Assembly: GCF_041381155.1 (NCBI RefSeq)
Contig: NC_091146.1
Location: forward strand, 2,621,224-2,685,223
Origin: Argopecten irradians
Lineage: Eukaryota; Mollusca; Bivalvia; Pectinida; Pectinidae
Direction: 5' to 3'
Length of the DNA stretch: 64,000 nucleotides
The translations under genes were made by a program, and so were the position numbers. Shown here piece after piece: positions 1-64,000 of this stretch. Under the pieces are notes generated by a model. That model was given only the letters and a program-made list of their open reading frames with translations, was not told where the DNA came from and did no database searches. Each line of letters begins with the position of its first letter. Position 1 is the first letter of the stretch.

Positions 1-3000
1 GGTGTGTAACATACATTGGTTGTCATACTTTTGACATGCATTGGTGTGTAACATACACTGGTTGTCATACTTTTGACATGCATTGGTGTGTAACATACAT
101 TGGTTGTCATACTTTTGACATGCATTGGTGTGTAACATACATTGGTTGTCATACTTTTGACATGCATTGGTGTGTAACATACATTGGTTGTCATACTTTT
201 GACATGCATTGGTGTGTAACATACATTGGTTGTCATACTTTTGACATGCATTGGTGTGTAACATACATTGGTTGTCATACTTTTGACATGCATTGGTGTG
301 TAACATACACTGGTTGTCATACTTTTGACATGCATTGGTGTGTAACATACATTGGTTGACATACATTGGTTGTCATACTTTTGACATGCATTGGTGTGTA
401 ACATACACTGGTTGTCATACTTTTGACAATCATTGGTGTGTAACATACATTGGTTGTCATACTTTTGACATGCATTGGTGTGTAACATACATTGGTTGTC
501 ATACTTTTGACATGCATTGGTGTGTAACATACACTGGTTGTCATACTTTTGACATGCATTGGTGTGTAACATACATTGGTTGTCATACTTTTGACATGCA
601 TTGGTGTGTAACATACACTGGTTGTCATACTTTTGACATGCATTGGTGTGTAACATACATTGGTTGTCATACTTTTGACATGCATTGGTGTGTAACATAC
701 ACTGGTTGTCATACTTTTGACATGCATTGGTGTGTAACATACATTGGTTGTCATACTTTTGACATGCATTGGTGTGTAACATACACTGGTTGTCATACTT
801 TTGACATGCATTGGTGTGTAACATACATTGGTTGTCATACTTTTGACATGCATTGGTGTGTAACATACACTGGTTGTCATACTTTTGACATGCATTGGTG
901 TGTAACATACACTGGTTGTCATACTTTTGAAATGCATTGGTGTGTAACATACATTGGTTGTCATACTTTTGACATGCATTGGTGTGTAACATACATTGGT
1001 TGTCATACTTTTGACATGCATTGGTGTGTAACATACACTGGTTGTCATACTTTTGACATGCATTGGTGTGTAACATACACTGGTTGTCATACTTTTGAAA
1101 TGCATTGGTGTGTAACATACACTGGTTGTCATACTTTTGACATGTATTGGTGTGTAACATACACTGGTTGTCATACTTTTGACATGCATTGGTGTGTAAC
1201 ATACATTGGTTGTCATACTTTTGACATGCATTGGTGTGTAACATACATTGGTTGTCATACTTTTGACATGCATTGGTGTGTAACATACACTGGTTGTCAT
1301 ACTTTTGACATGCATTGGTGTGTAACATACATTGGTTGTCATACTTTTGACATGCATTGGTGTGTAACATACATTGGTTGTCATACTTTTGTTGTCATAC
1401 TTTTGACATGCATTGGTGTGTAACATACATTGGTTGTCATACTTTTGACATGCATTGGTGTGTAACATACATTGGTTGTCATACTTTTGACATGCATTGG
1501 TGTGTAACATACATTGGTTGTCATACTTTTGACATGCATTGGTGTGTAACATACATTGGTTGTCATACTTTTGACATGCATTGGTGTGTAACATACATTG
1601 GTTGTCATACTTTTGACATGCATTGGTGTGGTTGTCATACTTTTGACACACATACATTGGTTGTCATACTTTTGACATGCATTGGTGTGTAACATACACA
1701 ATTTTGACATGCATTGGTTGTAACATCATTGGTTGTCATACTTTTGACATGCATTGGTGTGTAACATACATTGGTTGTCATACTTTTGACATGCATTGGT
1801 GTGTAACATACATTGGTTGTCATACTTTTGACATGCATTGGTGTGTAACATACATTGGTTGTCATACTTTTGACATGCATTGGTGTGTAACATACATTGG
1901 TTGTCATACTTTTGACATGCATTGGTGTGTAACATACACTGGTTGTCATACTTTTGACATGCATTGGTGTGTAACATACATTGGTTGTCATACTTTTGAC
2001 ATGCATTGGTGTGTAACATACATTGGTTGTCATACTTTTGACATGCATTGGTGTGTAAATACATGGTTGTCATACTTTTGACATGCATTGGTGTGTAACA
2101 TACATTGGTTGTCATACTTTTGACATGCATTGGTGTGTAACATACATGGTTCATATTTGACACATTGGTGTTAACATACATTGGTTGTCATACTTTTGAC
2201 ATGCATTGGTGTGTAACATACACTGGTTGTCATACTTTTGACATGCATTGGTGTGTAACATACATTGGTTGTCATACTTTTGACATGCATTGGTGTGTAA
2301 CATACATTGGTTGTCATACTTTTGACATGTATTGGTGTGTAACATACATTGGTTGTCATACTTTTGACATGCATTGGTGTGTAACATACATTGGTTGTCA
2401 TACTTTTGACATGCATTGGTGTGTAACATACATTGGTTGTCATACTTTTGACATGCATTGGTGTGTAACATACACTGGTTGTCATACTTTTGACATGCAT
2501 TGGTGTGTAACATACATTGGTTGTCATACTTTTGACATGCATTGGTGTGTAACATACATTGGTTGTCATACTTTTGACATGCATTGGTGTGTATCATACA
2601 TTGGTTGTCATACTTTTGACATGCATTGGTGTGTAACATACATTGGTTGTCATACTTTTGACATGCATTGGTGTGTATCATACACTGGTTGTCATACTTT
2701 TGACATGCATTGGTGTGTAACATACATTGGTTGTCATACTTTTGACATGCATTGGTGTGTAACATACATTGGTTGTCATACTTTTGACATGCATTGGTGT
2801 GTAACATACACTGGTTGTCATACTTTTGACATGCATTGGTGTGTAACATACATTGGTTGTCATACTTTTGACATGCATTGGTGTGTAACATACATTGGTT
2901 GTCATACTTTTGACATGCATTGGTGTGTAACATACACTGGTTGTCATACTTTTGACATGCATTGGTGTGTAACATACATTGGTTGTCATACTTTTGACAT

Positions 3001-6000
3001 ACATTGGTGTGTAACATACATTGGTTGTCATACTTTTGACATGCATTGGTGTGTAACATACATTGGTTGTCATACTTTTGACATGCATTGGTGTGTAACA
3101 TACATTGGTTGTCATACTTTTGACATGCATTGGTGTGTAACATACATTGGTTGTCATACTTTTGACATGCATTGGTGTGTAACATACATTGGTTGTCATA
3201 CTTTTGACATGCATTGGTGTGTAACATACATTGGTTGTCATACTTTTGACATGCATTGGTGTGTAACATACATTGGTTGTCATACTTTTGACATGCATTG
3301 GTGTGTAACATACATTGGTTGTCATACTTTTGACATGCATTGGTGTGTAACATACATTGGTTGTCATACTTTTGACATGCATTGGTGTGTAACATACATT
3401 GGTTGTCATACTTTTGACATGCATTGGTGTGTAACATACATTGGTTGTCATACTTTTGACATGCATTGGTGTGTAACATACATTGGTTGTCATACTTTTG
3501 ACATGCATTGGTGTGTAACATACACTGGTTGTCATACTTTTGACATGCATTGGTGTGTAACATACATCGGTTGTCATACTTTTGACATGCATTGGTGTGT
3601 AACATACATTGGTTGTCATACTTTTGACATGCATTGGTGTGTAACATACATTGGTTGTCATACTTTTGACATGCATTGGTGTGTAACATACATTGGTTGT
3701 CATACTTTTGACATGCATTGGTGTGTAACATACATTGGTTGTCATACTTTTGACATGCATTGGTGTGTAACATACACTGGTTGTCATACTTTTGACATGC
3801 ATTGGTGTGTAACATACATTGGTTGTCATACTTTTGACATGCATTGGTGTGTAACATACACTGGTTGTCATACTTTTGACATGCATTGGTGTGTAACATA
3901 CATTGGTTGTCATACTTTTGACATGCATTGGTGTGTAACATACATTGGTTGTCATACTTTTGACATACATTGGTGTGTAACATACACTGGTTGTCATACT
4001 TTTGACATGCATTGGTGTGTACATAACATACTTTGACATTGGTTGACATACATGGTTGTCATACTTTTGACATGCATTGGTGTGTAACATACACTGGTTG
4101 TCATACTTTTGACATGCATTGGTGTGTAACATACATTGGTTGTCATACTTTTGACATGCATTGGTGTGTAACATACATTGGTTGTCATACTTTTGACATG
4201 CATTGGTGTGTAACATACATTGGTTGTCATACTTTTGACATGCATTGGTGTGTAACATACATTGGTTGTCATACTTTTGACATACATTGGTGTGTAACAT
4301 ACATTGGTTGTCATACTTTTGACATGCATTGGTGTGTAACATACATTGGTTGTCATACTTTTGACATGCATTGGTGTGTAACATACATTGGTTGTCATAC
4401 TTTTGACATGCATTGGTGTGTAACATACATTGGTTGTCATACTTTTGACATGCATTGGTGTGTAACATACATTGGTTGTCATACTTTTGACATGCATTGG
4501 TGTGTAACATACATTGGTTGTCATACTTTTGACATGCATTGGTGTGTAACATACATTGGTTGTCATACTTTTGACATGCATTGGTGTGTAACATACACTG
4601 GTTGTCATACTTTTGACATGCATTGGTGTGTAACATACATTGGTTGTCATACTTTTGACATGCATTGGTGTGTAACATACATTGGTTGTCATACTTTTGA
4701 CATGCTACATTGGTGTGTAACATACATTGGTTGTCATACTTTTGACATGCATTGGTGTGTAACATACATTGGTTGTCATACTTTTGACATGCATTGGTGT
4801 GTAACATACATTGGTTGTCATACTTTTGACATGCATTGGTGTGTAACATACATTGGTTGTCATACTTTTGACATGCATTGGTGTGTAACATACATGGTTG
4901 TCATACTTTTGACATGCATTGGTGTGTAACATACATGGTTGTCATACTTTTGACATGCATTGGTGTGTAACATACATTGGTTGTCATACTTTTGACATGC
5001 ATTGGTGTGTAACATACATTGGTTGTCATACTTTTGACATGCATTGGTGTGTAACATACATTGGTTGTCATACTTTTGACATACATTGGTGTGTAACATA
5101 CATTGGTTGTCATACTTTTGACATGCATTGGTGTGTAACATACATTGGTTGTCATACTTTTGACATGCATTGGTGTGTAACATACATTGACATACATGTT
5201 GTCATACTTTTGACATGCATTGGTGTGTAACATACATTGGTTGTCATACTTTTGACATGCATTGGTGTGTAACATACATTGGTTGTCATACTTTTGACAT
5301 GCATTGGTGTGTAACATACATTGGTTGTCATACTTTTGACATGCATTGGTGTGTAACATACATTGGTTGTCATACTTTTGACATGCATTGGTGTGTAACA
5401 TACATTGGTTGTCATACTTTTGACATGCATTGGTGTGTAACATACACTGGTTGTCATACTTTTGACATGCATTGGTGTGTAACATACATTGGTTGTCATA
5501 CTTTTGACATGCATTGGTGTGTAACATACATGGTTGTCATACTTTTGACATGCATTGGTGTGTAACATACATGGTTGTCATACTTTTGACATGCATTGGT
5601 GTGTAACATACATTGGTTGTCATACTTTTGACATGCATTGGTGTGTAACATACATGGTTGTCATACTTTTGACATGCATTGGTGTGTAACATACATTGGT
5701 TGTCATACTTTTGACATGCATTGGTGTGTAACATACATTGGTTGTCATACTTTTGACATGCATTGGTGTGTAACATACATTGGTTGTCATACTTTTGACA
5801 TGCATTGGTGTGTAACATACATTGGTTGTCATACTTTTGACATGCATTGGTGTGTAACATACATTGGTTGTCATACTTTTGACATGCATTGGTGTGTAAC
5901 ATACATTGGTTGTCATACTTTTGACATGCATTGGTGTGTAACATACATTGGTTGTCATACTTTTGACATGCATTGGTGTGTAACATACATTGGTTGTCAT

Positions 6001-8134
6001 ACTTTTGACATGCATTGGTGTGTAACATACATTGGTTGTCATACTTTTGACATGCATTGGTGTGTAACATACATTGGTTGTCATACTTTTGACATACATT
6101 GGTGTGTAACATACATTGGTTGTCATACTTTTGACATGCATTGGTGTGTAACATACATTGGTTGTCATACTTTTGACATGCATTGGTGTGTAACATACAT
6201 TGGTGGTCATACTTTTGACATGCATTGGTGTGTATCATACACTGGTTGTCATACTTTTGACATGCATTGGTGTGTAACATACATTGGTTGTCATACTTTT
6301 GACATGCATTGGTGTGTAACATACATTGGTTGTCATACTTTTGACATGCATTGGTGTGTAACATACATTGGTTGTCATACTTTTGACATGCATTGGTGTG
6401 TAACATACATTGGTTGTCATACTTTTGACATGCATTGGTGTGTAACATACATTGGTTGTCATACTTTTGACATGCATTGGTGTGTAACATACATTGGTTG
6501 TCATACTTTTGACATGCATTGGTGTGTAACATACATTGGTTGTCATACTTTTGACATGCATTGGTGTGTAACATACATTGGTTGTCATACTTTTGACATG
6601 CATTGGTGTGTAACATACATTGGTTGTCATACTTTTGACATGCATTGGTGTGTAACATACATTGGTTGTCATACTTTTGACATGCATTGGTGTGTAACAT
6701 ACATTGGTTGTCATACTTTTGACATGCATTGGTGTGTAACATACATTGGTTGTCATACTTTTGACATGCATTGGTGTGTAACATACATTGGTTGTCATAC
6801 TTTTGACATGCATTGGTGTGTAACATACATTGGTTGTCATACTTTTGACATGCATTGGTGTGTAACATACATTGGTTGTCATACTTTTGACATGCATTGG
6901 TGTGTAACATACATTGGTTGACATACATTTGTTGTCATGCATTGGTGTGTAACATACATTGGTTGTCATACTTTTGACATGCATTGGTGTGTAACATACA
7001 TTGGTTGTCATACTTTTGACATGCATTGGTGTGTAACATACATTGGTTGTCATACTTTTGACATGCATTGGTGTGTAACATACATTGGTTGTCATACTTT
7101 TGACATGCATTGGTGTGTAACATACATTGGTTGTCATACTTTTGACATGCATTGGTGTGTAACATACATTGGTTGTCATACTTTTGACATGCATTGGTGT
7201 GTAACATACATTGGTTGTCATACTTTTGACATGCATTGGTGTGTAACATACATTGGTTGTCATACTTTTGACATGCATTGGTGTGTAACATACATTGGTT
7301 GTCATACTTTTGACATGCATTGGTGTGTAACATACATTGGTTGTCATACTTTTGACATGCATTGGTGTGTAACATACATTGGTTGTCATACTTTTGACAT
7401 GCATTGGTGTGTAACATACATTGGTTGTCATACTTTTGACATGCATTGGTGTGTAACATACACTGTTTGTCATACTTTTGACATACATTGGTGTGTAACA
7501 TACATTGGTTGTAATACTTTTGACATACATTGGTGTGTAACATACATTGGTTGTCATACTTTTGACATGCATTGGTGTGTAACATACATTGGTTTGTCAT
7601 ACTTTTGACATGCATTGGGTGTGTAACATACACATTGTTTGTCATACTTTTGACATGCATTGGTGTGTAACATACATTGGTTGTCATACTTTTGACATGC
7701 ATTGGTGTGTAACATACATTGGTTGTCATACTTTTGACATGCATTGGTGTGTAACATACACTGGTTTGTCATACTTTTGACATGCATTGGTGTGTAACAT
7801 ACATTGGTTGTCATACTTTTGACATGCATTGGTGTGTAACATACACTGGTTGTCATACTTTTGACATGCATTGGTGTGTGGGTTTCATACTTTTAACATA
7901 CATTGGTGTGTCATAACACTTTTGTCATACTTTTGACATGCATTGGTGTGTAACATACATTGGTTGTCATACTTTTGACATGCATTGGTGTGTAACATAC
8001 ATTGGTTGTCATACTTTTGACATGCATTGGTGTGTAACATACATTGGTTGTCATACTTTTGACATGCATTGGTGTGTAACATACATTGGTTGTCATACTT
8101 TTGACATGCATTGGTGTGTAACATTGGTTGTCAT
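1..8134. repeat. Satellite A: 42-bp tandem array (about 190 copies)
   Basis: Head-to-tail copies of a 42-bp monomer fill the whole interval and run off the left edge of the window. Key parts of the monomer are TGCATTGGTGTGTAACATAC and TTGTCATACTTTTGACA. Most copies differ by a T/C switch (ATTGG or ACTGG) and rare point changes. Short indels break register near 355, 1390, 1630-1735, 2045-2165, 4020-4055, 5190, 6915-6940 and 7590-7935. Each unit holds a small inverted repeat, TGTCA-6 nt-TGACA. Because 42 is divisible by 3 and the monomer has few stops, long open frames occur on both strands; they are consequences of the period, not genes. The left limit is unknown. Confidence 0.98.
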
Positions 8135-11100
8135 GGAATGTTACTGTTGTGTTGTTCCACTCGATACCTACGAGATGAGATGTTAGATGTTACTGTTGTG
8201 TTTCGATACCTACGAGATGAGATTGTCAATGTTCTGTTGTGTTGTTCCAACTCGATACCTACGAGATGAGATGTCAATGTTACTGTTGTGTTGTTCCACT
8301 CGATACCTACGAGATGAGATGTCAATGTTACTGTTGTGTTGTTCCACTCGATACTACGAGATGAGATATATCGATGTTACTGTTGTGTTGTTCCAGCTCG
8401 ATACCTACGAGATGAGATGTGTGTTACTGTTGTTCCACTCGATACCTACGAGATGAGATGTCAATGTTACTGTTGTGTTGTTCCACTCGATACCTACGAG
8501 ATGAGATGTCAATGTTACTGTTGTGTTGTTCCACTCGATACCTACGAGATGAGATGTCAATGTTACTGTTGTGTTGTTCCACTCGATACCTACGAGATGA
8601 GATGTCAATGTTACTGTTGTGTTGTTCCACTCGATACTACGAGATGAGATGTCAATGTTACTGTTGTGTTGTTCCATGATACCTCGATGTTACTGTTGTG
8701 TTGTTCCACTCGATACTACGAGATGAGATACTGTTGTGTTGTTCCACTCGATACTACGAGATGAGATGTCAATGTTACTGTTGTGTTGTTCCACTCGATA
8801 CCTACGAGATGAGATGTCAATGTTACTGTTGTGTTGTTCCACTCGATACCTACGAGATGAGATGTCAATGTTACTGTTGTGTTGTTCCACTCGATACCTA
8901 CGAGATGAGATGTCAATGTTACTGTTGTGTTGTTCCACTCGATACCTACGAGATGAGATGTCAATGTTACTGTTGTGTTGTTCCACTCGATACCTACGAG
9001 ATGAGATGTCAATGTTACTGTTGTGTTGTTCCACTCGATACCTACGAGATGAGATGTCAATGTTACTGTTGTGTTGTTCCACTCGATACCTACGAGATGA
9101 GATGTCAATGTTACTGTTGTGTTGTTCCACTCGATACCTACGAGATGAGATGTCAATGTTACTGTTGTGTTGTTCCACTCGATACCTACGAGATGAGATG
9201 TCAATGTTACTGTTGTGTTGTTCCACTCGATACCTACGAGATGAGATGTCAATGTTACTGTTGTGTTGTTCCACTCGATACCTACGAGATGAGATGTCAA
9301 TGTTACTGTTGTGTTGTTCCACTCGATACCTACGAGATGAGATGTCAATGTTACTGTTGTGTTGTTCCACTCGATACCTACGAGATGAGATGTCAATGTT
9401 ACTGTTTGTTGTTTCCACTCGATACCTACGAGATGAGATGTCAATGTTACTGTTGTGTTGTTCCACTCGATACCTACGAGATGAGATGTCAATGTTACTG
9501 TTGTGTTGTTCCACTCGATACCTACGAGATGAGATGTCAATGTTACTGTTGTGTTGTTCCACTCGATACCTACGAGATGAGATGTCAATGTTACTGTTGT
9601 GTTGTTCCACTCGATACCTACGAGATGAGATGTCAATGTTACTGTTGTGTTGTTCCACTCGATACCTACGAGATGAGATGTCAATGTTACTGTTGTGTTG
9701 TTCCACTCGATACCTACGAGATGAGATGTCAATGTTACTGTTGTGTTGTTCCACTCGATACCTACGAGATGAGATGTCAATGTTACTGTTGTGTTGTTCC
9801 ACTCGATACCTACGAGATGAGATGTCAATGTTACTGTTGTGTTGTTTCCACTCGATACCTACGAGATGAGATGTCAATGTTACTGTTGTGTTGTTCCACT
9901 CGATACCTACGAGATGAGATGTCAATGTTACTGTTGTGTTGTTCCACTCGATACCTACGAGATGAGATGTCAATGTTACTGTTGTGTTGTTCCACTCGAT
10001 ACCTACGAGATGAGATGTCAATGTTACTGTTGTGTTGTTCCACTCGATACCTACGAGATGAGATGTCAATGTTACTGTTGTGTTGTTCCACTCGATACCT
10101 ACGAGATGAGATGTCAATGTTACTGTTGTGTTGTTCCACTCGATACCTACGAGATGAGATGTCATGTTACTGTTGTGTTGTTCCACTCGATGTTACTGTT
10201 ATGTTGTGTTGTTCCACTCGATACCTACGAGATGAGATGTCAATGTTACTGTTGTGTTGTTCCACTCGATACCTACGAGATGAGATGTCAATGTTACTGT
10301 TGTGTTGTTCCACTCGATACCTACGAGATGAGATGTCAATGTTACTGTTGTGTTGTTCCACTCGATACCTACGAGATGAGATGTCAATGTTACTGTTGTG
10401 TTGTTCCACTCGATACCTACGAGATGAGATGTCAATGTTACTGTTGTGTTGTTCCACTCGATACCTACGAGATGAGATGTCAATGTTACTGTTGTGTTGT
10501 TCCACTCGATACCTACGAGATGAGATGTCAATGTTACTGTTGTGTTGTTCCACTCGATAACTACGAGATGAGATGTCAATGTTACTGTTGTGTTGTTCCA
10601 CTCGATACCTACGAGATGAGATGTCAATGTTACTGTTGTGTTGTTCCACTCGATACCTACGAGATGAGATGTCATTGTTACTGTTTTTTTTGTTCCACTC
10701 GATACCTACGAGATGAGATGTCAATGTTACTGTTGTGTTGTTCCACTCGATACCTACGAGATGAGATGTCAATGTTACTGTTGTGTTGTTCCACTCGATA
10801 CCTACGAGATGAGATGTCAATGTTACTGTTGTGTTGTTCCACTCGATACCTACGAGATGAGATGTCAATGTTACTGTTGTGTTGTTCCACTCGATACCTA
10901 CGAGATGAGATGTCAATGTTACTGTTGTGTTGTTCCACTCGATACCTACGAGATGAGATGTCAATGTTACTGTTGTGTTGTTCCACTCGATACCTACGAG
11001 ATGAGATGTCAATGTTACTGTTGTGTTGTTCCACTCGATACCTACGAGATGAGATGTCAATGTTACTGTTGTGTTGTTCCACTCGATACCTACGAGATGA

Positions 11101-14100
11101 GATGTCAATGTTACTGTTGTGTTGTTCCACTCGATACCTACGAGATGAGATGTCAATGTTACTGTTGTGTTGATCCACTCGATACCTACGAGATGAGATG
11201 TCAATGTTACTGTTGTGTTGTTCCACTCGATACCTACGAGATGAGATGTCAATGTTACTGTTGTGTTGTTCCACTCGATACCTACGAGATGAGATGTCAA
11301 TGTTACTGTTGTGTTGTTCCACTCGATACCTACGAGATGAGATGTCAATGTTACTGTTTTTGTTGTTCCACTCGATACCTACGAGATGAGATGTCAATGT
11401 TACTGTTGTGTTGTTCCACTCGATACCTACGAGATGAGATGTCAATGTTACTGTGAGTGTTGTTCCACTCGATACCTACGAGATGAGATGTCAATGTTAC
11501 TGTTGTGTTGTTCCACTCGATACCTACGAGATGAGATGTCAATGTTACTGTTGTGTTGTTCCACTCGATACCTACGAGATGAGATGTCAATGTTACTGTT
11601 GTGTTGTTCCACTCGATACCTACGAGATGAGATGTCAATGTTACTGTTGTGTTGTTCCACTCGATACCTACGAGATGAGATGTCAATGTTACTGTTGTGT
11701 TGTTCCACTCGATACCTACGAGATGAGATGTCAATGTTACTGTTGTGTTGTTCCACTCGATACCTACGAGATGAGATGTCAATGTTACTGTTGTGTTGTT
11801 CCACTCGATACCTACGAGATGAGATGTCAATGTTACTGTTGTGTTGTTCCACTCGATACCTACGAGATGAGATGTCAATGTTACTGTTGTGTTGTTCCAC
11901 TCGATACCTACGAGATGAGATGTCAATGTTACTGTTGTGTTGTTCCACTCGATACCTACGAGATGAGATGTCAATGTTACTGTTGTGTTGTTCCACTCGA
12001 TACCTACGAGATGAGATGTCAATGTTACTGTTGTGTTGTTCCACTCGATACCTACGAGATGAGATGTCAATGTTACTGTTGTGTTGTTCCACTCGATACC
12101 TACGAGATGAGATGTCAATGTTACTGTTGTGTTGTTCCACTCGATACCTACGAGATGAGATGTCAATGTTACTGTTGTGTTGTTCCACTCGATACCTACG
12201 AGATGAGATGTCAATGTTACTGTTGTGTTGTTCCACTCGATACCTACGAGATGAGATGTCAATGTTACTGTTGTGTTGTTCCACTCGATACCTACGAGAT
12301 GAGATGTCAATGTTACTGTTGTGTTGTTCCACTCGATACCTACGAGATGAGATGTCAATGTTACTGTTGTGTTGTTCCACTCGATACCTACGAGATGAGA
12401 TGTCAATGTTACTGTTGTGTTGTTCCACTCGATACCTACGAGATGAGATGTCAATGTTACTGTTGTGTTGTTCCACTCGATACCTACGAGATGAGATGTC
12501 AATGTTACTGTTGTGTTGTTCCACTCGATACCTACGAGATGAGATGTCAATGTTCTGTTGTGTTGTTCCACTCGATACCTACGAGATGAGATGTCAATGT
12601 TACTGTTGTGTTGTTCCACTCGATACCTACGAGATGAGATGTCAATGTTACTGTTGTGTTGTTCCACTCGATACCTACGAGATGAGATGTCAATGTTACT
12701 GTTGTGTTGTTCCACTCGATACCTACGAGATGAGATGTCAATGTTACTGTTGTGTTGTTCCACTCGATACCTACGAGATGAGATGTCAATGTTACTGTTG
12801 TGTTGTTCCACTCGATACCTACGAGATGAGATGTCAATGTTACTGTTGTGTTGTTCCACTCGATACCTACGAGATGAGATGTCAATGTTACTGTTGTGTT
12901 GTTCCACTCGATACCTACGAGATGAGATGTCAATGTTACTGTTGTGTTGTTCCACTCGATACCTACGAGATGAGATGTCAATGTTACTGTTGTGTTGTTC
13001 CACTCGATACCTACGAGATGAGATGTCAATGTTACTGTTGTGTTGTTCCACTCGATACCTACGAGATGAGATGTCAATGTTACTGTTGTGTTGTTCCACT
13101 CGATACCTACGAGATGAGATGTCAATGTTACTGTTGTGTTGTTCCACTCGATACCTACGAGATGAGATGTCAATGTTACTGTTGTGTTGTTCCACTCGAT
13201 ACCTACGAGATGAGATGTCAATGTTACTGTTGTGTTGTTCCACTCGATACCTACGAGATGAGATGTCAATGTTACTGTTGTGTTGTTCCACTCGATACCT
13301 ACGAGATGAGATGTCAATGTTACTGTTGTGTTGTTCCACTCGATACCTACGAGATGAGATGTCAATGTTACTGTTTTTTTTTGTTCCACTCGATACCTAC
13401 GAGATGAGATGTCAATGTTACTGTTGTGTTGTTCCACTCGATACCTACGAGATGAGATGTCAATGTTACTGTTGTGTTGTTCCACTCGATACCTACGAGA
13501 TGAGATGTCAATGTTACTGTTGTGTTGTTCCACTCGATACCTACGAGATGAGATGTCAATGTTTCTGTTGTGTTCTTCCACTCGATACCTACGAGATGAG
13601 ATGTCAATGTTACTGTTTTTTTTTGTTCCACTCGATACCTACGAGATGAGATGTCAATGTTACTGTTGTGTTGTTCCACTCGATACCTACGAGATGAGAG
13701 ATGTCAATGTTACTGTTGTGTTGTTCCACTCGATACCTACGAGATGAGATGTCAATGTTACTGTTGTGTTGTTCCACTCGATACCTACGAGAGAGATGTC
13801 AATGTTACTGTTGTGTTGTTCCACTCGATACCTACGAGATGAGATGTCAATGTTACTGTTGTGTTGTTCCACTCGATACCTACGAGATGAGATGTCAATG
13901 TTACTGTTGTGTTGTTCCACTCGATACCTACGAGATGAGATGTCAATGTTACTGTTGTGTTGTTCCACTCGATACCTACGAGATGAGATGTCAATGTTAC
14001 TGTTGTGTTGTTCCACTCGATACCTACGAGATGAGATGTCAATGTTACTGTTGTGTTGTTCCACTCGATACCTACGAGATGAGAGATGTCAATGTTACTG

Positions 14101-15797
14101 TTGTGTTGTTCCACTCGATACCTACGAGATGAGATGTCAATGTTACTGTTGTGTTGTTCCACTCGATACCTACGAGATGAGATGTCAATGTTACTGTTGT
14201 GTTGTTCCACTCGATACCTACGAGATGAGATGTCAATGTTACTGTTGTGTTGTTCCACTCGATACCTACGAGATGAGATGTCAATGTTACTGTTGTGTTG
14301 TTCCACTCGATACCTACGAGATGAGATGTCAATGTTACTGTTGTGTTGTTCCACTCGATACCTACGAGATGAGATGTCAATGTTACTGTTGTGTTGTTCC
14401 ACTCGATACCTACGAGATGAGATGTCAATGTTACTGTTGTGTTGTTCCACTCGATACCTACGAGATGAGATGTCAATGTTACTGTTGTGTTGTTCCACTC
14501 GATACCTACGAGATGAGATGTCAATGTTACTGTTGTGTTGTTCCACTCGATACCTACGAGATGAGATGTCAATGTTACTGTTGTGTTGTTCCACTCGATA
14601 CCTACGAGATGAGATGTCAATGTTACTGTTGTGTTGTTCCACTCGATACCTACGAGATGAGATGTCAATGTTACTGTTGTGTTGTTCCACTCGATACCTA
14701 CGAGATGAGATGTCAATGTTACTGTTTTTTTTTGTTCCACTCGATACCTACGAGACGAGATGTCAGTGTTACTGTTGTGTTGTTCCACTCGATACCTACG
14801 AGATGATGAGATGTCAATGTTACTGTTGTGTTGTTCCACTCGATACCTACGAGATGAGATGTCAATGTTACTGTTGTGTTGTTCCACTCGATACCTACGA
14901 GATGAGATGTCAATGTTACTGTTGTGTTGTTCCACTCGATACCTACGAGATGATGATGCATGTTACTGTGTGTTGTTCCACTCGATACCTACGAGATGAG
15001 ATGTCAATGTTACTGTTGTGTTGTTCCACTCGATACCTACGAGATGATGAGATGTCAATGTTACTGTGTGTTGTTCCACTCGATACCTACGAGATGAGAT
15101 GTCAATGTTACTGTTTTTTTTGTTCCACTCGATACCTACGAGACGAGATGTCAGTGTTACTGTTGTGTTGTTCCACTCGATACCTACGAGATGAGATGTC
15201 AATGTTACTGTTGTGTTGTTCCACTCGATACCTACGAGATGAGATGTCAATGTTACTGTTGTGTTGTTCCACTCGATACCTACGAGATGAGATGTCAATG
15301 TTACTGTTGTGTTGTTCCACTCGATACCTACGAGATGAGATGAATGTCAATGTTACTGTTGTGTTGTTCCACTCGATACCTACGAGATGAGATGTCAATG
15401 TTACTGTTGTGTTGTTCCACTCGATACCTACGAGATGAGATGTCAATGTTACTGTTGTGTTGTTCCACTCGATACCTACGAGATGAGATGTCAATGTTAC
15501 TGTTGTGTTGTTCCACTCGATACCTACGAGATGAGATGTCAATGTTACTGTTGTGTTGTTCCACTCGATACCTACGAGATGAGATGTCAATGTTACTGTT
15601 GTGTTGTTCCACTCGATACCTACGAGATGAGATGTCAATGTTACTGTCATGTTACTGTTGTGTTGTTCCACTCGATACCTACGAGATGAGATGTCAATGT
15701 TACTGTTGTGTTGTTCCACTCGATACCTACGAGATGAGATGTCAATGTTACTGTTGTGTTGTTCCACTCGATACCTTCGAGATGAGATGTCAACGTT
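8135..15797. repeat. Satellite B: 48-bp tandem array (about 160 copies)
   Basis: A second array starts at the last satellite A copy with no spacer. The 48-bp monomer contains GTTACTGTTGTGTTGTTCCA and CTCGATACCTACGAGATGAG; the latter has a CTCG/CGAG inverted repeat. Copies between about 8760 and 14700 are almost identical. Copies near both ends (8135-8760 and 14740-15650) carry more indels. A recurring variant has the TGTTGTG replaced by a T run (near 10682, 13373, 13615, 14724, 15113). No convincing sequence relation to satellite A is visible. Long open frames on both strands follow from a stop-free monomer with a period divisible by 3. Confidence 0.98.
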
Positions 15798-15957
15798 ACC
15801 ACCTATAAAGTACACAATAGAGGCATGCTTCAATGATAAATCATTATTATATAATAGAAGAGGCAACAGTTCCACTTTATTCATGAAGACACAACACGGA
15901 TATACCGCAGTTTCCCAAAATACACACTTCACACACGCTTCACATCGCATACGTTTC
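15798..15957. other. Short non-satellite spacer
   Basis: About 160 bp of unique-looking sequence between satellite B and the next repeat. The stretch around 15899-15945 (ATACCGCAG followed by CCCAAAA and CACAC-rich sequence) resembles 19882-19940, so it is probably part of a dispersed repeat. No gene is seen. Confidence 0.5.
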
Positions 15958-17880
15958 TAGGTCATCTGACCTAAAGGGTCAGGATGACCTATTGTCATCA
16001 TACACCGTCCGTCGTGCGCCGTGCGTAAACTTTTCATTCAATAACCGAAAGGCCCAGGGCACTGATATTTCACCTTTAGCATGCTGGGAGGAAGGGATAC
16101 CAAGTTTGTAAAAAAGAATGACCTTGCCCTTCATTCAAAGTCACATGGGTCAAATAGGCTAACTTTTTAAACGACTTCTTCTCAAAAACCAGCTGGCCCA
16201 GGGTACTGATATTGGGCCTGTAGCATGCTGAGATGAAACGCTATTAAGTTTGTTCAAATGAATGACCTTGATTTTCATTCAAGTTTACAGGGGTCGATTA
16301 GACAAAACTATTTAAACGATTTCTTGTGGCTACCAAGTTTGTTTAAATGAATGACCTTGACCTTCAATCAAGGTCACATGAGTCAAAGGCTAAAATCCTT
16401 TAAACGACTTCTTGTGAATAACTAATAGGTCAAATAGGCTAAAATCTTTAAAAGACTATGTTGTATTGTGCTAATAGTCATGTGATCGTTTAGGCCCATG
16501 TGCCTCTTGTTACATGACTCATGGGATTTTTCCTAATATCCATGATATAACACTCTTACCGCGAAATTATAATGATGATCGTACGCAGCCTTCAACCCTC
16601 ACTGGACCAGGGGAAATTACCGAAAAGTGTAATATCCTTCATTTTGTTCAAATTAATGACCTTGATCTTCATTCAAGGTTACAGGGGTCAATTAGACTAA
16701 ACTATTTAAACGATTTCTTGTGAATAATTAAGAGGCCTAGAGATCTAATATTGGACCTGTGACATGCTGTGATAAATGGCTACCAAGTTTGTTTAAATGA
16801 ATGTCCTTGACCTCCATTCAAGGTCACAGGGGTCAAAAAGGCTAAAATCCTTTAAACGACTTCTTGTGAATACTAAGAGGCCTAGAGACCTGATATTGGG
16901 CCTGTGGCATGCTGGGATGAATGGCTACCAAGTTGTTTAAATGAATGACCTTGACATTTATTCAAGGTTGACAGGGGTCAAAAAGGCTAAACTCTTGAAA
17001 ACGACTTCTTTTCAAGAACCAGTAGGCCCAGGGTACTGATATTGGGTTTGTAACATGCTTTGATAAAGGGTTTCCCAGGTCACAGCGGTCAAAAAGGCTA
17101 CAAAAAATAAACAACTTATTTTCAAAAACCAAAAGGCCCAGAGCACTGATATTGGGCCTGTAACATGGTTCGATAAAGGGTTCCCAGTTTTTCAAGTGAA
17201 TGACCTTGACCTTCATTCAAGTTCACAGGGGTCAAATATTCTAAAATCTTTAAACGATTTCTTTAAAAAAACTAAGAGTTCTAGAGACCTGATATTGGGC
17301 ATGTGGAATGCTACCAAGTTTGTTCAAATGAATGACCTTGACCTTCATTCAAGGTGACAGGGGTCAATTAGACTAAACCCTTTAAACGATTTCTTGTGAA
17401 TAACTAAGAGGCCTAGAGATCAGATATTGGGTCTGTGACATGCGGGGATGAATGGCTACCAAGTTTGTTTAAATGAATGACATTAACCTTCATTCAAGGT
17501 CACAGGGGTCAAAAAGGCTTTAAAAATTAAACAACTTTTTTTCAAGAACCCGAAGGCCCAGAGTACTGATATTGGGCCTGTAGCATGCTTGGATAAATGG
17601 CTACCAAGTTTTTTCAGATGAATTACATTGACATTCATTCAATGTCACAGGGGTAAAATAAGTTAAAATCTTTAAATGACTTCTTGAGAATAACTAGAAG
17701 GCCTAGAGACCTGACATTGGGCCTGTAACATGCTGGGATGAAGGGCTACCAAGTTTGTTCAAATGAATGACCTTGATCTTCATTCAAGGTCACAGAGGTA
17801 AAATAGGCTAAAATCTGTAAAAGACTATGTTGTATTGTGCTAATAGTCATATGATCGTTTAGGCCCATGGGCCTCTTGTT
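15958..17880. repeat. Interspersed element with tandem ~150-bp core units and palindromic tail
   Basis: After a GC-richer head at 15958-16030 (GGTCATCTGACC and GTCCGTCGTGCGCCGTGCGT), about a dozen diverged units of roughly 150 bp follow. Each contains phrases such as CTGATATTGGGCCTGT, GGCTACCAAGTTTGTT and TTCATTCAAGGTCACAGGGG. The region ends at a palindrome followed by CTCTTGTTA. Elements with tandem internal cores and a terminal palindrome are known in bivalves as pearl-like repeats, later grouped with Helentron-associated elements; assignment here is by layout only. No transposase or Rep/Helicase frame is present, so any copy would be non-autonomous. Confidence 0.75.
16432..16639. repeat. 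Element end module, copy 1 of a direct duplication
   Basis: About 208 bp that recur with few changes at 17801-18008, an offset of 1369 bp. The module holds the 14-bp palindrome (here imperfect, AGGCCCATGTGCCT at 16492-16505), then CTCTTGTTACATGAC and sequence ending in AATATCCTT. Either two elements sit in tandem or a 1.37-kb segment was duplicated. Confidence 0.8.
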
Positions 17881-18008
17881 ACATGACCCAGGGGATTTTC
17901 CCTAATACCCATGATATAACACTCTTACCGCGAGATTATAATGATGATCGTACGCAGCCTTCAACCCTCACTGGACAAGTGGAAATTACCGAAAAATGTA
18001 ATATCCTT
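17801..18008. repeat. Element end module, copy 2 of a direct duplication
   Basis: Second copy of the module at 16432-16639. Here the palindrome AGGCCCATGGGCCT at 17862-17875 is perfect. A similar palindrome (GGCCCATGGGCC) followed by TCTTGTTTC occurs at 52746-52757, so the tail is dispersed in this genome. Confidence 0.8.
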
Positions 18009-18211
18009 ATTAATTATTTTATTCAACACATTTGCACAAAAATTGACCTCTATAAATTAGTTAGGCATGTATGGCCCTATTGCATGATCGTAAAAGGCGA
18101 TTAAATTAGGATTTGATTTGTTCTCGTCTTTTTAATTTACTTTCATCTTTATAACGTCTACTCTGACACCGCCTCACGGCTACTCTCCACAGGCCGATAC
18201 ACTCCATTGTC

Positions 18212-18219
18212 TATAAAAG
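18212..18219 (+). promoter_or_regulatory. Possible TATA box
   Basis: TATAAAAG followed about 25 bases later by an initiator-like TCACTCAGCATTAGTG. It sits 80 bp before the inverted repeat at 18294 and has no open reading frame after it, so it may belong to a mobile element. Weak call from motif and spacing only. Confidence 0.25.
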
Positions 18220-18293
18220 TGACAGTTGCTGCTCCTGCTTATCACTCAGCATTAGTGAGGTGGAAAGATTGGTTTCCCGTTGTCAGTATAATG

Positions 18294-18452
18294 TAAGGAT
18301 TAAAGTCTCTTTCTGGTGGTTCTATCGAAGGATAAAGTTGAGTAGGGTATCGATATTTGGAATGGACCGCGAAGCGGTCCAGGAAACAAATATCGATACC
18401 CTACTCAACTTTATCCTTCGATAGAACCACCAGAAAGAGACTTTAATCCTTA
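18294..18452. repeat. Perfect 65-bp inverted repeat with nested hairpin
   Basis: The left arm 18294-18358 is the exact reverse complement of the right arm 18388-18452. The 29-bp spacer contains a second hairpin, GGACCGCGAAGCGGTCC at 18364-18380 (7-bp stem, GAA loop). No mismatch is seen in the long arms, which implies a recent origin or strong homogenisation. It could be a foldback element or the terminus of one; no coding sequence is attached. Confidence 0.95.
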
Positions 18453-20499
18453 TATTTACAGTCTTAACTATTATTTTCATAGCTCAAAATTTACCCTTAA
18501 TAGTGTTTATGGCATTTATAAGACTAAAATTGAATTATATCGTTTGGTTCCGACAGGCATTTCGAACAGCCACTTGAAGTGGCGGAAATTCCCGCCAATT
18601 TATCAATGAACATACCAATAAAATGAGTTCCGTCTGATGAAGCATATATCTGAGGTTTTCCCGGTATGGAACTATAAATCATTTTATTTATCTGTTGTTA
18701 AAAACACCATGGTGCAAAGCAGTTTGGTTTTAATATTTTGCTTCGTATGATTTCACACGCTTACACAATTCATAACGTGGCAGGATATTTAACGTAGTTG
18801 TGACGCGGCGTCCGATTCAAACCGCCTGTGTCAAGGAGGTGTGACAAACAGAGAGTTTCTTCAATTTTGTGATCACTTGAGTTCTACTTAATCAGTTCAC
18901 GTTTGAAATTTCTTGAATACACGGATGTTTACATAGTTCCATGTCATTCTTTCCGGATTTTAGAGATTTTCAAATGTATCGGACGTCGTTTCGAGGAACA
19001 TGTACAAACACAGGTAGGCCCACTACTGTAAACGTTTACTGTACCGCTCTCAAAATGTTAGCTATATTTATATTGTTGTTTTAAACACTTCAATAAATAT
19101 TAGAGGTATCTATTACAAGTATTGTAAAGCTACAATTGAAGGATTCCGTTTCATTGATATTTCGAAACACCCAAACGTACATTGTGTATGTAAGTCCTAC
19201 TCTTGCCGATTCACAGTAGATTCTAGATAACGTACAGGACTTGTCTGTCCGCCGAGGTGAACAAAAATGCATTGTCGTGCTAGGTCGTTTTGGTTACACT
19301 TATCCAACTCAAATACTGACGTGTTCTGACATATCTTATCCATTCGCGTACAACCAAAGATGTTAAAAATACGAATATAATGTAGATCTAGGCTACATGT
19401 TGTAGAGAACAACACAGATTCGCAGGACACACAACATGTAAACATTGCGACGTCATCGGAATGTGCAAAACTGTACATTGTACAACATTGTTTATTTATC
19501 ATACGCACGGAAGCATTGCTCAAAGAGGTACGGTAGTAACATAAACAATGTAACTTTTCTACATTTGTATTTACACACGTACATGTATATGTGTTCAAAC
19601 CTATTTTGATACATGTACATGTTCATCGAACGTACGTTCGGTTACTGAAAACACCAAAAGTTTCTGATTTGGACCATCATAAATTCATCCGCGCGGCTCC
19701 AAATTGCGCGTGACATACTCAATTTATCGAGAAATAAAGTTGAGTAGCCTTTGGTTGAAATCAACGGGGTTTATACTATCAATTCACCACTGACTGTAAA
19801 TATTGTGACTTAAAAGTGGCTTTTTTCAGTAGGATAGCACTGTAAACGTTAAGAGTTCCATTATAACAAGGAAATACCAGTAATATACCGCAGCCTCCCA
19901 AAACAGACAGACATCCACACATCGCAACACATACAACACAGTGTACACAAAAGTCCTTTATTGACCATGTATGTTATTAGGGCTTTTAATTCACCAGGCC
20001 TATTATTTATAATGAAATATGGTAACTATACCACATGTAATAAGGAAAGTTTTACCACAGATATGTTAGTATGACATGTATGGAAACTATAGTCTATCAA
20101 ATAATTATATTGTATAATAAATATCGAAACTTGTAATAAGCGGTATGTACAAACAAAAACGTATTTCCGATTTGAACATATCTTAATATTTCGATAGATG
20201 GTGCCACACTGTGTACATATGTAATATGCAATGAACCACACTCCAATCGTGTAGTATCTTTGGCTAGAAAAACGTGGAAATGTGCCTGATCAATAATGAA
20301 CTTGCGCAATCCCAATGTATTATAAACAGGTTGTTTTCGAGTAGTGATGCGTCCAATCGTACCGTTTTCTGCTACCAGACTAGGATATTTATAAATCTGA
20401 CGTGTTAGGCCCGACGCACTGTAAATATAAGTCTATACAAAGTGTCCTGATACCGGGTCTGAAGACCGACAAGACCATATATACTTACAATTCTCCAAC
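18453..20499. other. Intergenic region upstream of the FREP gene
   Basis: AT-rich sequence with no convincing gene. It includes a hairpin around 19708-19745 (CTCAATTTATCGAG then AAATAAAGTTGAG), repeat-like sequence at 19880-19950, and a TATA-like CATATATAC at 20476-20484 just before the FREP start codon. A 133-codon minus-strand open frame at 19197-19598 has no recognisable domain. Confidence 0.5.
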
Positions 20500-20821
20500 A
20501 TGGGTAGGTACGTGTGTCTGATGCTGTTTCTCGGGTATACCGTCCAGGCGATGATGTCGATCTCCTTTACATGTGTATTTCACGTGTCTATCCCAAAATT
20601 CAACGGAAATTGGTCGGCCATTCAACACAACGTGTACAGTCAGATTGAGTGTTCAACTAAATGTGGTTCGGATTGCCTTTCGTTTACCTACAATCAAGAA
20701 ACAAGAGAGTGTAAAACTTATACCACAGAACTCAATGACGGGGCTGATACCAATGAGTCTTCAGTTCTTCAAACGTTTAAAAAGACCAGGCCAGTTAACA
20801 TCACTGATACGCATCATTCTG
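20500..20821 (+). CDS. FREP exon 1: signal peptide and PAN-like region
   Basis: Starts at ATG 20500, chosen because a hydrophobic leader follows immediately. Ends at TCTG|GTGGGT, phase 1. Encodes residues 1-107 plus one base, including the four-cysteine PAN-like segment and sequons NWS, NES and NIT. The frame stays open for 30 further codons past the donor, so an intron-retained short form ending at 20913 is possible. Confidence 0.8.
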
Positions 20822-23800
20822 GTGGGTATTTTTCGGTAGTGTTTTTATGTCTCATTTTCTCAGCATACAAGGCACAAGAATTTTTTTTACATTTAAAGCA
20901 TATTATGATTTAGATCCCAGTATATAAAAATGTGTGTTTTGAATAAAATCATTGTCGTTGATCTGGGTTATCATCAAATTCATTCCAGAATTGTGATGAA
21001 AATAGGATTAAATGTGTCTTCAACAAGTGCAGAAAATAAGTAAATTAGAAAAGGTTAAGTAAACATAGAGGCATATAATATTTGAATTTGCATGCTATTT
21101 TCCAATGTTTTTCGTTACAACAAATTTGAATATAGTGTAAACCCTTTCTACCATTAGTTTAAAGACCACATGTAATATTGTTGATTATTGTTGCTTCCAG
21201 AACCTTGGGGTGGGGCGAATTACATGCAGTTTGAATTGAAAGAGCTGTCGTAATAATCTGTACTGTACGTAGTCACCTCGCCCAAAGAGCACAGCAAAGC
21301 TTAAGTTTATGTAAAAAAGGTAACGAATCGTCGTTTTCGATTAATGTTAAGAATTTTTAGTTGGCCCATTCCTTCTTATAAATATATTAGTTAAACTACA
21401 CTTTTGTATCTGATCTGTTTGCATTTACAAACATTTATAGTTTGCTTGAAATAATCTTTCATAGTTGTTCTATCAGATGTAACCGATATTGAGATGATGG
21501 TACGAACGCCTGGCGAGCAAATACTACACGTTAAAACCAAGTTTTATACACAATTTTAAAGTACCCCTTATCACATAAATATAACAAACAGCATTTCAAA
21601 GAAACGCATTACGGATGTCCAATTCGCCGTCTTCGAAATCATGATGTCACGTCATTTTTTTGTAAATCTCAATGAATTTTGGTTTCGTCCCGTCGTCTGT
21701 TTACAACATTAGCAACGTAACGAAAACGCTTGAAATCTTCCGTTCACCTAATCACCGACGGGTTGATAAAAACCAACATATAGCGCTTGGACGTTAAACG
21801 GAAAGGCGTAAACGGAAAGCTCCGTCCTTAATTTGAAAAAAAAATAAAAAGACTAATTTGGGCAAAACTATTACTAAATAGCTCCACATAAATTTTGAAG
21901 CGTCACTTAAAAAAACAAAGATGGCGTCGAAAAAAGAAACGAGTGCGCATCTTTTTCGAGCGGTTGATATTTTGCACTGTTAAAAATACACTATTACCCG
22001 TTGCTAGGGGGTTGCTATGAACGTGTCTATTGTCTCATATTGTTCTAATGCTACCTGCCGTGTGAGAGTGTAAAATACCAAATATCTCTCGACCAATCAG
22101 AATGCAGGATTCATTGAGGCATAATAAACTACAATATTACACTGGCGAAATCAATTAATCGGGCGGATTATGTGATAAAATCGGCTATGACGCAACAGCG
22201 TGACCTAAAAGTCGTCAAGTCTAACTCTTGAATTATATTCATGTGTCACTGTCACTACTAAAAATAGCTGGGCAATATCGCTCTTTCCATTATCATTCTT
22301 TGATGGGCACCAAATCCATCTGTGGTCTCCTGTTTGAACCCCCTTGCTTACAAATTGTTACATGTTTTGAAACATCTCAAACACAACCATCGCTTTGCTG
22401 ACATTGATGTCCAGAAATGTCAAATACAATGTATTATTTTTAAACAGAGAACCAAGTATTGAATTGTTCAAGATAAACATGGCCAGGCATGATGTGAGAA
22501 AAATAATGTGGGAACAAGAGACAAATTAGAGTTCAAAACCAAAACTAGAGGATAATTGATACCCATCATTTGAACAATAACTGATGTCTGATCATCTATA
22601 GATGTGTCTAACTAGCACAGAAATACATATACAGTAATTTCTTCTGCTTTTGATCCATACGCAATCAGTACTTCATTCCATATAGGTCTTAGTGCCTAAT
22701 AGAGTTTTTTTCGGGACATAGTTAATTATTTTCAATATTTTTATCTTGAAGTAAAGCAGTTACATCACAAAAATAGTTATTTACAGAATAATTATTCGAA
22801 GTTATCAAATCCCGTAACTCAAGAAGCAAATATTAACGGATTTTGACCAGTATCAAACCCATCTGGGATCTACGAAATTATATATTTTGACGATTTTAAA
22901 GTCCCTTAACTCTTGTAAATATTAACAGATTTTGAAAGGCATCATACTAATCCAAAATATCATTAATATAAAGCAAGATACCAAATTTGGTTGAAATCGG
23001 AAACCAAATATTTAAGTAATCGAGCGGAAACCCATGGATTTATCTGTTTTGACAATTTTTAAGTCCCAAAACTCTTGCAAATTTTGACGGATTTTGACCA
23101 TTATCGAACTCATTTGAGATCTTATTAATATAAAACAATATATAAAACTTGGTTGAAATCGGACAATAAATATTAAGTTATCGAGCGGAAACCGTGGATT
23201 TATCTGTTTTGACGATTTTAAAGTCCCGTAACTCTTGCAAAATTTGACAGATTTTAAACATTATAGAAATTGTTCGAGATCTCAATGATATAAAACAATA
23301 TACTAAATTTAGTTGAAATCTGACAATAAATATGTAAGTTAAGGAACTAAGAATTTATCTGTTTTGACGATTTTAAAGTCCCGTAACTCTTGCAAGTATT
23401 GACGTATTTTGTCCATTATCGAACTCTTTCGAGATCACATTGATATAAAGCAATATACCAAATTCAGTTGAAATCGGACAATAAATACTAAAGTTATCGC
23501 ACGGAAACCATTTCCCGGGCGCCGCCGCCGACACCGACGCCGACATAGTGATACCTAGGTGTCGCCCTTGCATTGCAGACGACACAAAAATGGCATGAGT
23601 TTTCTCAAAAGTATGGAGCTACCTGAAAGGAAGTGATATTATAAGAATCAATAAATCATTGATTAAATATGCTTTCTTTCAATGACACCCCTATTCATTC
23701 CTTAAATATTCAACCTTGGAGCCACACTAGGGAATTATAACTGAATACTTGTTCCCAGTTTCTGAGGCGAAGCGCCTGTTTGGGATCGTCGTAGCGCAAA

Positions 23801-26800
23801 GTTGACGACGAATTGGACTAGCTTGGAGTTTACTCTATATTCTTAGTAAATGAAGGTTATCCATTCGCTACGAGATATATAGTTCTCTGTAGTTTCTATA
23901 GATATTTTACTACGCTTGCAGACGGAAAATGTCTTAAACCCACAGCAATTTGCTGCGAGAGCTGTATACAGTATCTGGTGTTAAACCATAGTATCATTAA
24001 CAGACAGTATTCATTTCTCTGGATACTGTTATCATGGTAATTTGTAATCAGGTTGGCTTGGTTACCACATTCTATGTTTATCAGAACGCACTTCGGGTTG
24101 TCATTATTAATGTTGTCATAGAAAACTTACAACTGAAAAGACACGCGTCTTGAAATCGGTCGCATTTAAATTTCAAATGATTCAGTTTCCGATCTTAAGC
24201 TTCAATATACACGTATTGTGTAATTAACTCACCTGCGGACTTGGAATCACTTAAAAAATAACCCAGAACTCACAAAATTTAATTAAATATTTTGGCACAT
24301 GAAATATTTTTTTAATAAAGTAGGTTTAAAAAATGTACTTGTCAGATACTAGCAGCATATATTGGTGTTTCTTAATGGTCATTGGTGTAAATAAGTTTTG
24401 ATCTTTAATTTCTTAATTGATTTAAAGGCCCACTATCTTTCCGAAACAGCTTTAAATAATGGACATGTAAAACGAGATTGATAATTTTGTAGAGTCGCAA
24501 AAATTATTACTTAGTTACCGTTAATATTACAATTATCCTCACCCTCTAAACATTTTGATTCAAACGAATCATTAACACAGGTCATCTTATGTTTTCCGTC
24601 ATCATCCAAATTAGCACACTTTACTTGACCATTACTGTGCCCGACACCAAAACCACAGGGGGCCAACTCAATGAAAATGGATATTGTCATACATTTTTTG
24701 TGTATTTGGTGGATAGACTGATGAGTATATATGACTGTCATGTGATTTTTTTTCGGAAAATATGGGATTTGAAAAATTATTAAAAAATCGGGATATTTAC
24801 TATAAACTAGAAAGAGTCGACAGTCGCCATATTGGAATTTGTACCCCCACCTCGATGTTTTCACAATAGTATACCTTTTTTCCTAGAGTCATAGTTACGC
24901 ATCAGTCCTCCAATAATCCATAATCACACACATACCATGCAAAAGCATATAAACGATGTCTATAAAGTCGAACGCAATATTTTAACCCAAAATTACCGGC
25001 GCTTTCTGACTTGTGACATCGAAAGCAACGTCCTAGTGGAGAGCGATTAGAGCGATTAACATAGGGGCCAATTTGAAAAAAAGAACAATTGAACACCTTT
25101 TTGATGAATATGTCACCATAAAAACAAGCCCACACAATTATGTATTCGTTTTCAATATATTTGAAAATTCTCGGACCCGTTTCATGCAATTATTACATGT
25201 AACATTTGCAATAACCCATAATATATAGGTATACATGTAGACACAAATATCAGCTAATATGAATTAGCTTTGATGGTATTATATTTTAATTATATCTACG
25301 TCTGCCATTATGATAAACAAGATTGCTGACAACAGCTTTTACCACTTAGGTATGAAATAAAAATTAGGATTCTATATCAATTAAGTTTCAAGATATTAGA
25401 CATTAAACATTTCGATGTAAGCCATTATGAAAAATGAGATGGCCTACAGCTTTCATCAGTTACTAATGTTCATATTTGAATTCAGTAACACTGAAAATAT
25501 AGGTACAGAACAAAAATTAGAATTCTACATAATTTGGTTTTCAAGATATTAGACTATAAATAATTTTGTGGCCATTTTGAAAATAGTAATGGTGTACCAA
25601 ATTTCATACTATCACACGATTCGGCCGAAAATGGGGCTTAAGCCTCCGGACTAAACAGTACCATTGTGGAAACCTCTATAAAACTGCGCCCTTTACACTG
25701 GGATGGTCTTGACAACACATTCCGATGAATGAAAAAAAAAGGTTTTTGCACCTAAGTTTTAGGAATAGAGCACCCTATAACGTGCTATAAATGAATTAAT
25801 TTACACTATCACGAAACGTTACTTTTAATTTATTAAACACCATCAAGTGCATTTAATTGAAATGTTGTTGTCAAAGAGAATGGTATAGATGTAACAGAGA
25901 TAATTTATGTATTTGTAAGAGAATAGTTTAGATCTATCTGAGATAATTTATGTGTTTGTACCCACTGTTCTGGTTGGTTTTCCACGGACAAATCGTTTAC
26001 TAACATTTGATCATATCAAAATGACATTCAGCAATGTGACGCTATATACCTCCTGACAGATAATGGCGGGGTATACATTTTGTATTAGGCTGGGTACGTT
26101 AAAGGGAATGACAAACTCTAAAACTGCAAACATCATAAAAAAAACAACGCCATTGTGATATAATCAATTCGATTAAATAATTTGGTAGTATGTTAAGATA
26201 AAAAAATAAATTATTATATATCAATAAATACCCAGTACGATTCCTTTGTGTAAACGTTCTATTAGGCCAGGCGATGAGTAACTTGGGTTGGACGAAAATG
26301 TTGATAAAGGTTTATCAACTGTTTTGGGTTCAGTATAGGTACACCAAACTCCACACAAATGTCCAATCAAATCTCCCCATGGCAAGCCTCGTTTTCGATT
26401 CCAATCCAAAATAGCCATCTTAACTATAAGTTCAATATTGATAAAGACATTAGATTGGAATCAGTTGACCAAGAAATATGATTGAGAGGTCAAATTAATT
26501 ACATGTTAGGATGAACTGAAATTCTTTGTACTTAACTTTCAAATCATACTTATCTATAACAATTCAGAATGTATTATTCAATATTTTTCAATGGATTATT
26601 AAGATGTCTATTATGATATTGCTTTGACTGTTTTGATTATTACCTTTACTGTTCAACTAGAGTACTATAATGTGATTGTTGCTTGTCAGTAATTGAATTG
26701 TTATGACCCAGAATAACAGAAATGAGAAACCATCAGCTAAATTCAAAACACAATTTAATTATATATACAATAGTATACAAAGATGGTTTACAATATCTAA

Positions 26801-29800
26801 AGTAATTGGTGGTGGTACAAGAGTAATACGATGATTTAAAGTGTTACTTATCTGTATGCGAATGTCCTGGTATAATCCTTGATCCTTCCAGGTTTCAAAT
26901 TAACAATAATCAAAAATCCACGAGGAAAATGAATGTCCACAGATGATTTGTAAAGTTCCAGGCAATATGAATAAATCCACACAAAATGTTGTAATAATCC
27001 ACAGATAAAGTCACAATAGCTCTCCCAATAGAGTCTTATATGGCGCTGTACAATTCTTGATATGTCTTATTACAGGTCTCATTACAGTTCTCGTTACAGT
27101 TCTGATTAGCTTTGGACAGTTGGAGTATATATAGCTAAACCCTAATTCAAGAATATTGGAGAACCTTCTACTTCTAGAAATATCTAACTAAAAACAGTAA
27201 ACAAGTAAACACACATAACTTTCAGGAAATAGATCATTCTAGATCTCTACTTAAAATCAACATGTTTACAAACATATTTGTTTATACATGATTATATTCT
27301 AGAAAGTTCTATAACCTAAATCAATGATATGACCTTCATAGGATGTATTGATAAAAAAAACTATAGGAGTTATCTCCCTTATCTCATAACTACATGTATT
27401 TAGTATCATACATAACAGAATTGTATGGTATATGCAATATGAGGAATCTTATATGTTTACTATTACTGAATTTGACCTTTTATGGATCTATGGATTTGTA
27501 AGGATCATACAATTTAGCAGTGGCATTTGATAGATAACAATGGTATTTTTGCCTAACAATGTAATTTTTCCTTGTCAAAATGGAATTTTTGTTGCCTTAA
27601 TGCTTATATGGTTATTGTCTTGATTAAATTTTAAGTATTGTTCTTAAGAATAATTTGATTAAGAGTTATCTCCCATGATGCTCAGGTGCATGGTTTGCAC
27701 ATTGTTGTTTATTGTTTTTTTCTTCATAATACTCTTTTTCAGTGTAATATTTGACTTACAGAATCCAGTTCTTGTTTATCATGTTACTTATAACATAACC
27801 ATACTTCACATGGTACCTTACTTGTCAGAGAAAGGCAGTTTAACTTCAGCCATGTATGTCTTTATCACATCTACCCTGTTAGTTCATTGCACATTTGTCA
27901 CTATGACTTTGTCATTTCCTTAGTGATTATCAGACATGTTTATTGCTACAGGTTCCTACATAAGGTACCGAGGTATGTCAAATAGGTGATGCATTATGTT
28001 ATCAAGATGCCAAATTTATTCCATGCAGATGTTTTACATGTATTCCATGATTTTGGTGACTAAATTCTATGGTTCGCCCAAAATTGTCACAATTTTGTTT
28101 TTGCGGGCAGATGTACTGTATATGACTATAGAATTTATATGATTTAAGAGAAATCCGGAAAATGTTAATTTCTTATTTTGTATGGCTAGGTTCCGGAGAG
28201 TGCGGATCCGAGTTGGAGATTAGAAAGAACGAAGATGGCGAATAAAACACGGTGAACTGGAACCAGATGAATTTGTATCTCACCCGTTATCATTCCTCTC
28301 ACACGATAATAAGCCAAGCGACACGATACACTATGTACAAACCACACTCCTTTTACACTGACAACTGTTGATACACACAACATTTGTATTATCTCATCTA
28401 TATTTTCTGTTAAGGGCTTACGAGTTGTAGTGATGTCAGACCTGGCAGTCCCTCCGGTATTTACAATGTGACCTTGACCCCTGGCCGGAGTGACGATGTT
28501 TACTGTGATATGGACACAGACGGAGGACCATGGACAGTAAGAATAATTAAAATACAATAATGTAGTTTAATCTTCTCTCTCTCTCTATCTCTTTCGTTCT
28601 CTCTCTCTCTATATATATATATAATAAATTTGAAGACAAATCCTTAAGGACAAAATCTATAAGAAATAAAAACAATAACGACTGACTGGTGAGCGTTTTG
28701 AAGAAAAATCCTTACGAACGAAATCTATATATATAATCTTTCTAATAAGCTCACCACATTATTAGTCTGATAGCCTGTGAATTTGCCCGTATACTAATTC
28801 TGCATATATCACTAGTATAACAAAATGTAGTGGCCAGAACTGATTCGAACCCAGGACCTACGAGCTCTATTGACTGAGCTACCTGGTCACCGATGATCGA
28901 CCCAGTCAAATCCCGCTCAGCCTAGACATTCCATGGGTTCCGATCACTAATTATCTCTACACCCCTGGACTATATCATTGTTAAACTGAAGGCAACAGAA
29001 TAGAACAGGTAATTTAGTCATTTGATGTACATCAATAGAGCCGTATAACGGTACACTATGGTTGACTGTGTGGCTTTAATGTTAAGCGTTGATCTCTCTG
29101 TAGTCTTCAAAGGAATTGCTTTTGGCTTGTAATTGGTTAAGATTTGTTCCACTGAACTGCCTCCAGTTTTACTATGAGCTAGTCCAGGGGTGTAGAGATC
29201 GTAAGTGATCGGAACCCCTGGAATTTCGAGGATGGTGTTATATAACTGTAGTGAAAGTATCCGGGGGTCAATTTTACCGCGGTAGGTATTTGCCTCTAGT
29301 GAGTGAGGGGTGTTTGTATTGCCGGATGTAGCGCATGCGCAGAGTGTGAAGTGAGTGCGAAGCGGGCCAGATGACTGGAGCTAACTGTCAGCGGTAAACA
29401 AGTAAATATCACCCTTATCCTGATCTAGAACTCATCAAAGTGTAGGGAAACACTCCAATGGTGTCAGAAGTGACCACGAGGACTTTGACAGTTGTGTGAC
29501 ACTTAGCACCACGTGTGTTTAGGACTTTGACAGTTGTGTGACACTTAGCACCACGTGTGTTTTGATTTGGCGGGCAAGTGTCATTCTCGCACTGTGTTAG
29601 ACAACAATATAAATTCGAAGGAAATCCTAAGGATTGGACGTAAGGATATCCAAATCTCCTCACAATAGGTATGTGTATTGTTAGTTAAGTTTATTTCAGA
29701 ATTTGTATCGAATATTGTTGTCTTTTGGTTTTTCAATATTTGCCCCGATCGATTTGTTGTTATATTTGATATATAAACATGTCGTTTAAAATAAATCTGG

Positions 29801-32800
29801 CCAGTGAGTCGGAGTTGGCGAAGTGTTTACCGGGAATAGGTTCCAAACAATCACAGACATAAGTCGATTTGAGGGATCGTGTGGGACCTATTACCCCTAA
29901 AATATTAGCCTCATAAACTCAGTAGATTTTTCTCCCATGTCGGACATGGATGATTATGAACATGAGCGTCAGAGGGAAGGGTTTGAGGCTTCTGGCCCAC
30001 CTGACACAACTATTTCCAAAACAGATATGGTAGATGTGGTTGACCATTAAGTGACCTAGTCGCCAGTGATTATACAGCATACACATATTTAGCACATCAC
30101 GTGACAGAATACTGGATTCTGATTGGCTACACACATGGCTACTATTTGCAATAGTGCCCGGGCAAGCGGGCACTATTGAAGTGGCGCGAAATTGAACGTG
30201 AATGTATTGTGACGTCATTATAACGTTGCGCTTCGACCAAGACGTCAAGATGGCGGACAGGCTGTTGTGTGCGGGGATGGAAGCAAATTTTGCTGTTCTA
30301 CAGAAGACAGTTACATACTCATGTTCTATATTGATATACTTTTAATATTCATGAAGCTGAATCCCGTTTTTTAGAAACACAGATTTCCGCGACAATTCAT
30401 ATGTTGTACTTTTAACGTAATAATATGGTTTGGAAATGATTCTAGCATTGTGAGGTGTCACTGTGACGTGCTTCTGTTACGATGACATGAAAACAAGTCC
30501 CATCTGAGGGTGATGTACTTAACCCATTATGGCCTTTGGCTCGGGCACTATTCCATCCCTCGACAATACTATGAGGCAAAAGTGCCCTCTCAAACAGGCC
30601 ATAATAGATAAATATATAACGCACAAGGTATGTAACGCTAAAAGCACACATTTATTGAACAGTTCGCCGTAACAAATTCACATTCCAGGTAGTACACCGC
30701 AGGCTGCCAACAATGCTTGGCCAATACCGACATCAATATTCAAATATAACGAGCCTACCTGTGTTACTTCATTACTAGATGTTATCAACAGTTTGTGCCT
30801 TATAGGAACAAATAACCTGTGCACCAACTATTATGTCCCATAGTCAGGAAGCTTATCAAACTCCATCTTTACTCCTCTCAGCGTTGTTTTCCTTTTTCGC
30901 CATGCCGTCCATCCCATAATATTGCACACGTCACTACCTAGCGGCGCTACTAATCACCGCCGGGTACCGGGACGAAACTGGAATTTTACTAAATTACGAC
31001 AGGTGCCGGAACCGAACCGGCGTTCCACTAAATAACCGTTACTTATCGGTAACAGTAGAGTTTGCCTTTTCAGAACAAAAGGAGGAAGACATTTCGTCAG
31101 AACCTAGGGAACAAACTAGTTTAAAATCTCACCCTGGAGAATGGCCTGTAGTTCCATCTATAGTGAGCGAGTCAGAGAGGGGATGTCCTGTCCAAATTAA
31201 ACAGGAACAGGACAGTAAGGACACAAGGTCAAGGCCACGGATATCAACGTCGCGCGCCAGCAGTGTCCAAGATGAATCGGGAAATTCCTCGGGCTCATAT
31301 GTACGCGACTTGGAAAAGCGATTGGCGAAACTAGAGTTAGCAACCTCAAGACAATATTGTACTTCTCCGATGGATATTCCGAAGACTCCATCTCCGAAAT
31401 GGCTTGGAAAACAGCTGATTGATCACCATAGATATCAGCTTAGGTTTATCGAGCAACAGTACTCAGAGACTGAGCTCAAACCATTAAAGCGGGGTGCTAG
31501 TGAGACTTTTGGGCCTAGCTTTCAACACACTGTTAAAGGGCCATCTCAACAAACTGCTTATGAGCCTTCTGGGCCTAAAGCACGACATACGCTGGACAGG
31601 CAAGATGAAAAACAGTCAATTAGTCGTTCAAGTTCAAGGTCGAAACAGAGGACAAAGTCATTAGATGTGTCGTCATCTGTAAAGCAGTATACATCGAAAC
31701 GCGACTCCGTAAACCTGGTACGTCCTAAAGACCGGACAAGGAGGGATAAACATTTATCATCACGCGATAGATTTTCACCGTCACCTGGACGACAACAGAA
31801 GCATTCAGACCTGAGTCACAAATCTGGACGTCACAGAAGGCGAGACTCCTGTTCTTCGGAATCAGACAGGGAGTCAAGGGGTCGTCAGTACCAGGCTACG
31901 ACATATTATGACTCGTCAAGTTCTGAGGACATCGCTGTTGAGGACCGGAATAGAGAGAGACATGAGAGACATTCAAAAAAGGGGTCTCGAAGAAATCCGA
32001 AGTTATTGCCAAAGAATTTTTCTTTCAATTTTAAATCCAACTGGCTGTCATTCTGGAGAAAGTTTGAAAGCTACCGGTCTGTACTGAAGTTGACAAAGGA
32101 AAAAAGTCGGGATTACCTTTGCTGGTGTCTAGAGGGAAAGGCCTTGGATTTGTTCACCACTGTCTCACAGGAGGGTGAGTACTACTCCTTCAGTAAAATG
32201 ATGAGGATGCTAGAAGGCCGCTTCGGGGATATGGAATTAATGGAGACCTCGAAGGCGAAGTTTACTCAGGCACAGCAGCGCCAAGATGAATCCTTTGATG
32301 ATTGGGCCAACAGGGTTTTAACCTTGGCTACACCAGCCTTCAAATGACTTCTAGAGAAGTATAGTAAGGAGGAGGTTATCATCAAGTTCTGCCAAGGTTG
32401 CTGGGACAAGGAAGCTGGTAAGCATGTCTGCTTAAAAAAAACCCTCGTTCAATCAGACAGGCGCTGGATAGGGTAAAGCACTACCAGTATATTTCGCAGG
32501 CAGTGGACAGCAAAAAGAAAAAAAGAATGATAAAGATGATACCTTCGCTGTAAATGCTGTGGGATCCTCAGCTGAGAGTAAGGCCCTGGAGGAAATCCAG
32601 AAGACTCTAGCTGAGATGAAAAAGAGGTTGGACCAAGCGGAGGCGAAACCTACAAAGTCCACTAAAGACAAAGGAAAGGGCCGGAAGGATATAGAGTGTT
32701 TCTTCTGCAAAAGGAAGGAGCATTTTAAGAGGAAATGACGTAGCTGGAAGACATCTCAAAAGGAGGATGGCAATAAGAAGGATACTTTAAACGCCAAGAG

Positions 32801-35800
32801 CCCAGGCAAGTCGACCTTGACCCTAGGTGACCAACGAACAAAGGGTCGAAACATCTAGCTTCTCAGACGGAGACTTCTGGCATTCCTGAGTTAAGTAACG
32901 GCACAAACGTTGTTTTCACTGATCCCCTTACCAAGGAGAATGGGATGATGAATTCCATGGAAGGCACTGTCTCGCCTTCTGGCCATACTTTGACGACAAG
33001 GATATCCCCATGGAAGTCGATGAACAGCAGGATGAACTAGGAGTTTATAGGGTCTGTGCAGGGTCCTCATCCGTACATATTACTAAAGGGAATATGGAGA
33101 TCCAAGCACGCATGGATTCGGGAGCAGAGATAGCCATATTATATTCTTCCATATACAAGAAGTTAAAGAAGAAACTTTAGAAGGTCAAGCATATTCTAAT
33201 GTATATGGCTGACAAGGACTCAGCATTGGAAGGATTCCAGACCGAGCCAGTTCGGCTGAAGATTGGCAAGCATAAACAAGGAGTGAGTTTATGTGGCACC
33301 GATCGCTGGCGACATGTTACTTAGACATGATCTGTTACATCACAAGGGCGCGGTTCATGATATGAAAACGGACACTCTTGTAGTGGAGGATGAACGCGTT
33401 CAATTGAATACAAAGTTCAAGGAGGACAAACCAGTGGAGGCCCGAGTAACTTTAACACGAAATGTCGTTGTTCAACCATACTCCTTGGTTCGCGTGTCTG
33501 GTAAGGTAGATGCCGTATTGAAGGACCACTACACAGAACAAATGGACAATTTAGGCCTTGTGATGCCAAGGACCTTAAGAAAGGGGAACACAGCGCCAAT
33601 TATATGCCTCGTTAACTCAGGGGAGACATTTCAAACCTTGAAGATGGGAACGGTGGTGGACAATGCGTTCGAGTTCAACAGCGTTCTTAGTGAAGGTGAT
33701 ATTACGGATTCATGCACGACCCATGACGGAAGGGAGACTGGTGAGGCTTCAGGCCCTCCAGTCTACCTTAACACTTGTCAGGTCTGAAAGCAAATATTAC
33801 TGGGTATCCATATAGATGTTATGGGTCCACTACCTAAAACGTCTAGCGGGAATGAACATTGTTTAAATTATGGTGTATCAGTTCGCCAAGTGGGTGAGAT
33901 GTGGGTTTTTTTCCGTCCCAGAAGGCAGAGGTAACAGCAAAAGCGGCCGTTAACGAATTCTTTTCGTGATTTGGCCATCCGCTCCATCTTTTCTCCGATC
34001 AAGGACGGAATTTTGAAGGAAAGCTGTTCGAAGCTCTCTGCAAGACTCTACAGATACATAAGTCTCGGACAATGCCCTATCGACCCTCATCGAAAGGGCA
34101 GTTGGAAAAAATTAACAGGACATTGATGAACGCGGTTCGTTGCTTTCTTAGCAAATCGCAAAATACGTGGGACGAACATTTACAGCAGATAGCTGGAGCT
34201 ATCAGATCATCAGTGAATCGGTCGACTGGTTATACCACCAATATGTTAATGTTGGGGACAGAAGTAACTACGCCGGCACAGTTGATGTTTCCCAACCCAT
34301 CAGTGAAGTCTGAGACTACGGAGGACTATGTAATGAGTCTTCAGGAAAACATAAAAAAGCACATCAGGTTGCAAGAGAGAAGCTTAAAACAACCCTTAAA
34401 CAAAGGAAGAGGTATTATGACCTAAGGATATTGCAGAGGCAATACTCGGAAGGCGACCTTGTATATGTCCTGGACACAGCAGTGGTAAAGTAGAAATATA
34501 AGAATCTCCTTGGAAGGGTCCGGTTATTAATGTAAAGAAGCTTTCTGCATATTTGTATCGCGTTAAGCTTCGGGATTCAGTCTTTGTCACCAAGCATTAG
34601 CGGATGATGCCATGCCGGGACAGGAAAGTGCAAGCTTGGATCACGGTGTACAAGACTAGGTAAACAGATAATGAGGTTTTAGAGGACCACGATGACAAAA
34701 CAGAGTTTTGCGTCTGCCGAAAGCCATGCAATTGCCGGTTTATGATACAATGTGACTATTGTGATGAGTGGTACCATGGTTCCTGCGTAAACATTTCTGC
34801 CCCCGACGTATTGGACATTGATAAGTATAAGTGTGCTGGATGTAGTAGGACTACTAACCATTAAAACTTAGGGACTTTTACTGTCCTTTGTAGATATGGA
34901 AAGAAAACAAAGATTCCTAAGACGGGTGGAGGATCTGGCAGACAGAAAGTGCCTGTATGAACATGCAAAGGAGTTCATCACCCAGGCAGGGATTCATCTG
35001 GCGTCGCCAGAGATTAAGGCAGTGGTGTGCTCCTGGGTCTGGCATGGATCCAGAAGGAGGTTCACTATATCGCGATGTCTCGGTGAAGTGGACAACCTCA
35101 CCCAGAACCAACATTTCGGGGTGGGATGGTGAGAGACGTTCGGTTGGCATCCGACGCCACACTGGAATAGAGAATGGAGGATGTTGGCACTGCGGCTTCT
35201 TGCCCAGTCAAATCAGAAGATCTGGTTCTCCTCAGTGACTCGAACTGGATGTACACACCCCGGATTCTTCCATCTTTGAGTCTCCGAAGAAAGCAGCGAT
35301 CAGCCTAATTCCAGTGAAAGTTGCAGAGACGCCTTCGTCAAACCGGCCTGGGGAAGGAGAGGTCTGGGCTTCTAGTCCAGTCTCTCGGAAGCACGACAGG
35401 GAGCCCTCCAGGACGAAGAGTAGATCAAGTTCCTCTGGACATGGATCAACATCCAGGGGGACAGTGGCTTGTTGTCTGACCAGAAGAGAGGGCAGAAGGA
35501 AAGCTGGGTCAGCCTCTCATCAGACGAGTGAGAGACGAGTGAGGTATTCGTCAAGGAGATGCCAGGAAGTTACACGGGCTTCTGACCGTGACCCTTGTCA
35601 GTCTCGTTCGACCCTGGAACCATCACGGAAACGCGACAGATCGAGACTTGAGGAACATACACATGCTAGGAAACCAGGAGGTGGAGAGACTTTGCTGGGT
35701 ACCAGGCTGCAAGGCACCCAATGTCTATGTCTAGGTACATGCCTTCAAATACCACATTTCTGGTATATTTGATTAAAATCTGCCACCTGAGGACAAGGAG

Positions 35801-38800
35801 GTCTTGGGACTGCGGAAGACGGCCTTGATGTATTTGGCACGTGGCTTATGGCCCGGCAAGGGACTTGGGAGGATCTTGTGACATATCTTTGCATCTGGAG
35901 CCTATGAACTCGCCGGCAGTGTTGCTACACTGGAGGGCCATTTTACTGATGTATGCCCGTCTGGAGGATGAATATCTGGAGTACTGGAAGAAGTCTTATT
36001 CCTCCTGGGATGCTGAAGGAGATGGAACTTCCAGTGACTTTCGATGCTCACTTTCACTTGGATCGTATCATCAAGAGAATGGGGTTACCTTCCACAGTCA
36101 CGTTCAGTAGCGTTTTGGATGGTTCGGCGGAGAGCACTGGGAAGGAGGTGAGGCTGGTCGGGACATGTGCATCATTTTGTGACCCGGATGCCTATCCTTC
36201 TGGGCGGAGTCTTCTTGACATCCCAGATGATATGGTTGTGGCTGTAGGACTTCATCCTAGGCATCATCCACGGGATCAGAGAGAGGAAGATGAGTGGGTT
36301 AGACAGCTCAAGGAACTCTCCTGGTTATCGAGGGTGAAACCTTTGGGTGAAGTTGGATTGGATCACTCGGAGCCACGAGGACGATGGCCGGGCCAAATGG
36401 ACTGCTTGGAGAGAGCACTGAGGCTGGTGCGAAAACGTCATGCCTTGGTACTCCATTGTAGAGGGACGTCCGGCGACAATGGGACGGAGGCATATATGTT
36501 ATTATTGCATATATAATAAGGAGTGAGGTATCTGCTGATCAGAGGGTGTATTTACATTGCTTCTCTGGAAATGAGTACGTCCTCAGCATGTGGTTAGTAG
36601 CGCGCACCAACCTTTACCTCGGGTTTACTCGAATGGTAAAGTCATTCTCCGGTCCACAGACTCGTGCCCTGAAGGCTGTCGCGAATGACAAAATTGTCTT
36701 TGAGACAGATAAGCCATATTTCGTGGGGTCAGGTCAGGGATGGTCGGCCCCAAACCAGCTGTACTCCGTGGCGGTGATCATCGCTCCAATACGACACGTC
36801 AGGGTGGATAAATTGCTGGAAACGTCTACTGAGAACGCCAGAAGGTTGTTCCAGTGAAACACTCGCGTGATGGGGACCCTCAGGCCAGATCCAGGTCTGA
36901 GATGAATTGGATGAGCTAGAGCGGGAGGCTTCTTGCCCAAGTATAGCTCTGAGGGATGTGTCTCGGTGGCTTCTGGCTATGGAGAAGACAAAACAAAAGG
37001 TAAGAGTTATCCAGTTTCTTTGCTAAGCATTACAGTGGCTTCTGGCCCAGATTGCATGCAAAGCCCAGACATCCGATGTACCTGCAGGTGAAGTATTGAT
37101 CCGGGACTGCATCCTTCATCATAAAGGTGGGAGGAGTGTAGTGAAAGTATCCGGGGGTCAATGTTACCGGGGTAAATATTTGCCTCTAGTGAGTGAGGGG
37201 TGTTTGTATTGCCGGATGTAGCGCATGCGCAGAGTGTGAAGCGAGTGCGAAGCGGGCACGATGACTGTCAGCGGTAAACAAGTATATATCACCATTATCC
37301 TGACCTAGAACTCATCAGAATGTAGGGAAACACTTCATTACCCTGAATATTTGTCATTGACTAAAATTCCATATGACGCCATGTTTTTACTTTACTGAAC
37401 AATGAACTGCTGTACTATCTTTTCCATCTTATAAATATCGCTGACTTATTTTTGTTTATTTAACTAACAGCTGATACAGAACAGACAGGACGGTACTGTA
37501 GACTTTTACCGGAACTGGACGGAATATCAGACAGGATTTGGTGACATAGACGGGGAATTCTGGGCCGGTAAGTACAGTGTATATATGAGGTATTATACAA
37601 GTCTATTATTCTTCCTGACTGATGTCTTATGTTTCGGTACAAAAACCAAGTTATGATAACAATAACAAATGTATGTGCTTAGACAAAAATAACAAAATTT
37701 ATACTATCTAGAATAACGTACCATGGGTTATATTTCATTTTTGTTTTTTTACAGTTATATTGTTTGTCGGCATCAGCAACATGTGATACAAAGACATATA
37801 TTAAATCAATGTCTGACGATTTAATAAATATTTTGTTAGGTCTGAACATAATACACCTCCTAACCCAGAACGGCTCCAAACTTCGTATCAATTTGATGTC
37901 CTGGAAGAACGATACACAGTACGCCGAGTACCAGGACTTCCGTGTGGGGGACGAGTCATCGAAGTACCGACTGTCGGTATCGGGATTCTCCGGGAATGCC
38001 ACCTGTAAGTTTTTTGTTTGTTTGTTAAGAGTTTTATCTCTTTAAAAAGCATTTAGAAAGCATCATTACCAAATCATTTTATGAATAGGAAAATTATAAA
38101 AGTTCCCACATTGTACGTTTGTATACCAGGAAAGCGTTGAAACCCTAAACATACAATTCAAATTAAAATGTAAATAGCATACATACGATATATTTTGCAA
38201 TTTGGGTCTACTAACATAGGAGTTACACAATATTGACAAACAGTTATAGAATCATCACCGAATGAGATGAGAAATCAGAAACTCATAATGTCGACTATCG
38301 ATTAGATTTGTGTGTGTTATTGTTTACTGCAACTTAGCCTTGTCCATCAGTCTTTATAAACATATAAATTGAATACCGACTTGAGTTAAAACACATTGAT
38401 TCACATATGAGTGTATGAATCTAGTAGTTAAGTATAATTAAGATTTAAGTCAGCTTCAGTTGGTCCCCGAACTAGTATGACAGTACAATATAACCGCGAT
38501 GTTCGGTGTAATCAATCCTGTATAACCTGTCTGTGTTTTGACAGATGATGGTATGGATTACCATGACGGTGACCAGTTCTCTACCTACGACAATGACAAT
38601 GATGTGGATGAAGGTAATTGTGCTGTAAGTCGTAACGGCGCCTGGTGGTACAAAGCCTGTAGTCATAGTAACCTGAACGGGCCGTACGTACAGGATACTG
38701 GGGATGATCGTCTATCGTTGTGGTGGTGGGAATTCTACTCTGGCCAGGGTCGCGTACCTTTGATGAGGTCCAGAATGATGGTGAAACATCCCGGTGTTTA

Positions 38801-38801
38801 A
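20500..38801 (+). CDS. Secreted fibrinogen-related protein (PAN/apple + fibrinogen C-terminal domain), five exons
   Basis: Joining 20500-20821, 28415-28536, 37471-37567, 37840-38004 and 38545-38801 gives 963 nt, 320 residues plus stop. All four introns are GT-AG and phases match (1, 0, 1, 1). Residues 1 to about 20 form a hydrophobic signal peptide. Residues 45-80 hold Cys51, Cys55, Cys59 and Cys71 in a PAN/apple-like pattern. From about residue 108 there is a fibrinogen C-terminal domain with the DGTVDFYRNW, GFG..GEFW, DNDND, NCA and GAWWYKAC blocks that define the fold and its calcium site. Eight N-glycosylation sequons are visible. Such proteins are secreted lectin-like molecules that bind glycans or acetylated groups; in molluscs many act in innate recognition. 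Ligand and tissue are unknown. The C-terminal LWWWEFYSGQG is somewhat diverged from the usual ending. Introns 1 and 2 are swollen by repeats. Confidence 0.85.
20822..22799. other. FREP intron 1, proximal part
   Basis: AT-rich noncoding DNA. The stretch 21600-22130 has features of a dispersed element (palindromic GC-richer segments, TTGCTAGGGGGTTGCTATG, CGACCAATCAGAATGCAG), but ends cannot be fixed. No coding sequence is recognised. Confidence 0.4.
22800..23605. repeat. Interspersed element with four to five ~157-bp core repeats and hairpin tail
   Basis: Units start near 22887, 23047, 23206 and 23362, preceded by a partial one; each has TTTTGACGATTTTAAAGTCC, GTTGAAATCGGACAATAAAT and CGGAAACC. 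The array ends in a (GCC)n-like stretch GCGCCGCCGCCGACACCGAC and an imperfect terminal hairpin, GTGTCGCCC...GACGACACAAAA. This layout (tandem cores then structured tail) matches non-autonomous pearl-like or Helitron-related bivalve repeats. No protein is encoded. Confidence 0.75.
23606..24510. other. FREP intron 1, middle part
   Basis: Noncoding, AT-rich. It contains GC-rich palindromes AGGCGAAGCGCCT near 23766 and CGTCGT...ACGACG near 23787-23810. The GAAG loop resembles the hairpin at 18364, suggesting two ends of related elements. Nothing else is recognised. Confidence 0.4.
24511..24675 (-). CDS. Possible cysteine-rich terminal exon (uncertain)
   Basis: On the minus strand an open stretch ending at stop TAA (24511-24513) encodes about 50 residues with five cysteines, beginning LAPCGFGVGHSNG and including CANLDDDGKHKMTC, CVNDSFESKC and EDNCN. 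The composition looks like a small secreted cysteine-rich exon rather than noise, but the upstream boundary is unclear and there is no strong pyrimidine tract. It lies inside FREP intron 1 in antisense orientation. Family not recognised; it may be a gene relic carried by a repeat. Confidence 0.25.
   Translation of the reverse strand, partial: FIELAPCGFGVGHSNGQVKCANLDDDGKHKMTCVNDSFESKCLEGEDNCNINGN
24691..28414. other. FREP intron 1, distal part
   Basis: AT-rich noncoding DNA. Two loosely related ~150-bp segments at 25340-25470 and 25500-25620 share AAAAATTAGRATTCTA and TTTCAAGATATTAGAC. The segment 26740-27240 resembles a dispersed element but has no ends that can be defined. No gene is seen. 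Confidence 0.4.
28415..28536 (+). CDS. FREP exon 2: start of fibrinogen domain
   Basis: Acceptor TTTTCTGTTAAG precedes 28415 and donor ACA|GTAAGA follows 28536. Encodes 40 codons including SCSDV, GIYNVTL and VYCDMDTDGGPW, the standard opening of a fibrinogen C-terminal domain with its first cysteine pair. Confidence 0.88.
28571..28624. repeat. CT/AT microsatellite
   Basis: Interrupted (CT)n followed by (AT)n, 35 bp after FREP exon 2. The pyrimidine tract lies on the sense strand of the intron. Confidence 0.9.
28832..28891 (-). repeat. tRNA-derived SINE fragment or tRNA pseudogene
   Basis: Read on the minus strand from 28891, it begins GGTGACCAGGTAGCTCAGTC (box A-like, with a D arm closing at AGAGC) and continues to GGTCCTGGGTTCGAATC (box B-like, T arm) and CTGGCC. 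The two boxes are too close together because the anticodon arm is missing, so it cannot be a working tRNA. This is typical of decayed tRNA-derived SINE heads. Confidence 0.6.
28931..29221. mobile_element. Foldback MITE (291 bp)
   Basis: Inverted ends of about 40 bp: the left end has GGTTCCGATCACTAA and CTCTACACCCCTGGACTA, and the right end is its reverse complement with a few changes. No coding sequence. A single end-like copy (CCAGGGGTTCCGATCACTTA and CTCTACACCCCTGG) occurs at 40108-40144. It lies 25 bp left of the LTR element. Confidence 0.75.
29247..29457 (+). repeat. 5' LTR (211 bp)
   Basis: Begins TGTAGTGAAAG and ends GGGAAACACTCCA; nearly identical to 37137-37337. One A separates it from the primer binding site, which fixes the right boundary. 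Confidence 0.88.
29331..29340 (+). promoter_or_regulatory. NRF1-type palindrome in the 5' LTR
   Basis: GCGCATGCGC, the core of the NRF1 consensus, preceded by an ETS-like CCGGATGT. The same motif is kept in the 3' LTR at 37221-37230. The LTR has no TATA box, so this may be its promoter core (inference). Confidence 0.45.
29459..29472 (+). promoter_or_regulatory. Primer binding site (tRNA-Leu type)
   Basis: TGGTGTCAGAAGTG is complementary to the 3' end, including CCA, of a leucine tRNA of the CAA type. A leucine primer is also used by the bivalve Gypsy element Steamer (known). It sits one base after the 5' LTR. Confidence 0.75.
29479..29562 (+). repeat. Tandem duplication of 42 bp in the leader
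   Basis: AGGACTTTGACAGTTGTGTG and the rest of a 42-bp unit occur twice without a mismatch (29479-29520 and 29521-29562), just after the primer binding site. It may be a replication slip in this copy. Confidence 0.9.
29779..29926 (+). pseudogene. ComEA-like helix-hairpin-helix segment at start of Gag (broken)
   Basis: From ATG 29779 the frame reads MSFKINLASESELAKCLPGI and continues to GSKQSQ before stop TAA at 29860. Beyond the stop the same frame reads LRDRVGPIT. The pattern IN.AS..EL..LPGIG followed by LR...G.I is the signature of ComEA/PsbU-type helix-hairpin-helix DNA-binding units. It is the first ATG frame after the LTR, so the intact ancestor probably had this domain at the N-terminus of its Gag polyprotein. 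More stops follow at 29911 and 29920. Function in the element is unknown; a nucleic-acid-binding role is inferred. Confidence 0.6.
29927..31069. other. Disrupted leader, probably an insertion within the LTR element
   Basis: No open frame links the helix-hairpin-helix segment to Gag. The stretch contains GTGCCCGGGCAAGCGGGCAC, a YY1-like start AAGATGGCGGAC at 30247, and further palindromic parts (CGGGCACTATT near 30542). These look like a nested DNA element carrying promoter-like sequence; its ends cannot be set. TTTGCCTTTTCAG at 31061-31073 resembles a splice acceptor just before Gag resumes. Confidence 0.4.
31070..32347 (+). pseudogene. Gag polyprotein: SR-rich region and retrotransposon Gag domain
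   Basis: A frame open from upstream of 31070 to TGA 32345-32347 encodes about 425 residues. The first half is charged and rich in Ser and Arg (for example RSSSRSKQRTK, RHRRRDSCSSESDRESRGR). A short helix VRDLEKRLAKLELA suggests a coiled coil. The last ~110 residues fit the retrotransposon Gag fold: NFKSNWLSFWRKFESY, DYLCWCLEGKALDLF, MLEGRFGD and QRQDESFDDWANRVLTLA. Gag packages element RNA into particles. The frame is cut by a stop before the C-terminal end, which continues with shifts to the zinc knuckle. The start is not known because the upstream region is disrupted. Confidence 0.75.
32348..33040 (+). pseudogene. Gag C-terminal part with broken zinc knuckle
   Basis: Frames shift several times. 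At 32688-32740 a nucleocapsid-type knuckle is visible, ECFFCKRKEHFKRK, followed by TGA exactly where the fourth ligand, a cysteine, should be (a one-base change from a Cys codon). A basic lysine-rich stretch precedes it (KDKGKGRKD). The knuckle normally binds genomic RNA; this copy is inactive. Confidence 0.65.
33041..33787 (+). pseudogene. Retropepsin-like aspartic protease and linker to RT (broken)
   Basis: The catalytic motif appears as MDSGAEIAILYSSIY at about 33112 (DSG, the usual variant of DTG), then a stop near 33178 and a frameshift. The second half, at 33293-33787, reads APIAGDMLLRHDLLH, where the family normally has a glycine in the LLG motif, followed by a linker with VQPYSLVRVSGKV that in Gypsy elements leads into reverse transcriptase. 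The protease would process the polyprotein. The frame ends at TGA 33785-33787, where integrase sequence starts within about 20 bp. Confidence 0.7.
33800..34620 (+). pseudogene. Integrase: catalytic core and C-terminal domain (broken)
   Basis: The DDE core opens with HIDVMGPLPKTSSGN at about 33812, then shifts frame near 33880 and 33970. FSDQGRNFEGK-type sequence is readable across a shift near 34000. The clean frame 34072-34425 carries MPYRPSSKGQLEKINRTLMN with the catalytic glutamate, then the helical end of the core. A C-terminal small domain (KGPVINVKKLSAYLYRVK, then VFVTKH*RMMPCRDRK with a stop inside) follows after another shift. The N-terminal HHCC zinc region is absent. Integrase inserts the DNA copy; this copy cannot. 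Confidence 0.75.
34655..34864 (+). CDS. PHD finger at the C-terminus of Pol (KDM7/PHF8-like)
   Basis: In the same frame as the end of the integrase C-terminal domain, one TAA after VYKTR, an acidic linker EVLEDHDDK leads to a PHD finger: EFCVCRKPCNCRFMIQCDYC, then DEWYHGSC, and a final KCAGC before stop TAA 34862-34864. The C4HC3 zinc ligands are present. The RFMIQCD..DEWYHGSCV block and DIDKY closely resemble PHD fingers of KDM7/PHF8 demethylases, which bind H3 trimethylated on lysine 4 (known family). A chromatin-reading domain after integrase would parallel the chromodomain of chromoviruses and could steer integration (inference). The finger itself has no stop or shift. Confidence 0.75.
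34896..35772 (+). pseudogene. Third reading frame, N-terminal part: helix, SR-rich region, zinc-finger-like motif
   Basis: An ATG at 34896, 31 bp after the Pol stop, opens a frame (MERKQRFLRRVEDLADRKCL) that runs to 35132. After shifts, 35314-35772 encodes a strongly basic, Ser/Arg-rich segment (for example SRTKSRSSSSGHGS, RKRDRSRLEEHTHAR) like SR-type linkers. Around 35690-35770 another frame reads CWVPGC then HAFKYH, a possible C2H2-type zinc motif. The TatD domain follows, so the ancestor probably had one protein: basic/SR-rich region, small zinc motif, TatD. Breaks make this copy non-functional as one chain. Confidence 0.5.
35953..36516 (+). pseudogene. TatD-family metal-dependent nuclease, N-terminal two thirds
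   Basis: Residues 30-170 of this frame match TatD DNases in order: FDAHFHLD (His33 and His35, the HxH metal site), VGTCASFCDP, VVAVGLHPRH (99-104), PLGEVGLD (Glu133, metal bridge) and LVLHCRG (His168). The frame stops at TAA 36514-36516 and the protein continues one frame over. TatD enzymes are TIM-barrel phosphoesterases that degrade DNA; the animal paralogue TATDN2 has been reported to act on RNA in R-loops. The ATG at 35953 need not be the real start. It lies between the SR-rich region and the 3' LTR, on the element's sense strand, so it is carried by the retrotransposon. Confidence 0.8.
36517..36857 (+). pseudogene. TatD-family metal-dependent nuclease, C-terminal third
   Basis: In a frame shifted relative to 35953-36516, the sequence continues without a gap: YLHCFSGN (metal-binding histidine), YLGFTRMVKSF, IVFETDKPYF (the catalytic aspartate of the ETD.P motif), PNQLYSVAVIIA and NARRLFQ, ending at TGA 36855-36857. 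With the first part, all expected metal ligands of the family are kept, and only one short dinucleotide-scale slip near 36505-36516 separates the two halves. The remaining 279 bp before the 3' LTR are noncoding. Confidence 0.8.
36858..37122 (+). other. Retrotransposon 3' untranslated region
   Basis: No open frame. GTGGCTTCTGGC-like words recur here and in earlier parts of the element (36966, 37031), hinting at decayed coding sequence. Confidence 0.4.
37123..37136 (+). promoter_or_regulatory. Polypurine tract
   Basis: AAAGGTGGGAGGAG, purine-only except one T, immediately before the 3' LTR; the expected plus-strand primer site. Confidence 0.75.
37137..37337 (+). repeat. 3' LTR (201 bp)
   Basis: Begins TGTAGTGAAAG directly after the purine tract and ends GGGAAACACTTCA. 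It lacks about 10 bp present in the 5' LTR around 29370-29382 and differs at roughly a dozen sites. Confidence 0.88.
37471..37567 (+). CDS. FREP exon 3: fibrinogen domain
   Basis: Acceptor TAACTAACAG before 37471, donor CCG|GTAAGT after 37567. Encodes QNRQDGTVDFYRNW and GFGDIDGEFW, the most conserved motif of the family. It lies 133 bp after the 3' LTR of the retrotransposon in intron 2. Confidence 0.9.
37840..38004 (+). CDS. FREP exon 4: fibrinogen domain
   Basis: Acceptor TTTTGTTAG before 37840, donor ACCT|GTAAGT after 38004. Encodes IIHLLTQNGSKLRINLMSW and YAEYQDFRVGDES and ends in GFSGNAT, matching the central strands of the fibrinogen fold. Carries sequons NGS, NDT and NAT. Confidence 0.9.
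38545..38801 (+). CDS. FREP exon 5: C-terminal end of fibrinogen domain
   Basis: Acceptor GTTTTGACAG before 38545; stop TAA at 38799-38801. Encodes the YHDGDQFSTYDNDND calcium-site region, the second cysteine pair (NCA and KAC), SNLNGPY and the final beta strand. Confidence 0.9.
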
Positions 38802-39106
38802 CACGGACAACAAACGAATCAACAATTTATTATGTATCTTATCCCTTGTTATTTTCCATATTGTATCTATTTTATTTGTATTTCATCAAACAGTTGGTTT
38901 TAAATCTGTGTATCGTTACTGTGATTTAATCACATAAACATCAGTCAATATAATCATATTTTTATGTGTAATAATATAGCTGCGTCTGTTGAATGTCTTA
39001 ATAATTAAAAGATTTCTAAGGAAAGAAAACCATAGTTGTTATTTATCCCTCCAAATCAAATGTGATTCCCAAATCAATGTCATAAATCATCATTCAGTCA
39101 AATACC

Positions 39107-39112
39107 AATAAA
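39107..39112 (+). terminator. Polyadenylation signal AATAAA for the FREP gene
   Basis: Canonical AATAAA 306 bp after the stop codon, the first one downstream. It would give a 3' UTR of about 330 bases. Assigned by position only. Confidence 0.5.
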
Positions 39113-39313
39113 CATTATTGTAGCCTTCTCCAGGACAGCACACACTATTTGAAAAACAAAGGAAATTGTTTTGGAAATATCACACAAATTTTATGTATGG
39201 AGAATTTACTTGCAGTCCCGTTTTCTTTCGAATTGATTTCAAAATGGCGGGAAATCATAGTAGTGAAATTACAATGAAACGTTGAGGTATGAGAGAAAAA
39301 ATATCTTACGTGG

Positions 39314-39426
39314 ATGAAGGATAGGAATGTTCTACTCTCGGGATTACAAAATGTTGTAAAACCCTCGGCAAGCCTTGGATTTTACAACATTTTGTGACCC
39401 TCGGGTAGAATATCCCTATTCTTCAT
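39314..39426. repeat. Imperfect ~48-bp inverted repeat
   Basis: Left arm 39314-39361 and right arm 39380-39426 are reverse complements with about eight mismatches; the inner 17 bp TTACAAAATGTTGTAAA-type part is nearly perfect. The 18-bp loop contains CCCTCGGCAAGCC. Similar in scale to the repeat at 18294 but unrelated in sequence. Confidence 0.85.
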
Positions 39427-40107
39427 ATATGCATATGAAAGAGTCTTATAATATACCAGGGGCGTAGGAAGCGGCATGTCTTTGTTCAGATCGAGCAGGG
39501 TTGGTTGCATAATGGTATGAAGACATTCACAATTATCATTTCTAAATGCAGGTAACTTTTAATCGAAAAATAACTATGATAAGAACACTTTAAACTCATT
39601 AACTTACATCGTAAAACTCATCTCGGCCATTCTAAATAGTAATATTTTTTCGCTGGGGAGACCTCCGAAACACCAAAATCTCGCGCATTCGTCATAGGCA
39701 AAATCATCTTATATCGTAAAGCTTAAAACATAACACGGGTTCTTAATTCTCAATTTCATCCCACGAGCCTTTTTTATATTTCCTTTTTCACCATGTATAC
39801 AGACACACAAAGTCCGCTAAACCTGCCTATATCGTTAGATTTTTTCCTACTTATATAGGTAGGTGTAGAGGCGCACGCATTTTATTTAAATAAAAATATT
39901 ATGGTAGATGTCTTCGCAATATTATCTGAACTCAAGGCTGGCATCTAAGTCACATGACCAACGACACCAAGCGGCTTAACACGTTTATGCCAAATAGCAT
40001 GCTGAAAACTATTACACGACCGTATTTCGTATTTATCTATCTTTTCATTTCTAACGTATCACTTATTGCTAACACTTATACAAATGTACATAATCACCTC
40101 CGATACT

Positions 40108-40144
40108 CCAGGGGTTCCGATCACTTAGATCTCTACACCCCTGG
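40108..40144. repeat. Solitary MITE end (same family as 28931-29221)
   Basis: CCAGGGGTTCCGATCACTTA...CTCTACACCCCTGG; itself a short hairpin with CCAGGGGT/ACCCCTGG ends. Confidence 0.65.
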
Positions 40145-40892
40145 GGTCAGTTTCATTAACCTTCATTACCTTTAAGGAATTCTTTAGCTTAACGTTTTCC
40201 ATAGGAAAGCATTACAAGTAATCAGGCATACAGAATAATTCTAGCATTTTTTTAAAAAAGTAAATACATTTGTATTGAAAATTGGTAATATAATTAATTA
40301 TTAAATATCCAAAAAGAAGTTTTATATCATTATGGGTATTATACATGTAACTACACGTACACACTTGAAATGCAATGGTAAGGTTAAATATGTAAATATT
40401 ATAATTCTGTTTTTGTTTTTGATTTTTGGGGGTTTTTCCCCATGAGTTCGTGTTTTGTTTCAGTATTGACTCCATTATTTATTCATATATATCCCGTGTA
40501 AATGACCAGAAAATCTCGATATAGCTTAATCAAAATAATTTTTTTGTGTGAAAATCTACTAGACATAATCCATATGTGTATTCCGATGGGTGCATTCAAC
40601 AATAGCATTGATGTAATCAGATACATCAACAGTACTGCACTGTATGCATTGTATACAAGATTGCATGTTATAGATCCTTTATACAAGTACAGTTTGTACA
40701 GAAGATGATATAAACAATTGTCATATGTAATGCGTACTCAACACATTATGGTACTTTTTTTTGTGTGAGCGTATTATTGCTTATATCGCGTTTCCTCCTA
40801 ATATGGTGTGAGACAACCCATTTTTCGCGGTATCTTTCTTCGCATCTTTATGGCTATCGGGGTTTCGCAACGATTTTACAGGGTTTATTATA

Positions 40893-41058
40893 TGTATTGA
40901 CAATAAACAAGCATCGCTCGAATGTATGAACTTGTCAGATTTATTGATGAAATAGTGATAGCTGAAAGTAAACAAAGTTTACATAAGTATGCTGATGTTG
41001 GTTTGATTATTATTTACATTAAATGTAAATGGCAATACAGCATAATAGACAACATTAA
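40893..41058 (-). repeat. BEL 3' LTR, outer part (split by insertion)
   Basis: TGTATTGACAATAAACAAGC onward matches 51670-51838 with few changes, then is interrupted at a TTAA site (41055-41058). Confidence 0.85.
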
Positions 41059-44000
41059 AGACGCATGATCCGTATCTTTCAGGGTCCGTAAAACAAACAA
41101 TGACAAGATATGGTGTAATAGCCCTAAAAAGTTATGAACTTTCCCCAAATTACAAGTCTAGAAAGTTAAGAGGTCCAAAGATATAAATATGCAAAATTTT
41201 ATTTCAGACTTTTGAGCGGTCCGACAGAAAGTCAAAAGTTACCGCCTACAAAGCTTAGAAATGCTACTTTGCGCATGTCCGGAAATAAAAGTTGTTTACC
41301 GCAATGGAGCGAGCTTTGCAGTGAAAGCTCGCCGGCTTAGAATCAACTGCTGATTTGAAGTGAATAAGGAGATTATTTAAACTAAAAATGTTGTGAATTG
41401 CTGAGAATATTATATGGAAACGAATTCGAGCTATGACAACAACTATGAATTGTGAATGATCTACCAAAACCACATAAACTGACTTCTCTTCGTCTCTATA
41501 AGGTGAGTGGGGTCCCGAAGGGGTAACAGTTATATTTTATACTGTAAGTGTTTGGTTGCTTTTTGGAATTGGTACCATATTAAAATAGAGATTAGAAATC
41601 AGGAAAACTGTTGATAAATTGGGGAACATAGAACAGCTTTAATCTTGGATTACAACAGGAGCATTAATAGAGTCGTATTATACGCGTTTCCCTAAAAGAT
41701 GATCGCATTCTTTAGTGTTATGTATGATATACATGTAGCTACAGTACATGTACTGTTACAGCGTGAGGAGTGTGATATCTTTTCTGATATATATTTGTAT
41801 ATTTATATATACGCGGTGATATGTATCCTTTTAATGTGTGATAGGGATATTACTGTATTAAAGAAGCCACTTTCAAACTTAGTTCATCAGTGCCCGTGTG
41901 TGTACACTTGCAATTGGTCACGTACTCGTTACCCTATCTGCTGGGTCTTAATTATATAAAATTCACACCAATACAATACAAGTGGTGTAAGTAAGGAATA
42001 GTAATTGATTTTTTACAATATGTATTATATATTATGTCCAATACTATTAGTACCATTATTCTTCACATGAAATTGCCTAGACCTCTGTAATTCACGAAAT
42101 GACTCAGTAGTACCAATGAGGTTTGATTTTGATAAACTTGTGTTCAAAAGATGTGTTATTGTTATAAATTTGTGTTGGACAGAAAACAATTAGAACTAGT
42201 TTGTTTTACATGTAGGCTTACACTGGAAGATTATGTACATACATGTATATATATATACAGCATTTATCACTGAACATTAACTGATATTTACTCCATATTT
42301 TCTTTATAGAATGTATGGGACCTTCAACCAGATGACAGACGTACAAGATGTGATGACAGCTCACCCAAAAATAAAAAGGAAAAACAACTACATGTATCTC
42401 AGATCAAAACTGACAGTAAAAAAATACAGTATGTTTGTAATGTACCCATTATGAACCAGAAAGAAATGATTTTCAAGAAGGAAGGACAGATTCAGACTTG
42501 TATGACAAAACTAGCATAATTCTTTACTCTTTACATATTATCACCAGGATATTTTTAAATAATTTATTTCTTCTTCACACAAATGAAAAAAGGAATAATA
42601 ATGATTATTTCATGTTTACATACCTAGTATGTTTAACTTTTGAATAATTTATGAACAATAAACCAATTAAAATAATATATGTCATTTGTCTGAGTTGTTT
42701 AATTATGTAGTGTTCATTTTAGAAATGTTCAAATACAGAAAATAAATAGCAAACAAGACTGGGGCTAGATCAAATGTTATTTGTGTCAAAAGTCAGTGTC
42801 AAATCTCAAGATTTTGAATCTATAGATATACAGATATCCCTATGTGTAATTAAAAAAATCTTGTTGTGTAATACACATATTGCACATATATAAGAATATC
42901 CATATATCTGTAGAGACAATAGCTTGTGGTGCCTGTTGTTAAATTGCATTATTCATTATTGACTATTTTTAAGTTGCAAAGTTTTGATTGAATTAGAAAG
43001 GAATAGACTGACAATAACTTCTAATTAGTCCAGGTCAATCAAGGTCTACAGGTAAAAGCTCTTAGCAACTCCACTTAGTGTTTGGAGAAAGATCACACTA
43101 AAGGAATTAGGATTACTTGAATATATAAGAATAAACTAACAAAATAATTCAATAAAGTTAGATTTTTCACCAGGTTAGACTATATACAGACTAAAAAATG
43201 AATTTTTTACTTTAATTACTCTGATGACATGAGAATCACATGCTATAGTCAGCTTATTTACTACTGGATGCTATTTTGAACTCCAGTCATTTTTTGATTG
43301 ACTTAAAATTCAATGCACAATATGTGTACATGTACACTATACAATGTATATGTATGTGATATTTGTGTATGAATATGATTGTATAAGAAACGCCTAGGTC
43401 TTTCATTATACAGTGTACATACATATTTCTGATTCATTTGATTCAGAGGCGAATTCTGGACATTATATAATATGGTAGCTATATGGTTCATTGGCAAGCT
43501 ATATGTACCCATGTACATGTACATCACAAATTTAACCAAGAGAGCTGTCTTCATTATCTACACAGAAAATATATACATAATTGCATGTTAGACATTCAGA
43601 ACTTTTAACACACATTAGACCGCCTTATTTCAACCTCAACCCTTTCTTTTTATTTTATTTTTTTTATTTTTTGTAATCCTTGAAATCATATAACCAAATG
43701 TTTATAGTTTCACCAGAAATTTATCATCATGTTTTAACGAACATGTAGCTTTTCCAACATAAACATCTGAAAAATACATAGAATCTACATGTATAAAGTT
43801 TTATACTCGTTTATGGCGGTACATGGTGGTTTTTTTTTTATCACTAATAGATATGTATACATGTATACACATATGACTTTGAACAAAAATATATATTATG
43901 TCAAGTTTGCTCTCCGTGTTTATTTTACTAGATTTATTATTGTATTTCATTTGGACCTTTTTTGTTTATAAAACAAATGGTTATCAAAAGCAAGTCAAAT

Positions 44001-44679
44001 ATCGTCTGAGATATTTGTTTAAAAAAGTATCACTAAAGATAAAGATTTACATGTAGATAACCATTTGGTCTCTATCTAGTACGATGTATCTTGTCTATTT
44101 CATTATTTATCAATACCATTATTTATATATCTGGTACATTTTTGTACAATTTATTATTTAGTCTAGTACAATGTATATTGTATCGCAACACGTATTTTAT
44201 ACGAAGTTTAAATACCGTTCCAACAAATATCCCTCCGGTGGCCCCCGGAAATTAGGCAAAGCATAGTCAACCGATCGCCGTATTGTAAACACTCAAAATG
44301 ACCGAATGGAAGTATTGTTTACACGACGATAATGTATATATATTGTTCTGGGGGACTCTTTAACTTATCACAAAACATTCCCATGTCACGATAAGCAACA
44401 AGTTCATCCGTAGAAGTTCCTGCTAACATGAACGACACACTTTTGACTAGGCACGCCATTTCGTTTGGTCTGGAAAGTCACGTGATCGTCTAAGCATTGA
44501 AAAGGGCGCGGTATGCATATTCAAACACTCTGGGTATCGAACTTTTAATCATTAATTTCCTTTGAACTCGGGACTTTTTTGGTGTGTAATTAGGGGAAAG
44601 TTGATAACTTTTTATAACATATGAATCCTAATTTTCTTTTGTTGATTTACGAACCCTGAAAGATACGGATTATGCGGCT
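41059..44679. mobile_element. 3.6-kb DNA transposon-like element flanked by TTAA duplications
   Basis: Inserted in the BEL LTR, with TTAA at both junctions (41055-41058, 44680-44683) and a single TTAA at the corresponding site of the intact LTR. The termini are inverted: left AGACGCATGATCCGTATCTT and right, reverse complement, AGCCGCATAATCCGTATCTT; similarity continues patchily for about 100 bp. A TTAA target is typical of piggyBac-type transposition (established). No transposase is recognised, so the copy is probably non-autonomous. Inside are a promoter-like segment with a GTGAGT donor (41270-41502) and an exon-like open stretch (42310-42519). Confidence 0.85.
42310..42519 (+). CDS. Exon-like open stretch inside the TTAA element
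   Basis: Preceded by TTTCTTTATAG, it is open for 69 codons to TAA 42517-42519 (VWDLQPDDRRTRCDD near the start, KKEGQIQTCMTKLA at the end), and an AATAAA lies at 42657-42662. A second frame from ATG 42311 is also open for 47 codons, so the reading frame is uncertain. A possible upstream exon ends at a strong donor AAG|GTGAGT (41502). No family recognised; may be a captured gene fragment. Confidence 0.25.
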   Translation, partial: NVWDLQPDDRRTRCDDSSPKNKKEKQLHVSQIKTDSKKIQYVCNVPIMNQKEMIFKKEGQIQTCMTKLA

Positions 44680-44945
44680 TTAACAGTACCAAAGATATGG
44701 TTACACTTATTTCTTGTCTCATCCATACACAGTTATACACTTTACACTTGCAAATATTTTTAATATAATTATGGCGAAAGCATCTTTAATAAACTGGCTT
44801 GTTGCTTTACTTTACAATACTGGCAGAATAAGCTTGAGTAACTTATAATAAATGGACATGAAATATATCAATAATATCTAATGACTAGATCAGTAACATG
44901 TTGACGAGACAAATGAGTATTGAAACAAGTGCAGTTATAGAAACA
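44680..44945 (-). repeat. BEL 3' LTR, inner part (split by insertion)
   Basis: Resumes at TTAA 44680-44683 and matches the right LTR from its TTAACAGTACC to GTTATAGAAACA. Together with 40893-41058 it equals one LTR of about 428 bp. Confidence 0.85.
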
Positions 44946-45539
44946 AACACCGTAAACACGTGGTTAAATTTACCGCTTCGACCCCATATCATAATATTGC
45001 AATTATCGATTAATTATTTATTCTATGACCTTGGCTTTGAAACAATGTTATTATATAATAAAGGTATCAACAAATATTATTATATAGCTATAGACTTACA
45101 CAGTATGGGCCACAATAAAGGCTAAAAGTGGCAAACAGCATATTGAGAACCGTATCAAAACAAATTTGGGCGGATATGGAGAAATACAAAGGGCGATAAC
45201 TCTAAATCACATAAAAATTATAGGTAGCATACACCCATATAATTACAGGCCTAATAGGCAGAACACTCCTCGCCTGATATTATTATATCACTATATCTTA
45301 TATTATATATTATATATATCTTATCTATATATTATAAAGCAAGATGTTATGTTTCTTAACTTGACAGCATATAAAATTGAACAAAATAACACTTGGCAGT
45401 AAAAATTAAAATTCCAGTTATTTAAGGCAAACACTTGTAATGAGATTGACTTGATCTCGAAGTATGACACATATAATAGGGAATGTGTCAACACAAGTAA
45501 ATGTTCGTAGCTATAGGAATGTCACATTTCTCCTTATCA
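44946..45539 (-). other. BEL 3' noncoding region
   Basis: AT-rich, with a (TATAT)-rich segment at 45281-45345. No clear polypurine tract next to the LTR on the minus strand. Confidence 0.5.
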
Positions 45540-45785
45540 TTATTCCATAGGAACCAGTCCAACAATTTCAGAGACAGGATGTAGAAAGTTAGATATCTTG
45601 TTGTCGCGACACACACGAAGCTCGACTTGACGTACTAATCCGTCCTCACTATGAATAACGCGTGTCACAATTCCCTTAGGCCAATCGTTTCTCGTTGTCT
45701 GTGAATCCTTCATTAGCACCACATCTCCAACCATCACATTGCACGATTTCTCTTGCCATTTTCTCCTTGGTTGTAAGGAAGCCAA
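45540..45785 (-). pseudogene. BEL Pol C-terminal domain (DUF5641-like)
   Basis: The minus-strand frame encodes an 81-residue piece with WQEKSCNVMVGDVVLMKD, NDWPKGIVTRVIHSEDG and VRQVELRV, ending near HPVSEIVGLVP. This is the conserved domain after integrase in BEL/Pao elements, thought to help integrase or bind nucleic acid. It is separated from the integrase core by a frameshift around 45785-45912; the joining part lies in a second frame (45734-45988). Confidence 0.75.
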
Positions 45786-45911
45786 ATACTCTGTTCTCCA
45801 ACGACACTAGAACCTCTCTGCAAGGACCTGGACATGGCGCCACTGTGAATGGTACATGTCTTTGAGACTAAGATGTTGGACGGACTCTGTCCACGTTTGA
45901 TCTTCAGTCTT

Positions 45912-46748
45912 CTAGGTAAGAAGAGTGGATGGCGATAAGATGAATGGTTGCTCCGGATCAGATGACACAGGTACCAAAGGACGAGCATTTATGATGGCAG
46001 TAACTTCAACGAGGAAGATACAGAGGACTTCATGGGTGAGGTCCTTTCCTTTATTTCCCAACAACATGACATCGAGAATCCTGCGTGACACACCAATCAT
46101 TCTTTCCCATGTTCCGCCAAAATGGGAGGCGTGAGGAGGGTTAAATATCCATGTAGCGCCGTGAGTTGACAAGAAGTCCTTCATGTCCTTACTTTCGATT
46201 ACAGTGACTCCAAGATCGGAGGTAGCACCAACAAAGTTTGTTCCTCTGTCTGACCGGAATTGTTTTACTTTCCCGCGTATAGCATACAGTCTTCTAACTG
46301 CATTTACAAAACAGGAAGAGCTCATCTCTTCTAGTACCTCTATATGAACTGCTCTCGTAAACATACAGGTAAATAGAGCTGCCCAGCGCTTGTTGGAAAG
46401 AACACCACCCCTAGTACGTCGAGTTGTTATCCCCCATGTCAATAAGACATCGACTCCCACAAAGGAAACTGGCGGTGTGGGCGTGACCCTGTCAATAGGC
46501 AAATCAGCCATCTTCTGAGTACAGGGGCGACTTCTGAGTCTTCTGCATATAACGCAACGATGTACGAGGAGGGATATCAACCTTTTACCACCAGTCACCC
46601 AAAATCCAGCTGCCCTGACTGCTCCTTCAGTGAAGTGTCTCCCTTGGTGAGACACAGATTCATGGTAATGTCTCGTAATGAGAGTAGCTATATGATGTGA
46701 CCCTGGGATCAGAATCGGATGTTTGATGTTTTCTTGCAGGCTGGACAT
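45912..46748 (-). pseudogene. BEL integrase
   Basis: Contains the zinc-binding region (HYHESVSHQGR with RCVICRRLRSRPC), then the DDE core: FVGVDVLLTWG (first Asp), FRSDRGTNFVGA (second Asp) and HFGGTWERMIGV (Glu). All three catalytic residues are kept. The frame opens near the end of the RNase H frame and closes by a shift at about 45912. In an active copy it would insert the element's DNA. Confidence 0.85.
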
Positions 46749-46804
46749 ATTTAGTCTACCGCCAACGCGCAGTAGTCCATCCTCGTCTATAATAGGGCAC
46801 AGTT

Positions 46805-48358
46805 TTAGTAGAGAACTGTTTTAGGTAGAGGTTTTCCTTGTCCAAGAACGTCAACCTCACGACTATCTGCTTGTTTCTGGACCTCTTTGATTATAAATAC
46901 CTCAGCAGCATGCAGCAGTCCTTGGGGCTTTTGGTATTCATCAGGTTTAACCTTTCTTTGTAGATTTTTGAAACGTTCCGCGGTAAGTATGACCCGAGAT
47001 ACAGCTCGAATAAGTTTCATCCAGTCAGAATGTTTGTGTATTAGATCTGTAACAGAGGTAGGCGAGATTTGAGTCTTCATAGCAACAACCTCTGGGCGAA
47101 CATTTTCATCCTGCGAAGGTTCCACCAGCCAACACGACTCTTCCTTTAACGTAGAGCGTAGAAAAAGTTGAGGTGGTCCAGAGATCCACATACTATCTTT
47201 CAGCTGTGATGCAGGTACAAACCGTGTGCCCTCATCAGCAGGGTTACTCTCCGATGCGACATAAAACCACTGTTCTGGTTTCGAGAATCTGAGTATCCTA
47301 CTTACTCGGTTGGCAACGTAGACATAAAACCGTCTTGTACGGTTATTCAAATATCCTAAGACGACTTTACTATCGGAGTAAAATGTCATTTGTTCTGGAG
47401 GTAGCGACAACTGTTCAGAAAGAATCTCGCCTACTTCGACAGCCAGCAGAGCACCACACAGCTCTAGGCGCGGTATGGAGTTGCCATGTTTGGGGGCCAC
47501 CTTGGACTTCCCCAGGAGGAATGTGGTGTAAGTCTCTCCGTTGTTATTTAGGGTAAGATACGCCACTGCTGCTATAGCGCGTTCCGAAGCGTCAGCAAAT
47601 ATATGCACCTCGTTGGTCAAGTCACCTTTTGAGATGGGAGTTCTTCGCGGAATTGAGAAGCTATGAAGATGTAATAGAGATTTCTCCCAGGTTTCCCACT
47701 TGACGCGTTGTGTTTCAGATAGGGGCTCGTCCCAGTCAACCGTTCCCGCGACCATATCGCGAAGCAGGACCCTTCCTTTGATGATCACCGGAGCCAAAAA
47801 ACCTAAAGGATCGTAGAGGGAATTGATGGTGGAGAGCACCCCACGACGAGTGTATGGCTTCGGAGTGTCGTACACCTTGAAGAAAAACGCATCGGTATGA
47901 AGTCTCCAACACAGGCCTAAACTACGCTGAGACGGTATGTCGTCATCGCCAAGATTAAGATCTTTTAAATCCTGCGCAAGGTCTTCGGATGGGAAGTTGT
48001 CGAGAACCTCCTGGGAGTTGGAGCAGATCTTGTGTAACCGAATATGACCTGTGGCCAAAGCTGCTTGAGTACGTGTGAGAAGGCTAACCGCTTTTGCCGG
48101 AGTCGACACAGAAATCAAGCCATCGTCTACGTAGAAGTTGTTTTGTACAAAGTCATAAAAATCACTTCCATAATCGGTCTCGGCATCCTTAGCCGTTTTC
48201 CTGAGTCCATAGCTAGCCACAGCGGGGGACGGACCGTTACCAAACACGTGTTTGGTCATCCTGTATTCTATCAAGGGTTGCGAGGGGTCATTATCTTTGT
48301 ACCAGTAGAAACGGAGAAAATCCCTATGATCTGGTCTTACTGAGAAGCAGTAAAACAT
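46805..48358 (-). pseudogene. BEL reverse transcriptase (second half) and RNase H
   Basis: A 517-codon frame. FYVDDG at about 48122-48136 is the RT catalytic motif. It is followed by the BEL thumb/connection segment (YTRRGVLSTINSLYDPLGFL and GRVLLRDM), and RNase H with HIFADASERAIAAVAYL, SIPRLELCGALLA, TFYSDSKVVLGYL and ASESNPADEGTR. These are the family's expected acidic residues. The frame is intact over both domains but cut off from the RT fingers by damaged sequence at 48359-48568 and from integrase by a stop at 46805. Confidence 0.88.
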
Positions 48359-48568
48359 TTGCTGTACATCAGCAGTTACTGCTATCTCCTACTTCCTGAA
48401 GCGAAGTAACACGCCAAGCAAGTTATTCGTAAGATCAGGGCCTTTCAAAAGGACTTGGTTAAGGGATATACCCGAATATTCGCTGATGAATCAAAAACTC
48501 CCCTGATTTTGCCGGGTTTCTTTGGGTGGTACACGCCAAATAAAGGAAGATACCATCTTTCTTTGTTC
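48359..48568 (-). pseudogene. BEL reverse transcriptase, damaged fingers/palm segment
   Basis: Read in two minus-strand frames this links the flanking frames without missing sequence: WYLPLFGVYHPKKPGKIR is visible near 48510-48565, then a shift near 48495 and stops near 48400-48450. At least one frameshift and several nonsense changes. Confidence 0.65.
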
Positions 48569-49490
48569 TCATCTTTGTTCTATTTCTGCGTGACCCTGGT
48601 CGATGATACCCTTCATGAAATTTACCATATGTTCCTGCTTGGTATGATTTTTCTGCAGGTTAGCATCCAGCATACGTGCCCGTTTAAGAGCGAGGGGTTG
48701 GTTTTTTTGAAGACGCGGACTATTTTCGCGAAAGGGTAATGGTGCTGACCAAGACCCATCTGTGGTTCTGACAAATTCTCTGTCCATCAGCTCCATGAAT
48801 GAGCGATCTTCGAGTGACAATCCTGGTTTGTCGTCATGCTTCGTGCAAAGGAATATGTTGTTGCGCAGGTCAGGTGAATCTTTAACCTGAAACTTATTAG
48901 CACACTCTTCAAATAGACTCACTCTTCCGTCCGGAAGAACTTTCGTTTTCATTACGCTTACAACATCTGGCTTGTGTGTTTTCCCAAGGCAGGTCTCGCC
49001 TACTACGACCCATCCTAACTTCAATCTCTGAGCAAAAGGATCACAACTGGACCCTGTCCGCTGTTCAGTCATATGATAGACTTCTGGTAAGTCTCTTCCT
49101 ATGAGGAGTTGGATATCTATTTCTGGTTCCACGAGGGGCAAGTTAATGTCCGACATGTGGGGATACCAGGTAGCCACTTGTGGTGGAGGAATTTCTTCCC
49201 TGTTACTAGGAATCTGATTACACTCGATAATAGTAGGTAGGTTCATGGTGTATGTCCCATCCATAGATGTCACGGCCAAACCATTGAGTCGACGGCCATG
49301 TGTAGTTTGCTTTCCTGAGCATGCTACTACTGTGAAAGGTACGGAGCCGCTTGCGGGAATACCCCAATAGTCAAAGATTTCAGAGCGTCCGAGGCTTTTA
49401 TTGCTTTGATCGTCCAGGATCACGTATATAGTACGAAACTTATCTGGTTCTTCCGCAGGATGTAGCTTGACAAGAAGTGTTTTGACGCAG
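48569..49490 (-). pseudogene. BEL aspartic protease and start of RT
   Basis: The frame carries VILDDQSNKS near 49420, where BEL/Pao proteases place the catalytic Asp, then LLIGRDLPEVYHM and PFAQRLKLGWVVVGETCLG, the conserved segment between protease and RT, and the RT start ELMDREFVRTTDGSWSAPLP. The frame is open upstream of the first Met at 49423, so translation would come from the polyprotein. It stops at 48569. Confidence 0.8.
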
Positions 49491-49495
49491 GAGCG

Positions 49496-50257
49496 TCAAC
49501 TGAATCCCTTTCCACATATTCTTGTACACTGACTTGACACAGACGTTGACTGATCATGTCTCTCTGTATTTTCTGATTGAGGGAGCTGGACTGGTCTGGG
49601 AGTTCTCTCCTCGACGTGACTTGACTTAACCCTTTGCTGTTTATCAGAGTTCTTATGGTAGTTGTCAGAAGTTGGATGGAGAGCTGTGGGATGTTTGTTA
49701 CTACGACATATATCGCAACATATCACTTCATGACAGTTTTTGTAGAGATGCGAGTTCGACTTACAACACTTGAAGCAGATGTGATGCTCCGCGAGCAACT
49801 TCTTGCGTTCCGACAAAGACTTTTCTCTGAATTTTCTGCATTGGTTAAGTGTGTGATTTGAGTCATGGATAATACATCTACCTTCTTTGAAGACCACGTC
49901 TTTGTGCTGAGTATCACCCTTTACATCGGTTTTCTTCATCCGAATATCTGTGCGACGCTGATTATCAAAACGACGTGTGCTGGCAGCAGATGAGCTATCA
50001 TGACTGAATATCATTAGGCCTGGGTCATTTAGCACCGATGTCATCTCCTTCATAAAGGTTGCGAAAAATCCAAATGGAGGATAGACATTGCCATGTGATT
50101 TTGTATACGATGCTGCTCTATCTGTCCATTTAAATTGCAATCTGGGTGGTAGCTTCGACACCACCTGGTTGATGCCAAGGGACGAGTCGTAGTATGACAG
50201 GATTCCTGTAAAATTGCTGTTTTGCTTCACAGTGTAAATTTCTGTTATGATGTCCAA
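49496..50257 (-). pseudogene. BEL Gag C-terminal part with two zinc knuckles
   Basis: A 253-codon frame. Its first part continues the Gag fold (LPPRLQFKWTDRAASY, FPPFGFFA-type PPFGFFATFMKEM). The second half has HICFKCCKSNSHLYKNC, a CCHC knuckle, and CDICRSNKHPTALH, a second zinc motif, as usual in BEL/Pao. A serine/glutamine-rich tail follows. A stop separates it from the protease frame. Confidence 0.8.
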
Positions 50258-50261
50258 TAGA

Positions 50262-50921
50262 TCATAATTTTTCAGGGTCCTTGGCAGTGACTCTAGGAAA
50301 CTTGTCCAGCTTTTTCTTTAGCGAGGGTTCAATTACCTCAGGGCAGCCATATTGATCATCTAATCTTCTCCATAGTTCTTCACGACCATGGTTCGGGTTA
50401 CCAGCTATTGATGCCCGTATGCTTTTTGCATGACGTGAAGATTTAGGCCCCAACCATTTGACCAGTAAGTCAGGCTCTTCTGATGGATTTGCATCCACCT
50501 CTTTCATAATGGCTTGGAAGCTAGCCTTCCAACATATGTAATTCTCTGGAAGGTCATCAAATTGTGAAAGTCTAGACATTGTCATTTCTTTCTTCATCAG
50601 ACACTTTGTAAAATCTAGGCAATGAGTTTGAGCATTGACAGCCGCTGTAGGGTGAAATGAAGGGGCTGCAGGATTCCAAAAGGTTTGTTCTCGCTGATAA
50701 TTTACTTGAGGTGGGATTTCAGTCTTATCATTCGGACTAGCACTAAACTGGTTTCCATTTAGAGAGTTCTGTACTTCGACGTATTGCCGAGTCCTTTCAT
50801 TTACTACTTCCTGGTCCACACTTGACTTTTCGCTTTCAGAAAGGCTGTCCTCTTCTAAAACCTTTAGTTCTGTAGCGGCTAAAGCTGCTTCTTTCTTAAC
50901 TGTGAGAACATCTAAGTCCAC
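50262..50921 (-). pseudogene. BEL Gag central part (DUF1759-like)
   Basis: A 219-codon frame. LPQF-type FDDLPENYICWKASFQAIM, EEPDLLVKWLGPKSSRHAKS and WRRLDDQYGCPEVIEPSL are hallmarks of the DUF1759 Gag domain. The stop at 50262 and the new frame at 50257 reflect a small indel; the N-terminal side is cut by stops between 50921 and 51037. Confidence 0.8.
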
Positions 50922-51036
50922 TTGTAATTCTAACTTTTTCCTGGTATCAGCTGCTTGAGGTTTTTTATTCCTCTTCCTCTAGCCTGGCTTTCTCTTTCCT
51001 TAGCTCAGCCTCCTTTAACTCAAATTCTAACTGAGC

Positions 51037-51642
51037 CTAAGTAGCCGCCACTTTAAGACGCTGTTTGAGGACTGATGAAGATGACGAAGCATAGTCACTG
51101 CTTTCCTTAGAACTTCTATTACTGCGAGACAATTGTTCCTTTCGTTCTGATCGTGCCCTTGATCTATTGCTTATTGCTTTGTGTTTTGTTCCAATGTTAG
51201 TGATTCCCACATTCACGCTGAATTGAGAAAGAGCCTGCTGTACTCTTGATTCTAGGTGTGAACGATGTGATAGGCGATTAGACTTTTCCTCTAGGCTGCT
51301 CTGTGACCTTTCTTTGGTGAGGAACTGTAAGAACTTTTCTGATAATTCTGTGTAATTTTGTAATAATTCACGAATGCGTGCCTTTACCTCATGTACACGA
51401 GATAACTCTGAGGCTGGAATGTCGACCGTAATAAGATCATCGATATCTGTGGTGAGTCTTAAAAACTTTGAGGAGAATGTTGTCACAGTTTCCTTAAACT
51501 GTTCCTCTGTTTTTTGAGATAGTTTCCTAAGCCGCTTCTCATCTCCTTCAAAATCTTGATTAGTTGATGAACCATCTAATGGTTGATCCTCATTAGTGAT
51601 CTGTTTGGTTTCAGGACAGCTTGAATCCTTTTTTGCCTCCAT
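51037..51642 (-). pseudogene. BEL Gag N-terminal coiled-coil region
   Basis: ATG at 51642-51640 is chosen because it is the first Met outside the LTR; an in-frame Met at 51687 lies in the LTR. The product is highly charged with long helices (RLRKLSQKTEEQFKETVTT, ELSRVHEVKARIRELLQNY) and a serine-rich end (SNRSSKESSDYASSSSS). A TAG at 51037 falls inside a continuing helix (QLEFELKEAELRKEKARLE is readable beyond it), so this is a premature stop. Confidence 0.7.
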
Positions 51643-51669
51643 GATTGGTGGTGATTGACTGTCTTTCAC

Positions 51670-52097
51670 TGTACTGACAATAAACAAGCCTGGCTCGAAT
51701 GTATGAACTTGTCAGATTTATTGATGAAATAGTGAAAGCTGAAAGTAAACAAAGTTTACATAAGTATGCTGATGATGGTTTGATTATTATTTACATTAAA
51801 TGTAAACGGCAATGCGGCATAATAGACAACATTAACAGTACCAAAAATTATGGTTACACTTATTTCTTGTCTCATCCATACACAGTTATACACTTTACAC
51901 TTGCAAATATTTTTAATATAATTATGGCTAGAGCATCCTTAATAAACTGGCTTGTTGCTTTACTTTACAGTACTGACATAATAAGCTTGAGTAACTTATA
52001 GTAAATGGACATGAAATATATCAACAATATCTAATGACTAGATCAGTAACATGTTGACGAGACAAATGAGTATTGAAAAAGTGCAGTTATAGAAACA
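51670..52097 (-). repeat. BEL 5' LTR (428 bp)
   Basis: Starts TGTACTGACAATAAACAAGC and ends TTATAGAAACA on the + strand; matches the split left copy with scattered differences. The end is fixed by loss of similarity after AAACA. Confidence 0.85.
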
Positions 52098-52330
52098 TAC
52101 GAGGGATGTTCCGAAATTAATGTTACTTGCGCAATATCTCGTGGAAATCGTGCTAAATGGGCTTAAAACTACCTCGTGGCGATAGCGTGATATCTGAAGC
52201 GTGATATCTGAAGCGTGATATAGGTAAATATCTCGCTCACAATTACACTGACCTTGGTGCTGTGTACATTGTTTTGTAGCGCACTCTGGATATAGTAGAA
52301 TCAAATAATTATAGATGGAAAGATATTAAG
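52098..52330. other. Possible mariner-type end next to the BEL LTR
   Basis: TACGAGGGATGTTCCGAAAT abuts the LTR. TA followed by CGAGGGNTGTTC resembles the terminal repeats of mariner transposons. No matching right end or transposase is seen. A 15-bp unit GTGATATCTGAAGC is tandemly repeated near 52190-52225. Confidence 0.3.
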
Positions 52331-52354
52331 GTGTTTTATAAAAATTGTGAATTA

Positions 52355-52766
52355 TATGACCTTGGGGTCTCACGTTACCCCCTGAGGAGGGGTCAAGTTT
52401 ACTTTAGTTTATATAGGAAAAACATATTTGTGAACATTATTTGCCCAATTTTCGTAGGAAATTAGTCAAACTTGATTAGAATTATTAGCCATTTTAACAT
52501 CCATATCCGTCCTCAATGACCCCCTGGGGGACCAGAGGGGCAGGACCAAACAAGGTCAAAATGATTAAAATTTCAAAAAATACCTCTAAGTTCACAGGTT
52601 TGATGGAAGCAAATACTCTTCATAGTTTAAAAAGTCAGATTTATAAATCACTGACCAACGTCAAGGCCCAGCATATAGTGTTTATATGTCTTTAATTTGT
52701 TTCATTATTTGTTTCATTATATATTCTAACTCAGGTGACCGTTATGGCCCATGGGCCTCTTGTTTC
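52355..52766. repeat. Interspersed element with GGCCCATGGGCC tail
   Basis: Contains CCCCTGAGGAGGGGTCAAGT, CCCCCTGGGGGACC and ends in GGTGACCGTTATGGCCCATG and CTCTTGTTTC, with the palindrome at 52746-52757. Same tail type as 17862-17875 but different body. Noncoding. Confidence 0.6.
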
Positions 52767-52947
52767 GATTTAAAGTACCTGCATTTAGAAATGATAATTG
52801 TGAATGTCGTCATACCATTATGCAACCCTGCTCGATCTGAACATATTCATGTATACCGGATTCACACAATCGGCACATTGTTGTGTATCTCAAAATAATA
52901 ATGAATTAATTGTCTTGCTAAAACATATAAACAAATGAATCTTTTAA

Positions 52948-53851
52948 AGGTAGGTTTCGCCCAACCAAATAAATATTTTTTGTAAAATCCAATAAACGGA
53001 AGAAAAGATGAAAAAACATTTTTAAAATACCTCAATTTAATTTCTTTATACGTTTTGAGATTGAACAAATGTGTCTTGAATACAAAATTGAAGGAAATCC
53101 TTGATTTATTACGGTGTCCGTCAGACAAAATAGTATGCAAATGAAGCTGCGATGGATTGTGTTGTCGAAGTTTCGCGCATGCGCATTGTTACGCACTAAA
53201 AGTAAACAAAATGGCTGAACGAAAGTGTGTGAGATAAAAAAAATATCTGAAGCGGCAACAAAGTGGAAGGAATTATAATGGAATCGGTAGCACCCTAGGA
53301 TATCTATAGGGATTTAAATTCAGAGATGGCATGTAGCAATAGAAGAAACAGAAGCCACATCCCAAGCGGAACTTGCTCGGATCTGTTGGGACTCGTGTAA
53401 CGGCGTTGCACGTGGTGAGTTTTTCAACAAATATGCCAGGGCACATACAGCCGCAGACTAACTACATGTATGTTTGGTGTACGAAGCTAGCGAGCGTATG
53501 TAAGTAACATTGAAGTGTTTTAGACTATACGATATGTATAAACAGTTCCTCGCACTTCAATTTGTTGTTGTATCTTTAACTAAACATGCCGTGGCAAACT
53601 GTCACTGCGATCTGACTTTTTGTTGCACGCTTCCGTTTGTTGCTGCGGTCTCGTTTGGGGAAAAAATACGTCATGTTCTATGTAAAGCTTGACTTCGCTC
53701 TATTTTTAGAGGAGTATTTTCCTGGTCAAGCTAGGCAACTGACCACCCATATTGTTCGCTGTATGCATTGAAAATGATCTGAAGATAATATCGATGTTTT
53801 GGATAAATTTCCATTTCGTAGTCTTTATATTTCATTGGGCGAAACCTACCT
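52948..53851. mobile_element. 904-bp TTAA-flanked DNA element (non-autonomous)
   Basis: Perfect 17-bp inverted ends, AGGTAGGTTTCGCCCAA at 52948-52964 and its reverse complement at 53835-53851, flanked by TTAA at 52944-52947 and 53852-53855. No transposase. The interior holds a promoter-like block: NRF1 palindrome GCGCATGCGC at 53175-53184, then a YY1-like AAAATGGCTGA at 53208, and a donor-like GTG|GTGAGT at about 53414. This may be a captured promoter and first exon. Confidence 0.8.
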
Positions 53852-53940
53852 TTAAGAGACATTTTTTGAAACACTATAATCTCTTGATGGACATTTTAGT
53901 CTAGTTTGTGTATATCTAGTTATCATCATTATTACAAGGT

Positions 53941-53957
53941 GGGGGGGGGGGGGGGGG
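53941..53957. repeat. G17 homopolymer
   Basis: Seventeen consecutive G, then AGGGGTGG. May form a quadruplex; also a likely sequencing or assembly weak spot. Confidence 0.95.
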
Positions 53958-54882
53958 AGGGGTGGATGTCGCCCCCCGCCTCATACGCCCCTGAGTGTTA
54001 ATGACTGTATCTGTACAGATTGAAGAACTAAAATACCGCGTTACAACAAGAAATTTGAAGACAACAACTATCGGACATCAGTTTCATTATAGAGATACGT
54101 AATTAAAAAAACAACACTTTATATTTGACCCACATTTTCTCTATCTACTGACCGCAAGGAAGGATTTTTTAGTGAGATGTGCGAAATTTTGGCCTAACTT
54201 GTTCTCTTAATACCTTCGAATCAGCCAAAATGTGATCAATATATTTATGCTTATGATTATTACTACAGAAGCAATAAAAATCGATTATAGACATTAAGAA
54301 AAAAATAGTATTTTAAGACAATTATATGAAAAAAAGAAAGATGAAAAACACGATAACCATTAATTGATCGTTTTACTTTCTATTGTTTTATTTACATGTA
54401 CATGTACTTTCATACCACAATACTTTGAACTTTTCAACGTACATTGTAAACAGTTGAAATATTAATAACCAACAAAGCCGTAATATGTTTCTTGAATTTT
54501 AATAGAAACAGAACCTTTGTGTATAATTTTTTAACTGGGACCTTTTAAAGTAAGTATTTCTGTTTGACTGTACACCGCCAAAAATAGAGCGACTGTATCA
54601 TAATAAAAAAGGAGACACCTTTTCAAAGATACGAAAAGTATTACGAAACAGAATATATATTCGCTACCTATTTCATTAGTCATTAAAAAAGTCATTAGAA
54701 AATTGTCATTTTGTAGCTGTAGATCTAACCATAGATCTAATCATACCTACCAAACGTCCTCCCGCCAAACAACACTGGAGATAATTTCTGGCTAGCAGAT
54801 GGTGATCTGGATCGTCTTTTCGCTTGACTGTAAGGTAAAATCCAAATGCATTCCGAGTAGTCTTAATGGAAAACGTCTTAAT

Positions 54883-55131
54883 AACTTGGCCACATGATGC
54901 TATAACCTGGTGACACGATGCTATAATATGGTGACACGATGCTATGATATGGTGACACGATCCTATAATATGGTGACACGATGCTATAACATGGTGACAC
55001 GATGCAATAACATGATGTCACGATGCTATAACATGGTGACACGATGCTATGATATGGTGACACGATGCTATAACATGGTGACACGATGCTATGACATGTT
55101 GACACGATGCTATAACATGGTGACGTGATGC
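54883..55131. repeat. 21-bp minisatellite (about 11 copies)
   Basis: Units like GCTATAACATGGTGACACGA, with A/G changes at two sites and a few point changes. The period is divisible by 3, so both strands are open; not coding. Confidence 0.95.
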
Positions 55132-55171
55132 AATTAAACATCTAGTCTTAAGGCAGCTATGGCGTTCCATA

Positions 55172-55975
55172 GAATTGTTCCAGGCTTAGACAACAGACTA
55201 AATCCCCACTACACTGAATTGTTCCAGGCTAAGGCAACAGAGTACGTCCCCACTACACTGAATTGTTCCAGGCTAAGGCAACAGACTACGTCCCCACTAC
55301 ACTGAATTGTTCCAGGCTAAGGCAACAGACTACGTCCCCACTACACTGAATTGTTCCAGACTAAGGCAACAGACTACGTCCCCATTACAATAAATTGTTC
55401 CAGGCTAAGGCAACAAACTACGTCCCATTACACTGAATTGTTCCAGACTAAGGCAACAGACTACGTCCCAACTACAATAAATTGTTCCAGACTAAGACAA
55501 CAGACTACGTCCCCATTACACTGAATTGTTCCAGACTAAGGCAACAGACTACGTCCCCACTACAATAAATTGTTCCAGACTAAGGCAACAAACTACGTCC
55601 CTACTACACTGAATTGTTCCAGGCTAAGGCAACAGACTACGTCCCCATTACACTGAATTGTTCCAGACTAAGGCAACAGACTACGTCCCCACTACAATAA
55701 ATTGTTCCAGACTAAGGCAACAGACTACGTCCCCACTACAATAAATTGTTCCAGACTAAGGCAACAGACTACGTCCCCATTACACTGAATTGTTCCAGGC
55801 TAAGGCAACAGACTACGTCCCCACTACAATAATTTTTTCCAGGCTAAGGCAACAAACTACGTCCCCACTACACTGAATTGTTCCAGGCTAAGGCAACAGA
55901 CTGCGTCCCCACTACAATAAATTGTTCCAGGCTAAGGCAACAAACTACGTCCCCACTACACGGAAGTGCTCCAGG
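55172..55975. repeat. 44-bp minisatellite (about 18 copies)
   Basis: Units contain GAATTGTTCCAGGCTAAGGC and AACAGACTACGTCCCC. Variants (AATAAATTG for ACTGAATTG, CAGACTAAGG for CAGGCTAAGG, CAAACTACG for CAGACTACG) recur in mixed combinations. It starts 41 bp after the 21-bp array. Confidence 0.95.
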
Positions 55976-56845
55976 CTATGGATAATGTAATTAGCTGTCA
56001 ACAACCTATATATATATATATATGTACTATGATGATCGAATCTTAACATATATAACGTATTGCAAGATGTATCAATAATGTGTCAAGTCCAATCAACCAT
56101 TTAACCAAATTTAATTACCCAAATCTCGTTTTCGCGATAATAAACCTTTTTGGGTCATTTTTTTTCGATACGTTTAATCAGTTGAATAAAACATCGCAAA
56201 TGATCAATGATGTCATTTTTGTGTGGTCCACGAGCACTTCAAGGTCGTGTCACTAAATATCATATTGGTGGAGACTTTCGATCTCCAGAATCCGTAGCAG
56301 ATAATCAGGTGTCACGATGTGTGGCAAAATGTGTTTGTCAATAATTACTTCTGGAATACATTTTAGTTTCATTTGGTTTGATTATTGTTACCGTCCTGTT
56401 ACCAACCTGGGTCTTTTTGGACGTACCAAGTTTATGTAGTGAAGGCAAGTTGGAGTGTCTGGAAGGAAAATCAACGGCCTACAGTCAGCACCTGGCAACA
56501 GTCCCACTTGGGATTCGATATCGCGACCCAGAGTGGAGGATTTGTGGTAATATGTCTGGACATCTGAACCACTCCGCGGCCGATATCTTAGATTATTTTG
56601 GTTCCAGACAAGACGTGTCTAATTATTGTTAGTAGACAAATATAACTGGTTAGCATCTGTTGATTTTGCTTTGTTTAGGCAAATGTTCCATTACAATAAA
56701 CTATTTTCGGACGCCCACATGCCCATGTATAAAATGTGTTGCTGGTGTAAATGAGTGGATGTTTCAGTTGTGATGATTTGTTCTCCTTGTGATAGTAGGA
56801 CTCCTGTGTCCTGTTTGTACACAGCCAATATTTCCTAACCTGAAT
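55976..56845. other. Spacer between minisatellite and palindromic cluster
   Basis: AT-rich. An 84-codon open frame at 56378-56632 includes VPLGIRYRDPEWRIC but has no recognised domain. No gene supported. Confidence 0.35.
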
Positions 56846-57392
56846 TTCAGGTCAAGAAATCTTGCCCTGAAATTCACCTGAAATTGACCAGAAATTCTGG
56901 TTAATTTCAGGTGAAATTCAGGTCAAGATTTCTTGACCTGAAATTCTGGTCAATTTCTGGTCAATTTCAGGTTAAGATTTCTTGACCTGAATTTCAGGTC
57001 AAATTTCAAGAGAAATTCTGGTCAATTTCAGGTGAAGATTTCTTGACCTGAAATTCAGGTCAAATTTCATGCAAAATTCTGGTGAATTTCAGGTGAATTT
57101 CAGGTCAAGAAATCTTCACCTGAAATTCAGGTGAAGAAATCTTGACATGAAATTCAGGTCAAGAAATCTTAACCTGAATTTCAGGTCAAGATTTCTTGAC
57201 CTGAAATTCTGGTCAATATCAGGTCAATTTCTGGTCAAGAAATCTTGACCTAAAATTCAGGTTAAGAAATCTTCACCTGAATTTCAGGTCAATATTTCTT
57301 GACCTGAATTTCTGGTCAATTTCAGGTCAATTTAAGGTCAAGAAATCTTGACCTGAAATTCTGGTTAAGATTTCCTTGGGTGACTTTCAGGT
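56846..57392. repeat. Cluster of short palindromic repeats (GACCTGAAATTCAGGTC type)
   Basis: About 550 bp built almost wholly from CCTGAAATTCAGG, GGTCAATTTC, GGTCAAGAAATCTTGACC and near variants in both orientations. Blocks of AAGAAATCTT and AAGATTTCTT alternate. There is no fixed period, unlike the minisatellites. The region can pair with itself at many places. Confidence 0.9.
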
Positions 57393-57979
57393 CAAATTTT
57401 CTTTGGATCATTTACTGGATACTGTTATGGCTTTCATAGATCTACTTTCTATTAAAAATAATTTGTAAAATTGTCTATTAAAATGATTCCTCCAGTATAA
57501 AAACGTCTGAAAAATGAAGAGAAGACATTGTAAGTGTTTTTAAAACAGTATTTATTTTGCAGTTAAGAAAAATAACTGCTACATAAAACTTAAGCACATG
57601 TTTTGCTTATCATTTGTAGCAAAGAGCGATAACTCTTTACCAATATCATGTTTGAGCATCACTTTGGACAGAGAAATACGCAAATTATGCATGATATATA
57701 TACCGGTATGTACAAAAGTTCCTGCTCTGACACATAGCAATTGTACTTATAATTACACAATTCAGTAATAATTGGTATATACACTGATGAAGTTAACTTT
57801 TTACATATATGTACATGCTTTGTACAAAGGATGATGTGGGTTTTGTCAGTGTGATATACAATGTATATGGAGCTTTGTATATGACCAGAGGTGTTGCCTT
57901 GTAGCCAATCAAATCCCTTGTTGCCTTGGTCAAGCCTGTTACTTGAGAGTAGCCGGCGCTTGTTGACCTAACCAATAAT

Positions 57980-58103
57980 TCAGACAAACAGAGTATGGAC
58001 TTCTCCCTCCAATTCAGGGGTTACAGGCACTGACTGGCCCCAGATATCTGCAATCTCATACCAACAGAAGGCATCAGTCCCTCCATTTAGGGAGAAAGAA
58101 AAC
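57980..58103 (-). CDS. Candidate terminal exon of an unrecognised minus-strand gene
   Basis: Read on the minus strand, acceptor TTTCTATTTTTTTTAG precedes 58103. The exon then encodes 40 residues (for example LNGGTDAFCWYEIADIWGQS, then PELEGEVHTLFV) and a stop TGA at 57980-57982. A reverse AATAAA lies at about 57552-57557. The composition looks like real protein, but the family is not recognised and the frame requires an upstream exon ending in phase 2. The stretch 58631-58690 could supply this (KIEDQQTSHASSATKI in the right phase, donor CAG|GTATTT). Confidence 0.4.
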
Positions 58104-58630
58104 CTAAAAAAAATAGAAATAAAAAACAAATGCCACAATGAATATGATGTTGACTAAGTAAATATCATGATAGCATGTACACGTATGTATTACTAGATGT
58201 TTCTGTGGTTTGCCGGCATGCATAAAATATGAATATTGGTCTTAATTAACCGCAAGTAAAAAAGAAAAAAACATTTTGTTTATTTGTTCGTCAAATTACC
58301 AAGTCATGTTATTCATCCAGAAAACCATTTGTATGTCTTTTACCAAGTTAATTAATTATGGACATTTGATCTATTCGAAGGTATTACAACATGTATTTAA
58401 AATTCTACATGGTTAGTATAAAACCATTCTCCAACTCGAACTAAAAAGTCCTATTTCTTACATTAGAAATGTATGTGTTTCAAACAAGGTAAATGTTAAC
58501 CACATTATTTAAAATTTACAAGCAGGAACTTAATGTCATAAAAGAAATATATTGACTAAGTAAGTTTCATAAATTTCAGAAAGACAACTCGTATTTAAGT
58601 ATGAAATCATTTCAGATGTGAAAAAATACC

Positions 58631-58690
58631 TGATCTTCGTAGCCGAAGAGGCATGGCTAGTTTGCTGATCTTCAATTTTCAAACACTGTC
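58631..58690 (-). CDS. Candidate exon of the same minus-strand gene
   Basis: Minus strand, between a possible acceptor GTGACAG and donor ATCAG|GTATTT; reads CLKIEDQQTSHASSATKI and joins in phase to the exon at 58103. It does not join in phase to 59519, so at least one exon between would be missing. Weak. Confidence 0.25.
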
Positions 58691-59518
58691 ACGTCTGGAG
58701 AAAAGTGCTGTTTGTGGCCATGCATTTTAATGTGGTCAGTCTGAAATATTCAACAGTTGTCATTAATAAAGTTTTATAACAAAGAGGCTACAATACTAGT
58801 GCCTTTTTGTTATGATCAATGCCTAGACATATAAATTATAATGTTGGAATGTTACTATTAGATCATGTACATGTTTGTGAAAATGGTTACATACTTTTTA
58901 TACAAAGCAAGTCTTTCACAGACCCATGTGTATCAAAAAGAAAAAAAAAGAAAAATTGTGACTAAATTAAACAATACATCTGTAGAACAAATCATATGCA
59001 GCGTAACTCAAGATTGTCTCCCCTTATTAGTAGTTATTACTACAAATAGTTCAGAAGTTAGGGTCCAGCCTGGACAATCAAATCACTGTGAACTTGGCTT
59101 TTACTTTTTACCTTTCTCTTAGAACATAGGGTCAATTACCTGAATGTAGTGTATTAAATATCAGCTTTGAGTTACAGAATTGAACTACATATGTATCCTT
59201 CAAATTTCATCACCATAAGTCATATATTTAACACTACAGAAATGCAGGGCTTTGCCAGGATATTATTAGATAAGAAGAGGATGAAGAGCCAGTTCTTGTA
59301 AACAATATATCTCACTTCATTCAAAGGGAAGATATTATGAAGTATACATGTATATTGTATAATATACCACATGAGTTATAGCAATCTGATTTTAAAGTTA
59401 ATTATGGAATAAAACTTACAATGAATAAAAACTTTGCTCCCAATACACTTATCAATACAGTGACATTCATATGTACAATATCATACAAACTTTTTTTTTC
59501 CACATTTTGTTTGCTTAC

Positions 59519-59629
59519 CAAATAAAAAAGTTTGGGTAAGTTCTTCTTGCCCAGTCCTGGAATATTTTCTTGATTAAAATCAATTTTATATCTCCGGTAT
59601 TTAATTTCAAAGACATCAATCTGTCAAAT
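59519..59629 (-). CDS. Candidate internal exon of an unrecognised minus-strand gene
   Basis: Minus strand: acceptor TTATTTTCCAG, 111 bases open in one frame (FDRLMSLKLNTGDIKLI, IFQDWARRTYPNFFI), donor TTG|GTAAGC. Good splice signals on both sides and protein-like composition. Family not recognised. Confidence 0.45.
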
Positions 59630-61019
59630 CTGGAAAATAAATGAAAAATAAACTACTGATGGCAATTTAGCATGTTTGTATCTCTGACATATACATGTAT
59701 GTACATGTATACATTTTGTGTATATGTAACTATATGTACCTATAGGTTAACTACCCGTATTTACTTGGGGTTATTGAATCAATATTGCAAGTAAGGTTCT
59801 TTAAAAGATTTACTTTTCCCTATTACACCATGCTGATAACTGTTCTCTTAAAATAAACTTTAACAGAACTATCGAATCAGTTAAAAGTTCTATAAATGTC
59901 CTCATCAAAGACTAGACATACGAAATGTAATTATAAGTATCCACAATTAATTTCAATATTCTATATTTTCATGATAGCAAAAATATTAGAAATATATTAT
60001 TAAATAATCATATAATTATATTAAGCCATTGGTTGCCAGTTATTTACTATAAATAATCTATGTATTTCAAAATTGCATATTGATAAGATTCACAAAGAAA
60101 TCATCAATGTTGGATCTGAATTAATATTCAGTTGACACAATATGTACCATAGATAAATTTAAGAACAAATTAAAGAATGTTTACAAAACATAAATGCCAT
60201 CATTGAATCAGGAATGAGGATTATATTAATTATAACATTATTATTGTATCTAAATTAATGCATCACTACTCTGGTATTTCTAATTTCTTAGTCTAGTGAT
60301 TTTTTTTTCATTACAAAAGCTGTGTCGAAAACATGAAGAGATCCTTTCCTGGTAGGTATATGTACATAATTATGCACTATATTTATTAATTTGTGAAGCT
60401 GCAGAATGTATACCAATGTAAACTTCACCATTTACATATATAAACATTATCCATTATGGTGTGGAATTTATACAATTACCACACTGAAGTTGTGATAACA
60501 CTACCTAACAGCTAGTGTTCATGTTTTATTTGATTTCTAATTTCCTGTTTTATTTGATTTCTTATTTAACCTTTATTCTTTATATAAGCCTATTTAAGCA
60601 AGGTTATGGACAATAGAGAATGATGACAGTCTTGAGTCTTATAAATATATATAATTAGTTCTACATGTACAATTATTATATGTAGATTTCTACATGTACT
60701 ATGTAGTCTACATGTAGGGTACAATTAATGTACATGTATACTTCTTCATGCCAATCATGATTATAAATATAATTTGAAGGATTCATTACAGTATGGGTTG
60801 TGACAATCTAATTCACTGAATATGGATATGCATACACTCCATACAGGACCTGATGATACACAAACTACTAGACTCTACATAGAGTAGACCTACAAACAGT
60901 AGGCCTATCGGACATAATGTATACACCTTTATTTATTGGGTCAGATGGACTGAGCTTTCTTACGGATTTATTTTGGCTTTAATTTTAGGTACTTTGTAAA
61001 AAAACTACTGTCTTAATCA

Positions 61020-61480
61020 GAACCTCTCCGCTTCCGGGCGGCATAGTATTTTATTTTTCATCAGATGTTGGCTTCTCAAACTTACTTTGTGATTGTCGTA
61101 TTTTGTTCCGATAACATAGTTAAGCTACTTGTAATATCGCTGACAGTTAGGCATCCTAGTCGTAGTGTACCGGCAAACATCATATATCGTAATGTATTAC
61201 ACCACATTCACTAATATTGACGATATAATCAAAATATTGTGACAATATCATAGGCCACTGTCTTGATCTGTTGTCACAGACTCCATCCAATCTGGGTCAT
61301 GAGATGCTTGACTCCGCCGAGCCGTAAATGATAAACTATCGATGATCTAGATTTGAACTAGAGCAGACTATATCGAGCAGACGTAAACAACAGCACGTGC
61401 GCGTTTTGACTACAGAGGCCGGGATATCGATGTTGACAATCTTCCGTAGAAAATGAGTAGAGGCGAAAGAAGGTGTTTCA
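61020..61480. promoter_or_regulatory. Possible bidirectional promoter zone
   Basis: GC content and CpG rise here relative to the surroundings. CTTCCGGGCGG at 61030 holds an ETS-type site on the minus strand, and a + strand exon-like start (ATG 61453, donor at 61481) lies at the right edge. It could serve the minus-strand exons at 57980-59629 and a + strand transcript. Inference from composition only. Confidence 0.25.
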
Positions 61481-64000
61481 GGTAATCCGTCGATATGAAT
61501 ATGAAATTTAGACGAGTTTTTTCTCTCTCATAAAACAAACAAGGTTGTTGTTTTGTTGATCAGACAATATTTGTGAAAAGTTTCATTGGGGTCCTGGCCC
61601 TTGGGATATTTTATTAGATTTCCCTGGGAATATGATTCGTTAAGCCCATACAGTGTAGCTGCAATAATTGCCAATTAAAAAAATTAATACAATTATGACA
61701 GTAAATTGAAATTTTGTCAAAATACAGAAAAATATGACTATGAAGTAGCCTAGCCAGTACACGTAAATCACATGCAGGAGCTTGACGTTTTGTCAATTGT
61801 ACATGTACGGTATGTAAATATACAATATACATATATAAACTACTCCTATTGATTTTCAGTACCATATTTAAAAGTGGTTTTAAGAATAGGGGTACCTGCA
61901 CAAGATAAAGAATAAAAAAAAAGATCAGTCAGAAGGTGACATCTTTTAGCTAAAACAGTAGCTAATTTGTTGCAGCTAATGACAAGTAATGTACAATGTA
62001 GAACTACATTTGTACTTTATGCTAGGCCTATTAATACAAGTTCTTAAAAAAAACAAGTTACAAAGTGCATTGTCTATATAGAATAATTATCGTTGTATGT
62101 AAAACATCACGCCTTTATAAAACATTCTAGTGTCATAATTACACAGATTTATTGTTAATTTATTCTGATTTGTTGGTTTTCTTATTATTATGTTAATTAC
62201 ATGTTGAGTAAAATATTGTAACAGGCAACTACATTTGTACATGTAGGCTTATGCTGTATATAATAAATTGACTGACTGCTGTATTGAGATTTGTGATGAA
62301 ATCCGTGATATTTGGGGATATTTAATAATTATGATTGTAGTGTAAATGCATGCCTGTTGGTATCTCTAGCTATGCAGGTTGCTTATACATGTATATATAT
62401 ATTTGGACATGAATCACATCATGACATGACTGACTAATATTACCATATTGCAGTTACAACGATGCATTAAATGGTTTCTAATAAAATATCAAATATAACA
62501 CGCACACACGGGACTGACTTTATTTCATAATAACAATTCCATATGACATCCTTAAGCTTTTGCAATAACTTATTTTATGAAAAAATTATGTCAGATGCTA
62601 CATGTATATATCTCTGGTAACTCTAGATAAAAAAAACGCCTTAGCAAAAGTTGCTAAAACCTTTCTTTTATCTTTAGCAAAAAAGAAATGTTTTTAGCAG
62701 AACACACCTAGTGCCCAACAAAGTCACTTCTACAATAGCGCATAGGGCAAAATTTGCAATGCTTTAAATTGCTAAAAGTAAACTAAGAAAATAGTAAAAG
62801 AACATGATATTTTCATACTCTTCCACATATCCCTCCCTTTATTCCTCAAGGCCATAACCAGGCCATTATTTTTTCAGTGTAACACTTGGAATGACAAATG
62901 TTTAGGAACTTAAATTCCATCTTGAATCATATGGATTTGATAGCTCAGGTATTTAGAATGAAAAAAAAAATGAAACTACAAATTTATTATCGTTCTTCAG
63001 CCAAAAAAATGGCTTAGTAAAAAATGCTAAAATGATTATCTTTATTTTAGCAATTAGTGTCTTCTATTAGCAAAATGCCCAAAATTCTATCCATAGAGTG
63101 AGCACAGTATATGATTTTTCCTGAAACTTTTAATATCTAATTTAATTAAAACACTGGTAAGGCTGAGTCATCTGATTTATTGTATATATAACCCAATGTT
63201 AAGAGAAACTTGAACATTTTTTTTATCTTACTATGACTATTTTAGAGGGAAAAAACCAATGCATTTGATGACAAAGTGTTCTTTATTTCTAGAACAGTGT
63301 ACAATATGATTCCGACTTCTAATGAAAGTGTTAACACAGTATGCCATCTCCAGTATATTACATGCAGTTTGACTTTATGTCCGTAGATTCAGCTAAAATA
63401 ACTTGTAGATCATGTGCAGTTGGAATGTAAATGTTTCTCTTTTACATTTCAGGGATTGCAGTGGCAAGAAGATCAAGTAAAGAACTTTTGGAAGATAAAT
63501 AACATAAAGCAGAAAACAGACTTTGTCATTGTTTTCCTATGGATGGGGAGGGGAGGGAGGGGAGGAGGGTTCTAGGCTGTGTAACAGATCCTCTACGAAA
63601 AAAATCGACCCACTAAAGTCGAAGTTCCTAGAAAAAAATAGTTGAAGAAGGTGAACCTCTTTGAATGTGAATCGTTTAAAGCTATCATGAAGTGACAAAA
63701 CAATCTGATTGTCATTTCTTCTTTTAATAGATAAATGTATTTACAACATGTACGTATATCTACATGTACATGTATATAAAACTTAAACAATATGCTATGG
63801 TGAAGAAAACTTGTTAAAATGTGACCTTTTTGTCAGACAATTTGTAATTTCTTATAAGACTTCGCTAGGTTGTCTCCTGATGGTAGCATTACCCGACTGT
63901 ACGTGTTGAAGGAGGTTATAAACATGTGCGGATGCTGCAACCTAGTAGCCTCGTGACCTGATCATTTGGAATGTTTAGGGCCATAAGCTCCTTGCTATGA

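What the first reader, a model, noticed from the sequence alone, without database searches (positions are those of the whole stretch)
35953..36857. TatD-family nuclease carried as a third gene of an LTR retrotransposon
Seen: between integrase/PHD and the 3' LTR, on the sense strand, two abutting frames carry every TatD hallmark in order (HxH, GLHP, GEVGLD, LHCRG, LHCFSG, ETDxPYF). All predicted metal ligands survive although the rest of the element is badly broken. Known: TatD enzymes are metal-dependent DNases, and animal TATDN2 has been reported to act on RNA in R-loops. Inference: the element uses a captured nuclease, perhaps on RNA:DNA intermediates of replication or against host processes. 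Many TATDN2-like predictions in mollusc genomes could be copies of such elements rather than host genes.
Basis: partly seen in the sequence, partly recalled or inferred. Interest (0 to 1): 0.88.

Follow-up and report, generated by a model that had tools for sequence, protein, structure and literature searches.

The report
Retrotransposons carrying their own TatD nuclease
A family of jumping genes in scallops, with relatives in other marine animals, carries a gene for a TatD-type DNA/RNA-cutting enzyme in the place where retroviruses keep their envelope gene, and selection appears to have kept it.

Summary
Two frames at 35953-36513 and 36546-36854 each match TatD, and all six metal ligands are present.

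It is not a one-off. In this genome 27 of 46 TatD clusters lie just 3' of an integrase, and 30 of 46 have an integrase or the window's LTR beside them. The gene occurs in five element lineages (A-E). Of six elements read on both sides, four show LTR pairs around TatD, two with exact 4-bp target-site duplications. Subfamily-C TatD dN/dS is 0.10-0.22 in 13 of 16 listed pairs. Related proteins occur in bivalves, gastropods, a brachiopod, echinoderms and a hemichordate. The host TATDN2 is a separate five-exon gene in another clade.

New here: a 3' splice-acceptor-like site 2-11 bases before the ORF3 ATG in all five lineages, not found in three ORF3-less sisters, suggesting env-like splicing. Enzymatic role untested. 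Closest precedent: DEDDy-exonuclease ORF3s of bdelloid rotifers.

The parts
29247..29457 (+). 5' LTR (TG...CA)
   Evidence: 89% identical to 37137-37337
29459..29472 (+). Primer-binding-site-like stretch TGGTGTCAGAAGTG just after the 5' LTR; same motif after the 5' LTR of L033
   Evidence: read; that it is a PBS is inference
29666..29674 (+). Candidate 5' splice donor TAG|GTATGT in the leader; L033 has CAG|GTAAGT at about the matching place
   Evidence: sixth-best donor score of the scored stretch in the window copy, best in L033
29701..29910 (+). Remnant of gag N-terminus (helix-hairpin-helix type)
   Evidence: 46% identical to L033 gag; HHH in L035 and, just under the cut-off, L031 gag by Pfam
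30920..32347 (+). gag open frame, PNMA-like capsid region
   Evidence: frame; PF14893 E 1.6e-6 for 31163-32344
33087..33616 (+). Protease region (DSGAE motif read near its start) in broken frames; RT and RNase H are missing 3' of it
   Evidence: motif; match to an L035 protease-side stretch at 33278-33616, no RT match
33806..34484 (+). Integrase, broken frames
   Evidence: matches to L069 pol and L033 integrase
34664..34861 (+). PHD finger at the C-terminal end of the integrase
   Evidence: frame, match; Pfam PHD E 1e-10 in the matching L035 frame
34876..34893 (+). 3' splice-acceptor-like site TTTTACTGTCCTTTGTAG, two bases before the ORF3 ATG
   Evidence: second-best of 589 AG sites in the element
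34896..36857 (+). ORF3, the third gene, in several broken frames: N-terminal region, C2H2-like stretch, NSPAVLxxWR region, TatD
   Evidence: tblastn with L033 and L008 ORF3
35677..35839 (+). C2H2-like (C..C..H..H) stretch of ORF3
   Evidence: the Cys and His columns are at least 90% conserved in alignment A1
35865..36041 (+). NSPAVLxxWR region of ORF3
   Evidence: W and R at least 90% conserved in A1
35953..36513 (+). TatD domain, first part: HxH, GLHP, GEVGLD, LHCRG
   Evidence: PF01026 E 1.6e-12, ligands
36546..36857 (+). TatD domain, second part: LHCFSG, ETDKPYF
   Evidence: PF01026 E 4.6e-12, ligands
37123..37136 (+). Polypurine tract before the 3' LTR
   Evidence: read; GGAGGAG also before the 3' LTR of L033 and L035
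37137..37337 (+). 3' LTR

Best explanation
The window holds a decayed copy of a Ty3-like LTR retrotransposon from a clade whose members carry a third gene (ORF3) between the integrase(-PHD) stop and the polypurine tract, the place of env in retroviruses. ORF3 encodes a helical N-terminal domain, a C2H2-like plus helical middle domain and a C-terminal TatD metal-dependent nuclease domain with all ligands. Shown: presence across element lineages, bracketing by LTRs and target-site duplications, purifying selection, TatD fold in a model, and a splice-acceptor-like site before ORF3. Inferred: ORF3 is made from a spliced subgenomic RNA, as env is. Inferred further: the middle domain binds nucleic acid or chromatin while TatD trims RNA or single-stranded 3' ends, most likely on the element's own RNA:DNA replication and integration intermediates (my odds: 0.45 own intermediates, 0.25 counter-defence against host RNA or R-loop surveillance, 0.3 other). 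The confidence below is for the conserved third-gene part.
For: 27 of 46 TatD clusters lie 3' of an integrase match on the same strand; none of the 150 integrase rows lies within 6 kb 3' of a TatD; about 0.02 such adjacencies are expected by chance. 7 clusters have the window's LTR within 0.6 kb downstream. In 4 of 6 elements read on both sides, 93-98% identical LTRs surround TatD; L033 and L034 have exact 4-bp duplications. L035: HHH, CCHC, RT, RNase H, integrase zinc domain, PHD, then a 744-aa TatD frame. Subfamily C dN/dS 0.10-0.22 at dS 0.27-0.65 for 13 of 16 listed pairs. Ligands kept in at least 96% of readable protein rows at every site. AlphaFold model of P0006, mean pLDDT 80; 14 of the 17 best PDB matches bear TatD-family names. 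Acceptor ranks 2/589, 1/377, 3/680, 18/598, 14/591, 1/365; in lineage D the same kind of site scores 9.1 in L001 and L006, five bases before an ATG. P0068 (starfish) has integrase, PHD and TatD domains in one predicted protein.
Against: No RNA or enzyme data. 9 of 29 integrase rows that reach the PHD have no TatD within 6 kb; of six fetched, three have ORF3 remnants by my reading and three have none, and tblastn with three ORF3 proteins hit none of the six, so the gene can be lost or was not always there. Pairs with little divergence and decayed copies give dN/dS 0.3-1.0. L010 and L011 are identical, so the pairs are not independent (without L011: 9 of 11). Outside the scallop the element context is seen only in two predicted proteins, which could be gene-model joins. 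Lineage E is on a long branch.
Confidence: 0.85

Rival explanations
1. Chance insertion or transduction of a host TATDN2 gene into one element copy.
For: The window copy alone, with its broken frames, would allow it.
Against: Many copies in five lineages; the TatD of the elements is its own deep group; the host gene is separate, with five exon-like matches.
Confidence: 0.02
2. ORF3 acts against the host: its nuclease removes host small RNAs, nuclear RNA or R-loops that would silence the element.
For: Human TATDN2 is described as an RNA 3' exonuclease and endonuclease that resolves R-loops (passages of PMC12709183).
Against: No host partner or target is known; TatD enzymes also act on DNA; nothing here tests it.
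Confidence: 0.25
3. ORF3 is an env-like protein for cell-to-cell spread.
For: Same position and probable splicing as env.
Against: No strongly hydrophobic start in the 8 proteins checked for it; 73 of 89 ORF3-type proteins have no 19-residue stretch at the hydropathy cut-off of 1.6, and the peaks of the 8 highest scorers listed lie in the middle or TatD domains by my reading; the model shows soluble domains.
Confidence: 0.03
4. The TatD part is a non-enzymatic nucleic-acid-binding module.
For: Some rows have ligand changes, for example Q at the fourth His in L013 and in three Lytechinus proteins.
Against: Ligands are conserved in at least 96% of readable protein rows at each site.
Confidence: 0.08
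5. ORF3 is a passenger of little use to the element.
For: Three sister elements with integrase-PHD lack it.
Against: Low dN/dS in the better-diverged pairs and presence in several old lineages.
Confidence: 0.05

Closest known systems
Bdelloid rotifer LTR retrotransposons (Juno, Vesta) with DEDDy-exonuclease or GDSL ORF3 (PMC5408684; abstract and passages seen)
   Same: A cellular-type enzyme, one kind a 3'-5' nuclease, in the third-gene place; ORF3s described there as expressed from spliced messages; DEDDy ORFs closer to other element copies than to cellular homologues; early branches lack them.
   Different: Other fold and catalytic family (DEDDy against TatD metal barrel); described there from bdelloids; no PHD, C2H2 or NSPAVLxxWR part mentioned in the passages seen, apart from a Cys-His-Cys motif in two ORFs; that paper found no significant departure from neutrality within the genome.
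Animal TATDN2
   Same: TatD domain at the C-terminus after a long N-terminal part; same metal ligands.
   Different: Separate group; different start motif (DSHCHLD or DTHCHLD in P0121 and P0124 against DSHFHLDR); in the scallop a gene in five exon-like pieces.
Errantiviruses and other env-carrying Ty3 elements (env acquisition mentioned in passages of PMC12440569)
   Same: Third gene 3' of pol; env made from a spliced RNA (recalled).
   Different: ORF3 here is a soluble nuclease-type protein, not a membrane protein.
Chromoviruses (chromodomain at the end of pol; passages of PMC12440569)
   Same: A chromatin-reader-type domain at the C-terminus of pol.
   Different: PHD finger instead of chromodomain; extra ORF3.

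Membership tests
Ty3/gypsy LTR retrotransposon | Paired LTRs | tested here: met
   window 89%; 4 of 6 elements read on both sides, 93-98%. Ends are TG..CA in the window; as bounded by the alignment, L033, L034 and L035 begin with TG and end in TA
Ty3/gypsy LTR retrotransposon | Target-site duplication | tested here: met
   4 bp exact in L033 and L034, 3 of 4 in L035 and the window; none seen in L031, whose 5' LTR start does not align
Ty3/gypsy LTR retrotransposon | gag-PR-RT-RNaseH-IN order | tested here: met
   L035 by Pfam, with only a sub-cut-off integrase-core match there but a clear one in L034; the window copy lacks RT/RNaseH
Ty3/gypsy LTR retrotransposon | RT phylogeny with reference clades | not tested
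   no reference RT set at hand; only an integrase tree of scallop copies and one starfish protein
TatD nuclease family (PF01026) | Profile match and all metal ligands | tested here: met
TatD nuclease family (PF01026) | TatD barrel fold | tested here: met
   AlphaFold model of P0006, best PDB matches TatD
TatD nuclease family (PF01026) | Metal-dependent nuclease activity | not testable with these tools
   needs an assay
TATDN2 orthologue group | Branches with animal TATDN2 | tested here: not met
   own group: 94/96 for 48 rows in the 78-row tree, where the full split has only 63/71; 98/95 for 33 rows against 23 in a 56-row tree without P0125 and 21 other rows
env-type third gene | Position 3' of pol | tested here: met
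env-type third gene | Membrane anchor or signal peptide | tested here: not met
   simple hydropathy only
env-type third gene | Spliced subgenomic RNA | tested here: inconclusive
   acceptor-like site in lineages A to E; no RNA data, donors uneven
Bdelloid DEDDy ORF3 | DEDDy exonuclease domain | tested here: not met
   in the four ORF3 proteins scanned Pfam finds TatD, plus a sub-cut-off amidohydrolase match in L011; N-terminal and middle pieces match nothing

The most novel reading that the evidence does not exclude
An old lineage of retroelements, present before the main bivalve groups split and possibly before protostomes and deuterostomes, keeps a spliced C2H2-TatD nuclease as its third gene in place of env; this nuclease works on RNA:DNA hybrids of the element or of the host nucleus, and a large share of the TATDN2-like gene models of marine invertebrates are mobile copies of it.
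Probability: 0.4. Interest if true: 0.87.

Novelty: new variant of a known kind. Interest (0 to 1): 0.8.

Why it matters
It adds a nuclease of a universal repair and RNA-processing family to the accessory genes of LTR retrotransposons, with relatives in molluscs, a brachiopod, echinoderms and a hemichordate, a wider spread than the bdelloid precedent. It gives a direct way to ask why a retroelement with its own RNase H keeps a second nuclease. It also warns that TATDN2-like gene models in marine invertebrates, and some 'TatD' proteins filed under symbiont MAGs, may be retroelement genes; such models could mislead gene-family and association studies.

Tried and rejected
Viral contigs gave no relative of the first TatD piece. 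Pfam found nothing for the N-terminal and middle domains even at E 10. Host transduction, env and chance insertion were considered and rejected (see rivals). The N-terminal and middle domains were not folded or searched on their own; the whole-model PDB search listed TatD and other, mostly metal-dependent hydrolase or barrel, folds in its first 50 rows. Ten literature searches were answered. They combined TatD or TATDN2 with retrotransposon, LTR retrotransposon, gypsy, retroelement, transposable elements, bivalve, mollusc and R-loop, or asked for third-gene, PHD or additional-domain papers; none listed a paper on TatD in a retrotransposon. The hits that hold both kinds of word were opened where the listing left doubt: PMC5408686 and PMC8062694 only name human TATDN2 pseudogenes, and PMC7545183 only has the wheat gene TaTDP1 (passages). 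Subscription papers and Repbase are not in that library. The TatD tree was built twice: with 78 rows the ORF3-type versus TATDN2 split has support 63/71, one long row (P0125) being unsure; with 56 rows, P0125 and 21 others left out, it is 98/95. I chose these rows from the 228 long-enough domains, so they are a sample.

Full report
Where the window lies. The window is G000:C13:2621224-2685223 of an 846-Mb genome in 1508 contigs. C13 is 39,176,968 bases long, the same as the contig that holds the Argopecten irradians protein P0003, so I take it to be the bay scallop; this is an inference from the length.

The element. LTRs at 29247-29457 and 37137-37337 are 89% identical with TG..CA ends. Between them lie a gag N-terminal remnant, gag (PNMA match), protease-side homology to 33616, integrase from 33806 and a PHD finger; RT and RNase H have no match. 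The third gene runs from about 34896 to 36857. The finding's interval is its TatD end: two frames with Pfam TatD E 1.6e-12 and 4.6e-12.

Not an isolated case. PF01026 gives 58 matches in the genome, merged to 46 clusters. An integrase-PHD query from the same element type gave 150 scored matches out of 1309 candidates, so integrase counts are lower bounds. Using all 150 rows, 27 of 46 TatD clusters have an integrase upstream on the same strand, 26 of them at 1.2-2.2 kb and one adjoining; no integrase row lies within 6 kb downstream of a TatD. (A first pass, used 46 of the 150 rows and gave the same 27.) About 0.02 adjacencies are expected by chance. The window's 3' LTR has 13 matches; 7 TatD clusters have one within 0.6 kb downstream. 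The union is 30 of 46. Of the other 16, one is the host TATDN2, nine match the TatD end of ORF3 protein P0006 at least weakly, and six are unassigned.

Structure in better copies. L035 shows, in order, HHH, CCHC, RT, RNase H, integrase zinc domain, a sub-cut-off integrase core and PHD, then a 744-aa frame with TatD at residues 541-744. Six elements were read on both sides; four have LTR pairs around TatD: L031 96.3%, L033 92.9%, L034 97.8%, L035 98.3%; L032 shows none in the stretch read and L036 only scattered repeats. L033 and L034 have exact 4-bp target-site duplications; L035 and the window match at 3 of 4 bases. I call the lineages A (window, L033, L008), B (L035, L032, L002-L005), C (L010, L011, L022, L024, L031, L034), D (L001, L006) and E (L014 with L069, which has a 1487-aa pol frame without a PHD finger by my reading).

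Sister elements. 29 integrase rows reach the PHD; 20 have a TatD within 6 kb and 9 do not. I fetched the 3' side of six of those nine. By my reading of the frames three (L063, L066, L067) hold truncated or decayed ORF3; three (L064, L065, L068) run from the PHD stop into a purine tract and a TG start with no ORF3. tblastn with P0006, P0095 and P0001 hit none of the six. In the integrase tree the ORF3-less L078-L080 sit inside the PHD clade (96/95) with unresolved order, so loss and late gain cannot be told apart. The 18-row group of A-E, starfish P0068, the ORF3-less sisters and one further row without TatD (L081) is apart from four other integrases at 99/95.

Selection. Pairwise NG86 dN/dS of TatD pieces (36 fragments, first 90 pairs listed; L028 dropped as a second view of the window; L026 is the window itself). 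Subfamily C: 13 of 16 pairs with a value give 0.10-0.22 at dS 0.27-0.65; the three with dS 0.03-0.04 give 0.66-0.78; L010 and L011 are identical, and without L011 it is 9 of 11. The five long subfamily-B copies give 0.12-0.30 in 9 pairs, one further pair being identical; shorter B pieces give 0.14-0.82. Window pieces against L012, L020 and L023 give 0.33-0.49, and 0.92 for one 80-codon piece; L020 against L023 gives 1.01. Across more distant lineage-A copies dS is saturated. Integrase-PHD of subfamily C gives 0.04-0.24 in eight of ten pairs, 0.36 in one and zero in a near-identical one; lineage A gives 0.53, 0.04 at saturated dS, and one without value. So TatD shows purifying selection in lineages B and C, somewhat weaker than integrase where both were measured, and blurred by decay elsewhere. 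Ligands: H 120 of 120, H 118 of 120, E 121 of 123, H 119 of 124, H 121 of 125, D 119 of 122 readable protein rows (of 127 rows from 125 proteins, a few of them not ORF3-type); scallop and window rows H 25 of 27, H 25 of 27, E 29 of 29, H 27 of 29, H 26 of 29, D 26 of 28.

Spread. A search with the TatD end of L035 ORF3 returned 198 proteins, 120 listed: Pecten, Saccostrea, Pinctada, Crassostrea, Mytilus, Dreissena, Mya, Tegillarca, Haliotis, Lingula, Ptychodera, Acanthaster, Diadema, Strongylocentrotus and Lytechinus, among others; the weaker hits from Liolophura and Darwinula belong to the TATDN2 group. Among the 120, one (P0068, Acanthaster) has integrase zinc-binding, integrase, PHD and TatD domains in one predicted protein and one (P0069, Mytilus edulis) has retropepsin and TatD; for the other species I have no genomic context. 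In an alignment of 58 chosen ORF3-type proteins C255, C260, H270, H275, W364 and R365 are at least 90% conserved. Strict patterns found the C2H2-like part in 50 and the NSPAV part in 47 of 125 proteins, both in 25.

Host TATDN2 is something else. A search seeded with a chiton TATDN2 returned 181 proteins, 120 listed, mostly animal TATDN2. With an oyster TATDN2 the scallop shows one gene at C12:40171248-40175054 in five exon-like matches, 42-69% identical; the other matches are the ORF3 type at 27-43%. In the trees the ORF3-type TatDs form their own group (94/96 for 48 rows; 98/95 for 33 rows against 23 others, after leaving out P0125 and 21 other rows). Scallop lineages B and D group with Pecten proteins, B also with oysters, so these lineages are older than the species; the nearest neighbours of A and C carry no species name.

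Expression. A pyrimidine tract and YAG lies 2-11 bases before the ORF3 ATG in the window, L033, L035, L032, L034, L031 and L069; among all AG sites of each stretch it ranks 2/589, 1/377, 3/680, 3/707, 18/598, 14/591 and 1/365. In lineage D the site scores 9.1 in L001 and L006, five bases before an ATG; in the decayed L067 the site is there but no ATG follows closely. Three ORF3-less sisters reach at most 1.5 in the same place. L033 has its best donor, CAG|GTAAGT, in the leader and the window has TAG|GTATGT at about the matching place; L035 has CAG|GTAAGT inside gag; lineage C shows no strong leader donor. The weights are from memory. I infer an env-like spliced RNA.

Protein. AlphaFold of P0006 (58 sequences) gives mean pLDDT 80 and pTM 0.51, with confident domains at about 30-120 (helical), 250-390 (helical with the C2H2-like part) and 456-736 (barrel). 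Of the 17 best PDB matches 14 bear TatD-family names, including human TATDN1 and TATDN3; the other three are two chains of an uncharacterized yeast amidohydrolase and a Deinococcus metalloprotein. 73 of 89 ORF3-type proteins have no 19-residue stretch at the hydropathy cut-off of 1.6.

Function. [quoted passage not shown] coli TatD, TATDN1 and TATDN3 also cut AP sites. From this and the anatomy I infer a nuclease that acts on RNA or 3' ends in hybrids of the element's own cycle (0.45), or against host RNA surveillance (0.25). Nothing here tests it.

Novelty. Bdelloid LTR retrotransposons carry DEDDy exonuclease or GDSL ORF3s (abstract and passages of PMC5408684). In the main texts of two mollusc LTR surveys the words nuclease, PHD and DNase (at the start of a word) do not occur (PMC8905726; PMC6238403; passages seen). 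The searches named under Tried and rejected found no report of TatD in a retrotransposon. I file it as a new variant of a known kind.

Noticed in passing
window 35748-38627 and L089 (C13:2696900-2699900): The 3' part of the element and its flank beyond the LTR have a 93.4% copy 40 kb downstream, a local duplication.
   Followed up: partly
window 29701-29910; L035:1414-1977; L031:2136-3140: gag proteins of these elements begin with a helix-hairpin-helix motif (Pfam HHH_3, L031 just under the cut-off), unusual for gag as far as I know.
   Followed up: partly
G000 C11:42198008-42220574: Fragments of the ORF3 N-terminus recur about every 5.5-5.6 kb (five places), as if caught in a tandem array.
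   Followed up: no
P0047, P0075, P0081, P0089, P0091, P0117: ORF3-type TatD proteins are filed under bivalve symbiont MAGs (Thiodiazotropha, Sedimenticola); likely host retroelement contamination.
   Followed up: no
P0190, P0200, P0205, P0206, P0210: TATDN2-type proteins with CCHC zinc knuckles; the two of them in the tree (P0205, P0210) fall in the cellular TATDN2 group, not with the elements.
   Followed up: partly
L069 (lineage E), between pol and ORF3: A purine-rich tract lies between pol and ORF3, like an internal polypurine tract.
   Followed up: no
window 28918-29234: Inverted repeat, two 90-base arms 80% complementary, just upstream of the 5' LTR.
   Followed up: no
window 29910-30920: Gap in gag homology of about 1 kb, perhaps an insertion into this copy.
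   Followed up: no
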